Assembly (NCBI RefSeq): GCF_000219125.1 | Contig: NZ_AFGF01000079.1 | Location: 1 to 50,140 of the forward strand | DNA from: Acetonema longum DSM 6540 | GTDB lineage: Bacteria > Bacillota > Negativicutes > Sporomusales > Acetonemataceae | Reading direction: 5' to 3' | DNA: 50,140 nucleotides | In this document: piece by piece, positions 1 to 50,140 of the stretch | Layout: every line of letters begins with the position of its first letter | Position numbering within the stretch: position 1 is the stretch's first letter | Notes under the pieces: model-generated | Told to the model about the DNA's origin: nothing | The model's input: the letters and a program-made list of their open reading frames with translations, nothing else | Databases searched by the model: none | Position numbers and translations under genes: made by a program

Positions 1-40
1 AACCGTCCCGGCGATTCCCCCCGGCGATCCCCCCATGAAA

Positions 41-80
41 AAGCCCCCAGTCGTAGTCATTATCCTACGTCTGGGGGCTT
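41..80 (-). terminator. Intrinsic terminator of the tetR-adaptor-RND operon
   Basis: A 16-bp inverted repeat (41-56 with 65-80, one mismatch, 8-nt loop) lies about 94 nt beyond the stop codon of the efflux pump gene. Read on the minus strand the stem runs into five T, the layout of an intrinsic terminator. On the plus strand only a weak T run follows, so it may also stop transcription entering from the left. I see nothing else in positions 81-173. Confidence 0.75.
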
Positions 81-173
81 TCTTGCAAAGTCCGTTTTTA
101 TTGGTTCTGGGCACATTGCGGCAAGGGGATTTCCTATTGTTTCGAATTTGTGACTTGTTAGGCTTTATCCGGA

Positions 174-3100
174 TTAAACGGTTCTGCCGGTGGGGCCTTT
201 GATCTCCTTTCTGTCTACTCTGAACCAGGCTGCATACATCGTCGGCAGTACCAGCAGCGTCAGGACGGTGGCGCCGAACAGTCCGCCGGCAATGGCCACA
301 GCCATGGGGCCCCAGAAGTTGCTGGGCAGGAGAGGTACCATGCCTAAAATGGCGGCGGCGGCGGTCAACATGATGGGACGGAATCGCAGCACGGCGGAGT
401 CGATGATCGCATCCCAGGGCGTTTCACCGGCCTGGATGTGCTGTTCAATCTGGTCGATCAGAATAACCGAGTTGCGGATGATCATGCCGCTCAGGGCCAA
501 AATGCCCAATTCAGCCACAAAGCCCATGGGACGCCCCGTCAGCAGCATGAAGCCGCTGACTCCGATGATCCCCAGCGGCGCGGTTAAAGCTGTCAAAATC
601 ATCAGGGACATTTTCTGCAGCTGCAGCATTAACAGGGTAATAATCACGATGATCATCATTGGAACCGGCTGCATCAGGTAGGTCATGGACTTTTTACTGC
701 TCTCCAGGGAGCCGCCGATATCGATGCTATAGCCCAAAGGCAGTTTATCCCGCAATTCCTTCAGGCTCTGGTAAACTTGTTGAGTGGCGTCATTGCCGGT
801 GATCCCGTCGGCTACGTCAGCCTGGACAGTGATTGTCGGCTTCAGATCCCGCCGCCAGATCAATCCCTCTTCCGCCCCGTAACTGATTCGGGCAATCTGC
901 TCCAGAGGGACGACCTGGCCGCTGGGAAGAGGAATGGGCAGGTCCTTGATCTGAGCCAGGTCTTTGCGGTTTTGTCCTTCCAGGCGAAAGACCATGCTTA
1001 CGGTTTTGTCTTTCTGATAGAATTCGGCTACCGAAGCGCCAGATACTTGGGTCTGCAGGGTCAAGGCCAGGTTTTGGCTGCTGATGCCTAAGAGACGGGC
1101 CTTGTCCTGATCAACATCCAGCTGTATGACTTTATTCTTTTCCTGCCAGTCAAAATGGATATTTGACAGGTGCGGATTGCCGGTCATGATGTTGCCTGCC
1201 TGCTGGGCGATCTGGCGCACCTTATCCGGCTCATAGCCACTGACTCGCAGCATGACCGGATAAGGGGAAGGAGGCCCGGTCTGAATCAGGCTGATATGGC
1301 CTCTCACATTTTCAAACCGGCTGGCAAAAAGATCCGTGATTTTTTGATTTAGTGCATCCCGATCGGTCAGGTCTTTGGCCACAATGACAAACTGGGCATA
1401 GTTCGCAGCCGGCAGTTTAGGTTCGGTGGTCAGTACGAACCGGGGCGCTCCCTGGCCCACATAATAGCTGTAATTATCGATGCTTGCATCGCCTTCCAGT
1501 TCCTGAGACAGTTTTTGCGCCGCTTCAGAAGTAGCTTTAAGGGATGCGCCTTCCGGCAGTGTCATTTCCACAATTAATTCAGGGCGAACAGACGGTGGAA
1601 AGAATTCCTGCCGGATGAACTGCAGCAAAAAGATAGAACCGGCAAAACAAACCAACGTCAGGATCAACACCAGCTTCCGGTGGTCCAGGCACCAAGTGAG
1701 CACCCGGCGAAACAGCCGGTAAAACTTGGTGTCATACACGTCATGTTCGTGATTCTGCCCAGGGGATGCTGACGGTTTCAGCTGGATTAAATGATACCCC
1801 AGCAGGGGGACCACCAGTACTGAGACAAACCAGGACAACAGCAGAGCCACCGTCATGACCGTAAACAGGCTGCGGGTAAACTCCGCCGCCGCCCCCTGGG
1901 AAAAGCCGATGGGGATAAAGCCGGCGCAGGTAATCAGCGTTCCGGTCAGCATGGGAAAGGCTGTGGCATTATAGGCGTAGCATGCCGCCTCAAACCGGTC
2001 CCAGCCCTGTTCCAGCTTTACGGTCATCATTTCGATGGCAATAATGGCATCGTCCACCAACAGCCCCAGGGCAATGATCAAAGCTCCCAGGGAAACCTTG
2101 TGCAGGTCAATTCCCAGTGTTTTCATGGCGGCGAAAATACCGGCAATGACCAGGGGAATGGAAAGGGCCACCACCGCGCCGGAGCGCAGCCCCAGGCTCA
2201 GAAAGCTGACCACCAGCACGATGATAATGGCTTCGGCCAGAGAACGGACAAACTGATTGATGGAATCCTTAACCACCAGAGGCTGGTTGGATACCTGACT
2301 GATTTCCAGTCCCAGAGGCAGTTCCTGTTTAACCTGGCCGACAGTTTTATCCAGAGCTTCCCCCAGGGACAGGATATTGCCGCCCTTCTCCATGGATACG
2401 GCGATACCGATGGCCGGTTGGCCGTTGAAAAACATTTTCGGTTCCATGGGATCGGCGTAGCTGCGCCGGACTTTTGCTATATCTCCCAACCGGAAGGTGC
2501 GGTCATTGGCCCGGATCGGCAGATCCCTGATATTCTCCAGGTCCTCAAAACTGCCGCTGACCCGTAAATAGACATTATCGGAGATGGTTTCTACCATGCC
2601 GGCCGGCGTCTTGGCGTTTTGCGCCTGGATCGCACTGATAATAAGGTTAGTGTCCAGTTTCATCTGGGCCAGTTTTTCGCTTTCCATTTCAATGTATATT
2701 TTCTCCGGCTGCACTCCAATTAGTTCCACTTTTTTCACAGCCGAGACTCCCAGCAGGATGCGGCGGATTCTTTCCGCCTGTTCCCGCATTTCCTCATAGC
2801 TGAAACCATCGGCGGTGAGGGCGTAAATGCAGCCGTACACATCGTCAAAGCGGTCATTGAAGTAAGGGCCGTAAACCCCCTGAGGCAGGGTATCTTTTAT
2901 GTCGTTGACCATATTGCGCACTTCAAGCCAGGTAGGCCGGATATCTTTTTCCGGGAAAGATTCCTGCAGAGTCACATAAATTACGGCCTGCCCCGGCTTG
3001 GAGTAGCTTCGGAGATAATCCAGGCCCGGTGTATTCTGCAATTTTTTCTCGATTTTGTCAGTGACCTGTTCCTCCATCTCACGGGCGGCCGCCCCCGGCC

Positions 3101-3266
3101 AGGCCACTGAGACAATCATTTGCCGGATGACAAAATCCGGATCCTCCATGCGACCCAGTTGCTGATAGGAGAAGATCCCCATTACAAAGATCACCAGAAT
3201 GAAATAGTAAACCAGCTGCTGATGGCGCAAGGACCATTCCGTTAAATTGATATTTTTCAGACTCAC
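174..3266 (-). CDS. RND-family multidrug efflux transporter, inner-membrane permease
   Basis: 1030 aa, the normal length of a hydrophobe/amphiphile RND pump. It should form the inner-membrane proton/drug antiporter of a tripartite efflux complex. Visible features are one N-terminal membrane segment (about residues 17-35), a large periplasmic loop, a membrane block around residues 335-490 containing the charged stretch GLLVDDAIIAIE that is typical of the TM4 proton relay, a second periplasmic loop, and a final block with a GMIIRNSVILIDQIE stretch. The start overlaps the stop of the upstream adaptor gene by 4 nt, so the two are translationally coupled. Substrates cannot be told from sequence. 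An RND pump implies an outer membrane. No TolC-like channel gene is seen in this window. Confidence 0.93.
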   Translation of the reverse strand: MSLKNINLTEWSLRHQQLVYYFILVIFVMGIFSYQQLGRMEDPDFVIRQMIVSVAWPGAAAREMEEQVTDKIEKKLQNTPGLDYLRSYSKPGQAVIYVTLQESFPEKDIRPTWLEVRNMVNDIKDTLPQGVYGPYFNDRFDDVYGCIYALTADGFSYEEMREQAERIRRILLGVSAVKKVELIGVQPEKIYIEMESEKLAQMKLDTNLIISAIQAQNAKTPAGMVETISDNVYLRVSGSFEDLENIRDLPIRANDRTFRLGDIAKVRRSYADPMEPKMFFNGQPAIGIAVSMEKGGNILSLGEALDKTVGQVKQELPLGLEISQVSNQPLVVKDSINQFVRSLAEAIIIVLVVSFLSLGLRSGAVVALSIPLVIAGIFAAMKTLGIDLHKVSLGALIIALGLLVDDAIIAIEMMTVKLEQGWDRFEAACYAYNATAFPMLTGTLITCAGFIPIGFSQGAAAEFTRSLFTVMTVALLLSWFVSVLVVPLLGYHLIQLKPSASPGQNHEHDVYDTKFYRLFRRVLTWCLDHRKLVLILTLVCFAGSIFLLQFIRQEFFPPSVRPELIVEMTLPEGASLKATSEAAQKLSQELEGDASIDNYSYYVGQGAPRFVLTTEPKLPAANYAQFVIVAKDLTDRDALNQKITDLFASRFENVRGHISLIQTGPPSPYPVMLRVSGYEPDKVRQIAQQAGNIMTGNPHLSNIHFDWQEKNKVIQLDVDQDKARLLGISSQNLALTLQTQVSGASVAEFYQKDKTVSMVFRLEGQNRKDLAQIKDLPIPLPSGQVVPLEQIARISYGAEEGLIWRRDLKPTITVQADVADGITGNDATQQVYQSLKELRDKLPLGYSIDIGGSLESSKKSMTYLMQPVPMMIIVIITLLMLQLQKMSLMILTALTAPLGIIGVSGFMLLTGRPMGFVAELGILALSGMIIRNSVILIDQIEQHIQAGETPWDAIIDSAVLRFRPIMLTAAAAILGMVPLLPSNFWGPMAVAIAGGLFGATVLTLLVLPTMYAAWFRVDRKEIKGPTGRTV

Positions 3267-4348
3267 GGCTTGTCACCGGTTATGCGAACCTTTTGTCCTT
3301 CCCGCAGTTTATGGACCCCGGCGGTGACGATGGTTTCCCCGTCTTTTAACCCGTCGAGGATTTGGACGGTTTCATCGCCAAAAGCGCCGATTTTGACAGG
3401 CCGCAGGGAAACTTGATCGCTGTTGATGACCCAGACATGGGGGGTGTCGCCGGTTTGGTAAATGGATGACAGGGGAACAAATACAGCTGACCGGTCGTTG
3501 CTGCTGAGGATCTCCACGCTGGCAGTCATGCCCAACTGAACCGAGGATGGCGGGTCCACCAAGGCGATGCGGGCCTTATAGGTGCGGGATGCCTTGTCAG
3601 CTACCGGCGAGATTTCCCGCAGCCGGCCGTCAATCACCACATCAGGCAGAGCCCAGAAGGAAATACGGATCTGTCCGGCATCCCGGAGCTCTTCCACCCG
3701 ATTTTCCGGGATATCAATGGCGATTTCTCTTTCTCCGTTCCGGACCAGGGTGACAACAGCCTGACCGGCGCCGACTATTTGACCGGTTTCGGCATGGATA
3801 CCGGCAACGACTCCCGACGTGTCGGCATATAGCGTACTATACCCCAGTTGGTTAGTCCCTTGGGCATATTGGGCCGAGGCCTGGCGGAAAGCCGCTTCCG
3901 CCGAGTCGTAAGCACTCTGATACTGATCAAACTGCAGGCGGCTGACGGCATTTTGCTCATACAGCTGCCGGAACCGTTCCAGGTTGCTTTTGGCCAGGTT
4001 TAACTGAGACCGGGCGGAGGCCAGTTGGGCTGCATAGGCGTTAACAGCCTGCTGAATATCCTGGGGATCAATCTCCAAAAGGCGGTCGCCGGCTTTGACA
4101 GCACTGCCCAGCTCTATATCCCGTTTAATAATTTTTCCGCCGACCTGAAAGGCCAGCTGGGTTTCGTATCTTCCCCGGACATCACCGGAATAACTGGCGC
4201 TTGGCGTTGTCTGGACCAGGCTGATGGCCTGGGCGCGGACGGTGGGTATGACCTCCTGGGCCGGCACGGTTTTTGAGCAGCCGGTCAGCGGCAGAAGCAT
4301 GGCCAAAAGACCAATTGCCGCGTAGCTTCTGGCCTGAATGAATCGCAT
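3263..4348 (-). CDS. RND efflux periplasmic adaptor (membrane-fusion protein), lipoprotein
   Basis: 361 aa. It should link the RND pump to an outer-membrane channel. The N terminus is a lipoprotein signal: basic start, hydrophobic core LLAMLLPLTGC with the lipobox Cys near residue 24. The lipoyl/barrel half-motif GGKIIKRDIELGSAVKAGD (near residue 70) and a helical hairpin region rich in Ala, Gln and Leu follow, then the beta-barrel with AETGQIVGAGQAV. The length is usual for AcrA/MexA-type proteins. A strong purine-rich ribosome site (GGGGGAA) precedes the ATG. It lies 14 nt after the TetR gene and overlaps the pump gene by 4 nt, so all three form one operon. Confidence 0.93.
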   Translation of the reverse strand: MRFIQARSYAAIGLLAMLLPLTGCSKTVPAQEVIPTVRAQAISLVQTTPSASYSGDVRGRYETQLAFQVGGKIIKRDIELGSAVKAGDRLLEIDPQDIQQAVNAYAAQLASARSQLNLAKSNLERFRQLYEQNAVSRLQFDQYQSAYDSAEAAFRQASAQYAQGTNQLGYSTLYADTSGVVAGIHAETGQIVGAGQAVVTLVRNGEREIAIDIPENRVEELRDAGQIRISFWALPDVVIDGRLREISPVADKASRTYKARIALVDPPSSVQLGMTASVEILSSNDRSAVFVPLSSIYQTGDTPHVWVINSDQVSLRPVKIGAFGDETVQILDGLKDGETIVTAGVHKLREGQKVRITGDKP

Positions 4349-4362
4349 CTTAGATTCCCCCT

Positions 4363-4974
4363 TTACTGTTGGCCTGGCAAGGCTTCATCTTTTTTTACCA
4401 GGCCGTGGAGCATAAAGTCAATGAGGGCATCCGTATAATACCCCTGTTCATCTTTTTCCGGGGAAATGGGCATGGTCCGCATATAACTAAAGCTCTGAAA
4501 CAGTTTTAACCCGACATAGGCAACGACCTTTTCATCCACATTCCGAAGTTTTCCCTGGGCTTTTCCTTCGGCAATGATGGTCGCGATCAGGGAAATGAGC
4601 TCTTCCTCCAGAATGACATGATATTTGACGGTTAAAAAGGCTGAGAACAAGGCATCATCGTCTTTTAACAGCCGGGTTAGAAAGTTATCCTGACGAAAGT
4701 AGGCGATGGCGGACCGGATTAACTCAATTAACCGTTCCAAAGGGTCCGGAATGTGACTGATGCCGGCGAAGATCAGATCCCGGACCTGACGGCTTTCCCG
4801 GATAAACAGGGAGATAAACAGATCCTCTTTGTCTTTGAAATGCTCATAAATAGTCTTCTTGGAAATTTTACAGTCGTGACTGATTTCATCCATCGTGGTT
4901 TTTTTGAAACCAAAACGGTCAAACCGTTCTTTGGCTTTATCCAAAATCAAATTTTTTAGTTCGTCTGTTTCCAT
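4363..4974 (-). CDS. TetR/AcrR-family transcriptional regulator
   Basis: 203 aa. The N-terminal helix-turn-helix is clear at about residues 15-60 (RFGFKKTTMDEIS, then KISKKTIYEHFKDKEDLF). The C-terminal half is the variable ligand and dimerisation domain. It is the first gene of the minus-strand efflux operon and most likely represses that operon, releasing it when the pump substrate is bound. A ribosome site (AGGTGA) lies 6-10 nt before the ATG. The promoter upstream carries a perfect palindrome in its spacer that is a good operator candidate. The regulator family is sure; the target and ligand are inference. Confidence 0.92.
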   Translation of the reverse strand: METDELKNLILDKAKERFDRFGFKKTTMDEISHDCKISKKTIYEHFKDKEDLFISLFIRESRQVRDLIFAGISHIPDPLERLIELIRSAIAYFRQDNFLTRLLKDDDALFSAFLTVKYHVILEEELISLIATIIAEGKAQGKLRNVDEKVVAYVGLKLFQSFSYMRTMPISPEKDEQGYYTDALIDFMLHGLVKKDEALPGQQ

Positions 4975-4988
4975 ATGTAATCACCTGC

Positions 4989-5014
4989 TTTATTCGTTAA
5001 GTTTATTCGCTAAG
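4989..5014. repeat. Tandem 13-bp direct repeat in the 5' leader of the tetR operon
   Basis: Two adjacent copies of TTTATTCGYTAAG (4989-5001 and 5002-5014) differ at one base. They lie between the promoter and the ribosome site of the TetR gene. They could be a second regulator-binding site or simply a duplicated leader segment; the sequence does not decide. Confidence 0.5.
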
Positions 5015-5037
5015 GTTGGTTAATTACTCCATAAACC

Positions 5038-5066
5038 ATTATAGTATCTTGGTTTCCAAGCGTCAA
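5038..5066 (-). promoter_or_regulatory. Sigma-A promoter of the efflux operon with a palindromic operator in the spacer
   Basis: On the minus strand TTGACG (5066-5061) and TATAAT (5043-5038) are separated by exactly 17 nt, a near-consensus promoter. The spacer contains the perfect inverted repeat CTTGG-AAA-CCAAG (5060-5048). A repressor bound there would block RNA polymerase, which fits autoregulation by the TetR protein encoded 64 nt downstream. The promoter call is strong; the identity of the binding protein is inference. Confidence 0.8.
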
Positions 5067-5120
5067 TAGAGAAAGCGGAACACTAAAATGATTTCATCTG
5101 CCATTTAGAGTGGTTTGAAG

Positions 5121-5149
5121 TTGCCGAATCGAGTGATAAGGCATATAGT
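5121..5149 (+). promoter_or_regulatory. Probable sigma-A promoter of the small unknown gene at 5173
   Basis: TTGCCG (5121-5126), 17 nt, TATAGT (5144-5149), followed about 13 nt later by a ribosome site and the ATG at 5173. It diverges from the tetR promoter with 54 nt between the two -35 boxes, so regulation of the two could be connected. Confidence 0.5.
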
Positions 5150-5172
5150 AATCTAAAAAAGAGGTGGCTCCT

Positions 5173-5487
5173 ATGGCGTGGCGGGACGGGCAACAGCAGA
5201 CCCTGGCAGCGGTTTTCATCGGCTTGCTGCTGGCCCGGCAAAAAAAACCGGCTGAACTGAATCAATTGCTGCACTTTCTCCTGACTATCTGCAGCGTAGC
5301 CGGTAGTTCAACTGCCCAGGCCGGCGATTGGTCTGATGCGTCCCCGGGGGCCGAATCGGACCGGCATCAAGAGCAAAATCTGCAATCCCAGATGGATACT
5401 CTGAAACAAAGTCTTGGCAGGCTGGAATCCAGGGTTCAGAGGCAGGCACTGGGTTGGAAACCGGTCTGCCGGCCTTGCCGGAAATAA
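5173..5487 (+). CDS. Small protein of unknown function
   Basis: 104 aa from the ATG at 5173, chosen because GAGGTGG at 5161-5167 is well placed for it; a GTG at 5164 is in frame but overlaps that site. I do not recognise the family. The N-terminal third is moderately hydrophobic (TLAAVFIGLLLA), a second hydrophobic stretch is LLHFLLTICSVAG, and the region around residues 65-92 is heptad-like and polar (QNLQSQMDTLKQSLGRLESR), suggesting a short coiled coil. It ends CRPCRK, a possible CXXC pair. It may be a small membrane-associated or secreted protein. It is flanked by the divergent efflux operon and another unknown gene. Coding is supported by the promoter and ribosome site only. Confidence 0.5.
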   Translation: MAWRDGQQQTLAAVFIGLLLARQKKPAELNQLLHFLLTICSVAGSSTAQAGDWSDASPGAESDRHQEQNLQSQMDTLKQSLGRLESRVQRQALGWKPVCRPCRK

Positions 5488-5579
5488 TGCTGCGGCAGGA
5501 AATATGGAAATAGATGTGGAATTTAAGTGATACATACATCATCCAAATTTGACAAATTTCACGGAAGGGGGAATTTCTT

Positions 5580-6206
5580 TTGCAGTATCTCTACATGTCG
5601 AGGATACTCAGAAACTTTTTACTGTTGCTTTTCATTCTTGCTGCTGTTACAGCCGGCAGTTCAGCCGATGCGGCTCCGGAAAAGATTCTGATCATGCCGA
5701 ATATCGGCTATGTAAAACTGCCGGGGGACATTAATCTCACCCCTCTTAAAAGCACTACCGGTCCGGCCTGGGATTTGGCAGGCCAAGACCAGGATAAGGG
5801 TAAGGCAGTCTCCCGCACCGCCCGCTTGACGGCCTCCGAATATCCACCCGCTAGTCTGGGAGTGGACAAGTCCCTGTTCACCACCACCGCCCGCCCGCAG
5901 AGCGGACAGGCCGCTCAGGTCGGAGATGCCGTCAAGCGGTATATGACCCGTTATCTGGCGCAAAACGGCGGCAAGTTGTTAAACTTTTATCCGACCGAGA
6001 CCGCCCCTATTGGCAACCGCCGGGCCTGGGCCTTTTCCATGCGGGCGGACCTGGGTTACGAAGGCGCCTCTTCGGTATTTATCAAAACCTATATGCTGGT
6101 TACCGACACTCGGGTGACCGAAGTGATGCTGGTCTGTCCCGACAGTGACCGTCGCTACTGGGGGCCGATGCTAAGCCGGGCCATGGCCACCTCCGGGGGC
6201 CGTTGA
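5580..6206 (+). CDS. Secreted protein of unknown function; stop codon inside a repeat
   Basis: 208 aa from a TTG at 5580, preceded 9 nt upstream by GGAAGGGGG; an internal ATG at 5595 is an alternative. The N terminus is a clear signal peptide: basic residues, then FLLLLFILAAVTAGSSADA with a probable cleavage after ADA. The rest is soluble, with no motif I can name. It contains KRYMTRYLAQNGGKLLNFYP and a C-terminal beta-rich part (VFIKTYMLVTDTRVTEVMLV). It probably acts outside the cytoplasmic membrane. The gene ends ...GGR-stop, where the last Arg codon and TGA lie in the sequence CCGTTGAAAAAGG, the left end of the window's repeat family. Function is unknown. Confidence 0.7.
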   Translation: MQYLYMSRILRNFLLLLFILAAVTAGSSADAAPEKILIMPNIGYVKLPGDINLTPLKSTTGPAWDLAGQDQDKGKAVSRTARLTASEYPPASLGVDKSLFTTTARPQSGQAAQVGDAVKRYMTRYLAQNGGKLLNFYPTETAPIGNRRAWAFSMRADLGYEGASSVFIKTYMLVTDTRVTEVMLVCPDSDRRYWGPMLSRAMATSGGR

Positions 6207-6226
6207 AAAAGGATCGTCTGCATCGC
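6200..6226. repeat. Modular hairpin repeat, copy 1 (left arm only)
   Basis: CCGTTGAAAAAGG followed by a CGTCTGCATCGC-like stretch matches the left arm of the fuller copies at 12305 and 13119. No matching right arm follows, so this looks like a decayed or partial copy. It overlaps the last two codons of the secreted-protein gene. A separate perfect inverted repeat AAACTTT-TAC-AAAGTTT follows at 6227-6243. Confidence 0.55.
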
Positions 6227-6246
6227 AAACTTTTACAAAGTTTAGG

Positions 6247-6275
6247 TTGCGCGGCTTCCTTTCATGTGATATAAT
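6247..6275 (+). promoter_or_regulatory. Sigma-A promoter of rpmE
   Basis: TTGCGC (6247-6252), 17 nt, TATAAT (6270-6275). The start site would fall about 40 nt before the rpmE ATG. The perfect inverted repeat AAACTTT-TAC-AAAGTTT (6227-6243) lies just upstream of the -35 box and might be a regulator site. Confidence 0.65.
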
Positions 6276-6320
6276 CATTAAACGTGAGAGTGGTTTGAGC
6301 AAAGCGAGGTGCAGCATAGA

Positions 6321-6524
6321 ATGAAAGAAAAAATTCACCCCCAATATGGTGAAGCCAAAGTGATATGTGGTTGCGGCAATACCTTTACAACCGGTTCGGT
6401 AAAAAAAGAATTGCGTGTAGACGTATGTTCCGCCTGTCATCCTTTTTTCACAGGACAACAGCGTAATATGGCGGCTCGCGGTCGTATCGAGAAATTCAAC
6501 AAACGTTACGGCCAGGAAGGCTAA
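6321..6524 (+). CDS. rpmE: 50S ribosomal protein L31 (zinc-binding form)
   Basis: 67 aa from the ATG at 6321, which has GCGAGGTG upstream and gives the normal start [20 protein letters not shown]31 bridges the two ribosomal subunits. The zinc-ribbon cysteines are present (CGC near residues 16-18, CSAC near 36-39), marking the zinc-containing paralogue rather than the zinc-free RpmE2 form that is induced by zinc shortage. It has its own promoter and a hairpin after the stop, so it is probably transcribed alone. It opens the conserved rpmE-prfA-prmC block. Confidence 0.96.
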
Positions 6525-6563
6525 TTTGCCTATCTCTATACTTTTTTACGCCAAAAACCTAAA

Positions 6564-6590
6564 GGCAGAGCAGAAATGCTCTGCTCTATT
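6564..6590 (+). terminator. Probable terminator after rpmE
   Basis: GCAGAGCA-GAAA-TGCTCTGC (6565-6572 with 6577-6584) is a perfect 8-bp hairpin with a GAAA tetraloop, followed by a T-rich tail (TCTATTTATAT). The tail is not a clean T run, so termination may be partial. Confidence 0.55.
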
Positions 6591-6626
6591 TATATACATT
6601 AGAAATTTGAGAGGAAGAAAGCCATC

Positions 6627-7544
6627 GTGAAACCTAAAGTCTATATCGGCGGTCAGGCGGTGATTGAAGGCGTGATGATGCGTGGCCCGAAAGAAATCGC
6701 CACTGCCGTGCGGGAACCGTCCGGAGAGATTATCCTGCAAAAAGACGTATTCACATCCATTACCGACCGCTTTCCTGTCTTAAAAAAGCCCATGCTGCGT
6801 GGCGTGGTTTCTTTGGCCGAATCGCTTGTATACGGTCTCAAGGCCCTTTCCTTTTCCGCTCAGGCGGCGGGAGAAGAGGGGGAGCAGCTTTCTACCAAAG
6901 AGATCGTCTTAACCATGCTGTTTGCTCTGGGGCTGGCAGTTCTGCTGTTTATCGCCATTCCTACCTTTGCGGCCAAATATATTTATAGTGCCGTCAGCGA
7001 TCCCTTCCTCCTGAATCTGTTTGAAGGACTGCTCAGACTGGTCATTTTTCTCGCCTATATCGTTGCTATTTCTCAAATGAAAGATATTCAACGGGTTTTT
7101 GCCTATCATGGCGCTGAGCATAAAACCATCCATGCTTATGAAGCCGGAGCACCGCTGGACCCGGAGCATGTCCGGGGCTACAGCCGCCTGCATCCTCGTT
7201 GTGGCACCAATTTTCTTCTGATTGTGATGGTAATCAGCATCATTACCTTTGCTTTTCTTGGATGGCCTAGTTTATTCTGGCGCATCCTGTCCCGGATCCT
7301 CTTGATGCCGCTGGTGGCCGGGATATCCTACGAGATCATCCGCTTTGCCGGACGCAGTCAAAACCGGCTGGTAGCCTGTATCGTAACGCCTGGGTTGTGG
7401 TTGCAGTATCTGACCACCCGGGAACCGGATGACAGCCAGATCGAAGTAGCCATCCGGGCCCTGGAAGCCGTCAAACCGGCGGAAACCGTTGTACCTGACA
7501 GGGATTCAAATCGAGCCAATCCAGGGGTGAATAGCGATGCTTGA
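6627..7544 (+). CDS. DUF1385 membrane protein, YqhQ family
   Basis: 305 aa from a GTG at 6627 with a purine-rich site (GAGAGGAAG) upstream. The family hallmark is visible at the start: [14 protein letters not shown] (about residues 8-21). The protein then has several membrane segments (about residues 95-115, 135-155, 195-215 and 220-240) and the conserved [15 protein letters not shown] and [10 protein letters not shown] stretches between them. The His, Glu and Cys in these stretches suggest metal or substrate binding, but no biochemical role is established for the family that I can state. It commonly precedes rpmE or prfA in Firmicutes. It overlaps prfA by 8 nt, so translation is coupled. Confidence 0.88.
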
Positions 7545-8599
7545 AAAATTACAAGCTATTGAAGACAAGTATTTAGAGTTGGAAGGCTTGATTAGCAATC
7601 CGGCTGTCATGCAGGATATGGATACCTGGCAGAAGCATACCAAGGCTCACTCCAAGCTGACCGGTGTGGTCGCCAAGTTCCGTGAATATAAGCAAATGCA
7701 AAAAGATCTGACCAATACCCGGGAAATGCTGAAAGAAAGCGATCCGGAACTGCGGGAAATGGCTCAAGCAGAATTCGAAGACTTGAAAAGCCGCAATGAA
7801 GAATTAGAGCAGGAATTGCATATTCTGCTCCTGCCTCGGGACCCTAACGACGAGAAGAATGTCATCGTGGAGATTCGTGGCGGGGCCGGCGGCGATGAAG
7901 CGGCTCTTTTCGCCGGTGATATGTTCCGCATGTATACCCGTTATGCCGACACCCAGGGCTGGCGCACTGAGGTTCTCGACGCTAACCCTACCGGTCTGGG
8001 CGGGTTTAAAGAAGTCATTTTTCTGATCGAAGGTGACGGGGTATACAGCAAAATGAAATATGAAAGCGGCGTGCACCGGGTGCAGCGGGTGCCTGAAACC
8101 GAGGCCAACGGCCGCATTCATACCTCCACCATCACCGTGGCAGTGATGCCTGAAGCTGAAGAGGTAGAGGTAGACATCAGCCCCAATGACCTGCGGATTG
8201 ATACCTATTGCGCTTCCGGCGCCGGCGGTCAGCATATCAATAAAACCGAGTCGGCCGTCCGGATTACCCATCTGCCTACCGGCGTGGTAGTACAGTGCCA
8301 GGATGAGAAATCCCAGTTGAAAAACCGGGATAAGGCTATGAGGGTCCTCGGCCAAAGTTTTGGAAATTGCCCAGGAATCCCAGCGGGCCGAGGAAGCTGC
8401 GGCCAGAAAAAGCCAGGTAGGCACAGGCGACCGCAGCGAGCGTATCCGTACCTACAACTTCCCGCAGGGAAGGGTCACCGACCACCGGATTGGTTTGACT
8501 CTGCACAAACTGGATTTTATCTTGAACGGTGACCTGGAGGAATTGATTCAGGGTCTAATTACGTACTACCAAAGTGAACGAATGAAACAAATGGAGTAA
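7537..8599 (+). CDS. prfA: Peptide chain release factor 1, with an apparent frameshift near 8350
   Basis: RF1 reads UAA and UAG stop codons and releases the finished peptide. The reading frame from 7537 shows the stop-codon recognition motif PET in RVPETE and the catalytic GGQ at residues 230-232 ([18 protein letters not shown]). After ...DKAMRVL (8349) that frame becomes nonsense and stops at 8532. The true C-terminal part continues in another frame from GCC at 8351 ([20 protein letters not shown]... to 8599). Two bases appear missing: CTC-CGG-GCC is expected and CTC-G-GCC is read. With two bases restored the protein would have 354 aa, normal for RF1. Because RF1 is essential, a sequencing or assembly error is the likeliest cause. 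It lies 4 nt before prmC, which encodes its methylase. Confidence 0.93.
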
Positions 8600-8603
8600 A
8601 AAA

Positions 8604-9488
8604 GTGAGCGACGCGAAGAAAAACAATTGGACGATCGGGGAAATTCTCCAGTGGACCAAGCAGTATTTCAGCGAAAAAGGCGTGGAGAATCCGCGCCTGG
8701 ATGCTGAAGTACTGCTTTCTGATATTGTAAAGCTGGATCGGCTGCGGCTGTACGTGAATTTTGATCAGCCCCTGCAGCAGCAGGAATTAGACCGTTACCG
8801 GGATTATGTGAAAAAACGGGTTATGCGGCTGCCGGTAGCTTATATTCTGGGACGCAAGGAGTTCATGGGACTGGAGTTTGCCGTAAATCCGGCGGTGCTC
8901 ATCCCACGGCCGGAAACTGAACTGCTGGTGGAAACCGTTTTAAAGCGGCTTGAAGGCTGTCAGAATCCTGCGATCTTAGACATTGGCACCGGCAGCGGCG
9001 CTATTATTCTCAGTGTCTTAAAACTATTGCCTGCGGCAACCGGTCTGGCCGTGGATATTTCTCCCCAGGCTTTGGCAGTGGCCCGGGACAACGCCGACCG
9101 GCTGGGAGTGGCGGAACGGGTAACCTTCCGGGAGAGCAATTTGCTGACGGCGCTGGGAGAACCGGATAAGCCAGCCGGAGGGTTTGACGCCATCCTGTCC
9201 AATCCTCCTTACATTAAAGATGAAGACATTCCGGTTCTCGCGCCGGAAGTGGGAAAGGAACCCCGAACCGCTTTAGCCGGCGGCAGGGATGGTCTGGATT
9301 TTTACCGCCTGATCCTGCAAGAGGCCGCCGGCTATCTGCAGCCGGAAGGCTTTCTGGCCTGGGAAATCGGAGCGGGTCAGTCGGAAGACATCAGCCGGCT
9401 TGCCCGGGAATCAGGCTGGACCGTGACCGACGTACTCAAGGACCTCGCCGGCATTGAGCGGGTTATGGTTCTAATAATTGGTAAATAA
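8604..9488 (+). CDS. prmC: Release factor glutamine methyltransferase (PrmC/HemK)
   Basis: 294 aa from a GTG at 8604, with GGAG at 8593-8596 inside the end of prfA. It transfers methyl from S-adenosylmethionine to the Gln of the GGQ motif in RF1 and RF2. The SAM-binding motif DIGTGSGAI follows an N-terminal helical domain, and the catalytic NPPY is at residues 200-203 (LSNPPYIKDED). The length is standard. It is coupled to prfA by position, the usual partnership. In Bacillus subtilis spoIIR follows nearby; here a hairpin repeat and ywlC follow instead. Confidence 0.95.
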   Translation: MSDAKKNNWTIGEILQWTKQYFSEKGVENPRLDAEVLLSDIVKLDRLRLYVNFDQPLQQQELDRYRDYVKKRVMRLPVAYILGRKEFMGLEFAVNPAVLIPRPETELLVETVLKRLEGCQNPAILDIGTGSGAIILSVLKLLPAATGLAVDISPQALAVARDNADRLGVAERVTFRESNLLTALGEPDKPAGGFDAILSNPPYIKDEDIPVLAPEVGKEPRTALAGGRDGLDFYRLILQEAAGYLQPEGFLAWEIGAGQSEDISRLARESGWTVTDVLKDLAGIERVMVLIIGK

Positions 9489-9512
9489 ATATTGAAAGGA
9501 AGATATAGGACT

Positions 9513-9611
9513 TTGTTGAAAAATTATCTGTGGTCTAGAATCTGGGACCGTCCAAAAAGGTTCAGATGCTAGGTAAGAACAACGCAGATGAGCCTTTTTC
9601 AACGGTCCCCC
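9513..9611. repeat. Modular hairpin repeat, copy 2 (short form)
   Basis: A long inverted repeat: 9543-9569 (GGGACCGTCCAAAAAGG and on to CAGATGC) pairs with 9584-9610 (GCAGATGAGCC to CAACGGTCCC), with only about 14 nt of loop. The left flank from 9513 (TTGTTGAAAAATTATCTG) is a diverged form of the flank seen at 46203 (GTTGCAAAACTCATCTG), so the element extends beyond the hairpin. The right end lies 9 nt from the start codon of ywlC. The rest of the prmC-ywlC gap holds nothing else I can identify. Confidence 0.85.
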
Positions 9612-9619
9612 TATGATAT

Positions 9620-10669
9620 ATGAAAACACGTTACATCTATGTTAACCCCCAAGACCCGGAGCAAAACGCCATTGATCTGGCGGCCGAAGTGATCCGCCGG
9701 GGCAGACTGGCGGCCTTTCCCACAGAAACAGTGTATGGATTGGGCGGCAACGGTCTTGACCCGGAAGCCGTCCGGAGCATTTTTGCCGCCAAAGGACGGC
9801 CCGGGGACAATCCGCTGATTTTACATATTGCCGCCACGGAGGAAGCCGAGCGGCTGGTCAAAACCGTTACACCCAATGCCGCCGCCTTGATGCAGCGCTT
9901 TTGGCCCGGCCCTCTCACCGTTGTGCTGGAGAAGTCAGACCTCGTTCCTTTGGTTGTAACCGGCGGATTGAATACTGTGGCTATCCGCCTGCCTGACTCC
10001 TTGGTGGCCAGGAGACTGATCAGCGCCGCCGGCGTTCCGGTTGCCGCCCCCAGTGCCAATACCTCCGGTCGCCCCAGTCCGGCCAATGCCAAAGCTGTAT
10101 TGAGCGACCTGGATGGTAAAATTGATATGGTATTGGATGCCGGTCCCTGCCGAATCGGCGTGGAATCCACTGTGGTAGACTGCACCACGCCGGTGCCTAC
10201 ACTCTTAAGACCGGGCGGTATTACTCTGGAAATGCTGCTGGAGGTACTTGGAGAGGTAGAAGCTGCCCCGGCTCTGTCGGGCTTACATACCACAGTTCCC
10301 CGCTCTCCCGGCATGAAATACACTCATTATGCCCCCAGTGCTCCCATGAGGCTGGTGGAAGCTACGGATTCGGCGATGCCGGTTATCCTGGAGCGGTACA
10401 TTGCCGAGGCTCAGGCAACAGGACAGGTGGTGGGGGCTTTGGTCTCCGGTGAGACAGCGGAACGTTTGCCTGACGGGGTGGTCAGCGCCGTCTATGGACC
10501 CCGCAGCCGGCCGGATATGATTGCAGCCCGGCTGTATGACTGCCTGCGTCAATTTGACAATACCCCGGTGGATGTGATCTTTGCCGAAGGCATTGCCGAC
10601 AAGGGACTGGGACTGGCAGTCATGAACCGCATGCGCAAAGCCGCAGGCTATGACATTATTCGGGAGTAA
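9620..10669 (+). CDS. ywlC: Threonylcarbamoyl-AMP synthase (Sua5/YwlC type)
   Basis: 349 aa. It makes threonylcarbamoyl-AMP from threonine, bicarbonate and ATP for the t6A modification at position 37 of ANN-decoding tRNAs. The YrdC domain occupies about residues 15-205 (FPTETVYGLGGNG, AKGRPGDNPLILH, APSANTSGRPSP). The linker SPGMKYTHYAPSAPM (near residue 233) and a C-terminal Sua5 domain follow, so this is the long two-domain form. The ATG at 9620 lies only 9 nt after the right end of a hairpin repeat and no good ribosome site precedes it; ACGGTCCCC is the only sequence in place. This suggests insertion of the repeat displaced the original leader. Confidence 0.93.
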   Translation: MKTRYIYVNPQDPEQNAIDLAAEVIRRGRLAAFPTETVYGLGGNGLDPEAVRSIFAAKGRPGDNPLILHIAATEEAERLVKTVTPNAAALMQRFWPGPLTVVLEKSDLVPLVVTGGLNTVAIRLPDSLVARRLISAAGVPVAAPSANTSGRPSPANAKAVLSDLDGKIDMVLDAGPCRIGVESTVVDCTTPVPTLLRPGGITLEMLLEVLGEVEAAPALSGLHTTVPRSPGMKYTHYAPSAPMRLVEATDSAMPVILERYIAEAQATGQVVGALVSGETAERLPDGVVSAVYGPRSRPDMIAARLYDCLRQFDNTPVDVIFAEGIADKGLGLAVMNRMRKAAGYDIIRE

Positions 10670-10718
10670 ATTCTGATACAGCCTTATCTCACATATATAT
10701 TGAAGTGAGGTGAGCAAG

Positions 10719-11318
10719 ATGAGCTTATTGGAATTGGTCGTTTTGAGCATGGCACTGGGAACGGATTTATTTTCGGTTGCTGTGCCCATTGGGATGCAGC
10801 GGATCCGCCGACGGATTATATTTATCGCGGCGATCGTTTTTGCCGTATTTCACATCATCATGATTCTGATCGGCTATCATGCCGGGCACTGGCTGGGAGG
10901 GTTCGTGGAACACTACGGAACCTATCACGCCGATAATCCGGTGATCGTCAGCTATGTGGCTCACGTGACCGGCGCCCTGGTGCTGATGGCCCTGGGTGCC
11001 CAGATGCTTTGGTGCGTGGTGAAGGGAGACGAAGAGAGCCTGTGCGGACCCCGGTCCCTGGAAGGAATGACGCTGCTGGCCATTGCCGCCGGTGTCAGTG
11101 TGGATGCCCTGGCCGCAGGATTCAGCATGGGCATGATGGATGTTAATTTGTGGATATTAAGTTTGGTTCTGGGTATCGTGATTTTCTCGATTGCGGTGGC
11201 GGGTTTGGGTTTGGGCCGGCGCATTGGCCGATTCCTGGGGGATAAAGCCGGACTGATAGGCGGCTTGGTCCTGTTTATTCTGGGGGCGCACTTGCTGGTT
11301 TCTCTTTTTTATGAATAG
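10719..11318 (+). CDS. mntP: Manganese efflux pump MntP
   Basis: 199 aa from the ATG at 10719, preceded by GTGAGGTGA. MntP exports Mn(II) across the cytoplasmic membrane. It has six hydrophobic segments in two repeats, with the paired acidic motifs expected for the family: ALGTDLFSVAVPIG in TM1 and GVSVDALAAGFSMG in the second repeat. The first motif has TD where many homologues have MD. The syntenic gene in B. subtilis is ywlD. No manganese riboswitch-like leader is apparent in the 49-nt gap after ywlC, so it is probably cotranscribed with its neighbours. Confidence 0.9.
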   Translation: MSLLELVVLSMALGTDLFSVAVPIGMQRIRRRIIFIAAIVFAVFHIIMILIGYHAGHWLGGFVEHYGTYHADNPVIVSYVAHVTGALVLMALGAQMLWCVVKGDEESLCGPRSLEGMTLLAIAAGVSVDALAAGFSMGMMDVNLWILSLVLGIVIFSIAVAGLGLGRRIGRFLGDKAGLIGGLVLFILGAHLLVSLFYE

Positions 11319-11346
11319 GAAATACATAGATTAAGGGGTGGTATCC

Positions 11347-11820
11347 ATGCTGCGCATTTTACTGGTTTGCACCGGCAATACCTGCCGCAGCCCCATGGCT
11401 GAGGCTGTTCTGCGGGACAAGATCAGAGCTGCCGGGCAGGAAGACAACATTAAAGTGCTGTCGGCCGGGATTGCCGCCGGCGGTGAATATGCCGCTGCGG
11501 ATGAGGCTGTTGCCGTCATGCAGGAAAGAAATCTGGATTTGAGCCGGCACCTTTCCCGGCAGGTGACCCCGGAATGGATCGGCGCTGCAGACTTGATTCT
11601 GACTATGACCCAAGGGCATAAGGCCAATTTACTGCGATTGGCGCCCTCTGCCAGGGATAAAACCTATACCCTGGCTGAATTTTCCGGCGAGGGATGGGAT
11701 GTTCCTGATCCGGTGGGACAATCCCTGGCAGTGTACCGGGCTTGCGCCTGTCAAATCGAAAGCTTGCTGGATAAGGCATGGGAAAAGATTATGGAGCGGG
11801 CAGGAAAACCACATCAATAG
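11347..11820 (+). CDS. ywlE: Low-molecular-weight protein phosphatase (YwlE family)
   Basis: 157 aa from the ATG at 11347, with AAGGGG 8 nt upstream. The phosphatase loop CTGNTCRS begins at Cys8 (nucleophile) with Arg14, and the general-acid Asp is in VPDPVGQ near residue 119. In B. subtilis the counterpart removes phosphate from arginine residues of proteins and so opposes the McsB kinase; a Thr in the loop (CTGNT), as here, is associated with that arginine preference. It lies in the conserved ywlC-mntP-ywlE-rpiB-ywlG order. Confidence 0.92.
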   Translation: MLRILLVCTGNTCRSPMAEAVLRDKIRAAGQEDNIKVLSAGIAAGGEYAAADEAVAVMQERNLDLSRHLSRQVTPEWIGAADLILTMTQGHKANLLRLAPSARDKTYTLAEFSGEGWDVPDPVGQSLAVYRACACQIESLLDKAWEKIMERAGKPHQ

Positions 11821-11871
11821 GAAGAAATTTTTTTAGGACAAGCCACATTATATTGCTTGGAGGAGTGTCGA

Positions 11872-12312
11872 ATGCTGGCTATTGGCAGCGATCATGGAGG
11901 GTTCCGGCTTAAGGAAGCGATTAAGGAATATCTTGCAGCCAACCAAATAGGATTTTGTGATTTTGGCACACATTCCGTCGACTCGGTGGATTATCCCGAT
12001 ATTGCCAAAACCGTGGCTCAGGCTGTAGCGGCCGGCGAATGCGAACGGGGGATTCTCATTTGCGGCACCGGCATTGGCATCTCTATTGCCGCTAATAAGA
12101 TGAAAGGCATCCGGGCGGCGCTCTGTCATGACGTTTTTTCCGCAAAAATGTCCCGGGAACATAATGACGCCAACATCCTGGCCATGGGCGAGCGGGTGAT
12201 AGGACAGGGTCTGGCGCTGATGATCGTGGAAACCTGGCTGAAAAGCGAATTCACCGGTGGCCGGCACGAGAACCGGGTTTGTAAAATCACCGACATGGAA
12301 CAGAACCGTTGA
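11872..12312 (+). CDS. rpiB: Ribose-5-phosphate isomerase B; stop codon inside a repeat
   Basis: 146 aa from the ATG at 11872 (GGAGG nearby upstream). It interconverts ribose 5-phosphate and ribulose 5-phosphate in the non-oxidative pentose phosphate pathway. Visible features are the N-terminal GSDHGGFRLKE, the catalytic Cys64 in CGTGIGISIAANK, and LGGRH-like TGGRHENRV near the end. The C-terminal residues ...EQNR-stop are encoded by AACCGTTGA, the left end of the repeat that fills the next gap, so the native terminus was probably altered by the repeat. It is followed by ywlG. Confidence 0.95.
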   Translation: MLAIGSDHGGFRLKEAIKEYLAANQIGFCDFGTHSVDSVDYPDIAKTVAQAVAAGECERGILICGTGIGISIAANKMKGIRAALCHDVFSAKMSREHNDANILAMGERVIGQGLALMIVETWLKSEFTGGRHENRVCKITDMEQNR

Positions 12313-12546
12313 AAAAGGCCCATCTGCGTCGTTACTCCTGCGGGCGGGCGTTCGACGTACCTGCCAACGTACAATCTCACGCCCGTCCTCGTCGTGCTGC
12401 ATCAGAATTTGTGACTTTTCGGGAGATAGGCAGTAGCGAGTGATTTCTCATAAGCCGAAAAGTCCCCTAAATTCCTTCAGTACGGCAACGCAGGCGTTGC
12501 TCTTACCTAGCATCTGAACCTTTTTGAACGGTTCTCGGTTCGAGGC
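12305..12546. repeat. Modular hairpin repeat, copy 3 (long form, about 240 bp)
   Basis: The outer arms are 12305-12327 (ACCGTTGAAAAAGGCCCATC...) and 12510-12535 (GCATCTGAACCTTTTTGAACGG...), which pair with each other. Inside are at least three more inverted repeats: CGGGCGGGCGTT near 12340 with the ACGCCCGTCC stretch near 12385, ACTTTTCGGG near 12414 with CCGAAAAGT near 12460, and GCAACGC-AG-GCGTTGC near 12485. The right flank GGTTCGAGGCT matches the flanks of other copies. It overlaps the last codons of rpiB and fills the gap to ywlG. Confidence 0.88.
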
Positions 12547-12577
12547 TTAAGAAAGTGCAGTGAAAGAGGGGTTTAGC

Positions 12578-13126
12578 ATGGAATTGGACAATCTTAACCA
12601 ACAGGCGGCGGCTATTGCGCAGGAACTGATTGCTTTGGCCGGTCTGGAACCGGGGCAGATCCTGGTGGTGGGCTGCAGCACCAGCGAGGTGCGGGGAGAA
12701 AAAATCGGCACTGCCGGCTCTGATCAGGTGGCGGCGTCGATTTTAGACAATCTGATAACCGCCTGCCGGGAGCGGGGCTTATTTTTGGCAATACAGTGCT
12801 GCGAGCATTTAAATCGCGCCCTGGTGGTGGAGAAGGACATTCTTTCACACTACCCCCTGGAGCCGGTCAGCGTGGTGCCTGTGCCTCATGCCGGCGGTGC
12901 CTTGGCAGCACAGGCGATAAAATGTTTCAGACAGCCGGTGGTGGTGGAGACGATCCAGGCCCATGCCGGGCTGGATATCGGCAGTACTCTGATCGGCATG
13001 CATCTAAAACGGGTGGCAGTGCCCCTGCGACTGACGGAGAAATATCTGGGCCAGGCTTATGTGACTGCCGCCAAAACCCGTCCGAAGTTAATCGGCGGCG
13101 CACGAGCCATCTACGGTGACCGTTGA
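12578..13126 (+). CDS. ywlG: DUF436 / TIGR01440 family protein (YwlG); stop codon inside a repeat
   Basis: 182 aa from the ATG at 12578, with AGAGGGG 7 nt upstream. The family is recognised by VVGCSTSEVRGEKIGTAGS (about residues 27-45) and VPVPHAGGALA near residue 105. Its biochemical role is not established; members are small soluble proteins and the gene is regularly placed between rpiB and glyA. The final ...YGDR-stop is read from GACCGTTGA at the left end of the next repeat, as in rpiB. The conserved Cys in VGCSTSE may be functional, but this is a guess. Confidence 0.88.
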   Translation: MELDNLNQQAAAIAQELIALAGLEPGQILVVGCSTSEVRGEKIGTAGSDQVAASILDNLITACRERGLFLAIQCCEHLNRALVVEKDILSHYPLEPVSVVPVPHAGGALAAQAIKCFRQPVVVETIQAHAGLDIGSTLIGMHLKRVAVPLRLTEKYLGQAYVTAAKTRPKLIGGARAIYGDR

Positions 13127-13326
13127 AAAAGGCCCATCTGAGTCACTTCAGCCTCCTGCGGACTCATTCAGAAAACATCTCTTTTCGGTTTCGTATGCAG
13201 TGGTCTATTTTGCTGTGACTACACCGAAAAGTGATTTGTTTTCTTCCAGTACGCAACGCAGGCGTTGCTCTTACCTAGCATCCGGATCTTTTTGAACGGT
13301 CCCTGTTTCGAGGCTGCAGATGGGTT
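13119..13326. repeat. Modular hairpin repeat, copy 4 (long form, about 205 bp)
   Basis: The left arm 13119-13140 (ACCGTTGAAAAAGGCCCATC...) pairs with 13278-13303 (GCATCCGGATCTTTTTGAAC...). The interior differs from copy 3: it carries the alternative module CACTTCAGCCTCCTGCGG, then a CTCTTTTCGG/CCGAAAAG hairpin pair around 13182 and 13228, and the same GCAACGC-AG-GCGTTGC hairpin near 13255. The right flank GTTTCGAGGCTGCAGATGGG matches (as reverse complement) the left flank at 46203. It covers most of the ywlG-glyA gap. Confidence 0.88.
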
Positions 13327-13376
13327 TTACAACAGGATACTAGATAATCTAATGGGTAAAAAGAGGGGGATAACAC

Positions 13377-14615
13377 ATGTCAACACTTGCTATCTTTGAC
13401 CCGGAAGTGGCTAAAGCAATCGAACTGGAGCTTTCCCGCCAGCAGAACAAATTGGAACTGATTGCATCGGAAAACTTTGTTTCCAAAGCCGTATTAGAGG
13501 CCCAAGGTTCGGTGCTTACCAATAAATATGCCGAAGGCTATCCCGGCAACCGTTACTACGGCGGCTGCGAGCATGTGGATATCGTAGAAAAGCTGGCCAT
13601 CGAACGAGCCAAGAAGCTGTTTGGGGCCGAGCATGTCAACGTGCAGCCTCACTCCGGCGCCCAGGCCAATACGGCGGTCTATTTTGCCTTTCTGAATCCC
13701 GGCGATACCATTTTAGGTATGAATCTGGCCCATGGCGGACACCTGACCCACGGCAGCCCGGTGAACATTTCCGGTAAATATTTTAACATCATTCCCTACG
13801 GTGTAACCTCTGATTCCCACCGGATTGATTATGATGAGGTACGCCGTCTGGCTCTCGAACATAAGCCCAAAATGATCGTAGCCGGCGCCAGCGCGTATCC
13901 CCGGCGGATTGAATTCGATAAACTGGGGGCCATCGCTAAAGAGGCCGGATCTATGCTGATGGTGGATATGGCTCACATCGCCGGCTTGGTAGCGGCCGGA
14001 CTGCATCCGAGCCCGGTGCCTTACGCCGATATTGTCACTACGACTACCCATAAGACACTGCGGGGACCCCGCGGCGGAATGATCCTCTGCCGGGAAGAGT
14101 ATGCCAAAGCCATCGACAAGGCTATTTTTCCCGGCATCCAGGGCGGTCCTCTGATGCATATCATCGCTGCTAAGGCCGTGGCGCTGAAGGAGGCTCTGAG
14201 CGGAGAATTCCAAGAGTATCAGCAGCAGATTGTGAGCAATGCCCAGGCCCTGGCCGCTAAACTGCTGGAGGCAGGCTTCGACCTGGTATCCGGCGGCACC
14301 GACAATCATCTGATGCTGGTCGATGTACGCAAGCAGAATTTGACGGGTAAACAGGCGGAAAAAATCCTGGATGAAGCCGGCGTTACTGTCAATAAAAACG
14401 CCATTCCTTTTGATCCGGCCAGCCCTTTTGTCACCAGCGGCATTCGTATCGGCACGGCGGCAGTGACCTCCCGTGGAATGAAGCAGCAGGATATGGCGGT
14501 CATTGGTGAAATTATTTCCCTGGCCCTGCATAACCCGGAAAATGAGATCATCCACGCCAAAGCCGGAAAAATGGTCCGGGAGCTGTGCGGCAAATATCCC
14601 CTGTATGCCGGTTAA
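13377..14615 (+). CDS. glyA: Serine hydroxymethyltransferase
   Basis: 412 aa, ATG at 13377 with AAGAGGGGGA upstream. It converts serine and tetrahydrofolate into glycine and 5,10-methylene-tetrahydrofolate, the main one-carbon source of the cell, with pyridoxal phosphate bound as a Schiff base to Lys226 in the motif [14 protein letters not shown]. Other family landmarks are [31 protein letters not shown] and [14 protein letters not shown]. The length is standard. In an anaerobe of acetogenic type it would connect to the C1 pathway. It is followed closely by upp, as in B. subtilis. Confidence 0.98.
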
Positions 14616-14636
14616 CAAGATATGAGGAGGAATCAT

Positions 14637-15263
14637 ATGCAAGTTCACATTATTGACCATCCGTTGATTCAACACAAACTATCCCTGATCCGGGATGTTA
14701 AGACCGGGCCCAAGGAGTTCCGGGAACTTCTGGAGGAAGTGGCCATGCTGATGGCTTACGAACTGACCCGCAATCTGCCGCTGGAAGAGACTGAGGTCGA
14801 AACGCCGGTGGCGAAATGTCGCTGCAAAATGCTGGCCGGCAAAAAATTGGGAGTTGTACCCATCCTGCGGGCCGGCCTGGGGATGGTCAACGGCGTACTG
14901 CGGCTGATTCCGGCCGCTAAAGTGGGCCACATGGGCGTATACCGCAATCCGGAAACTCTCCAGCCGGTGGAATACTACTGCAAACTGCCTACCGATGTGG
15001 CTGAACGGGATTTTATCATCATTGATCCCATGCTGGCCACCGGCGGCTCCAGCAAGGCCACCATCGACATGCTCAAAGCCAGAGGCGCCAAGTCGATTAA
15101 ACTGATGTGCCTGGTAGCTGCTCCTGAAGGCGTCCAGGTCGTCAACGCAAGCCACCCTGATGTAGAGATCTATACAGCCGCAGTGGACGAGAAGCTCAAC
15201 GACCATGGCTACATCGTGCCGGGGCTGGGGGATGCCGGCGACCGGATTTTCGGGACGAAATAG
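14637..15263 (+). CDS. upp: Uracil phosphoribosyltransferase
   Basis: 208 aa from the ATG at 14637, preceded 6 nt upstream by GAGGAGG. It salvages uracil to UMP with PRPP. Visible motifs are the N-terminal [13 protein letters not shown], the stretch [13 protein letters not shown] that binds substrate, and the PRPP loop [12 protein letters not shown]. The C-terminal [14 protein letters not shown] contacts uracil. The length is exactly that of the family. The 21-nt gap to glyA suggests one transcript. Confidence 0.98.
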
Positions 15264-15282
15264 CCAAAGGGGATGTGGTGGC

Positions 15283-15756
15283 ATGGCGCGTCCGACATGG
15301 GATGAATATTTTATGGAAATCACCCGGGTGGTGGCTACTCGTTCCACTTGCTGCCGCCGCCAGGTAGGAGCAGTGATCGTCAAGGGCAAGCGGGTTCTGA
15401 CCACCGGCTACAACGGCGCTCCTCAGGGGCTGGTCCATTGTCTGGATGCCGGCTGCCTGCGTGAGGCTCAAGGAATTCCTTCCGGGCAGAGACATGAGCT
15501 GTGCCGGGGACTGCATGCCGAGCAGAACGCCATCATCCAGGGGGCCCTTTACGGCGTAACGATTGAAGGGGCGACCTTGTATTGCACTCATCAGCCCTGT
15601 TCTGCCTGTACCAAGATGATTATCAACGCCGGGATCAAGCGGGTGGTGTTTCACTATCCTTATCCGGATGAACTGGCGGTCACCTTGGCTCAGGAAGCCG
15701 GGTTGGAGTGCTATTGCCTTGAATTACCGAAATTTACCTCGTCAGATAAACGGTAG
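15283..15756 (+). CDS. comEB: Deoxycytidylate deaminase-type protein (ComEB family)
   Basis: 157 aa from the ATG at 15283 (AAGGGGATG upstream). It should deaminate dCMP to dUMP for thymidylate synthesis. The zinc-binding catalytic site is intact: HAEQNAI (His and Glu) and [13 protein letters not shown] (two Cys). N-terminal features [11 protein letters not shown] and [12 protein letters not shown], and the extra Cys/His of the second zinc site in dCMP deaminases (CLREAQG, HELCRG), fit the family. It ends the housekeeping run; an intrinsic terminator follows directly. Confidence 0.93.
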
Positions 15757-15772
15757 AATATATAAAACTTTG

Positions 15773-15830
15773 AAAAGGGCATTGCAAGTCTTGGTTTAAC
15801 ACAGGATTGCAATGCCCTTTTGGTATTTTT
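15773..15830 (+). terminator. Intrinsic terminator after comEB
   Basis: A perfect 15-bp stem (15773-15787 AAAAGGGCATTGCAA with 15807-15821) and a 19-nt loop, followed by TGGTATTTTT. It closes the glyA-upp-comEB transcript and forms the left border of the hydrogenase island. The As and Ts in the stem would also allow function on the minus strand. Confidence 0.85.
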
Positions 15831-16230
15831 AATATTTTGCCGCTTTCTTTTTGAAATATCGAAAAATTATTGACCAATCGGATCAAATATCCGCTGGAAT
15901 GTGAAATATTTTACACAGTATTATTTATGCCATTCTAATATTATGCCAATTTGCAATCAACCACTATTTCATCCTTTCACAATACGATTCGGATGAGGAT
16001 TGTGATCGTTTAACACTTATTCATATAGAACTGTCACAATTGAATATTAATACAATAAAATGATTACATAACACATGAAGGACTAACCAGTTTAATCCTT
16101 GTAAAACAAGACTTCGTTCGCGATTGGACGTGGTTTGAGTCTTGCATAAATAATAAATGTTTATTACAATGGAAACAACGTGAGTTGCAATTTGCACTGT
16201 ATTATAGTACATAAGGGGGCAAGTTAACAC
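15831..16230 (+). promoter_or_regulatory. 400-bp AT-rich regulatory region of the hydrogenase operon
   Basis: No gene is supported here. Three inverted repeats stand out. TCACAAT (15977-15983) and ATTGTGA (15999-16005) are perfect, spaced 15 nt, and a third TCACAAT lies at 16034-16040. CAAGACT (16107-16113) pairs with AGTCTTG (16138-16144), and the second half overlaps the -35 box of the promoter at 16142. Such placement suggests regulator binding that responds to growth conditions; the TGTGA half-sites resemble CRP/FNR-family sites, but that assignment is inference. Confidence 0.5.
16142..16170 (+). promoter_or_regulatory. Sigma-A promoter of the hydrogenase operon
   Basis: TTGCAT (16142-16147), 17 nt, TACAAT (16165-16170). 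The start would be near 16177, leaving a leader of about 54 nt before the hyaA ATG at 16231. A ribosome site AAGGGGGCAAG lies at 16212-16222. Confidence 0.6.
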
Positions 16231-17334
16231 ATGACAACAGGGACTTCTTTATGGGATTTATTTGAGCAAAAAAGCATGAGTCGCCGCTCTTTTCTCAAGA
16301 CCTGCACAGCCCTTACCGCCCTGATGGGATTACCGGCGGCCATGGTGCGCCAAGTGGTAGAAGCCGCCGAAAAAAAAGCCCTGCCGGTCGTCATCTGGCT
16401 CCATGGCCACGAATGCACCGGCTGTGATGAAGCTTTTATCCGATCGGTTTCGCCGATGGCTTCGGACCTTATCCTTAACATGATCTCCCTCGAATACTCC
16501 GACACCCTGGCGGCTGCTGCCGGTGAGCCATTTGAACATCACCTGCAGGAGACCATGAAAAAGTACGCCGGTCAATACATTCTGGCTGTCGAAGGCGGTG
16601 TGCCTACCGCCGATAACGGTATCCACTGCATGGTGGGTGGCTGGCCGTTCCTGACAGTGCTTAAAGAAGCGGCTGCCGGTGCCGCCGCTATTATTGAATA
16701 TGGTTCCTGCGCCGCTTGGGGCGGCATCCAGGCCGCCGGGCCCAACCCCACGAAATCGGTGGCTGTGAGCGATGTTGTGCGCGGCAAACCCATTGTTAAA
16801 GTCCCGGGCTGTCCTCCCATCCCCGAAGTTATGACCGCCGTCGTAATGCACTACGCGCTGTTCAGCCAATTGCCGCCTCTTGACAGCCAAGGCCGGCCCA
16901 AGCAGTTTTTCGGCAACCGCATTCACGATACCTGTTACCGCCGGCCATTCTTTGATTCCGGCATGTTCGCGGAGAGATTTGACGACGCCGGGGCTAAAGC
17001 CGGCTGGTGTCTGTATAAACTCGGCTGCCGCGGACCGGAAACCTATAACTCCTGCGGCAATCTGCGCTGGTGGAACGGGTTATCCTACCCCATTCAGTCC
17101 GGTCACGGCTGCATTGGCTGCAGCAGCAAGAATTTTTGGGATCAAGATCCCTTCTATGAGAGACTGCCCAACATTCCCGTTCCGGGCACGAATGCCAACG
17201 CCGACATGGTAGGCGCCGTCGTTGCCGGTGCAGCCACAGCCGCTGTTGCGGTTCATGCCGCCCTGTCAGTAGCCCAGAAAAAATCGCGACAAACCAACGA
17301 ACAAGCTGACAACGTAAGGAGGCCGGAAGCATGA
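16231..17334 (+). CDS. hyaA: [NiFe] hydrogenase small subunit, Tat-exported, membrane-anchored
   Basis: 367 aa. It carries the iron-sulfur relay that takes electrons from the NiFe site of the large subunit. A twin-arginine signal MSRRSFLKTCTALTAL (about residues 15-30) shows export of the folded pair. Cluster ligands are visible: HECTGCDE, YGSCAAWGG, VPGCPPIPEV, then the His/Cys set around RIHDTCYR, KLGCRGPETYNSC and SGHGCIGCSS. A C-terminal hydrophobic helix (GAVVAGAATAAVAVHAAL) anchors it. The two extra cysteines of oxygen-tolerant enzymes are absent (CTGCD and AWGGI instead of CTCC and GC), so this should be a standard oxygen-sensitive group 1 uptake enzyme. It overlaps hyaB by 4 nt. Confidence 0.96.
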   Translation: MTTGTSLWDLFEQKSMSRRSFLKTCTALTALMGLPAAMVRQVVEAAEKKALPVVIWLHGHECTGCDEAFIRSVSPMASDLILNMISLEYSDTLAAAAGEPFEHHLQETMKKYAGQYILAVEGGVPTADNGIHCMVGGWPFLTVLKEAAAGAAAIIEYGSCAAWGGIQAAGPNPTKSVAVSDVVRGKPIVKVPGCPPIPEVMTAVVMHYALFSQLPPLDSQGRPKQFFGNRIHDTCYRRPFFDSGMFAERFDDAGAKAGWCLYKLGCRGPETYNSCGNLRWWNGLSYPIQSGHGCIGCSSKNFWDQDPFYERLPNIPVPGTNANADMVGAVVAGAATAAVAVHAALSVAQKKSRQTNEQADNVRRPEA

Positions 17335-19211
17335 AACGAGTGGTAGTTGATCCCGTTACCCGGATTGAGGGACACCTTCGGGTGGAAATAAAAGTAGACG
17401 AAGCCAGCGGCAAGGTTCAGGATGCTCTGTCCAGCGGCACTGCCTGGCGCGGCATCGAATTGATTGTAAAAGACCGGGATCCCCGTGATGTCTGGGCATA
17501 TGTCCAACGCATCTGCGGCGTGTGTACAACCGTCCATTCCCTGGCATCGCTGCGGGCGGTGGAAGACGCCCTGGGCATTGAGATCCCGAAAAATGCCAAC
17601 TACATCCGCAATATTATGGCTGCCAGTCAGAATATCCACGATCACCTGGTTCATTTTTACCACTTGCATGCCCTGGACTGGGTCAGCCCGGTGGAAGCCC
17701 TTAAGGCCGATCCGGCGGCTGTCGCTGCGCTGCAAAACGCCGTATTGGAGAAATACCGCCTGCCGCTGGCCGGTCCGGTGGAATTGGATACCGACGCCTA
17801 TCCCAAGGACTTTCCCAAGGCAACCACCTTATATTTTAAAACCATCCAGGACAAAGTCAGGAAAATCGTCGAGAGCGGCCAACTTGGCATCTTCGCCGGC
17901 CAGTGGTGGGACCATCCCGACTATAACCTCTTGCCGCCGGAAGTTCACCTCATGGCTGTGGCCCATTATCTGAACATGCTGGATCGCCAGCGGGAACTGG
18001 TGGTCTCTCATGTCGTCTTCGGCGGGAAGAATCCTCATCCGCATTTCATCGTCGGCGGTATGCCTTCTTCCATTTCCATGAATGATATGAATGCTCCGAT
18101 CAACACCGAGCGGTTGGCGGTCGTCGATACATCGATCAATTTGACCCTCAACCTGGTCAATTATTTCTACCTGCCCGACCTGCTGGCCATTGGTGACATT
18201 TACGTAAAAAAAGGCTACGTGGACGGCGGCGGTTTGGCCAAGGAACGGGTGCTGGGCTACGGTGACTTTCCTGACGAGCCCTACACCGGCATCACCAACG
18301 GTGATTTTCATAAAAAACTTCTGCTGCGCAGCAACGGCGTCGTCGAAAATTTCGGTCAAGGCCTGGCCAAAGCCGAGTACTTCAACCTGGAAGGCAAGGA
18401 TTATGCCGACCCGGCCATTCTCGCAGAAGGCGTCGAGCATTCCTGGTACACTTATCCCGAACCCGGCCAGGACGTCCATCCCTGGGCCGGAGCGACCGAG
18501 CCCCAATATACCGCCGGAAAAGAATGGAAGAATCTTGACGAACAAGGCAAGTACTCCTGGATCAAGACGCCAAAATGGCGGGGAAAAACGGCCGAAGTCG
18601 GTCCTTTGGCCCGTTACATCATTATCTATACCAAGGTGAAAAAAGGCCTGATTGAGCCGACCTGGGCTGAAAAAATGATTGTTGACCAAATCGAAGCCGT
18701 ATCCAAAGTCCTTAACGCGCCGCCTGAGGTATGGATGCCGACCACCGTCGGACGAACGGCTGTCCGCGGCCTGGAGGCCCAGCTCTGGGCTTACATCAAC
18801 AAATATTACTTCGACAAACTTATCAAAAACATCAAGAGCGGTGACACTGCCGTGGCCAATACCGCTAAATGGGAACCAGCCACCTGGTCCAAAGAGGCCA
18901 GAGGTATTGGCCTCCACGAAGCCCCCCGGGGCGCCCTCGGACACTGGATTGTTATCAAAGACGGAAAAACCGCCAACTATCAGGCCATCGTCCCTACCAC
19001 CTGGAACGCCTGCCCTCGGGACGACCAAGCCGGTTATGGGGCCTATGAAGCCAGTATGATCGATACCAAAATTAAAATCGCCGACAAACCCCTGGAAGTT
19101 CTAAAAGCTATTCGTTCTTTTGACCCATGTCTCGCCTGTGCGACTCACCTGTATGACGTTCAGGGCAACAAGCTTAGTATTGTGCACACTGATCCCTACA
19201 TAAAGCTATAG
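17331..19211 (+). CDS. hyaB: [NiFe] hydrogenase large subunit
   Basis: 626 aa. It holds the NiFe(CN)2CO active site. Nickel ligands are Cys62 and Cys65 in RICGVCTTVHS and Cys600 and Cys603 in DPCLACATH. His606 ends the mature protein; the 20 residues after it (beginning LYDVQGNK) would be removed by the maturation protease encoded at 21344. The conserved N terminus VVDPVTRIEGHLRVE is present. It is exported together with the small subunit, having no signal of its own. Start ATG overlaps the hyaA stop. The 11-nt gap to the cytochrome b gene, with a GGAGGG site, indicates one operon. Confidence 0.97.
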   Translation: MKRVVVDPVTRIEGHLRVEIKVDEASGKVQDALSSGTAWRGIELIVKDRDPRDVWAYVQRICGVCTTVHSLASLRAVEDALGIEIPKNANYIRNIMAASQNIHDHLVHFYHLHALDWVSPVEALKADPAAVAALQNAVLEKYRLPLAGPVELDTDAYPKDFPKATTLYFKTIQDKVRKIVESGQLGIFAGQWWDHPDYNLLPPEVHLMAVAHYLNMLDRQRELVVSHVVFGGKNPHPHFIVGGMPSSISMNDMNAPINTERLAVVDTSINLTLNLVNYFYLPDLLAIGDIYVKKGYVDGGGLAKERVLGYGDFPDEPYTGITNGDFHKKLLLRSNGVVENFGQGLAKAEYFNLEGKDYADPAILAEGVEHSWYTYPEPGQDVHPWAGATEPQYTAGKEWKNLDEQGKYSWIKTPKWRGKTAEVGPLARYIIIYTKVKKGLIEPTWAEKMIVDQIEAVSKVLNAPPEVWMPTTVGRTAVRGLEAQLWAYINKYYFDKLIKNIKSGDTAVANTAKWEPATWSKEARGIGLHEAPRGALGHWIVIKDGKTANYQAIVPTTWNACPRDDQAGYGAYEASMIDTKIKIADKPLEVLKAIRSFDPCLACATHLYDVQGNKLSIVHTDPYIKL

Positions 19212-19222
19212 GAGGGAAAGCA

Positions 19223-20005
19223 ATGAACAGTTCGAAAGAATATTATGTTTTCAGTCCTTGGCTGCGGATATTTCACTGGATCATGGCGTACAGCGTCCCC
19301 ATTCTCTTCTTTACCGGTTTGTATATCGGCAACCCGTTTTTCATCGGCAGTCAGGGCATTGAGCCGACTTACGCCTTCCGCCAGACTCTGTCCATGGAAA
19401 CCATCCGGTATATTCATTTTATCACGGCGTATGTTTTTGTCGGCTCCTTTATTTTGCGGATTTACGGCTTTATCATGAACAAGGGAGACCGCCTGTTTCC
19501 CCGTTTCTGGACCAAAGAATACTGGCTGGGCGCGAAGGAAGTGACCCTTCACTATTTATTTCTGTTGCCCCAGCATAAACCTTACCTGAGAAATCCCCTG
19601 GCCCGGACTTCCTACGTGGCCCTGTATGCCCTGATAGCGATTGAAATCATTACCGGTTTCGCCATGTACTATATGGTCAACCCGGACAGTTGGGGCGCCA
19701 AAATCTTCGGGCCCTGGAACGACTGGCTGGGTGGTGAATACTATGTTCATCTCATTCATCATTATGCGGCTTGGATGATTATGCTGTCTGCCATCGGCCA
19801 TATCTATATGGTGGTGCGGGCCGACTTTATAGAACGGGAAGGGGAAATATCCAGCATGTTCTCGGGAGTGAAGTTTCTGCGCCATGAACCTGTGGACCTG
19901 AAAGAAATCGCGGATGAAGCGGAGGAACGGCCTGATCGCGTCGAGCAACCGGGCGATGCTTCCCCTGCGTACTCCGCTAACAAGGCTGCGCCGGCAACAG
20001 ATTGA
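19223..20005 (+). CDS. hyaC: Hydrogenase cytochrome b subunit (HyaC family)
   Basis: 260 aa. It should take electrons from the small subunit to the quinone pool and anchor the enzyme in the membrane. Four main membrane segments are seen, with histidines suited to bind two b hemes: WLRIFHWIMAY, IRYIHFITAYVF, VHLIHHYAAWM and AIGHIYMVV. The C-terminal about 50 residues are polar and acidic (KEIADEAEERPD) and look cytoplasmic. Family length is about 235-260. It follows hyaB in the usual order. Confidence 0.93.
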   Translation: MNSSKEYYVFSPWLRIFHWIMAYSVPILFFTGLYIGNPFFIGSQGIEPTYAFRQTLSMETIRYIHFITAYVFVGSFILRIYGFIMNKGDRLFPRFWTKEYWLGAKEVTLHYLFLLPQHKPYLRNPLARTSYVALYALIAIEIITGFAMYYMVNPDSWGAKIFGPWNDWLGGEYYVHLIHHYAAWMIMLSAIGHIYMVVRADFIEREGEISSMFSGVKFLRHEPVDLKEIADEAEERPDRVEQPGDASPAYSANKAAPATD

Positions 20006-20034
20006 CGTCACATTAAATAATGGGGGGATTTCTC

Positions 20035-20271
20035 ATGTGTAAGTTCTGCGGCTGCGGGCCTAGCGGCGGCAATACGCAAATCAAGCTTATCGTGAATGGT
20101 TTTGGCAATGCCAAAGAAGTGGAAAAGAGTTTGTTGGGATTACCGGGAGTATATCATGTCCACGTTCATGCCCATGACGGACAGACAACCGTTGATTACA
20201 ATCCGGCCCGGATCTCGCCGTCCGACATCACCGCAAAATTGGCGGAGCGCGGCCTGCAGGCCGTCGTTTAA
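20035..20271 (+). CDS. Small HMA-fold protein with an N-terminal CXXCGC metal motif
   Basis: 78 aa from the ATG at 20035, chosen over an in-frame ATG at 20020 because the GGGGGG ribosome site at 20022-20027 overlaps that earlier codon. It starts MCKFCGCGPSGGN. This CXXCGC motif is what HypB proteins such as that of E. coli carry at their N terminus for high-affinity nickel binding. The rest (about residues 16-78) reads as a heavy-metal-associated (HMA) fold, with IKLIVNGFGNAKEVEKSLLG and VTTVDYNP-like strands, but lacks the usual MXCXXC loop (GFGNAKE is in its place). The downstream HypB lacks its own CXXCGC. A nickel carrier working with HypA and HypB is the natural inference; no function is proven. 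Confidence 0.8.
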   Translation: MCKFCGCGPSGGNTQIKLIVNGFGNAKEVEKSLLGLPGVYHVHVHAHDGQTTVDYNPARISPSDITAKLAERGLQAVV

Positions 20272-20276
20272 GCAAA

Positions 20277-20618
20277 ATGCACGAAATGGCGATTGCGCAA
20301 GGCGTATTGGATATCACGCTGGATAACGCGGCTGGTCATCAGGCGAAAAAAGTAACAAAAATAAACCTTTTGATCGGGCAAATGACCGGAGTGGAACCGG
20401 AAGCACTGCGCTTTTGTTTCAGTACGGTTGCCCAAGGCACCATAGCGGCTGAAGCTGAACTGGCCATCACCGGTGTGCCTCTGGTGGCTGAGTGTCAGGA
20501 TTGCGGGCGGAAGTTTGACGTGGAAGGGTACCGGTTTCTTTGCTCAGCCTGCGGCTCGGCCAAAGTGGCGGTCATCTCCGGCCGGGAACTCAGAGTGGAC
20601 TATCTGGAGGTAGACTAA
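20277..20618 (+). CDS. hypA: Hydrogenase maturation nickel chaperone HypA
   Basis: 113 aa. HypA binds Ni(II) through the N-terminal MHE motif (His2) and delivers it with HypB to the hydrogenase large subunit. The structural zinc site is visible as two Cys pairs, CQDCG and CSACG, near residues 74-93. The length is standard. It begins 5 nt after the small CXXCGC protein and its stop touches the hypB start, so the three genes are tightly coupled. Confidence 0.96.
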   Translation: MHEMAIAQGVLDITLDNAAGHQAKKVTKINLLIGQMTGVEPEALRFCFSTVAQGTIAAEAELAITGVPLVAECQDCGRKFDVEGYRFLCSACGSAKVAVISGRELRVDYLEVD

Positions 20619-21320
20619 TTGGAAATTCAGGTGAAAGAAAATATTCTGGGCAAAAACGATCAAATTGCCGCCGAAATCAATGCTCTCTTGTCCAGTTATA
20701 ACATTTTCGCGTTGAACTTAATGGGATCCCCCGGATCCGGCAAAACATCCCTCTTGGAACACACGATTGCGGCATTGGGGAACGAACTGCGCCTGGCTGT
20801 GATTGAGGGGGACCTGTTTACTTCCAAGGATGCCGACCGCATCGCCCGGCATGGAGCGCCGGTGGTCCAGATCAATACCAGCGGCGGTTGTCATCTGGAT
20901 GCGAACATGGTGCAAGAGGCCATAACCAAGCTGGACTTAAGCGGGCTTGATCTGATTATCATTGAAAATGTCGGCAATTTAGTCTGCCCGGCCGAATTTA
21001 ATATAGGTGAAGACGCCAGAGCTACGGTCCTGAGCATTACCGAGGGCGAGGATAAACCGCTGAAATATCCGCTTGTCTTTAAAGAAGCCGGGATAGTGAT
21101 TTTGAATAAGATTGATTTGTTGCCTTACACCAGTTTTGATATGGCGGGGGCAACCGAAGATATTGTCAGTCTTAACCCGGCGGTTGTTATTGCTCCTGTT
21201 TCCTGCCGGACTGGCGCCGGATTGAATGACTGGACAGAGTGGCTAAAACGGCAGACAGCCCATAAAAGGGCGGGACTGGCCCCAAGCCGATTCACTGCCG
21301 GTCAGGGCAAATTTGGATGA
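20619..21320 (+). CDS. hypB: Hydrogenase maturation GTPase HypB, without the N-terminal CXXCGC motif
   Basis: 233 aa from a TTG at 20619, directly after the hypA stop, with GGAGGT 8 nt upstream. HypB is a dimeric SIMIBI GTPase that drives nickel insertion. Seen are the P loop GSPGSGKT (36-43), EGDLFTSKDADR, the metal-site stretch INTSGGCHLDA, ENVGNLVCPAEF and the guanine-specificity NKID. The N terminus (MEIQVKENILGKND) has no CXXCGC and no His-rich tail; that motif occurs instead on the separate protein at 20035. The C-terminal tail after about residue 215 is basic and poorly conserved. Confidence 0.96.
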   Translation: MEIQVKENILGKNDQIAAEINALLSSYNIFALNLMGSPGSGKTSLLEHTIAALGNELRLAVIEGDLFTSKDADRIARHGAPVVQINTSGGCHLDANMVQEAITKLDLSGLDLIIIENVGNLVCPAEFNIGEDARATVLSITEGEDKPLKYPLVFKEAGIVILNKIDLLPYTSFDMAGATEDIVSLNPAVVIAPVSCRTGAGLNDWTEWLKRQTAHKRAGLAPSRFTAGQGKFG

Positions 21321-21343
21321 CACACAGATAGGAGATAAAAACG

Positions 21344-21826
21344 GTGAAACGGATAACAGTGTTGGGCATCGGCAACATTCTGCTGCAGGATGAAGGCTTT
21401 GGCGTCAGAGTTATTGAGGAACTGCAGCGGCGTTACCGGTTTACCGAACCCGTGCAGGTTCTGGATGGCGGTACCCTGGGCATGGAGCTACTGCACTTTA
21501 TTACCGGGTCTGCCCGGCTGTTGGTCATCGATGCCATTGACGGCGGCCAGCCGCCCGGCAGTTTCTACCGCCTGACCGGCGAGGCCGTCCAGGCCTATTT
21601 TCAGGATAAGGTATCACTGCACGAATTGGGCCTGAAAGATGTGCTGGCCGCGCTCAAAGTATTGGATGAGCCGGTTGAGGAAGTGGTCATCATCGGAGTG
21701 CAGCCGGCAGTCCTTGACCTGGGTCTCGATCTGACGCCCGCCGTTGTCGCTATGATCGAACCGGCCATAGCGGCGGTTATCGCTCAGCTCAAAGGCTGGC
21801 AGGCAGAGGTGTGGGAAAATGGTTGA
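21344..21826 (+). CDS. hyaD: Hydrogenase maturation endopeptidase
   Basis: 160 aa from a GTG at 21344, with AGGAGA upstream. After nickel is inserted it cleaves the C-terminal extension of the large subunit behind the DPCxxCxxH histidine. The family signature is present: GIGNILLQDEGFGVRVIEEL with the nickel-sensing Glu, DGGTLGMELL, and VIDAIDGG with the second acidic ligand; His in LHELGLKDVL is the third. Standard length. Its end overlaps hypF by 8 nt. Confidence 0.93.
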   Translation: MKRITVLGIGNILLQDEGFGVRVIEELQRRYRFTEPVQVLDGGTLGMELLHFITGSARLLVIDAIDGGQPPGSFYRLTGEAVQAYFQDKVSLHELGLKDVLAALKVLDEPVEEVVIIGVQPAVLDLGLDLTPAVVAMIEPAIAAVIAQLKGWQAEVWENG

Positions 21827-24101
21827 GGAGACCGGTGCCACGCTGGGAAACATTGAGCGGATCGGGATTCATATTGCCGGGATTGTGCAGGGGGTGGGGT
21901 TCCGCCCCTTTGTGTATAATCTGGCGCGGCGGCATCATTTAAGGGGTTGGGTGCTGAATGACGGGGCTGGGGTTAGGATCGAAGCTGAGGGAGCGAGTCA
22001 TGCCCTGCGGGAATTTGTGGCGGGCTTGACAGCCGAGGCGCCACCATTGGCCGTGATTGCGGATATGATGATCATAGCGCTGCCGTTAAAAGGCGAAACA
22101 CAATTTGAAATTAAATCAAGCCTGATATCTGTCACTCATTCAGCAACTATATCCCCGGATATTGCTACCTGCCCCGACTGTCGCCGGGAAATGGCCGACC
22201 CCAATAACCGGCGGTTCGGTTACCCTTTTACCAATTGTACTAACTGCGGTCCCCGTTATACTATTATTACCGGTGTTCCCTATGATCGGATGCGTACCAC
22301 TATGGACCCCTTTGCCATGTGTCCGGCCTGTCAGGCCGAGTATGATGATCCTGCCAACCGGCGGTTTCACGCCCAACCCAATGCCTGTCCGGTGTGCGGG
22401 CCCCGGTATCGCCTGCTCAACTCCGATGGCCAAGAAGCGGCGGGCCAGCCCTTAACAGAGGCGCGGCGTCTTCTTAAAAACGGCGCCATTGTGGCTGTCA
22501 AAGGAATCGGCGGCTATCACCTGGTTTGCGATGCAATGAACCAACAAGCGGTGACACTTTTACGGACCAGAAAGATTCGCGAAGATAAGCCTTTTGCCGT
22601 GATGGGCGGCAGCCTGGAGTCTGTCCGGCGGCACTGCCTGGTGTCACAGGCGGAAGAAACTTTTCTTACCGGCGCTGTTCGTCCGATTGTTTTACTGGCC
22701 AAGACAGCCGGTTACAGCCTGGCTGAGGCGGTAGCGCCGGGCAATCCTTGTCTTGGCGTGATGCTGCCCTATGCGCCTGTGCATTGGCTGTTGCTGGCGC
22801 CTGAGGATGTCTGGGTCATGACCAGCGGCAATAGCAGCGACGAGCCGATAGCTTATACTGATGGGGATGCCATAGCCAGACTGGCGGGGATTGCCGACTA
22901 TTTTCTGATTCACAACCGCGAAATTCATTACCGGGCCGATGACTCAGTGGTCCGGATATTTAATGATAAACCCTATATCCTGCGCCGGAGCCGGGGCCTG
23001 GCCCCGGCTCCAATCCGCCTGGTACGGCCAGGTCCACCGGTATTGGCCTGCGGCGGCGAACTGAAGAATGCCTTTTGTTTGACTAAAGGAGACCAAGCCT
23101 TCGTCAGCGTCCATATGGGCGACCTGGAGAATATGGCTGCCTTTGAATCTTATAAAGCAACCATCGGACACTGCCAAGGTCTGTTGGGCATCCGGCCGGA
23201 AGTCGTGGCCTGTGATTTACATCCCGAATACTTGTCGACGAAATATGCTGATCATTGGAATCTTCCCCGGATCGCCGTGCAGCACCATCACGCCCATATC
23301 GCTTCCGTCCTGGCCGAACATGGCCTGGAGGAACCGGTTATCGGCATTGCCTTTGACGGGACCGGCTACGGCAGTGACGGACACCTGTGGGGCGGTGAAT
23401 TCTTGCTGGCCGACTGCCGGGAATTTACTCGTCTGGCCCACTGCCGGTATTTGCCGCTGCCGGGCGCGAGCCGGGCCATTAAAGAGCCCTGGCGGCCGGC
23501 GGCCTGGATGCTCCAGGAACTGTATAATGCAGATTTTGTGAATCTGGACATACCTCTGGCCCGATTGCTTCCGGAGGGCTGGCAAATGACCATCCAGGCG
23601 GCGGCGAAAGGAATCAATGCCCCGCTCACTTCCAGTGCCGGGAGGCTGTTCGATATTGCGGCGGCCATTCTCGGTATCCGGACCCATATCCATTACGAAG
23701 GCCAGGCGGCGGTAGAACTCGAACTGGCGGCAACCGGCGCTCGTGGGGACACTCTGCCTTATGATATCACCGCCGGCAACGTCCGGGAACTGGACTTTCG
23801 ACCCACCTTCGCCGCTATGGTGCAGGCCATAGGGCAGGGGCGCGGAACAGCCGAACTGGCGGCGGCGTTTCATACAACCCTGGCGGCGGCCATCACCGAT
23901 ATGACCCGGCGGTTAAGTAAAACAACGGGCATTCGCAAAGTGGCCTTGAGCGGCGGCGTTTTTCAGAATATGACCCTTTTGCGGCAAGTCGCCGGATTGC
24001 TGGAAAAAGATTTTACCGTACTGATACACCGCCAGGTGCCAACCAATGACGGCGGCTTATGCCTGGGCCAGGCGGCGGTCGCGATCGAAAGGAGCAGATA
24101 A
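21819..24101 (+). CDS. hypF: Carbamoyltransferase HypF
   Basis: 760 aa, full length. HypF uses carbamoyl phosphate and ATP to carbamoylate the C-terminal Cys of HypE, the first step in making the cyanide ligands. Domains in order are an acylphosphatase domain (IAGIVQGVGFRPFVYNLA, residues about 13-100), two zinc fingers (CPDC, CTNCG, CPAC, CPVCG), a YrdC-like domain (KGIGGYHLVCDA, VMTSGNSSDEPI), and a Kae1-like domain with metal ligands in HHHAHIASVLAEHG and the nucleotide part ALSGGVFQN. It overlaps the protease gene by 8 nt and is followed 2 nt later by hypC. Confidence 0.97.
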   Translation: MVEETGATLGNIERIGIHIAGIVQGVGFRPFVYNLARRHHLRGWVLNDGAGVRIEAEGASHALREFVAGLTAEAPPLAVIADMMIIALPLKGETQFEIKSSLISVTHSATISPDIATCPDCRREMADPNNRRFGYPFTNCTNCGPRYTIITGVPYDRMRTTMDPFAMCPACQAEYDDPANRRFHAQPNACPVCGPRYRLLNSDGQEAAGQPLTEARRLLKNGAIVAVKGIGGYHLVCDAMNQQAVTLLRTRKIREDKPFAVMGGSLESVRRHCLVSQAEETFLTGAVRPIVLLAKTAGYSLAEAVAPGNPCLGVMLPYAPVHWLLLAPEDVWVMTSGNSSDEPIAYTDGDAIARLAGIADYFLIHNREIHYRADDSVVRIFNDKPYILRRSRGLAPAPIRLVRPGPPVLACGGELKNAFCLTKGDQAFVSVHMGDLENMAAFESYKATIGHCQGLLGIRPEVVACDLHPEYLSTKYADHWNLPRIAVQHHHAHIASVLAEHGLEEPVIGIAFDGTGYGSDGHLWGGEFLLADCREFTRLAHCRYLPLPGASRAIKEPWRPAAWMLQELYNADFVNLDIPLARLLPEGWQMTIQAAAKGINAPLTSSAGRLFDIAAAILGIRTHIHYEGQAAVELELAATGARGDTLPYDITAGNVRELDFRPTFAAMVQAIGQGRGTAELAAAFHTTLAAAITDMTRRLSKTTGIRKVALSGGVFQNMTLLRQVAGLLEKDFTVLIHRQVPTNDGGLCLGQAAVAIERSR

Positions 24102-24103
24102 AA

Positions 24104-24325
24104 ATGTGTCTAGCGGTGCCGGCAAAGGTTATCGATATCATTGATCTTTTAGCCACGGTGGAAGTCGGCGGGATCACCCGTCAAATCAGCCTGATGCTCT
24201 TGCCTGACGTGACAATCGGGGATTTTGTCCTGGTGCATGCCGGTTTTGCCATTCAGAAGGTAGACCAGGAAGAAGCCCGGCGTACTACGGAGTTGCTTAA
24301 GGAATTGGCCGGCTATGCTGAATAA
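24104..24325 (+). CDS. hypC: Hydrogenase maturation chaperone HypC
   Basis: 73 aa from the ATG at 24104, which puts the essential Cys at position 2 (MCLAVPAKVID) and has AAAGGAG upstream. HypC binds iron with HypD and carries the Fe(CN)2CO unit to the large subunit. GDFVLVHAGFAIQKVD is the conserved core. Standard length. It overlaps hypD by 11 nt, consistent with their action as a complex. Confidence 0.96.
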   Translation: MCLAVPAKVIDIIDLLATVEVGGITRQISLMLLPDVTIGDFVLVHAGFAIQKVDQEEARRTTELLKELAGYAE

Positions 24326-25412
24326 CCGGCAGGAGACAATGCGGCAAGCCGCCGCATTTTTTACCGGAGAAATTGATCGGCTGATCACCAAACCAGTGCG
24401 ACTGATGGAAGTGTGCGGCACCCATACTGTAGCCATTTTCCGGGCAGGCATCCGTCAACTGCTGCCGCCTCAGGTGGAACTGGTCAGCGGGCCGGGCTGC
24501 CCGGTGTGCGTCACGCCCAACGATTATCTCGACACTGCTGTGGCCTATAGCCGCTTGCCAGACGTTATCATCACCACTTTCGGCGACATGCTGCGGGTGC
24601 CGGGGTCGGCGTCCAGCCTGGCCGCGGAAAAGGCGGCCGGTTCTGACATTCGGATTGTTTATTCACCCCTGGAAAGCCTGGATATTGCCGCCGCCCATCC
24701 TGAAAAGAAGATTATTTTTCTGGCGGTCGGATTCGAGACAACGGCCCCCCTGGCTGCCGCTACCGTGCTGGAGGCCGAGAGACGCGGCCTTGCGAATTTT
24801 TACGTGCTGTCGGCGCATAAGCTGGTGCCGCCGGCTCTCAGTGCCCTGCTTGCCGACCGGGAGGTCAGGGTGGACGGCTTTTTATTGCCGGGGAATGTGA
24901 GCGCAATGATCGGAGAACAGCCTTATTGCTTCCTGGCAGAGAAATATCACCTGCCGGGGGTCATTGCCGGGTTTGATCCCCTGGACATCCTGCAGTCGGT
25001 ATACATGCTGGCCAGGCAGATCCATGCCAGCACGGCCATAGTGGAAAACCAATACCGCCGTATCGTCAGACATGAAGGCAATCCGGCGGCGCGGCAGGTA
25101 CTAACCCAAGTCTATGAAACTGTCGATGCGGCCTGGCGGGGCATGGGGGTTATCCCGGCTTCGGGACTGGGAGTCAATGACAGGTATCGTCGTTTTAACG
25201 CTTTGGCCGCTTTGCCGCTTCAGGTGGAAAAGGCCTCCGAACAGGCTGCCTGCCGGTGCGGTGAGGTTTTGCGCGGCATCATTAAACCAGCCGACTGTTT
25301 GTTATTTGGTAAAGCCTGCGTTCCCGAGCATCCGGTGGGATCCTGCATGGTATCGGTGGAAGGAACCTGCGCGGCCTGGTATAAATATGGAGCAGGAAAG
25401 TGGCAAGTTTGA
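24315..25412 (+). CDS. hypD: Hydrogenase maturation iron-sulfur protein HypD
   Basis: 365 aa. HypD, with a [4Fe-4S] cluster, is the scaffold on which the Fe(CN)2CO moiety is built together with HypC. The family motifs are MEVCGTHT, GPGCPVCVTP, TFGDMLRVPGS, FLAVGFETTAP and the C-terminal CRCGEVLRG and FGKACVPEHPVGSCMVSVEG with the conserved cysteines. Length is standard. It starts inside hypC and is followed by hypE after 58 nt. Confidence 0.97.
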   Translation: MLNNRQETMRQAAAFFTGEIDRLITKPVRLMEVCGTHTVAIFRAGIRQLLPPQVELVSGPGCPVCVTPNDYLDTAVAYSRLPDVIITTFGDMLRVPGSASSLAAEKAAGSDIRIVYSPLESLDIAAAHPEKKIIFLAVGFETTAPLAAATVLEAERRGLANFYVLSAHKLVPPALSALLADREVRVDGFLLPGNVSAMIGEQPYCFLAEKYHLPGVIAGFDPLDILQSVYMLARQIHASTAIVENQYRRIVRHEGNPAARQVLTQVYETVDAAWRGMGVIPASGLGVNDRYRRFNALAALPLQVEKASEQAACRCGEVLRGIIKPADCLLFGKACVPEHPVGSCMVSVEGTCAAWYKYGAGKWQV

Positions 25413-25470
25413 ATAGTGTGGTTAACATCCTGGTAGTGCGTGTTTTTCTGCAGTGTGGAAGGTGGCAGGT

Positions 25471-26499
25471 ATGAATAATATGAATGATATAAATGATAAA
25501 CGGATTCGGCTGGCCCACGGCAGCGGCGGCAAGTTGAGCCATGATCTGGTGACAGGCGTGATGCTGCCCGCTTTCGCCAACGCAGCGCTGAATGAACTCC
25601 ATGACGGCGCCAGGATTAACATGCCGGGAGTTAAACTGGCATTTACTACCGATTCTTATGTGGTAAAGCCCTTGTTTTTTGCCGGCGGTAACATCGGCAA
25701 GCTGGCGGTTTGCGGCACGGTCAATGATCTGGCCATGTGCGGCGCCGATCCCCACTACCTTTCCGCCGGATTTATTATCGAAGAGGGGTTTCCGGTTGCC
25801 GACCTGATCCGGATTGTCGAGTCCATGCAGGCAGCTGCTTCGGAAGCGGGTGTTGCTATTGTCACCGGAGACACCAAGGTGGTGGAAAAAGGTGCGGTTG
25901 ACGGCATCTATATCAATACCGCCGGCATTGGCGCGGTCATCGATGGGACCGGCATATCTCCGACGCGGGTTCGGCCGGGACAGGACATCATACTCAGCGG
26001 TCCGGTGGGTAATCATGCGGTAGCGATTATGGCTCTGCGCCATGGCCTGGTACTGCCGCAAACAGTGACCAGTGACTGTGCGCCCTTAAATGGACTGGTA
26101 AAAGAACTGTTGTCGGCTGTTCCCGATGTTGCCGTACTTCGCGATCCCACCAGGGGCGGCCTGGCGACAACCCTTAATGAAATCGCCCAACAGGCGGCTG
26201 TAGGGATTCTCGTCGAAGAAGCGGCGATTCCGGTTCAGCCCGAGGTAGCGGCGGCGTGTGACATCCTTGGCTTTGATCCGCTTTATCTGGCCAACGAGGG
26301 GAAAATGATAATTTTTTCCCAGCCTCAGGCCAGTGAACGGCTGCTGGCTATTTTGAAAGGGCATAAATACGGCAAAGAGGCCGGTATTATCGGTAAGGTT
26401 ACCGACTCTCCGGCGGGACAGGTCGGTCTGCGGACCTTAATCGGCGGCATCAGGCTTTTGGATATGCCGGTAGCCGATCAGCTTCCCCGAATTTGTTAG
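25471..26499 (+). CDS. hypE: Hydrogenase maturation protein HypE
   Basis: 342 aa from the ATG at 25471, with AAGGTGG just upstream; an in-frame ATG at 25480 is also possible. HypE takes the carbamoyl group from HypF on its C-terminal cysteine and dehydrates it with ATP to a thiocyanate that donates CN. The last residues are PRIC, as required. Other features are LAHGSGGKLSHDLV, the AIR-synthase-like DSYVVKPLFFAGG, ITGDTKVVEKG-like VTGDTKVVEKG and RDPTRGGLATTLNEIA. It is the last gene of the hydrogenase operon; a terminator follows 20 nt later. Confidence 0.97.
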   Translation: MNNMNDINDKRIRLAHGSGGKLSHDLVTGVMLPAFANAALNELHDGARINMPGVKLAFTTDSYVVKPLFFAGGNIGKLAVCGTVNDLAMCGADPHYLSAGFIIEEGFPVADLIRIVESMQAAASEAGVAIVTGDTKVVEKGAVDGIYINTAGIGAVIDGTGISPTRVRPGQDIILSGPVGNHAVAIMALRHGLVLPQTVTSDCAPLNGLVKELLSAVPDVAVLRDPTRGGLATTLNEIAQQAAVGILVEEAAIPVQPEVAAACDILGFDPLYLANEGKMIIFSQPQASERLLAILKGHKYGKEAGIIGKVTDSPAGQVGLRTLIGGIRLLDMPVADQLPRIC

Positions 26500-26518
26500 G
26501 TCCAATAAAAGATGTAAC

Positions 26519-26556
26519 AAAAAGCTTCCGGAGGTTAAGTTTCCGAAAGCTTTTTA
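26519..26556 (+). terminator. Intrinsic terminator after hypE
   Basis: Arms 26519-26531 (AAAAAGCTTCCGG) and 26543-26555 pair with one mismatch around an 11-nt loop and end in a T run. It closes the hydrogenase operon. Positions 26557-26853 hold no gene I can support; there is a GTGTGGGCGTAAACCCCCACA hairpin-like stretch at about 26601-26622, and otherwise AT-rich sequence. Confidence 0.8.
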
Positions 26557-26853
26557 TTATATATGTATAGATAGATATTTTTTTGTAGGATTTCCCGGTA
26601 GTGTGTGGGCGTAAACCCCCACATGCTTTTGAAAACGCCCAAGGATTACTTCCCCGTACAGTTCAAAATAATTAAACATTTGATTTGGAAAAATTATACT
26701 AAACTGCCGGCATGGCTGTAAGATGGATATACAAGGCGGCAGAATTGTGCTAAAATGAAAGCATTGCCGATGAATGGTGCATATAGTTTCCCGTTGGTGA
26801 CAAAACTAGCCATGACAAGCGCTAACAGCGAATATTATGTCGCAGGATTCGCA

Positions 26854-26882
26854 TTGACACGACTCATGGGATGAGCTACAAT
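26854..26882 (+). promoter_or_regulatory. Strong sigma-A promoter of wecA
   Basis: TTGACA (26854-26859), 17 nt, TACAAT (26877-26882): a consensus -35, correct spacing and five of six bases in the -10. Its -10 box covers the ATG at 26881, which rules that codon out as the start and points to the ATG at 26914. Confidence 0.8.
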
Positions 26883-26913
26883 GGGTTTTGTTAGAAACGA
26901 GGTGCAACATTTC

Positions 26914-27945
26914 ATGTTAGAAGTATATGTTCTGGCCTTTACCGTAGCCTTGATGGCGACGTATTTATTAACTCCTTATGTAAAAGAATTGGCGGTCCGG
27001 GTCGGCGCCATGGATGCGCCGGACGCACGCAAAGTGCATACCAGACCCATCCCACGAATGGGCGGTCTGGCGATTTATGCAGGGTTTATTCTGGCTTGCC
27101 TGGCCAGTTTGTACGTAAACCGGGAGATTCTTAGCCTGATGCTGGGCGGTACCGTGATTTTGGCAGTAGGTATTGTTGACGACATGAAGCAGATTTCCCC
27201 CAGGGCGAAACTGCTGGGACAAATTGCCGCTGCCGCAGTACTGGTGCTGTTCGGGATTCGTATTGAATGGCTGACGAATCCGTTTGGCGATATAATTTAT
27301 TTAAGCTATTTGTCCATCCCTCTGACCATCTTCTGGGTGGTGGGCCTGACTAACACCTTGAATCTGATTGACGGATTGGATGGGTTGGCTGCCGGTGTAT
27401 CCACTATCGCTTCCCTTACTATTCTCTTGGTAGCAGCCCAGCAGAACTTTTGGACGGTAGCAATTTTGACCGCGGCTTTGGCTGGCAGTGCTCTGGGATT
27501 TCTTCAGCACAATTTCAATCCGGCAAAAATCTTTATGGGTGATACCGGCAGTATGTTCCTTGGCTATATGCTGGCGGCAGTTTCGGTTCTGGGTACGGTG
27601 AAAAGCGCCGCTACCATTGCTCTGGTGGTGCCGGCGGTAGCCCTTGGGCTGCCGATTATGGATACGGCCTTTGCCATCATACGCCGTTATTTAAGCGGAC
27701 AACCTATCTTTAAGCCAGATAAAGGTCATCTCCATCACCGATTGCTGGCCATGGGGCTGTCCCAGCGCCAGGCGGTTCTCTTGATGTATTTGATCAGCGG
27801 CTGCCTTGGCGTCAGCGCCATCATACTGACACTGGTCAATCAAGTATCCGCCGCGTTGATCCTACTGGCGTTATTAGGATCAGCCGTTCTTGGCGCCAAA
27901 AAGATCGGCGTATTAAAAGGCTCCAATTCTTTGGGAACCCATTGA
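26914..27945 (+). CDS. wecA: Undecaprenyl-phosphate GlcNAc-1-phosphate transferase (WecA/TagO family)
   Basis: 343 aa from the ATG at 26914 (GAGGTG at 26899-26904); the in-frame ATG at 26881 lies inside the promoter -10 box. It moves a sugar-1-phosphate from a UDP sugar, usually GlcNAc, to undecaprenyl phosphate at the cytoplasmic membrane, the first step of lipid-linked polymer synthesis. About ten membrane segments are seen. The acidic motifs of the polyprenyl-phosphate transferase family are VGIVDDMKQISP, TNTLNLIDGLDGLAAG and FMGDTGSMFLGY, and GHLHHRLLAMG is the C-terminal His motif. In a diderm it may serve outer-surface polysaccharide rather than teichoic acid. Confidence 0.93.
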   Translation: MLEVYVLAFTVALMATYLLTPYVKELAVRVGAMDAPDARKVHTRPIPRMGGLAIYAGFILACLASLYVNREILSLMLGGTVILAVGIVDDMKQISPRAKLLGQIAAAAVLVLFGIRIEWLTNPFGDIIYLSYLSIPLTIFWVVGLTNTLNLIDGLDGLAAGVSTIASLTILLVAAQQNFWTVAILTAALAGSALGFLQHNFNPAKIFMGDTGSMFLGYMLAAVSVLGTVKSAATIALVVPAVALGLPIMDTAFAIIRRYLSGQPIFKPDKGHLHHRLLAMGLSQRQAVLLMYLISGCLGVSAIILTLVNQVSAALILLALLGSAVLGAKKIGVLKGSNSLGTH

Positions 27946-27967
27946 GCTTTTTTCGCTTTTCATCTAT

Positions 27968-27987
27968 CGGCGGGCGTTTGCCCGCCG
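27968..27987 (+). other. GC-rich hairpin between wecA and wecB
   Basis: CGGCGGGC-GTTT-GCCCGCCG is a perfect 8-bp stem with a 4-nt loop, 22 nt after wecA. A T-rich stretch (TATTTTTTGTG) follows only after 13 nt, so it is a weak terminator or a mRNA-stabilising hairpin. Confidence 0.5.
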
Positions 27988-28028
27988 TTCCTGTATGATC
28001 TATTTTTTGTGTCAGGGAGTGGGAGAGT

Positions 28029-29189
28029 TTGGCGAAATTAAAAGTCATGACGATATTCGGCACCCGGCCGGAAGCCATCAAAATGGCGCCGGTGGTGCTG
28101 GAACTGGCGAAATATCCTGAGTGGATCCAACCGATAGTAGCAGTGACGGCTCAGCACCGGGAGATGCTGGATCAGGTCCTGCGGCTGTTTCAGATTAGAC
28201 CGAACTATGATCTGGATATTATGTGCCAGGGCCAAACCCTGTTTGACATTACCTGCCGGTCTCTTAACGGTCTGAATGCCGTACTGGCGTCAGAAAAGCC
28301 TTCTATTGTTTTGGTTCATGGCGATACGACCACCACTTTTGTAGCCGCTTTGGCGGCGTTTTACCACCAAATCCCGGTAGGGCATGTGGAGGCGGGACTG
28401 CGCACCGGGAATAAATATTCACCCTATCCGGAGGAAATGAACCGGAAACTGACCGGTTCCCTGACAGATATGCATTTTGCTCCCACTGCTACAGCCAAGG
28501 CCAATCTGCTGGCTGAAGCGGTAAATCCGGATACGATTTATGTTACCGGCAATACGGTCATTGATGCTTTAAAAGCCACTGTGGACCCCCGGTATACCTT
28601 TTGCGATCCTTTAGCGCGCATTCCTTTTGCCGCGAAGCGGATCATTCTGGTGACCACTCATCGCCGGGAAAATTTGGGCGAACCTATGCGGCATGTATAT
28701 CGGGCCTTGGCCCGGATTACGGCCGAATTTTCTGATGTGGAAATGGTCTTCCCGGTGCATAGGAATCCCCGGGTGCGGGAAGTGGTGCAGGCCGAGCTGG
28801 GGAATAATCCCCGGGTGCACCTGATTGATCCCCTGGAATATCAGCCCTTTGCCAATGCTATAGCCCGATCTTACCTGATACTGACGGATTCAGGCGGTAT
28901 TCAGGAAGAGGCGCCGGCTTTGGGCAAGCCGGTTCTGGTACTCAGGGATACCACCGAACGGCCGGAAGCTCTGGCAGCCGGAACAGTGAAGCTGGTTGGC
29001 ACATCCTGCGAGACGGTATATCGTGAAACAGCCCGGTTATTGTCTGATCCGGCTTACTACCGGATGATGGCCGAGGCATGCAATCCCTATGGCGATGGTT
29101 TGACGGCCTCTCGCATTGTCAAAGCCATTCTCTTTCGTTATGGACTAATTGACACTCAACCGGCGCCTTTCGCCTGCCAAACAAACTAA
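28029..29189 (+). CDS. wecB: UDP-N-acetylglucosamine 2-epimerase (non-hydrolysing)
   Basis: 386 aa from a TTG at 28029, with AGGGAG 9 nt upstream. It interconverts UDP-GlcNAc and UDP-ManNAc for surface polysaccharide synthesis. Family motifs are FGTRPEAIKMAPV, VTAQHREMLDQVL, HGDTTTTFVAA, HVEAGLRTGNKYSPYPEEMNR, TTHRRENLG, DSGGIQEEAPALGKPVLVLR and TERPEA. The length is standard. With wecA it supplies the start of a lipid-linked glycan; the pair lies directly before the atp operon in many Firmicutes. Confidence 0.96.
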   Translation: MAKLKVMTIFGTRPEAIKMAPVVLELAKYPEWIQPIVAVTAQHREMLDQVLRLFQIRPNYDLDIMCQGQTLFDITCRSLNGLNAVLASEKPSIVLVHGDTTTTFVAALAAFYHQIPVGHVEAGLRTGNKYSPYPEEMNRKLTGSLTDMHFAPTATAKANLLAEAVNPDTIYVTGNTVIDALKATVDPRYTFCDPLARIPFAAKRIILVTTHRRENLGEPMRHVYRALARITAEFSDVEMVFPVHRNPRVREVVQAELGNNPRVHLIDPLEYQPFANAIARSYLILTDSGGIQEEAPALGKPVLVLRDTTERPEALAAGTVKLVGTSCETVYRETARLLSDPAYYRMMAEACNPYGDGLTASRIVKAILFRYGLIDTQPAPFACQTN

Positions 29190-29307
29190 AACTGTATTAT
29201 TTTCGACTATCTTGTTAGACTAAGCAGGAATATGCAAAAGTATAACGAATATCTAAAATAGTTAAGTAAGAGAAAAACATAACATGCAAGAGATTCCTAT
29301 AAGACGA

Positions 29308-29410
29308 AGCGCTACGGGCAATAGCCCCTAACGGAAATGTCGGGGGAATGTCGGTAAAACGGACGTAGCTGCTGGCCTTTGAACAGGCGAATTGGGTACA
29401 ACCGGGGGTT
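29308..29410 (+). ncRNA. Possible structured RNA between wecB and the atp operon
   Basis: The 423-bp gap contains a GC-rich island in AT-rich surroundings. AGC-GCTACG (29308-29316) can pair with CGTAGC-T-GCT (29364-29373), nine pairs with one bulge. Inside are GGC/GCC at 29317/29324 and a duplicated AATGTCGG (29337 and 29347). Outside follow GCCT-TTGAAC-AGGC (29375-29388) and GGT-ACA-ACC (29395-29403), then GGGGGTTTGTTTTG. I tried to match it to c-di-GMP, T-box, ZTP, cobalamin, 6S and SRP patterns without success. It could equally be a remnant of a mobile element. The rest of the gap shows nothing I can identify apart from the promoter at 29550. Confidence 0.3.
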
Positions 29411-29549
29411 TGTTTTGTATTGGACAAAATAAGCCTCATTGTTTTTTGTAGGAATATTATAGGGATTCTAAATTTCAGAATTGAACTGATTCGATTGATT
29501 AAATGAATTGAATAATTAATTAATGCAAACTTTTCATTGGTGCTGAGTT

Positions 29550-29579
29550 TTGATAAAATAACTGATAACGGGCTACTAT
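29550..29579 (+). promoter_or_regulatory. Possible promoter of the atp operon
   Basis: TTGATA (29550-29555), 18 nt, TACTAT (29574-29579). The start would fall near the ATG at 29586, which favours the ATG at 29613 as the true start of the first gene. The match is moderate. Confidence 0.4.
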
Positions 29580-29612
29580 AAAGTTATGGAAAGTTTGGCA
29601 GAGGTGAGGCAG

Positions 29613-29849
29613 ATGGACGATGAGGACAAACGGTCCTATTGGACTCTCTTGGCGGCTGCTGGCAATATCAGCGTCATGTTTGCGGCCAATCTCCTCGTAG
29701 GGGTCTTGGCCGGCCGGGCGATTGACGGTTGGCTGGATAGCCGGCCTTGGGCCACAGCTGCCGGGGCATTGCTGGGATTTTCCGCTGCCATGTGGTCGGT
29801 AGTCAAGCTTGTTATCAAAGATAAGAAGGGTAAGATGCGGCATCGTTGA
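29613..29849 (+). CDS. atpZ: AtpZ/AtpI-family small membrane protein
   Basis: 78 aa from the ATG at 29613, with GAGGTG at 29601-29606; an ATG at 29586 is in frame but has no ribosome site. Two membrane helices are seen (about residues 8-32 and 42-65). GRAIDGWLDSRPWATAAGALLG is characteristic of the AtpZ/AtpI group that precedes atp operons. Members are thought to help c-ring assembly or magnesium entry; the precise role is unsettled. It overlaps the next gene. Confidence 0.85.
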   Translation: MDDEDKRSYWTLLAAAGNISVMFAANLLVGVLAGRAIDGWLDSRPWATAAGALLGFSAAMWSVVKLVIKDKKGKMRHR

Positions 29850-30273
29850 AGAACAGGATTTTTTTCTTACTGTAAAAGAAATTATGCTACAGATGATGCT
29901 GACTGGCGGGGCAATTGCACTGCTTTTAACTGTGGCCGGGTTTTCCCGGTTGGCGCCGGGATTTGTTCTGGGGGTAGCGGCAGGTATGTCCAATGGCTTG
30001 TTATTGAGCCATCAGCTCAAAAAAAGCGCTGTCTTGCCGCCTGAACGGGCTGTGGCTTCGGTGCAGTCCGGCTGGATAGTCAGAATGTCAGTGGCAGTCC
30101 TGCTGCTGGTCCTGTCGGTACTGTTTGCTCAAATCAATTTTCTGGCTGCTCTGGCGGGTTTTTTTCTGTTTCAGACTCTGCTTGTGATCAGAGCCGTCAT
30201 TTTTTACTTCCGCAGCTTTCCGAATCATTGTGATAACGTGAAAGAAAAAAAACAGTATGAAAGGGGTGAGTAA
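29809..30273 (+). CDS. atpI: ATP synthase subunit I (AtpI)
   Basis: Up to 154 aa with four hydrophobic helices (about residues 25-45, 48-66, 88-105 and 109-130). The length and position match AtpI, an assembly factor of the c-ring. The start is uncertain: the frame opens at a TTG at 29809 that overlaps atpZ by 41 nt, no good ribosome site precedes it, and the next ATG is at 29884 (129 aa). Translational coupling to atpZ is likely. The C terminus is polar and charged (CDNVKEKKQYERGE). It ends 6 nt before atpB. Confidence 0.75.
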   Translation: MLSKIRRVRCGIVEEQDFFLTVKEIMLQMMLTGGAIALLLTVAGFSRLAPGFVLGVAAGMSNGLLLSHQLKKSAVLPPERAVASVQSGWIVRMSVAVLLLVLSVLFAQINFLAALAGFFLFQTLLVIRAVIFYFRSFPNHCDNVKEKKQYERGE

Positions 30274-30279
30274 AAACAA

Positions 30280-30957
30280 ATGCATGGTACCGAACATATA
30301 GGACAACATACGGTAGTTACGCTGGGCGGTCTGATTTTTCACATGGACACCCTGATTATGACCTGGATTACTATGGCAGCGGTGATTCTGGTAGTGTTTA
30401 TCGCTACCCGCGGCCTGGAAAGAGGAGTGCCCAAACGGCGCTGGCAGGTCTTTATCGAAATGGTGGTAGAAGGCCTGATCGACCAGCTGGAAAAGACGGC
30501 GGGCCCCAAGGCCAAGCCGATTGCCCCTCTGATTATCACGCTCTTTTTATACCTGATGTTTGCCAACTGGCTGGGTCTGGTTCCGGGAGGATTTTCCTCG
30601 CCTACCGTTGACCTGAATACAACTCTGGGAATGGCGGTTATGATTGCTTTGTCGGTGCACGTGATCGGCGCGTCACGAAACGGCATCTCCCATTTTGGTC
30701 ATTTATTTCAGCCCCATTGGGTTTTTTTGCCCATTAATCTTATGGAAGAAATTTCAAAGCCTTTGACCATGTCCTTGCGTCTATTCGGCAATATTCTTGC
30801 CGGTGAGATTCTTTTAATTATCCTGTCCATGCTGGTGCCTTGGGTTGCTCCTACCGCCTGGCTGGCGTTCAGCGTATTTGTCGGCATAGTGCAGGCGCTG
30901 ATCTTTACCATATTGTCCATCGTCAGCCTGTCAGGCGCTTTCAAAGACCACCACTAA
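30280..30957 (+). CDS. atpB: ATP synthase subunit a
   Basis: 225 aa, ATG at 30280 with GAAAGGGGTGAG upstream. It forms the two half-channels for the coupling ion next to the c-ring. The essential Arg is in PLTMSLRLFGNILAGE, within the helix facing the c-ring, and the preceding NLMEEISKP stretch is typical. Five to six membrane helices are visible. The length is at the short end of the bacterial family, as is common in Firmicutes. Confidence 0.95.
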   Translation: MHGTEHIGQHTVVTLGGLIFHMDTLIMTWITMAAVILVVFIATRGLERGVPKRRWQVFIEMVVEGLIDQLEKTAGPKAKPIAPLIITLFLYLMFANWLGLVPGGFSSPTVDLNTTLGMAVMIALSVHVIGASRNGISHFGHLFQPHWVFLPINLMEEISKPLTMSLRLFGNILAGEILLIILSMLVPWVAPTAWLAFSVFVGIVQALIFTILSIVSLSGAFKDHH

Positions 30958-31016
30958 TCATTGATATAGTTTTACCGTCCCATTCTGAATTGATTTAAGG
31001 AAAGGAGGAGACTACT

Positions 31017-31265
31017 GTGGAGAAAGTTTATATTGCTGTGGCTTCCGCACTGGCTGCCGCACTTTGTGTCACTGTTGCCGCCAACTCCGCCGCTAAAGGT
31101 GACGCTAGTGTTGTTACCAAGGCGGTTGAAAGCGTGGCCAGACAACCAGAGGCAAAGAACGATATTCTGATGACCATGTTAATCGGGATAGGTTTGATTG
31201 AGTCGATACCCATTATTGCTGCGGTTATTGCTCTCGCACTGGTGTTTGCCAATCCGTTCATTTAA
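31017..31265 (+). CDS. atpE: ATP synthase subunit c, with an unusual helix 1
   Basis: 82 aa from a GTG at 31017 with AAAGGAGGAG upstream. It is the rotor-ring hairpin. The loop VARQPEAKNDI (residues 40-50) is canonical and the ion-binding Glu is E62 in GLIESIPII, followed by Ser63. Helix 1 departs from the usual GxGxGxG packing motif: it is Ala-rich (ASALAAAL, then AANSAAKGDAS). An ungapped alignment on the RQPEA loop puts Asp29 where sodium-type rings have Gln32 and where the Fusobacterium ring has Glu32. This gives a two-carboxylate arrangement (D29/E62/S63). Whether the coupling ion is Na+ or H+ cannot be settled from this alone. Confidence 0.95.
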   Translation: MEKVYIAVASALAAALCVTVAANSAAKGDASVVTKAVESVARQPEAKNDILMTMLIGIGLIESIPIIAAVIALALVFANPFI

Positions 31266-31376
31266 GTAATTATTATGTCGTGTGGAGCGGCGGGCTGTTG
31301 CGGGACTGTGGCAACGGTTCCGCGCCGTCGCTTCTTTAACACGCATAATAGGTAAGAAAGGGGAGAACCCTCGGTA

Positions 31377-31892
31377 ATGGAAGAAACATCGTTATTTTCT
31401 ATAAATCCGACGCTCATAGCGCAAATTATAAATTTTCTGCTTTTGCTGTTATTGTTGGCCAAAGTGGCCTGGAAGCCTCTGATTCAGATCATTGACGAGC
31501 GTAAAGCCAAGATTGCCGCTGATATCGATTCAGCCGAGCAGAACCGCGTTGCGGCTGCCGAGCTGAAAGCTGAGTATCAGAAGCACTTGGCCGAAGCCCG
31601 GGTGGAAGCCCAGGCTATTGTGGAAAAGGCCATCAAGCTGGCTGACCAGACCAAGGATGAGATTCTGACCGCTGCCCGTGCCGAACACGAGCGTCTCTTG
31701 AAGAGCGCTCAGGAGCAAATCGTCCGGGAGAGACAGCAGGCTTTACATGAAATCCGTAATGAGGTGGTGGCCATTTCCATTGCTGCCGCCGGCAAAATCA
31801 TCAGTCAGAATCTGAACAGCGATGTCAATGCCAAGCTGGTGGATGACTTTATCGCTAAATTGGACGACAAACAGGGTGGACTGTCATGCTAG
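31377..31892 (+). CDS. atpF: ATP synthase subunit b
   Basis: 171 aa, ATG at 31377 with a GAAAGGGGAG site upstream. It forms the peripheral stalk. An N-terminal membrane helix (about residues 10-30, IAQIINFLLLLLLLAKV) is followed by the typical WKPLIQIIDERKAKI and a long charged helix to the C terminus (KAEYQKHLAEARVEAQAIVE). It overlaps atpH by 7 nt. The 111-nt gap before it holds a GC-rich hairpin-prone stretch (about 31281-31330, GCGGCGGGCTGTTGC and CGCGCCGTCGC) that may adjust expression relative to the c subunit. Confidence 0.95.
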   Translation: MEETSLFSINPTLIAQIINFLLLLLLLAKVAWKPLIQIIDERKAKIAADIDSAEQNRVAAAELKAEYQKHLAEARVEAQAIVEKAIKLADQTKDEILTAARAEHERLLKSAQEQIVRERQQALHEIRNEVVAISIAAAGKIISQNLNSDVNAKLVDDFIAKLDDKQGGLSC

Positions 31893-32452
31893 GCGGTCAA
31901 TTAGCGACGAAATACGCCCAGGCCCTTTGCGAACTGGCTAAGGAAAAGGATTTGCTGGATGAAGTGGAGCAGGAATTGGGGATCGTCCGGAAAACTGCGG
32001 AGCAGTATAAGGATTTAGCTACCCTGCTGTATCATTACCAGGTGCCGGCTGAGGTGAAAAAAGACACGATTATGAAGATTTTTAAAGCTGATCTTCATGA
32101 TTTTGTCCTGAATTTTCTGTTGCTTTTGGTGGACAAACGCCGGATCAACGCTTTGCCGGACATGATTGACGCCTATACTCAGTTGGCCAACGCGGCCCGC
32201 AATATGATCGAGGCCGAAATCAAGACCGCCATGCCGTTAAACTCGCAGCAAGAAACTGCTTTGGCGGTTAAGCTAGGCAAAATGACCGGTAAAACCGTAA
32301 TTTTGAAAACCAGTGTGGACAAGAGCCTGATCAGCGGCGTAGTCGTAAAGATCGGCGACAGCCTGATTGACGGCAGCATAGCCCGCCGGCTGAAATCACT
32401 AGAAACCGCACTGTCCAACACGCAATTGACGAAGATTGGGGTGACAAGCTAG
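31886..32452 (+). CDS. atpH: ATP synthase subunit delta
   Basis: 188 aa, ATG at 31886 inside the end of atpF. It joins the peripheral stalk to the top of the alpha-beta hexamer. N-terminal helical domain with KYAQALCELAKEKDLLDEVE, followed by LLVDKRRINALPDMIDAY and the conserved C-terminal VDKSLISGVVVKIGDSLIDGSI, the latter diagnostic for delta/OSCP. Length is standard. The stop is adjacent to the atpA start codon. Confidence 0.95.
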   Translation: MLGGQLATKYAQALCELAKEKDLLDEVEQELGIVRKTAEQYKDLATLLYHYQVPAEVKKDTIMKIFKADLHDFVLNFLLLLVDKRRINALPDMIDAYTQLANAARNMIEAEIKTAMPLNSQQETALAVKLGKMTGKTVILKTSVDKSLISGVVVKIGDSLIDGSIARRLKSLETALSNTQLTKIGVTS

Positions 32453-34000
<1,548 letters not shown>

Positions 34001-34006
34001 TGCTAG

Positions 34007-36281
<2,275 letters not shown>

Positions 36282-36284
36282 CAA

Positions 36285-36695
36285 ATGGCCAAGACCTTTC
36301 GCCTGGACATTGTAACCCCTGAACGCGTCCTGCTGTCGGAAGAGGCCACGATGGTTGTGGCCCGCGCTGTTGACGGCGACATCGGCATTCTGCCCGGACA
36401 CGCTCCGCTGATCACCTCTTTGGCGATTTGGCCTTTGAAGATCAAACGGGCGGATGAAACAGAGTATCAGGTTTCACTGTGCAATGGATTTATGGAAGTG
36501 CAGCCGGACAAGGTTACAATCCTGGCCGGTTGCGCCGAACTTCCCGCTGAAATTGACCCGGAGAGGGCTCGGGGCGCCAAAGCCCGCGCCGAATCCCGGT
36601 TAAATGGCGATCGCTCCGATATTGACGTCGTCAGGGCTGAACTGGCTTTACAGCGTGCTTTGGTGCGTCTGAGAGTCGCCGGAGCCGAAAAATAA
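36285..36695 (+). CDS. atpC: ATP synthase subunit epsilon
   Basis: 136 aa, ATG at 36285. It couples the shaft to the c-ring and can inhibit ATP hydrolysis. N-terminal beta-sandwich with LDIVTPERVLLSEEATMVV and GDIGILPGHAPLITSL, then a C-terminal helical hairpin (AKARAESRLNGDRSDIDVVRAE shortened here to its start AKARAESRL and end LALQRALVRLRVA). It is the last gene of the atp operon; a terminator follows. Confidence 0.96.
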   Translation: MAKTFRLDIVTPERVLLSEEATMVVARAVDGDIGILPGHAPLITSLAIWPLKIKRADETEYQVSLCNGFMEVQPDKVTILAGCAELPAEIDPERARGAKARAESRLNGDRSDIDVVRAELALQRALVRLRVAGAEK

Positions 36696-36713
36696 AAATC
36701 ATATTGTGATTAG

Positions 36714-36743
36714 AACAGGTTGACAAAGTTCAGCCTGTTTTGT
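36714..36743 (+). terminator. Intrinsic terminator of the atp operon
   Basis: AACAGGTTGA (36714-36723) pairs with TCAGCCTGTT (36730-36739, one G-T pair) around a 6-nt loop and runs into TTTGTT. It lies 19 nt after the atpC stop. Confidence 0.75.
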
Positions 36744-36856
36744 TCATCTGCAGCCTGACGCATAACTCCCCCAAATGTTGGAAACACTGAAAATAGGATT
36801 ACCGTATACAGCGCGCCGAGACGGCGTGCCAACAGGGGAGTAAAGGCGGGAGAACC

Positions 36857-37606
36857 ATGGGGCGTCGGGAAATGTGGTTTGTTACTCTATTGGCCGTGGT
36901 TTCCTTACTGTGGGTAAGCGGCTTATCGTATCGGACGGCTTTTAGCAGCCGGCTGCTGGCGGATAGTATGCGCACCGCCGGGGTACACGTGCAGGAAGCC
37001 CATGTTAATGGCTGGGCCCAAATAGCCTTGCATGCCGGGAGCGAGAACAGGGACTTGGAAGAGACAGTTCATGCTGCCATGGGAAAACTGAACCTGGATC
37101 GGAAGCAGTATTCTGTCAGCCGTCATTTGGATCAGACTCAGCGGATGATCAGGGCGGAATACAGGAATGATCACGCGCAGGTGACGGCAGCAGTCCAGAT
37201 TGTCGGGCTGCCGGCAGCACCGGAACGATATATCGTAATTAATATTCTGGCAGCAAATCCTGGAGAGAATTTTAGCGAATGGGAAAATAAGGCGGAGCAA
37301 ATCATTAAAGATATGGGGGGGTTACCGCGCATAAGCACTTGCCTGGTTGGCTGGCTTGATGGTAAACTAGAGAGGGACGAATGGACGAAGCGATTTCATA
37401 CCGTCCTGAACGTCCTGGATGCGACGGTTGTTTCCACCATGTGTGATGGCGGCACTGTGAGTATCACCGGATATTCGCCGTTGCTCCAGGACTGGCTGAC
37501 AGTGGAAGGCCGCCGGATTAACGTTAATCTGGCAATGCGCTACAGTCCGTATGACAACCGAACTTACATTACCATCGGCTCCCCGGTCATTACCAGGGAG
37601 TATTAG
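36857..37606 (+). CDS. ywmB: YwmB family protein (TATA-box-binding-like fold)
   Basis: 249 aa, ATG at 36857. An N-terminal membrane or signal segment (WFVTLLAVVSLLWVSGLSY, about residues 6-24) is followed by a soluble domain with two related alpha/beta halves. The position between atpC and murA is that of ywmB in B. subtilis, and landmarks such as IKDMGG near the middle and the C-terminal GSPVITREY agree with my memory of the family. It should be exported or membrane-anchored. No function is established. Confidence 0.8.
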   Translation: MGRREMWFVTLLAVVSLLWVSGLSYRTAFSSRLLADSMRTAGVHVQEAHVNGWAQIALHAGSENRDLEETVHAAMGKLNLDRKQYSVSRHLDQTQRMIRAEYRNDHAQVTAAVQIVGLPAAPERYIVINILAANPGENFSEWENKAEQIIKDMGGLPRISTCLVGWLDGKLERDEWTKRFHTVLNVLDATVVSTMCDGGTVSITGYSPLLQDWLTVEGRRINVNLAMRYSPYDNRTYITIGSPVITREY

Positions 37607-37613
37607 CAGTGCG

Positions 37614-37774
37614 AGCACCTTGCGTCATTTAAAACAGGGGATTAGTTTGCGAGGATTTTTTTTGCAATGCGAGGCGAAGAAGCCGAGCATATCGGACATA
37701 TGTAAGGCGACGACAACGACGCGCTGCGGAAAAAGACTGCAAAATAATCCATGCTTTAGGTGACGCAAGGCGCT
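37614..37774. repeat. Second repeat type: 160-bp element with about 30-bp inverted ends
   Basis: The ends 37614-37644 (AGCACCTTGCGTCA... to GGATTA) and 37745-37774 are inverted copies that agree at roughly 24 of 30 positions. Inside, TTTTTTTGCAATGCG and CGCTGCGGAAAAAGA form a second, nested imperfect stem. This is a MITE-like layout with no coding sequence. It fills the ywmB-murA gap and shares no arm sequence with the CCGTTGAAAAAGG family. Its right end lies 7 nt before the murA ribosome site. Confidence 0.75.
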
Positions 37775-37796
37775 ACAGTTGTAGGAGGAGCTACTT

Positions 37797-39053
37797 GTGG
37801 AGAGATTAGTCATCAGGGGCGGCAGAAAACTGACCGGGACCGTTAAGGTCAGCGGAGCGAAAAATGCCGTACTGCCCATTATCGCTGCTTCCCTTCTGGG
37901 ATCCTCGACCAGCGTTCTGGAGGAGATTCCTGACCTGGAGGACGTGAGAACATTTGCCGAAGTGCTTGTACAGCTTGGAGTTTCAGTGAATCGAACTCAT
38001 TCATCACTTGTCATCGACTCCCATGATATCAAAAGCTGTGAAGCGTCGTATGAATTGGTCCGGAAAATGAGAGCCTCTTTTTTGGTGATGGGTCCCTTGC
38101 TGGCTCGTCTTGGCCGGGCGGTTATCTCCCTGCCGGGAGGCTGCGCCATCGGTACCCGGCCCATTGACCTGCATTTAAAAGGATTTGAAGCCTTAGGCGC
38201 TGAAATCGTGATGGGGCATGGCAGCATTGAGGCCCGTGCGCCTCGCGGATTGACCGGCGCCAGGATTTACCTGGATTTCCCTAGCGTAGGAGCCACTGAA
38301 AACATCATCATGGCCGCCAGTCTGGCCAAAGGTCAGACCATCCTGGAAAACCCGGCGGAAGAGCCGGAAATCGTGGATCTGGCCACCTATCTAAACGCTA
38401 TGGGCGCCCGAATCAGGGGGGCAGGCACCAACGTTATCAAAATCGAAGGTGTAACAGAACTCCGGGGCATGACTCACCCGGTCATCCCCGACCGGATCGA
38501 AGCCGGCACCTATATGGTGGCCGCTGCCATGACCGGTGGTGATGTACGTCTGGAAAATGTAATCAGTGAACACCTGAAACCGGTCGTTGCCAAGCTGAAG
38601 GAAGCTGGCGTCTATATCGAAGAAGACGTAACCGGCATCCGGGTCAAAGGCAGCGCCGATTTTAAATCCGTAGACATCAAAACACTGCCTTATCCCGGAT
38701 TTCCCACTGATATGCAGGCCCAGTTCATGGCCATGCTGACTGTGGCCAAAGGCACCGGCGTGGTTACTGAAACCGTATTCGAGAACCGGTTCATGCATGT
38801 GGATGAACTCAAGCGCATGGGAGCTAACATAAAAATCGACGGCCGCAGCGCCGTCATCGAAGGAGTCAGCCACCTTACCGGCTGTCCGGTAAAAGCCACT
38901 GACCTCAGAGCCGGAGCTGCCTTGGTACTGGCCGGGTTGGTAGCCAGCGGACAGACCGAAATCGGTCATCTGCACCATATCGACCGGGGTTATGAAAAGC
39001 TGGTGGAAAAATTCCAGTCCCTGGGCGCCGATATTACCCGGGTGGATGATTAA
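37797..39053 (+). CDS. murA: UDP-N-acetylglucosamine 1-carboxyvinyltransferase (MurA)
   Basis: 418 aa from a GTG at 37797 (TAGGAGGAG upstream). It catalyses the first committed step of peptidoglycan synthesis, transfer of enolpyruvate from PEP to UDP-GlcNAc. The catalytic, fosfomycin-reactive Cys116 is present in [18 protein letters not shown]. Other motifs are [12 protein letters not shown] near the N terminus and [15 protein letters not shown]. The position before spoIID matches murAA of B. subtilis, so a second murA copy may exist elsewhere. Confidence 0.97.
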
Positions 39054-39089
39054 GAACTTATTTCATGAATATATGGCAAGCAAGAGTGC

Positions 39090-39113
39090 AGGGACGCCGC
39101 AGCGTCCCTTTCT
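39090..39113 (+). terminator. Intrinsic terminator after murA
   Basis: AGGGACGC-CGCA-GCGTCCCT (39090-39109) followed by TTCTTTAATTT. It separates murA from the sporulation gene spoIID. Confidence 0.75.
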
Positions 39114-39123
39114 TTAATTTATG

Positions 39124-39152
39124 GCATATGCCACACTTTGTCCGCATAGATA
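39124..39152 (+). promoter_or_regulatory. Probable sigma-E promoter of spoIID
   Basis: GCATATG (39124-39130), 14 nt, CATAGATA (39145-39152). This fits the B. subtilis sigma-E pattern (an ATAT-type -35 and a CATACANT -10 with 13-14 nt between). It shares the block TTTGTCCGCATA with the region before spoIIID at 41267-41277, and both genes are known sigma-E targets in Bacillus. Confidence 0.6.
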
Positions 39153-39185
39153 TAGATATATACTTGTACAATGCGGAGGGAGACA

Positions 39186-40175
39186 ATGCGGAGCTTTGCG
39201 TTGGCGATCGTCAGTGTGGCATTCCTGGTAATTATTGTGCCGCTTTTCATCATTATTTTTTTCAGCGGTCCGGCCTGGGTACAGGCTGAAAGACCGGCGC
39301 CGAAGAAGGAGGATGGAATGACGGTTCGGGTCTATCTGCATGAAACAGATGAGATCAAAGCTATGAACCTGGAAGAGTATGTAAAGGGAGTAGTCGCGGC
39401 TGAAATGCCGGCCGAGTTTCATCCGGAAGCCTTGAAGGCCCAGGCAGTGGCAGCCCGGACCTATGCGGTGCAAAACATGGTCTCTATGGGCGGAGCGGGC
39501 TTGGCTGACCGTCCCGGGGCTGATGTTACCACCGATCCGCGTCTGGGCCAGGGATGGGCCGATGAGGCTAAGATGAAAGCCCGTTGGGGCTTCCTGGGCT
39601 TTCAGAAGTATTGGCCCAAGATCAATAAAGCAGTGGAAGAAACCCAGGGCATGATTCTGACCTACCAGGGGAAACCCATCCAGGCCGTGTTTCATTCTAC
39701 CAGCAGTGAGCGCACCGCCAGCGCCAAAGAGGTGTGGGGGACGGACCACCCCTATCTGCAAAGCGTCCCCAGCGCTTGGGATAAGGATGCCCCCCGCTAT
39801 AGCGAAAACCGGCTGATTCCCTGGGAGGACATTGACAAACGCCTGGGCACTGACACTAAAACCGTAACCGTCAGCCAAAGCGACGCCAAAAATATTGCCC
39901 AGGTACTATCATCCACCGAGTCCGGGCGAGTGGATCGGGTGCGGATCGGAGAGACTACTTTCAGCGGCCAGGCTTTACGGGAAAAGCTGCAATTGCGCTC
40001 AACCCGGTTCAGCATTCAGCCAAAGCCGGCAGGTCTGGAATTCGTTACCCAAGGCTACGGTCACGGCGTGGGACTGAGCCAGTACGGCGCTAACGGCATG
40101 GCCAAAGACGGCAGAACATTTAATGAAATATTGACCTATTTCTATACGGGTGTTGTAATTGAAAAGTTACATTGA
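39186..40175 (+). CDS. spoIID: Stage II sporulation protein D (lytic transglycosylase)
   Basis: 329 aa from the ATG at 39186, with CGGAGGGA at 39174-39181; the ATG at 39171 overlaps that site. SpoIID cuts glycan strands during engulfment of the forespore by the mother cell. A single N-terminal membrane segment (about residues 5-25) precedes the catalytic region EEYVKGVVAAEMPAEFHPEA, which contains the catalytic Glu, then KAQAVAARTYA and the C-terminal YGHGVGLSQYGANGMA. Its position after murA is conserved in spore formers. It is preceded by a terminator and a sigma-E-like promoter. Confidence 0.95.
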   Translation: MRSFALAIVSVAFLVIIVPLFIIIFFSGPAWVQAERPAPKKEDGMTVRVYLHETDEIKAMNLEEYVKGVVAAEMPAEFHPEALKAQAVAARTYAVQNMVSMGGAGLADRPGADVTTDPRLGQGWADEAKMKARWGFLGFQKYWPKINKAVEETQGMILTYQGKPIQAVFHSTSSERTASAKEVWGTDHPYLQSVPSAWDKDAPRYSENRLIPWEDIDKRLGTDTKTVTVSQSDAKNIAQVLSSTESGRVDRVRIGETTFSGQALREKLQLRSTRFSIQPKPAGLEFVTQGYGHGVGLSQYGANGMAKDGRTFNEILTYFYTGVVIEKLH

Positions 40176-40183
40176 TATCCGCT

Positions 40184-40276
40184 CAGAAAGGTTCAGATGC
40201 TAGGTGAGAGAGACGCTTTCTGACTGAACCCGCCCGTGGGAGGCTGAAGTGACGCAGACGAGCCTTTTTCAACGGT
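40184..40276. repeat. Modular hairpin repeat, copy 5
   Basis: The left part AAAGGTTCAGATGC (40187-40200) and right arm 40253-40276 (GCAGACGAGCCTTTTTCAAC...) match the family; the outer left CCGTT is missing. The interior GGGAGGCTGAAGTGACG is the reverse complement of the CACTTCAGCCTCC module of copies 4 and 9, so this copy is in the opposite orientation. It begins 8 nt after the spoIID stop and ends 4 nt before the candidate promoter of the spoIIQ-like gene. Confidence 0.8.
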
Positions 40277-40280
40277 CTAT

Positions 40281-40310
40281 GTTTAAGGCAGGCATATTCT
40301 GGGCAGAATC
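40281..40310 (+). promoter_or_regulatory. Possible sigma-F promoter of the spoIIQ-like gene
   Basis: GTTTA (40281-40285), 15 nt, GGGCAGAATC (40301-40310) matches 8 of 10 positions of the forespore sigma-F -10 consensus as I remember it, and the -35 fully. spoIIQ is sigma-F-dependent in B. subtilis. The start would fall very close to the ribosome site, leaving a leader of only about 12 nt, which lowers confidence. Confidence 0.35.
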
Positions 40311-40327
40311 ACCTCAGAGGTGATCGT

Positions 40328-41080
40328 ATGTCCAACAGACTATGGCCTGTTCATTATTGGCAAGCAAAGAAAAAACGCATTCTGGCGGCTATTACAGCCT
40401 TTGAGCGCCGGCGGGACGTTACGGCTACCGGTCTGGTTCTCATCGCTCTGATATTTACAGTCGCCGTCGTCAGCGGTATCCAACTCTCCAACGGCCAATC
40501 GGAGAAAGAACAAACCGGTTTACCGGCGCAGCAAGGGGCGGTTCAGTCGGGAGTGGCTGTGACCAAAAACGAGGCGTTGAGCAGTCACTCTGTCACCGGC
40601 TTGATTCCGGGGCAGGAACCGGCGGATCTTCTGGCCGCTAAGCCGCCGCCAGCGGCTTCTGTTGAAAAACCGGCATCCAAGGCGTCTTCGGTGCCGGAAA
40701 AGGGAATTTGTCCGGTTAAAGGCTCTCCGGGCCTGGATTATGGCTGGCAGTATCACTCTGCCTTCAAAGATTGGCGCTATCATCCCGGAGTGGATATCCT
40801 GACCCAGGGGAAAGAACCGGTGAAAGCCGCATTCAACGGTACAGTGGAAACAATCAGCGACGATCCCCGGACCGGACTGACAGTGGTGGTGAAATCCGGA
40901 CCTTATCAGGTGCTCTACGGTTCCCTGTCCGAAGCCTTCGTGAAACAGGGGCAGAAACTGACCGCCGGACAGGCGGTGGGCTTAACCGGAGAATGTTTCA
41001 CCGAACCGGGCAATCATTTACATATTGGCATCAAAGAAAACGGGGAGTATCTCAACCCTCGGGAAGTCATTGGAAATTGA
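40328..41080 (+). CDS. spoIIQ: SpoIIQ-like M23-family peptidase
   Basis: 250 aa, ATG at 40328 with AGAGGTGAT upstream. SpoIIQ lies in the forespore membrane and joins SpoIIIAH across the intermembrane space during engulfment. One membrane segment (about residues 36-55) follows a basic N terminus; a Pro/Ala-rich linker leads to a LytM (M23) domain from about residue 130. All M23 zinc and catalytic positions seem present: His152 and Asp156 in HPGVDIL, and His230/His232 in NHLHIGI. B. subtilis SpoIIQ lacks such residues, while clostridial forms keep them. Position between spoIID and spoIIID supports the assignment; a general M23 protein is the alternative. Confidence 0.85.
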   Translation: MSNRLWPVHYWQAKKKRILAAITAFERRRDVTATGLVLIALIFTVAVVSGIQLSNGQSEKEQTGLPAQQGAVQSGVAVTKNEALSSHSVTGLIPGQEPADLLAAKPPPAASVEKPASKASSVPEKGICPVKGSPGLDYGWQYHSAFKDWRYHPGVDILTQGKEPVKAAFNGTVETISDDPRTGLTVVVKSGPYQVLYGSLSEAFVKQGQKLTAGQAVGLTGECFTEPGNHLHIGIKENGEYLNPREVIGN

Positions 41081-41087
41081 TGAGCTA

Positions 41088-41132
41088 AAAATGGTTTTGG
41101 CTGAAAAGCAGCTAAGGCCATTTTGTTTTTTT
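41088..41132 (+). terminator. Intrinsic terminator after spoIIQ
   Basis: AAAATGGTTTTGGCTG (41088-41103) pairs imperfectly with CAGCTAAGGCCATTTT (41109-41124) around a 5-nt loop and continues as GTTTTTTTG. A strong terminator 8 nt after the stop. Confidence 0.85.
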
Positions 41133-41139
41133 GTAAATA

Positions 41140-41250
41140 AAAATATCTTCAGCCTCGAATATGAGGGTCGTTCAAAAAGGTTCAGATGCTGGGAAGGCCG
41201 GGGACGCGCGTGAGACTGTACAACGCAGATGAGCCTTTTTCAACGACCTC
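41140..41250. repeat. Modular hairpin repeat, copy 6
   Basis: Arms 41163-41189 (GAGGGTCGTTCAAAAAGG...) and 41225-41250 (GCAGATGAGCCTTTTTCAAC...) pair. The outermost bases are GGTCGTT and AACGACC instead of GACCGTT and AACGGTC; both arms changed together, so pairing is kept. The left flank CAGCCTCGAATATGA (from about 41151) matches that of copy 7. It lies between the spoIIQ terminator and a sigma-E-like promoter. Confidence 0.85.
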
Positions 41251-41253
41251 CTG

Positions 41254-41281
41254 GCATGAATTCCTTTTGTCCGCATATATT
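41254..41281 (+). promoter_or_regulatory. Probable sigma-E promoter of spoIIID
   Basis: GCATGAA (41254-41260), 13 nt, CATATATT (41274-41281), the latter matching 7 of 8 positions of the sigma-E -10. The shared TTTTGTCCGCATA block before it resembles the spoIID promoter region. The start near 41288 would give a leader of about 28 nt before the ATG at 41316. Confidence 0.55.
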
Positions 41282-41315
41282 GTACCGATAAACAGCGGCG
41301 AGGGGAGTCGATGAT

Positions 41316-41582
41316 ATGAAAGACTATATAAGAAAACGGGTTCTGGACATTGGAAATCATATTTTGGGCAGCAAGCACACTGTCCGGCAGACAGCAACCG
41401 TATTCGGAGTCAGCAAAAGCACGGTGCATAAAGATATGATTGAGCGGTTGCCGACAATTAATGAGCATATGGCCCAGCATGTCAAGTCGGTATTGGAGAC
41501 CAATAAGGCTGAACGTCACATTCGCGGCGGTGAAGCCACGAGAAAAAAATATAAAGAAGGAAAACCGACCTGCGAAAATTAG
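41316..41582 (+). CDS. spoIIID: Sporulation transcription factor SpoIIID
   Basis: 88 aa, ATG at 41316 with CGAGGGGAG upstream. SpoIIID is a small DNA-binding protein that adjusts the mother-cell sigma-E programme. The helix-turn-helix is clear at about residues 22-45 (TVRQTATVFGVSKSTVHKDM), and the basic C-terminal tail that adds DNA contacts is present (RGGEATRKKYKEGK). The N-terminal MKDYIRKRVLDIGNHIL is diagnostic. Next to mbl as in B. subtilis. Confidence 0.96.
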   Translation: MKDYIRKRVLDIGNHILGSKHTVRQTATVFGVSKSTVHKDMIERLPTINEHMAQHVKSVLETNKAERHIRGGEATRKKYKEGKPTCEN

Positions 41583-41833
41583 AGGAATTTTAGGTAAAAT
41601 GTAGAATTATTTTTCTAGATTGATACTGGTATTATTCAATCGCCAATCTAAAGAGATGTGAAGCATCTCGTAATAAGAAAACAGATTGATTTTCGACTCG
41701 ACTACATAGAAGGCTGTTTGACTGCGAAATTTCCGAAAAACAATGTTTTCTTAGTCTACATGTTGCTACTATTTGCTCTAATTTTTTGGACTAGCGGCGG
41801 ACAAACCATACCAGTAGTGAAAGGGGATTTTTC

Positions 41834-42868
41834 ATGTTCGGGATGACAACTGACATTGGCGTAGACTTAGGAACCGCCAACGTACTCGTGTATGTGAAGG
41901 GAAAAGGTATCGTACTGCGTGAACCCTCTGTTGTCGCAATGGATCGGGATACTAATCGCATATTGGCCATCGGAGAGGAAGCCCGCAGAATGCTGGGACG
42001 TACCCCGGGAAATATCGTAGCCATTCGTCCGCTGCGTGAAGGTGTCATCGCCGATTATGACACCACAGAAAATATGCTGCGATATTTTCTGCAAAAAATA
42101 TCCGGAAGTAGCTGGTTTGGCAAGCCGCGGATCATGATCTGCATTCCGTCAGGCGTTACCACGGTGGAGAAACGTGCGGTTCTGGAGGCGGCGATGCAGG
42201 CTGGTGCCAGAAAGACCTTTTTGATTGAAGAACCGCTGGCAGCGGCTCTGGGCGCGGGATTGGATATTTCACAGCCCTGCGGCTCCATGGTTATTGATAT
42301 CGGCGGCGGCACTACCGATGTAGCTGTACTCAGCTTGGGCGGCATTGTTTTAAGCGAGTCATTGCGGGTGGGCGGCGACAAATTTGATGAATCCATTATC
42401 CGCTATATCAAAAAAGAATATAACATGATGATTGGCGAACGTACTGCCGAAGAAATAAAAATCAATTGCGGCACGGCCTATCCTCCCGACCGCAACGAGG
42501 TGGTCGAGATTCGGGGCCGGGATTTGATTTCGGGACTCCCCAAAACCATGAGGATCAGCTCAGCCGAGACTAAAGAAGCATTGGCTGAATCCATTCAGGG
42601 TATTGTGGACACCGTTAAAGCCGTGCTGGAGCGGACTCCGCCTGAACTGGCAGCGGATATTGTCGACCGGGGCATGGTCATGACCGGCGGCGGTTCGCTT
42701 TTAAACGGGTTGGACAAGCTCATTCAGCTGGAGACGGGAATTCCTACTTATTTGGCCGACGATCCTCTTTCCTGTGTGGCATTGGGCACGGGTAAAGCGC
42801 TGGATGCCCTGGAAAGTCTGCAGGACAGTCTGACTTCTATTAACTCCAATAAAGGGGTAAGCATGTAA
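41834..42868 (+). CDS. mbl: MreB/Mbl-type actin homologue
   Basis: 344 aa, ATG at 41834 with AAAGGGGAT upstream. It polymerises under the membrane and guides lateral cell-wall synthesis. Actin-fold nucleotide motifs are DIGVDLGTANVLVY (phosphate 1), IDIGGGTTDVAVLSLGGI (phosphate 2) and VMTGGGSLLNGLDKLI (adenosine). The neighbourhood spoIIID-mbl-flgF/G favours Mbl over MreB. The 251-bp gap before it contains a GAGATG-TGAAG-CATCTC hairpin at 41653-41669 and no clear promoter. It is followed 15 nt later by the flagellar gene, probably in one transcript. Confidence 0.95.
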   Translation: MFGMTTDIGVDLGTANVLVYVKGKGIVLREPSVVAMDRDTNRILAIGEEARRMLGRTPGNIVAIRPLREGVIADYDTTENMLRYFLQKISGSSWFGKPRIMICIPSGVTTVEKRAVLEAAMQAGARKTFLIEEPLAAALGAGLDISQPCGSMVIDIGGGTTDVAVLSLGGIVLSESLRVGGDKFDESIIRYIKKEYNMMIGERTAEEIKINCGTAYPPDRNEVVEIRGRDLISGLPKTMRISSAETKEALAESIQGIVDTVKAVLERTPPELAADIVDRGMVMTGGGSLLNGLDKLIQLETGIPTYLADDPLSCVALGTGKALDALESLQDSLTSINSNKGVSM

Positions 42869-42883
42869 AAGGAGTGATAAGAT

Positions 42884-43645
42884 ATGATTAGAGGCGTTTA
42901 CAGTTCAGCTTCAGGCATGCTGGCAGAATCGCTCCGTACCGATGTAACCGCCAATAACTTGGCTAACGCCAACACTACCGGTTATAAGAAGGATGTGGCG
43001 GTGAATAAAGATTTTGCCAGCCTTTTGATTAAACGGATCAATGACGGCCAGGAAGAGAATATTGGCCGGCTGGGCGTGGGTGTGCAGGTAGACGAGGTAG
43101 TCACTATGCATGACATGGGGGTTACCCGTGTGACCGGCAATCCTTTGGACCTGGCTATCGAAGGCAAAGGCTTTTTTGCCGTGGAAACTCCGACCGGCGT
43201 CTGCTACACCCGAAATGGCAATTTCACCCGCGACAGCCTGGGGCAATTGGTGACCCAGGATGGCTACCGGGTGCTGGGACAGGGGGGCGCCATCCAATTG
43301 GACGGTTCGACGATAATTGGACAAAATGGCTCTGTACGGGTCACTCTGACTGATGATGATCAGGCTGAAGCCATAGAAGTAGGCCAGCTTCAGTTTGTCG
43401 AATTTGACAATGAGAAACAGTTGCGTAAAATCGGCGACAGTCTCTACGTCTATGAAGGGGAACAGCCGCCGGCGCAGGCTTCCGGTATCATCCAGCAGGG
43501 CATGCTTGAAGGCTCCAATGTCAATGTTGTCACCGAAATGGTGAACATGATCACCGGTTATCGCGCTTATGAAATCAGCGCCAAAGTCGTCCAAACCCAT
43601 GATACACTGCTTGACAAGGCGGCTAACGAAGTCGGGAGGGTGTAA
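42884..43645 (+). CDS. flgF: Flagellar basal-body rod protein, FlgF/FlhO type
   Basis: 253 aa, ATG at 42884 with an AAGGAGTGA site. It is a proximal or distal rod component exported through the flagellar type III apparatus. The rod/hook-family N terminus is present (SSASGMLAESLRTDVTANNL, then ANANTTGYKK) together with NPLDLAIEGKGFFAVE, TRNGNFTRDSLG and the C-terminal coiled coil NVVTEMVNMITGYRAYEISAK. Counterpart of flhO of B. subtilis by position after mbl. A paralogue flgG follows. Confidence 0.92.
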   Translation: MIRGVYSSASGMLAESLRTDVTANNLANANTTGYKKDVAVNKDFASLLIKRINDGQEENIGRLGVGVQVDEVVTMHDMGVTRVTGNPLDLAIEGKGFFAVETPTGVCYTRNGNFTRDSLGQLVTQDGYRVLGQGGAIQLDGSTIIGQNGSVRVTLTDDDQAEAIEVGQLQFVEFDNEKQLRKIGDSLYVYEGEQPPAQASGIIQQGMLEGSNVNVVTEMVNMITGYRAYEISAKVVQTHDTLLDKAANEVGRV

Positions 43646-43697
43646 TGCCCGGCTTCACTGGCTCATCTCATAATGAGTAAATAGTACTACATAAATA

Positions 43698-43760
43698 TTG
43701 AAAAAACCCTGATATACTTTAGCATAGATGGGAGGCCGGACCCCTTGCGGGAAGCCTCCT
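43698..43760 (+). promoter_or_regulatory. Possible promoter and structured leader before flgG
   Basis: TTGAAA (43698-43703), 16 nt, TAGCAT (43720-43725) is a moderate promoter match. Directly downstream GGAGGC (43731-43736) pairs with GCCTCC (43755-43760), with an inner CCCC/GGG pair. A second hairpin, GGCCGC with GCGGCC, follows at about 43761-43785. The leader of roughly 95 nt to the flgG ATG is thus highly structured. Confidence 0.4.
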
Positions 43761-43827
43761 GGCCGCCGATTGACCGACGCGGCCAAACAGTAGGACAAGG
43801 ATAATGAAATGGGGGTAATGATACACT

Positions 43828-44616
43828 ATGATGCGTTCTTTATGGACTGCCGGGTCAGGCATGGCCGCTCAGCAGGCAAACATCGATGTTATTTCCAATA
43901 ACCTGGCTAACGTGAATACGACCGGCTATAAGAAAAGCCGCAGCGATTTTCAGGATTTGATGTATGCAACCGTCCGTGCGGCTGGGGCAAACAGCGGCGA
44001 GGATACTCAGATTCCCACCGGCATTCAGATTGGCCACGGTGTGCGGCAGGCGGCTACACAAAAAATCTACACCGTAGGTAATCTGCAAAATACCGGCAAC
44101 CCACTGGATGTGGCCATTGAAGGCGAAGGCTTCTTTCAAATTATGATGGAGGACGGCACAGTGGCCTATACCCGGGACGGCGCCTTCAAAAAGGATTCTG
44201 ACGGCAGGCTGGTTACATCGGAAGGATATTTGCTGGAACCGGAACTTACCATTCCTGACAACGCTACCGAGATCAGCATTTCTCCCAACGGTGTTGTAAC
44301 GGCCAAGATATCCGGACAGGTAGATCCCCAAGAACTGGGACAATTGGAAGTGGCCCGGTTTATCAATCCTGCCGGATTGGAAAATATAGGACGCAACCTG
44401 CTGCGGGAAACTGCCGCCTCCGGAACACCGGTGGTTTCCAATCCCGGATCTGAGGGTGCCGGCAGCATAGCGCAGCAGTACCTGGAAATGTCCAACGTCC
44501 AGATCGTGGAAGAAATGGTGAATATGATCGTGGCTCAGCGGGCCTATGAAATGAATAGTAAAGCGATCACCACCTCTGATGAGATGCTTTCCCAGGTAGC
44601 TCAGCTGAAACGCTAG
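43828..44616 (+). CDS. flgG: Flagellar basal-body rod protein FlgG
   Basis: 262 aa, ATG at 43828 (the next ATG codon is adjacent), GGGGGT upstream. FlgG forms the distal rod. The N-terminal LWTAGSGMAAQQANIDVISN and NLANVNTTGYKKSR are typical, as are NPLDVAIEGEGFFQIMMEDG, YTRDGAFKKDSDGRLVT and the C-terminal MSNVQIVEEMVNMIVAQRAY. The length of about 260 is exactly that of the family. It is followed 7 nt later by flgA. Confidence 0.96.
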   Translation: MMRSLWTAGSGMAAQQANIDVISNNLANVNTTGYKKSRSDFQDLMYATVRAAGANSGEDTQIPTGIQIGHGVRQAATQKIYTVGNLQNTGNPLDVAIEGEGFFQIMMEDGTVAYTRDGAFKKDSDGRLVTSEGYLLEPELTIPDNATEISISPNGVVTAKISGQVDPQELGQLEVARFINPAGLENIGRNLLRETAASGTPVVSNPGSEGAGSIAQQYLEMSNVQIVEEMVNMIVAQRAYEMNSKAITTSDEMLSQVAQLKR

Positions 44617-44623
44617 GCAGGGT

Positions 44624-45607
44624 ATGATTAAAAGATGGCTGCTGCTGGTTGCTTTTATGGCGCTGATTGTCCCGAAAACGGTCTGGGCTAATAGTGCGAC
44701 TGCGATTACGGTCGCGGCCGAATCGATAGTGAAAGGGCCGGACATTACCCTGGGAGAAATCGCCGCCATCAAGGGCCCTGACAATCAGCGGATAAAATAT
44801 CTGAGCAGAATTAAATTGGGACCTGCGCCGGCCCCGGGGCAGCGTACCCTGTTCACCCGGGAACTGCTGGGAATTAGATTGCAGGCTGCCCAGGCTGACT
44901 ATGACGGTATTGTCTGGCAGGTGCCACCGGAATTTCAGGTGACAACTGCCTCGCAGCTGCTTGCCGGCGACAGGCTCCAAAAGGCGGCGCTGGCGGGTCT
45001 GAAAAAAAAGTTGGTAATAGATGCTTCCGAGGATGTTGAAGTTACCCTGCTTGATCCTGTGGGTGATAGGTTGGCTCCGACGGGAACCTTTTCTTTTGAT
45101 GTTCAGATTCCCGCGTCAATTCGTTATAGTACACCCATGTCTTTCTATCTCTTAGTGCAGCATGAAGGTACGTTATATCAGCGTATTCCGTTAAAATGCA
45201 CCGTTCGCAGATTCGCCCCGATAGTGGTTACTGTCCGGCCGATAAAAGCCCATGAAGTGCTGACGGCTGAAAAACTTCAGCTGGAACGGCGGGATGTGGG
45301 CAGGCTTACTGCCGATTATATTACGGATATGGAAAAAGTGATCGGACTGGAGGTCAAACGGACCCTGATGACCGGCACTGTTCTTACTGCTTCCCTGCTG
45401 AATCAGCCCGTTCAGGTGAAACGCAACAGCCCGGTTACCATTGTGGGACGAGTTGCCGGCATTGAGATTACTGCCGCAGGCGTGGCGTTGCAGGACGGTC
45501 GGAACGGGCAGGTCATTCAGGTCCGCAACCAAAGCTCCCAGCGGGTTGTTGCCGCTAAGGTGATCAGCGCAGGTATGGTGCAAGTTTTAACCTATCAAAC
45601 GAACTGA
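44624..45607 (+). CDS. flgA: Flagellar P-ring assembly chaperone FlgA
   Basis: 327 aa with a signal peptide (WLLLVAFMALIVPKTVWA, cleavage near residue 22). FlgA acts in the periplasm to help FlgI polymerise into the P ring. The C-terminal SAF domain is recognised from VRPIKAHEVLTAEKLQLERR through VGLEVKRTLMTGTVL-like GLEVKRTLMTGTVLTASLLN and VQVKRNSPVTIVGRVAGIEI. The N-terminal part is longer than in E. coli FlgA (about 219 aa), as in other diderm Firmicutes. Its presence implies a periplasm and outer membrane. Confidence 0.9.
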   Translation: MIKRWLLLVAFMALIVPKTVWANSATAITVAAESIVKGPDITLGEIAAIKGPDNQRIKYLSRIKLGPAPAPGQRTLFTRELLGIRLQAAQADYDGIVWQVPPEFQVTTASQLLAGDRLQKAALAGLKKKLVIDASEDVEVTLLDPVGDRLAPTGTFSFDVQIPASIRYSTPMSFYLLVQHEGTLYQRIPLKCTVRRFAPIVVTVRPIKAHEVLTAEKLQLERRDVGRLTADYITDMEKVIGLEVKRTLMTGTVLTASLLNQPVQVKRNSPVTIVGRVAGIEITAAGVALQDGRNGQVIQVRNQSSQRVVAAKVISAGMVQVLTYQTN

Positions 45608-45617
45608 GGTGACAGTC

Positions 45618-46196
45618 GTGAACCAGGCAAAAATAAGATTGACTCTGACGGTCAGCCTGCTGATACTTCTCTTTCCCGCCTTGTGTGGTGCTACATCTTT
45701 ATGGGTGGATAAAGGCACTCTGTTTACTGACCGCAAGGCTCACGCCGTGGGGGACACCATCACCATTATTGTCAGCGAAAGCATGACGGCTCTGCGGAGT
45801 GGTGATGCCGCGAATTCCAAAGAATCCAGCATGTCCATGTCTGGTACGGGCGATTTGGATTTCCTGCCTGGTTTTGGCGCCAATTCAAAGGACAGCTTCG
45901 CCACCAAAGGCTCCATTTCCAACAAGAACGCCGTTATGGCCAGACTCACCGTCCAGGTTGTCGAAATTAAGCCTAATGGCAATCTGGTCTTGAGCGGCAA
46001 GCAAACTATCAAGCAGCACGGTGAAGAACAGCGAATCCTGATCAACGGCACGGTGCGGCCGGAAGATGTTACTGCCGATAATACGGTTTTATCCACTTAT
46101 GTAGCTAACGCCGAAATCAATATTGAAGGGTCCGGCCCCATTGCCAGAAAGCAGAAGCAGGGAGTGCTGACCCAACTCTTTAATTTCTTATTCTAG
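45618..46196 (+). CDS. flgH: Flagellar L-ring protein FlgH
   Basis: 192 aa from the GTG at 45618, chosen because GAGGTGA (45606-45612) is correctly spaced for it and overlaps the earlier GTG at 45609. FlgH forms the outer-membrane L ring. The conserved C-terminal half is clear: DTITIIVSESMTA, the FLPGFG stretch, then RLTVQVVEIKPNGNLVLSG and RPEDVTADNTVLSTYVANAEI. The N terminus is hydrophobic (LTVSLLILLFPALCGATSLW). The only Cys is in PALCG, which is not a good lipobox, so normal lipidation of FlgH is doubtful here. Confidence 0.93.
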   Translation: MNQAKIRLTLTVSLLILLFPALCGATSLWVDKGTLFTDRKAHAVGDTITIIVSESMTALRSGDAANSKESSMSMSGTGDLDFLPGFGANSKDSFATKGSISNKNAVMARLTVQVVEIKPNGNLVLSGKQTIKQHGEEQRILINGTVRPEDVTADNTVLSTYVANAEINIEGSGPIARKQKQGVLTQLFNFLF

Positions 46197-46197
46197 G

Positions 46198-46360
46198 AAT
46201 CTGTTGCAAAACTCATCTGCAGCCTCGAATCTGAGACCGTTCAAAAAGGTTCAGGTGCAAGGCGTGACGAGGACGGGCGTAAGACTGTGCGTTCATAGGG
46301 TACGTCGAACGCCCGCCCGCAGGAACAACGAAGCAGATGGGCCTTTTTCAACGGTCTCTT
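46198..46360. repeat. Modular hairpin repeat, copy 7, inside the flagellar operon
   Basis: Arms 46234-46258 (AGACCGTTCAAAAAGG...) and 46333-46357 (GCAGATGGGCCTTTTTCAAC...) pair. The interior has the GACGGGCGTAAGACTGTGCG and TACGTCGAACGCCCGCCCGC module found inverted in copy 3. The left flank TTGCAAAACTCATCTGCAG is complete here and begins about 8 nt after the flgH stop. flgH and flgI are usually nearly adjacent, so this copy looks inserted in the operon. Confidence 0.88.
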
Positions 46361-46382
46361 AGGGACTGGAGGCGAGACGCCT

Positions 46383-47489
46383 ATGCGTAAAGTATTATGT
46401 TTATCGCTGATCGCGATGCTGGCAGTCAGCCTGACTGCCGCACTGGCTGCGCCGGTAAATACCCGGATCAAGGATCTGGCCAAAGTGCAGGGGGTCAGGA
46501 GCAATCAGCTGGTTGGTTATGGACTGGTGGTGGGTTTGGCTGGGACCGGCGACAGCGATAAGGCGGAATATACCATTCAGTCTATTGCCAGTATGCTGAA
46601 GTCTTTCGGCATCACTGCTCCCATGGATAACCTTCGGCCGAAAAATATGGCGGCTGTTATGATTACGGCTGAATTACCGCCTTTTGCCAAGCCGGGAGAT
46701 ACCATTGACATTGCCGTGTCTTCCATCGGAGATGCCAAGAGTCTCCAGGGCGGGACTCTTTTACAGGCGCCTCTGAAGGCTGCCAATGGACAAGTTTATG
46801 CTGTCGCCCAGGGAGCCTTGTCTATCGGGGGATTTTCCGTGAGTGGCGGTGGTTCCCGTACCCAAAAGAATTTTCCCACGGTTGGCTCGGTTCCCTCCGG
46901 AGCGATTGTAGAGCAGGAAGTTCCCAATCAAATCGGCGCCAACGGTACGATTGCCCTAAGTCTCCGTCAACCGGACTTTACCACGGCCAACCGGATCGCC
47001 GAAGCGGTGGAAAGTCGTTTTGGACCGATATCCCAAGCCCGGGATCCGGGAACAGTAGCTGTAACAATACCTAACTATTACCAGCAAAATGTAGTAGGAT
47101 TTGTTGCTGCCCTTGAAGAATTATATGTAAGACCGGACAGCGTCGCTAAAGTTGTGATTAATGAACGGACTGGCACAGTTGTTATGGGGTCCCATGTGGC
47201 TGTCAGCGAAGTGGCGGTGGCCCAGGGCAGTCTGAATGTCCGCATTGTCAACCGTCCGGAGGTTTCCCAGCCAGCTCCTTTTTCAGACGGCGAAACAGTA
47301 GTCACTGAGCAGCAGCAGATAACTGTCTCCGACAAACCGGCCAGTTTTATAGTTCTTCCCTCAACGGCCAATGTGGGAGATGTGGTAAATGCCTTGAATG
47401 CTGTGGGCGCCACTTCCCGGGATGTAATCGCGATTTTGCAGGCGATGAAAGCAGCCGGTGCGTTGCATGCTGAAATTCAAATTATGTAA
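46383..47489 (+). CDS. flgI: Flagellar P-ring protein FlgI
   Basis: 368 aa with a signal peptide (VLCLSLIAMLAVSLTAALA, cleavage near residue 22). It forms the periplasmic P ring around the rod. Family features are RIKDLAKVQGVRSNQLVGYG and LVVGLAGTGDSDKAEYT near the N terminus, then KNMAAVMITAELPPFAKPGD, and at the C terminus VVNALNAVGATSRDVIAILQ and AMKAAGALHAEIQIM. Length is standard. ATG at 46383 with a GGAGGCGAGACG site, 22 nt after the repeat. Confidence 0.97.
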   Translation: MRKVLCLSLIAMLAVSLTAALAAPVNTRIKDLAKVQGVRSNQLVGYGLVVGLAGTGDSDKAEYTIQSIASMLKSFGITAPMDNLRPKNMAAVMITAELPPFAKPGDTIDIAVSSIGDAKSLQGGTLLQAPLKAANGQVYAVAQGALSIGGFSVSGGGSRTQKNFPTVGSVPSGAIVEQEVPNQIGANGTIALSLRQPDFTTANRIAEAVESRFGPISQARDPGTVAVTIPNYYQQNVVGFVAALEELYVRPDSVAKVVINERTGTVVMGSHVAVSEVAVAQGSLNVRIVNRPEVSQPAPFSDGETVVTEQQQITVSDKPASFIVLPSTANVGDVVNALNAVGATSRDVIAILQAMKAAGALHAEIQIM

Positions 47490-47600
47490 AGGCTGCTGCA
47501 AAATGCCCATCTGCGTTGTTGCTCCTGCGGTTACTTGCTTGCATACCACTCCGTATGCGGCGCGGCGTATCCTCGTCGCGCCTGCAGCAACCTCGCAGAG
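47490..47600. repeat. Diverged hairpin repeat, copy 8, between flgI and flgJ
   Basis: GGCTGCTGCA (47490-47499) is inverted at 47583-47592 with one mismatch. ATGCCCATCTGCGTTGTTGC (47503-47522) and TCCTGCGG match the left-arm interior of the main family, but the outer CCGTTGAAAAAGG is replaced by GCTGCTGCAAAA. The centre CGTATGCGGCGCGG/CGTCGCGCC forms a further stem. It starts immediately after the flgI stop codon. Confidence 0.7.
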
Positions 47601-47625
47601 GAAATTATAATAGCGGGTGAGATAT

Positions 47626-48024
47626 ATGAAAATTAACGGTCTTGGCCTTGGCAACGAAGGCTTGTTTGCCGGCAGGCAAACAATAGAAGAAAACAGTGCC
47701 GCAGGATTTAAACAGCACTTGGACGCGGCGGTCGCCAAGCAGGAGAAAAGGACAGACCCCCAACAAGATCCCCGATTGAAAGAGGCCTGCCAGGAGATGG
47801 AAGCCGTCTTCCTGAATATGATGATGAAATCCATGCGGGCAACGGTGCAAAAGTCCAGCCTGTTGGGGGACACCTCCCAGGAAGAAATTTTTCGTTCCAT
47901 GCTGGATGCTGAAATGACAAAAAACATGGCGCATGCAGGGGGAACGGGCTTCGGGGATATGTTATACCGCCAGCTTAGCTTAAACGGCGTAACCGTATCT
48001 AACAAGGGCCAGGCACAACGGTAG
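47626..48024 (+). CDS. flgJ: Flagellar rod-binding protein FlgJ, single-domain form
   Basis: 132 aa from the ATG at 47626 (GCGGGTGAG upstream). It corresponds to the N-terminal rod-binding domain of FlgJ (LKEACQEMEAVFLNMMMKSM, then EEIFRSMLDAEMTKNMA and GTGFGDMLYRQL). The muramidase domain of enterobacterial FlgJ is absent, as is usual outside Proteobacteria. It should act as the rod cap or scaffold. The stop codon is at the loop edge of a terminator hairpin that ends the flagellar operon. Confidence 0.88.
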   Translation: MKINGLGLGNEGLFAGRQTIEENSAAGFKQHLDAAVAKQEKRTDPQQDPRLKEACQEMEAVFLNMMMKSMRATVQKSSLLGDTSQEEIFRSMLDAEMTKNMAHAGGTGFGDMLYRQLSLNGVTVSNKGQAQR

Positions 48025-48038
48025 TGCCTGGCTTTCTT
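48008..48038 (+). terminator. Intrinsic terminator of the flagellar operon
   Basis: GCCAGGCAC (48008-48016) pairs perfectly with GTGCCTGGC (48024-48032) around a 7-nt loop, followed by TTTCTT. It overlaps the last codons of flgJ. Confidence 0.8.
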
Positions 48039-48100
48039 AATAGAATGCGGGGAACGACCCAAATATTTATTATGATTTTCAGACGGGAGGATTACATAGA

Positions 48101-49525
48101 ATGGTGCGACTGCACAAAAAATGGATTCTTATTCAAATGATAGTATGTATGTTTTTGCTGGCGGTTACCGGCTGGGCTGCGCCCGAGCAGCTGGCCCTGC
48201 AGCAAATCCGGTTTACCGAGTCAGCGGAATCGGTGCGCGTTGTTTTTGATTTGAACGGAAAACCGACTTATAAGGTGATGCAATTGACAAATCCGGTCCG
48301 GATTGTCGTGGATATTGACGGTGCTGTGAACGATTCGGGCGTCACCCAGATGAGTCTGCAGGATCCGTTTATCCAAGGCATTCGGATAGGTCATCCTGAG
48401 CCCGGCAAACTTCGCTTCGTCATCGATTGCAAACTGGTGGCGGCGCCCAAGGTGTTTACCCTGACCAACCCGGACCGTCTGGTCATTGACCTTGCCAAAA
48501 TTTATGAACATAAAAACCAGGATGAGATCCAACCTGGCCTTACCCATACTTCCTGGGTGCGGGGCCGGACCGAAGGCCCTGTGGGCATTTACATCCTGGA
48601 ACTGGATCCCAAGGCCGGATTCGCTTTAAAGCCAGCTCTGTCCAATGATATGATTCCGGGAACAGAACCACTGACCCAAATCAGCAACCGCCATAATGCG
48701 ATAGCAGCAGTCAACGGCTCCTATTTCGCCCCTAACGGCGAGATTATCGGGCTATTGAAAATAGACGGGGAAATCATCAGCACGCCGCGCCGGCCGCGTA
48801 CGGCAGCGGGGATCTTAAATGACGGCAGCGTGATTATTGATCAGGTGAACTATCAGGGAACAGCCATGTTGCCCGAAGGCACTCTGGTTGCTATCAACGG
48901 GGTCAACTATCAGCGCCCGGACAATGAGCTGATTCTCTATAACCGCCATTATGGACAAACTACCCGTACCAGCAACTCCGGCGCTGAATACACGATTATT
49001 GCCGAAACGGTTGTATCCATTCAAAACGGTAATTCTTCCATTCCCACCAATGGGGTGGTTCTGTCAGCTCATGGCACAGCTGCGAAAAAACTGGCCCATT
49101 TAAATGTAGGTGATCGAATCCACATCAGCCAAACTCTGGGCAAACAGTGGGATGAAACCATCCATGTCCTGGGAGCCGGACCGATGCTGGTCAAGGACAG
49201 CAGTATCTACCTGACCACTAAAATCGAAGAATTTGGCGCCGATGTGGCTGGCGGCAGGGCGCCGCGGACAGCGATAGGCGTCAAACCGGATGGCAAAATC
49301 CTGTTAGTAGTGGTGGATGGCCGGCAGAGCCGCAGCGTTGGCTTCAGCTTGCTGGAACTGGCCATACTGATGCAGGAACTGGGCGCTGTCCATGCCATGA
49401 ACCTGGACGGCGGCGGTTCCAGTGAGATCCTTGTCAACCAAAAAGTAATGAATAAACCCTCGGATGGCAAAGAACGCCGGGTAGGCAGCGGGTTGCTGGT
49501 TGTGCCGCATAAACTTGCTATTTAG
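48101..49525 (+). CDS. AMIN-domain and phosphodiester-glycosidase (NAGPA/DUF2233) protein
   Basis: 474 aa with a signal peptide (WILIQMIVCMFLLAVTGWAA, cleavage near residue 26). Residues about 28-130 form an AMIN domain (VRVVFDLNGKPTYKVMQLT, VRIVVDIDGAV, RLVIDLAK), which binds cell wall. The C-terminal part from about residue 165 is the NAGPA-type phosphodiester glycosidase domain: AAVNGSYFAPNGEIIGL, GAGPMLVKD, GRAPRTAIGVKPDGKILLVV, VDGRQSRSVGFSLLELA and the hallmark NLDGGGSSEI. It probably cleaves a sugar phosphodiester in the envelope. A similar architecture occurs in spore-related and envelope proteins of Firmicutes; the substrate is unknown. Confidence 0.88.
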   Translation: MVRLHKKWILIQMIVCMFLLAVTGWAAPEQLALQQIRFTESAESVRVVFDLNGKPTYKVMQLTNPVRIVVDIDGAVNDSGVTQMSLQDPFIQGIRIGHPEPGKLRFVIDCKLVAAPKVFTLTNPDRLVIDLAKIYEHKNQDEIQPGLTHTSWVRGRTEGPVGIYILELDPKAGFALKPALSNDMIPGTEPLTQISNRHNAIAAVNGSYFAPNGEIIGLLKIDGEIISTPRRPRTAAGILNDGSVIIDQVNYQGTAMLPEGTLVAINGVNYQRPDNELILYNRHYGQTTRTSNSGAEYTIIAETVVSIQNGNSSIPTNGVVLSAHGTAAKKLAHLNVGDRIHISQTLGKQWDETIHVLGAGPMLVKDSSIYLTTKIEEFGADVAGGRAPRTAIGVKPDGKILLVVVDGRQSRSVGFSLLELAILMQELGAVHAMNLDGGGSSEILVNQKVMNKPSDGKERRVGSGLLVVPHKLAI

Positions 49526-49542
49526 CGTGAATCAGGTATAAT
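49515..49542 (+). promoter_or_regulatory. Promoter of the small lipoyl-like membrane protein gene
   Basis: TTGCTA (49515-49520), 16 nt, TATAAT (49537-49542). The -35 box lies inside the last codons of the preceding gene. The transcript would start near 49549, giving a leader of about 110 nt. Confidence 0.6.
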
Positions 49543-49614
49543 GAAAATAAGACGATAGATCACGATACGATGTATTATATCCAGGATCTGTACCTGTAGC
49601 GTCTCAATAATGCA

Positions 49615-49650
49615 GGCGCATCCTCTCGTTACGAGAGCGCGCCGGGGAGG
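49615..49650 (+). promoter_or_regulatory. Leader hairpin abutting the ribosome site
   Basis: GGCGC (49615-49619) pairs with GCGCC (49639-49643), and inside CTCTCG-TTA-CGAGAG (49623-49637) is a perfect hairpin. The ribosome site GGGGAGG (49644-49650) starts on the next base. The arrangement could modulate ribosome access or protect the mRNA. Confidence 0.5.
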
Positions 49651-49658
49651 TAGATGCG

Positions 49659-49973
49659 ATGTCCCGCAACCAAAAGAGGCTTTTGATCGTCAGTATTCTG
49701 ATGATCATCTTGGTTAGCGCCTGGGTCTCAGCTGCCGGCGTTCTGGTGGACCAACGCAGTGTACTGTCCGGCAAAGTGCATGCTGTTGTCGGTCCTGGCT
49801 CTGCCGTAAAGGAAGGCGATGTCCTGGTTGTCGTCAATACCATTGTCGGGCCTTCACCCGCCGTGCGGGCTACCGTAGACGGTGTAGTGAGAGAAATCCT
49901 CGTCAAGCCGGGCCAAGATGTCCGGCAGGGGACGATTGCAGTCCGCATAGAGCCCAGTAAAGGGAACCGTTGA
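49659..49973 (+). CDS. Small membrane-anchored protein with biotinyl/lipoyl-like domain; stop inside a repeat
   Basis: 104 aa, ATG at 49659, GGGGAGG 8 nt upstream. A membrane segment (about residues 8-27, LLIVSILMIILVSAWVSAAG) is followed by a compact beta domain that reads like the barrel-sandwich of HlyD/biotinyl-lipoyl proteins: VHAVVGPGSAVKEGDVLVVV, then VRATVDGVVREILVKPGQDV and GTIAVRIEP. No modifiable MKM or DKA lysine motif is present. It lacks the coiled-coil hairpin of efflux adaptors. Role unknown; perhaps an envelope scaffold. The end ...KGNR-stop is read from AACCGTTGA, the left end of repeat copy 9. Confidence 0.75.
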   Translation: MSRNQKRLLIVSILMIILVSAWVSAAGVLVDQRSVLSGKVHAVVGPGSAVKEGDVLVVVNTIVGPSPAVRATVDGVVREILVKPGQDVRQGTIAVRIEPSKGNR

Positions 49974-50140
49974 AGAAGGCCCATCTGCATCACTTCAGCC
50001 TCCTGCGGGCGGGCTCAGTCAGAAGCGCCTCTTTTCGGATTCTAGGCAATAGATATTTTGCTGTGACTACGCCGAAAAGCGACCTACTTTCTTCCTGATC
50101 TCACGATGCTTCGCATCTTTCTAGTATCGACGTACCCGCG
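49966..50140. repeat. Modular hairpin repeat, copy 9 (cut by the window end)
   Basis: The left arm AACCGTTGAAGAAGGCCCAT (49966-49985) is followed by CACTTCAGCCTCCTGCGGGC, the same module as copy 4. A CTCTTTTCGG/CCGAAAAG hairpin pair (about 50029 and 50072) and GCTGTGACTACGCCGAAAAG, close to the copy 4 interior, come next. The expected right arm is not reached before the window ends. Confidence 0.8.

Follow-up and report, generated by a model that had tools for sequence, protein, structure and literature searches.

MITE-like hairpin repeats at gene ends in Acetonema longum and other bacteria, and their candidate link to IS1182-type transposases

Introduction

What are the long hairpins that lie scattered between the genes of a 50,140-nt stretch of the Acetonema longum DSM 6540 genome (the window), and how did they come to be there? 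A sequence-only reading of this DNA had counted at least seven clear copies and two diverged or partial ones, had proposed that their arms pair around modular interiors, and had likened them to REP/BIME repeats or to MITEs mobilised in trans. It added that none encodes a protein, that the window holds no transposase and that it knew of no family described with this sequence. We have followed the repeats through the A. longum genome and through other bacteria, and weigh here what they may be and what may have moved them.

Results

The repeats of the window are real. Allowing up to three mismatches, the left-arm pattern gives eight matches in the window and none in 100 shuffles, and the right-arm pattern gives six, with none in shuffles. 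Arm matches and model hits define the following features.

6199-6221, plus strand: solo left arm, three mismatches
9505-9543, minus strand: right outer end of the 9544 copy
9544-9609, minus strand: copy of the 58-nt class, barely more than two arms (arms and model hit)
12302-12535, plus strand: copy of the 226-nt class (arm matches and model hits)
12310-12312, plus strand: TGA in the left arm, ending ORF 11857-12312, the ribose/galactose isomerase gene upstream
13116-13303, plus strand: copy of the 180-nt class, with left arm (13119-13141), CACTTCAGCCTCCTGCGG segment, module and right arm (13278-13299)
13124-13126, plus strand: TGA in the left arm, the stop of the DUF436 gene (ORF 12560-13126)
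13304-13343, plus strand: right outer end of the 13116 copy, CTAG tip at 13340-13343
40175-40279, minus strand: copy of the 97-nt class (arms and model hit)
41139-41163, minus strand: degraded right outer end of the 41164 copy
41164-41250, minus strand: copy of the 79-nt class (arms and model hit)
46193-46232, minus strand: right outer end of the 46233 copy, CTAG tip at 46193-46196
46233-46358, minus strand: copy of the 118-nt class, with the top model score of the window, 102.9 bits
47489-47594, plus strand: diverged copy (weak model hit, E 1.5e-5); left arm of GCTGCAAAA type, right arm degraded
49966-50140, plus strand: copy with left arm and module, reaching the window end

Of the seven copies previously called clear, six run from arm to arm and the seventh, at 49966, carries a left arm and a module up to the window end; of the two called diverged or partial, one (47489-47594) is a weak model hit and the other (6199-6221) a left arm only. 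The start points formerly given as 9513, 41140 and 46198 fall in the right outer end, which had not been recognised as part of the element. The 12302 copy consists, in order, of the left arm (12305-12327), the core hairpin, a CTTTTCGG module, a GCAACGC hairpin and the right arm (12510-12531); the model hit on its plus strand stops at 12421 (12302-12421), and that on the minus strand covers 12302-12535. The modular make-up of the interiors is borne out by length classes, the arm-to-arm copies listed falling near 58-67, 79-84, 97, 112-120, 174-183, 226-233 and 333-343 nt. The window also contains an inverted repeat unrelated to this family, at 15763-15831, with 34-nt arms that are 76% complementary and lie 1 nt apart.

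The repeats are not confined to the window. A search of the whole A. longum genome (4.32 Mb) returned 165 left-arm matches (87 + 78) with up to three mismatches, and none for the reversed pattern. Arm pairings shorter than 400 nt number 124 of 133, and the flanks of these 124 arm-paired listings, many of which are one copy read in both orientations, share a left end of the form YTAG followed by GRGACCGTTG. Beyond the right arm the listings share a tail, CAGATTCGAGGCYGCAGATGAGTTTTGCAACAGAYTYC, frequently succeeded by YTAG; this tail is matched at 22 or more of its 34 positions in 37 of 58 oriented copies, against none of 58 shuffled flanks. At its tip the tail repeats the left end in inverse form, so that the terminal inverted repeats lie outside the two known arms. 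Seen in full, the left end (YTAG, then GAGACCGTTGAAAAA) and the outer right end are imperfect mirror images. At loci from other, named genomes the ends read CAGGCTGTTGAAAAA and TTTTTCAACA.CCTG, and the outer right end could be placed in 38 copies. One copy (L012) adjoins the next head to tail. The 19 copies of the 118-nt class have a median pairwise identity of 0.87 (range 0.70-0.97). Two further loci deserve mention. On the minus strand of L079, near 6020, a GGGGACGGTTCTCTTG sequence similar to one associated with Y1 genes comes after a left arm and core, and may represent one mobile repeat inside or beside another. At L128, one of the 21 modules found that resemble CTTTTCGG/CCGAAAAG has no arm nearby (minus strand, near 18895) and may be a separate repeat.

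The proposed pairing of the arms is accompanied by compensatory base changes. In an alignment of fixed orientation, obtained by cutting 63 copies to 43 below 90% identity, standard pairs occupy 92.1% of 1241 cells, as opposed to 23-42% in slid controls. Double-changed cells amount to 103, compared with a mean of 38.1 in shuffles that keep relatedness, and pairs with double changes to 12 of 29, compared with 8.6 in the same kind of shuffles. These scores cover the outer arms, and RNAalifold run on the 43 sequences returns the outer arms only. The full core folds with lower energy than its shuffles (z < -2) in 42 of 43 sequences, the part between the arms in 18 of 43. Two mismatches, G10.G121 and TC/CT at columns 22-23 versus 108-109, are invariant or nearly so, as might be expected of a protein-binding feature.

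The two TGA codons listed above qualify the statement that no copy encodes a protein: the 12302 and 13116 copies supply the last codons and the stop of the preceding genes, and another copy is read in frame in a NagA-like gene described below. Both upstream proteins are complete by profile, the isomerase being matched to 138/138 with the match ending seven residues before the stop, and the DUF436 protein to 171/171, ending three residues before it. Throughout the genome, in gene calls made with a simple custom script, 32 of the 58 oriented copies have their left arm at most 7 nt from the stop of an upstream gene on the same strand, whereas the expectation is 3.9% (208/5362) for intergenic YTAR sites and 2.5% for random intergenic positions. 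The 32 stops consist of 12 TGA codons in CCGTTGA, 10 TAG codons of the end and 10 at other offsets; a TGA in the arm ends any frame that enters it, and placement in this class is meaningful only if the protein is complete, which was profile-checked for two of the 32. Excluding the TGA class, gene-end placement is seen in 20 of 58 copies. Stops of convergent genes fall in the outer right end of eight copies out of 58. At the named-genome loci, where ORFs open for at least 600 nt were required, 19 of 65 copies are placed at gene ends, against one of 543 shifted control positions. Tolerance alone does not easily explain this placement, because 96% of intergenic YTAR sites lie elsewhere. Gene ends would thus seem to be targeted by the elements rather than only tolerated.

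Several observations speak for mobility. The 4-mers just outside the two ends are identical in 13 of the 38 named-genome copies, mostly from Deltaproteobacteria, where shuffling gives a mean of 3.7 and a maximum of 10 in 5000; they include TTAG, CTAA, TTTA, TAAA and ATAG and are a transposition footprint. The corresponding figure for A. longum is one in 15 copies with a placed outer end (shuffled mean 0.67, not significant); the copies of this genome are therefore either older or have had their outer ends mis-set. One A. longum copy lies inside an open NagA-like frame, which has about 46 extra residues relative to its G001 homologue, and the insert is absent from 17 of 17 aligned homologues (24 fetched). 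Judged from the protein alignment rather than from a DNA empty site, this appears to be a clear gain. Wider pairs of ends bracketing ORFs of at least 180 aa number 87; in 10 hand-picked ones the longest ORFs look, by eye, like host proteins, and none of these 10 was recognised as a copy carrying its own transposase. The 165 arm matches, the mirror-image ends, the 4-bp target repeats at named-genome loci and the NagA gain uphold the earlier view of non-autonomous repeats probably mobilised in trans, and we infer from them that the hairpin elements transpose.

The family reaches well beyond A. longum. With up to two mismatches, arm matches occur in 15 of 100 genomes, A. longum included, and these counts are floors for the other genomes, the arm pattern being tuned to A. 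longum; two of the hits (L043 and L044) lack a right arm. Scanning one genome per species for the exact right arm returned 70 matches on 69 stretches, mostly from Deltaproteobacteria but also from Rokubacteria, Methylomirabilota, Bdellovibrionales, a MAG labelled Cyanobacteria, Sporomusa sp. KB1 and a Firmicutes MAG. A left arm is recognisable upstream in 60 of the 70, and the commonest end-to-end length is 115-117 nt. A covariance model, applied to at most 11 candidates per genome, was run on 299 sampled genomes of the phylum; 37 of them have matches at E <= 0.001, the E-values being rough. Across these searches, an architecture of about 116 nt is shared by Deltaproteobacteria, Rokubacteria and other Bacillota. 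For a MITE, an interior conserved across phyla is unusual, and counts against that reading.

Some loci depart from this plan. Four model hits (L337, L339, L340 and L341) have quite different arms around a similar GTAC apex; in the first three the differing arms still look self-complementary by eye around a GTAC-type apex, and the four perhaps belong to a wider superfamily with swapped arms. In Syntrophaceae UBA4054 (L141, L148, L152, L199, L200 and L201) the outer arms are intact and the apex hairpin is replaced by a CTTCGACAGGCTCAGG-type palindromic repeat. None of the plasmids and phages searched has the A. longum element, none of the plasmids the Deltaproteobacterial one, and none of the viruses scanned with the exact long pattern gave a match. 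A YTAR-CAGGCTGTTGAAAAA end is present on five viral contigs, one of which (L219) apparently carries a short unrelated element of 162 nt.

What might move these elements? The statement that the window holds no transposase stands for the Y1, DUF772 and DDE_5 families, which have no match on contig C79. Partner-like ends are found in two other genomes, G015 and G013. In the former, a DUF772 element, apparently with an internal deletion, has CTAG followed by GAATCCGTTG on one side and CAACAGACTC followed by CTAG on the other; its ends are almost identical to the A. longum outer right end. The latter gives eight equal-scoring matches to a relative of the G015 element, at 68% identity. The four of these loci that were fetched hold an IS of 1.8 kb, identical in all, with CTAG and ends of this type at its borders, which were set by comparing copies, independently of the end motif; with 328.7 bits, the ORF of this IS (525 aa) exceeds the NCBIfam cut-off for IS1182, 270 bits. 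Over its first 20 nt, the outer-right-end consensus of 19 A. longum copies agrees with the G015 ends at 18 positions and with the G013 ends at 17, the best of 1408 control CTAG sites in A. longum stretches scoring 16; the left end scores 16 and 15 of 20, respectively. Scores of other IS1182-type ends range from 6 to 16 of 20. Compared with the Deltaproteobacterial end, IS1182 ends scored in carrier genomes agree at no more than 15 of 20 positions (L291).

A. longum itself yielded neither a match to a transposase fragment of the G015/G013 type, in an assembly of 295 contigs from which a repeat could be missing, nor an autonomous partner sharing the ends of the elements; the end lying behind its open IS1182 frame (532 aa) differs from them. 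Among the 28 genomes behind the named loci, none has a DUF772 element with exactly the CAGGCTGTTGAAAAA end, and 19 have no DUF772 match at all. Some MITEs are known to have outlived their partners. From these end comparisons the candidate link to IS1182 appears good for the A. longum right end and moderate elsewhere; the suggestion of a MITE-like nature is supported, with ends of IS1182 type.

Discussion

On balance, and with moderate confidence, we take the repeats to be non-autonomous, MITE-like mobile hairpins, probably moved by IS1182-type transposases. The element would be one long hairpin with IS1182-type outer inverted repeats (YTAR, then [GC]AG-CYGTTG-AAAA), at which the DDE transposase of an IS1182-family element, acting in trans now or formerly, most likely cuts. 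It would have inserted at YTAR sites, leaving a 4-bp repeat. Its insertions frequently sit at gene 3' ends, where the left end carries the stop (the TAG of the target, or the TGA in CCGTTGA). The pairing of arm with arm would be under selection, with the conserved mismatches kept, and the interior would gain and lose smaller hairpin modules. We infer that an IS1182 transposase moves the elements and that the hairpin is needed for the movement. One could envision a transposase that favours hairpins beside a YTAR, a site that can contain a stop codon; such a preference would yield the gene-end pattern.

The main rival reading makes the elements mobile bidirectional terminators or 3'-end RNA elements, retained because the hairpin and its flanking A-run and T-run terminate transcription or shield mRNA ends; mobility would be secondary. 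An A-run (columns 11-15) and a T-run (columns 116-120) do flank the hairpin almost invariantly in the 43 sequences, and the placement and orientation bias of the 58 A. longum copies, with 32 left ends at a stop and eight convergent stops, would suit such a function. So would a wobble asymmetry, which may reflect selection acting on one of the two RNA strands: A.C on the plus strand, which is G.U on the other strand, outnumbers G.T by 32 to 6 in alignment A1 and by 47 to 12 in 44 A. longum copies. However, the bias concerns the strand opposite the upstream gene, a single column contributes 8 of the 32 and 16 of the 47, and the sequences are related. The T-run, moreover, is absent from some relatives, which have TTTCT or arms of other sequence, and a simple terminator scan, limited to loops of 3-8 nt, lists no site inside the six arm-to-arm copies of the window; one site lies inside the 49966 copy and one touches the solo arm at 6199. 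We consider a terminator role of this kind possible but less likely.

It is tempting to speculate on a hairpin-for-hairpin exchange operating across phyla. An IS1182-type transposase would swap the element for the stem-loop at a gene end, the element thereby providing the gene with a new stop codon and a new 3' hairpin, and the same reaction on inner hairpins would produce the modular interiors. The foreign apex palindromes of a Syntrophaceae genome would arise likewise. This proposal is tentative, and we hold it to be somewhat unlikely.

It is also worth considering that the mover might belong to another DDE family with YTAR targets, an IS5 subgroup or IS701, since some members of both have YTAR targets and similar ends. 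We find this doubtful. IS701 (PF13546) has no match in A. longum, and its few matches in relatives (4 of 29 genomes) do not have these ends around them, so that this family was rejected; the IS5 groups were covered through DUF772 only.

That the repeats are old and fixed, with neither present function nor mobility and with arms kept alike by gene conversion, strikes us as improbable. The median identity of 0.87 among the 19 copies of the 118-nt class and the undetectable target repeats of A. longum (1/15) would agree with such a history; the compensatory changes across phyla do not, nor does the NagA insertion, present only in A. longum among 18 aligned sequences.

A REP/BIME-type repeat moved by a Y1 (RAYT) transposase, as the sequence-only reading had suggested, is very improbable, and the RAYT mobiliser was rejected: A. 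longum does have three Y1_Tnp matches, and REPs also show imperfect hairpins with conserved mismatches, but no good arm match lies beside any of the three loci (one 6-mismatch right-arm match beside L059 is the sole arm-like sequence in flanks fetched up to about 1.5 kb, L060 being truncated where its contig stops), a different sequence is present at two of them, and Y1 enzymes are not known to leave 4-bp direct repeats. That different sequence, of GGGGACGG / CCGTCCCC type, flanks the Y1 RAYT-like genes at L058 and L059 (contigs C134 and C76) and is perhaps their own repeat.

How do the mobile hairpins compare with known systems? The earlier statement that no described family has this sequence is in keeping with Rfam 15, which gives no match above the gathering score in the window or in 16 other loci (the best permissive match within 9000-14000 scores 20.6 bits against a cut-off of 40), and with the accessible literature searched, in which no published description of the hairpin family was found. 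Small non-autonomous hairpin repeats are a kind already known. What is unusual is the cross-phylum breadth with conserved architecture, the capping of gene ends and the IS1182 connection.

REP/BIME sequences are reported as numerous intergenic palindromes located mostly downstream of genes (PMC3733652), and in these respects resemble the present family. REPs, however, measure 20-40 bp and carry a GTAG or CGTC tag, whereas the hairpin copies listed span 58-343 nt from arm to arm, and inspection of their flanks by eye revealed neither tag at the hairpin foot. Palindromic, intergenic multicopy families have also been reported from Geobacter and Pelobacter, in the Deltaproteobacteria (PMC2700814, PMC2996986, PMC3543383). 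Some of them may be the same family as ours; the comparison was with their descriptions, the alignments being supplementary, and none of the legends consulted gives these arms. RUP of the pneumococcus is reported in 108 intergenic copies, with terminal inverted repeats resembling those of IS630-Spn1 (PMC2229807); it was attributed through its IS-like ends, by the same logic as applied here. It differs in its TA-containing sites and its tie to IS630, and neither gene-end capping nor a cross-phylum hairpin figures in the part of its description compared here (PMC2229807).

A further comparison is with IS1182 itself. The outer ends of the hairpin element and its CTAG target resemble those of two IS1182-type elements from related genomes; in contrast to these, it lacks a transposase gene, and the hairpin spans the whole element. 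IS1272, a member of IS1182, is reported to insert in hairpins (PMC5678879), and the hairpins entered by IS1272 and TnSha1 include several confirmed transcription terminators (PMC4923244); as reported, this targeting of hairpins and terminators fits the placement of our elements at gene ends. By the same accounts IS1272 replaces or deletes its target stem-loop and leaves no target repeat (PMC5678879, PMC4923244), unlike the 4-bp footprint of the named-genome hairpin copies. The present findings describe abundant, apparently unnamed intergenic hairpins of anaerobic bacteria with a probable tie to a specific transposase family, and show insertions by which genes are capped at their stop codon. 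If the IS1182 link is true, hairpin targeting of the IS1272 type becomes testable on hundreds of natural insertions, and a model for a repeat family of the phylum becomes available for annotation.

Follow-up and report, generated by a model that had tools for sequence, protein, structure and literature searches.

A small HMA-fold protein with a HypB-like N-terminal cysteine motif in the [NiFe]-hydrogenase operon of Negativicutes, a candidate metallochaperone

Many HypB proteins lack a high-affinity N-terminal site, and the HMA fold is best known for copper. HypB of E. coli binds Ni(II) via Cys2, Cys5, Cys7 and the N-terminal amine with a subpicomolar Kd, and maturation needs both of its nickel sites (PMC7055735). 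In Thermus SlyD, nickel is bound by the sequence HGHxH (PMC7055735). The 78-aa protein described here (sP) is similar to the N-terminal site of E. coli HypB (CxxCGC), as it starts with MC, possesses cysteines 2, 5 and 7, and is encoded in an operon with hypA and hypB. Unlike E. coli HypB, sP is a separate HMA protein without a GTPase domain, and the HypB linked to it lacks such a site. Similar to copper chaperones of the CopZ/Atx1 type, sP has an HMA fold; however, it lacks the CxxC loop, possesses a VHxHxHDG strand, scores under the CopZ cut-offs and is located in a hydrogenase operon. The MCxxCGC start and the HMA body are shared with Negativicutes proteins that keep the CxxC (L037, L043, L062 and others). 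In contrast to sP, these proteins have no VHxH and, except for one row, are set apart in the tree by a branch with an SH-aLRT of 99; they are not located near hyp genes and often adjoin a LytR-family gene. Like SlyD, sP would supply HypB with nickel in an accessory role, but SlyD is an FKBP-type isomerase, whereas sP has an HMA fold and Pfam gave no FKBP match in it.

The window, i.e. the whole stretch of 50,140 nucleotides that was analysed, harbours a [NiFe]-hydrogenase operon (Table 1), in which the genes for the small subunit, the large subunit (LSU), cytochrome b and sP are followed, in this order, by hypA, hypB, hyaD, hypF, hypC, hypD and hypE. An earlier note on this DNA had described a 78-aa HMA-like protein starting with MCKFCGCG and devoid of its own CXXC loop, encoded two genes upstream of a hypB at 20619 that starts without the motif. 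The reading frame, the Pfam match and the predicted fold agree with this description, and hypA lies between the two genes. The translated N-terminus of sP, MCKFCGCG, is likely the true one, since a ribosome-binding-like run precedes the ATG at 20035, and cysteines 2, 5 and 7 follow the initiator methionine as in the HypB-type site. The TTG of hypB is located directly behind the hypA stop, with GGAGG at 20606-20610. No CxxCxC was found upstream of the P-loop in the window HypB, which keeps two G-domain cysteines (GGCHL and LVCPAE).

Table 1. Features of the hydrogenase operon around sP, with positions in the window
Feature	Position	Strand	Basis
[NiFe]-hydrogenase small subunit	16231..17334	+	ORF; sequence and operon position
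[NiFe]-hydrogenase large subunit (LSU)	17331..19211	+	ORF; homologue search
Hydrogenase b-type cytochrome gene, constant upstream neighbour of sP	19223..20005	+	TIGR02125 above cut-off
Ribosome-binding-like run GGGGGGA, upstream of the sP ATG	20022..20028	+	Read from sequence
sP, 78-aa HMA-fold protein, proposed metallochaperone	20035..20271	+	ORF, Pfam, fold prediction, PDB fold matches
MCKFCGC, sP residues 1-7; candidate metal ligands C2, C5, C7 and N-terminal amine	20035..20055	+	Ligands as in E. coli HypB (PMC7055735), by analogy
VYHVHVHAHDG, sP residues 39-49; H41, H43, H45, H47, D48 on strand b2 and turn; second candidate metal site	20149..20181	+	Putative metal binding
hypA, N-terminal MHE retained	20277..20618	+	TIGR00100 above cut-off
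hypB, TTG start, without N-terminal CxxCGC	20619..21320	+	TIGR00073 above cut-off
hyaD-type maturation protease	21344..21826	+	TIGR00140 above cut-off
hypF	21819..24101	+	ORF; by sequence
hypC	24104..24325	+	TIGR00074 above cut-off, residues 16-85 of longest ORF
hypD	24315..25412	+	ORF; by sequence
hypE	25453..26499	+	ORF; by sequence

The Pfam HMA model (PF00403) matched residues 26-70 of sP with 26.6 bits (cut-off 24.8), and AlphaFold predicted a b-a-b-b-a-b fold with a mean pLDDT of 81.8 and values under 50 for residues 1-4 and 6-8. The best PDB fold matches were ATP7B domains and CopZ. In sP the sequence GFGNAK takes the place of the GMTCxxC of HMA proteins, so that the CxxC loop is absent. 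The CopZ models NF033794, NF033795 and TIGR00003 gave 27.4, 25.9 and 17.0 bits, all below the respective cut-offs of 95, 91 and 62. An assignment of sP as a copper chaperone by family was rejected on account of these scores and the missing CxxC. The HypB model TIGR00073 did not match sP, and the HypB prefix model NF053667 remained below its cut-off (16.8 bits vs 30, E 0.013) and was not used. Where the CxxC loop is lost, a row of histidines occurs in a HxHxHDG strand, a second conserved feature missed by the earlier note. Residues 39-44 are a strand in the predicted fold, whose alternation would set the histidines on one face.

Relatives of sP were searched in 250 genomes of the class and in genome contigs, and the best 80 of the 140 contig relatives are assigned to Negativicutes genera or to unclassified Selenomonadales, Veillonellaceae and Bacillota MAGs. 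The hallmarks of the family are the MCxxCGC start and the VHxHxHDG strand motif. MC..C is present at a possible start codon in 165 of the 166 family matches (ATG in 161), the exception being a 45-aa fragment. Since starts were picked to give MC..C, the conservation of C2 and C5 is fixed by choice; H43 and H45 likewise served to define the VHxH set. Among the 86 VHxH representatives, the residues independent of this selection are C7 (85), H47 (83), D48 (81) and G49 (85). The pattern is more than chance, because 165 out of 166 matches begin with MC..C and the unselected C7 is kept in 85 out of 86. The HMA CxxC is absent from all VHxH members, and the relatives of sP form a Negativicutes family separate from the MCxxCGC proteins that keep it. 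On a tree of 80 columns with many open forks, the hyp-linked rows were strongly clustered (7 changes vs about 36 in shuffles). A profile search of the phylum gave at least 104 bits inside the class and then at most 50 outside. The out-of-class matches inspected were mostly of the CxxC type, L244 alone lacking the CxxC, and no homologues of the window hyp genes were found in their short loci. Four MCK(D/E)CGC paralogues (L036, L042, L044 and L046, in G049, G074, G083 and G087) possess ISINN instead of the histidine row and lack the CxxC; beside those in L042, L044 and L046 there is a gene pair that reads as an ABC-type transporter. The search of the open-access literature revealed no description of an sP-type protein.

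The co-occurrence sample comprised 251 genomes, including several draft assemblies, and was dominated by one family. Fifty-three of the 72 sP copies were located within 5 kb of both LSU and HypB, two near LSU only and 17 near neither, counts that depend on the match thresholds and on the exclusion of the paralogues without histidines (G074, G083, G087). By genome, sP was present in 66 of the 125 with LSU and HypB, 2 of the 31 with HypB only (both 87% complete), 1 of the 3 with LSU only, and none of the 92 with neither, absence from a draft genome being weak evidence. Homologues are therefore not found mostly outside hyp operons, in line with the neighbourhood pointed out in the earlier note. 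Of the best 80 of the 140 contig loci, 55 have sP next to hydrogenase or hypA genes, and in one more (L160) it follows hypF; the order cytB-sP-hypA-hypB is found in most copies. With genera as units, HypB was detected in 26 of the 27 sP genera vs 57 of 91 overall, counted without a divergent copy in G199. The tie of sP to the [NiFe]-hydrogenase is thus supported. Linkage and co-occurrence are those of a [NiFe]-hydrogenase accessory protein, and co-occurrence is confounded by shared ancestry, since most positive genomes belong to one family.

About a quarter of the sP copies are located outside the operon. HypB is encoded elsewhere in 22 of the 24 genomes behind these loci, and PF00374 matches above cut-off were found in all 23 genomes tested, partial or distant in G019 and G091. 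Genomes G069 and G252 possess sP and full [NiFe] large subunits, and neither HypA nor HypB was detectable in them. They were not accepted as true cases of sP without HypB; an assembly gap is likely, because the G069 assembly is split into about 150 contigs and L127 of G252 is labelled a MAG. In L039 of G069 (5383-9930), sP follows a series of CbiM, PDGLE, SDR, [FeFe]-hydrogenase, small subunit and cytochrome b genes. Single cases include a Nik/Opp-type ABC transporter as neighbour of sP in G044, with proteins below nickel-specific cut-offs, and LarC near sP on the opposite strand in G049. The largest off-operon group has sP beside crcB-like, isochorismatase-like and metallo-beta-lactamase-like genes (names read from sequence). 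This setting is conserved in Quinella-like genomes (L158, L166, L172, L180 and similar), with sP on the opposite strand, and no link to nickel is evident from the predicted genes.

Three natural variants were found within hydrogenase operons or beside hyp genes. His-rich stretches occur in the N-termini of some HypBs, and the diverged sP copy between cytB and hypA in G199 (L200 3499-3765) is reminiscent of them, as a His-rich stretch lies behind its CGC. This copy carries MCATCGCGNHDHHHDHD ahead of a body that Pfam did not recognise. In G238 (L283 4272-4709) sP is decayed; nothing is left of the HMA body behind a retained MCKECGCG, and the reading frame continues into hypA in frame, with no stop in between. 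A HypA with an MCKECGC tail is conceivable there, despite a ribosome-binding-like run of hypA's own. Genome G022 (L284 3793-4104) encodes behind hypE a 104-aa MCKTCGC protein without VHxH, without CxxC and without a Pfam match, a second kind of hyp-linked relative.

Since sP offers the residues of E. coli HypB on a separate soluble body, the simplest interpretation is that it captures nickel and hands it over to HypA or the short HypB. There is an even chance, in our estimate, that the uptake [NiFe]-hydrogenase of Negativicutes has in sP its own small soluble metallochaperone, probably for nickel. For the metal, its ligands, the partner and the direction of transfer we infer the following. The flexible N-terminus would capture cytosolic nickel through C2, C5 and C7, possibly joined by the N-terminal amine as in E. 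coli HypB, and the histidine row on strand b2 (H43, H45, H47, with D48) may hold or relay the ion. Loaded sP would pass nickel to HypA or the motif-less HypB, which would load the large subunit, so that sP would work like the HypB N-terminal site or SlyD. Residues and spacing equal to those of the high-affinity nickel site of E. coli HypB argue for a nickel chaperone, as do the loss of the CxxC of copper-type HMA proteins, the retention of C7 and H47, the location in the operon, the co-occurrence with hydrogenase genes and the His-rich stretch of the G199 copy. MCxxCGC by itself is not nickel-specific evidence, because HMA paralogues without hyp linkage bear it. Against a nickel chaperone, sP is absent from 59 of the 125 genomes that possess LSU and HypB, the 17 copies mentioned above are near neither gene, and very little of sP is left in G238. 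In addition, sP accompanies the structural genes and not hyp in G193 and G145, where it stays after cytB and hypB is on another contig. More tentatively, sP may represent a so far undescribed family of nickel-specific HMA chaperones, in which the C2/C5/C7 site and the histidines of the strand take the place of the copper CxxC, and which would supply HypA and those HypBs that lack a high-affinity site.

Alternatively, sP could act on another metal (copper, zinc or cobalt) as its chaperone or buffer and protect or serve cells that express the hydrogenase, with a nickel link by neighbourhood only. The nearest folds and sequence relatives of sP are copper proteins, and outside the class a related MCxxCG HMA protein (L253) is followed closely by an 847-aa reading frame that also matches HMA and probably encodes a metal ATPase. 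Nevertheless, this is unlikely, as no VHxH member possesses the copper CxxC, sP scores far under the CopZ cut-offs, and the main set is surrounded by hyp and hydrogenase genes. The position of sP after cytB in G193 and G145, together with a copy in G069 that follows the hydrogenase-type cytochrome b of a [FeFe]-hydrogenase gene set, would fit an assembly or redox partner of structural subunits, e.g. cytochrome b, without a part in nickel insertion. We consider such a role quite unlikely, since the conserved feature is two adjacent candidate metal-ligand motifs, and sP follows hypF in L160 and adjoins HypE/HypD-type genes far from LSU in G054. A dispensable hitch-hiker without a specific role in hydrogenase maturation is very unlikely; near deletion in G238 and the 59 genomes without sP would agree with it, but sP is conserved across several families and is retained off-operon, where nearly all genomes keep HypB and hydrogenase.

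The earlier note had also read the arrangement as a split or re-assorted nickel-loading module, and an origin by a split from HypB was not supported. CxxCxC before the P-loop was found in none of the 151 HypB reading frames of the class (some from overlapping loci), with or without sP, and the N-terminal motif in none of the 26 HypBs from other classes of the phylum, so that sP does not coexist with a motif-bearing HypB among those examined. The model NF053667 found nothing in 31 relatives. As HypBs lack the motif irrespective of sP and HMA paralogues carry it, nothing indicates that HypB lost or donated it. MCxxCGC belongs to the HMA lineage of sP, and sP probably arose within this lineage when the motif was already there, not by splitting of HypB. 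That the nickel domain of HypB split off and joined an HMA body is hardly credible despite the identical motif and the motif-less neighbouring HypB, given the absence of the motif from all HypBs examined, its presence on HMA paralogues without hyp linkage, and the NF053667 score far under cut-off.

If sP is a nickel metallochaperone as proposed, the HMA fold would have been turned toward another metal by an exchange of binding residues. Where HypBs without a high-affinity site obtain their nickel is a question that a small carrier with the same cysteine pattern, encoded in the hydrogenase operon, makes directly testable.
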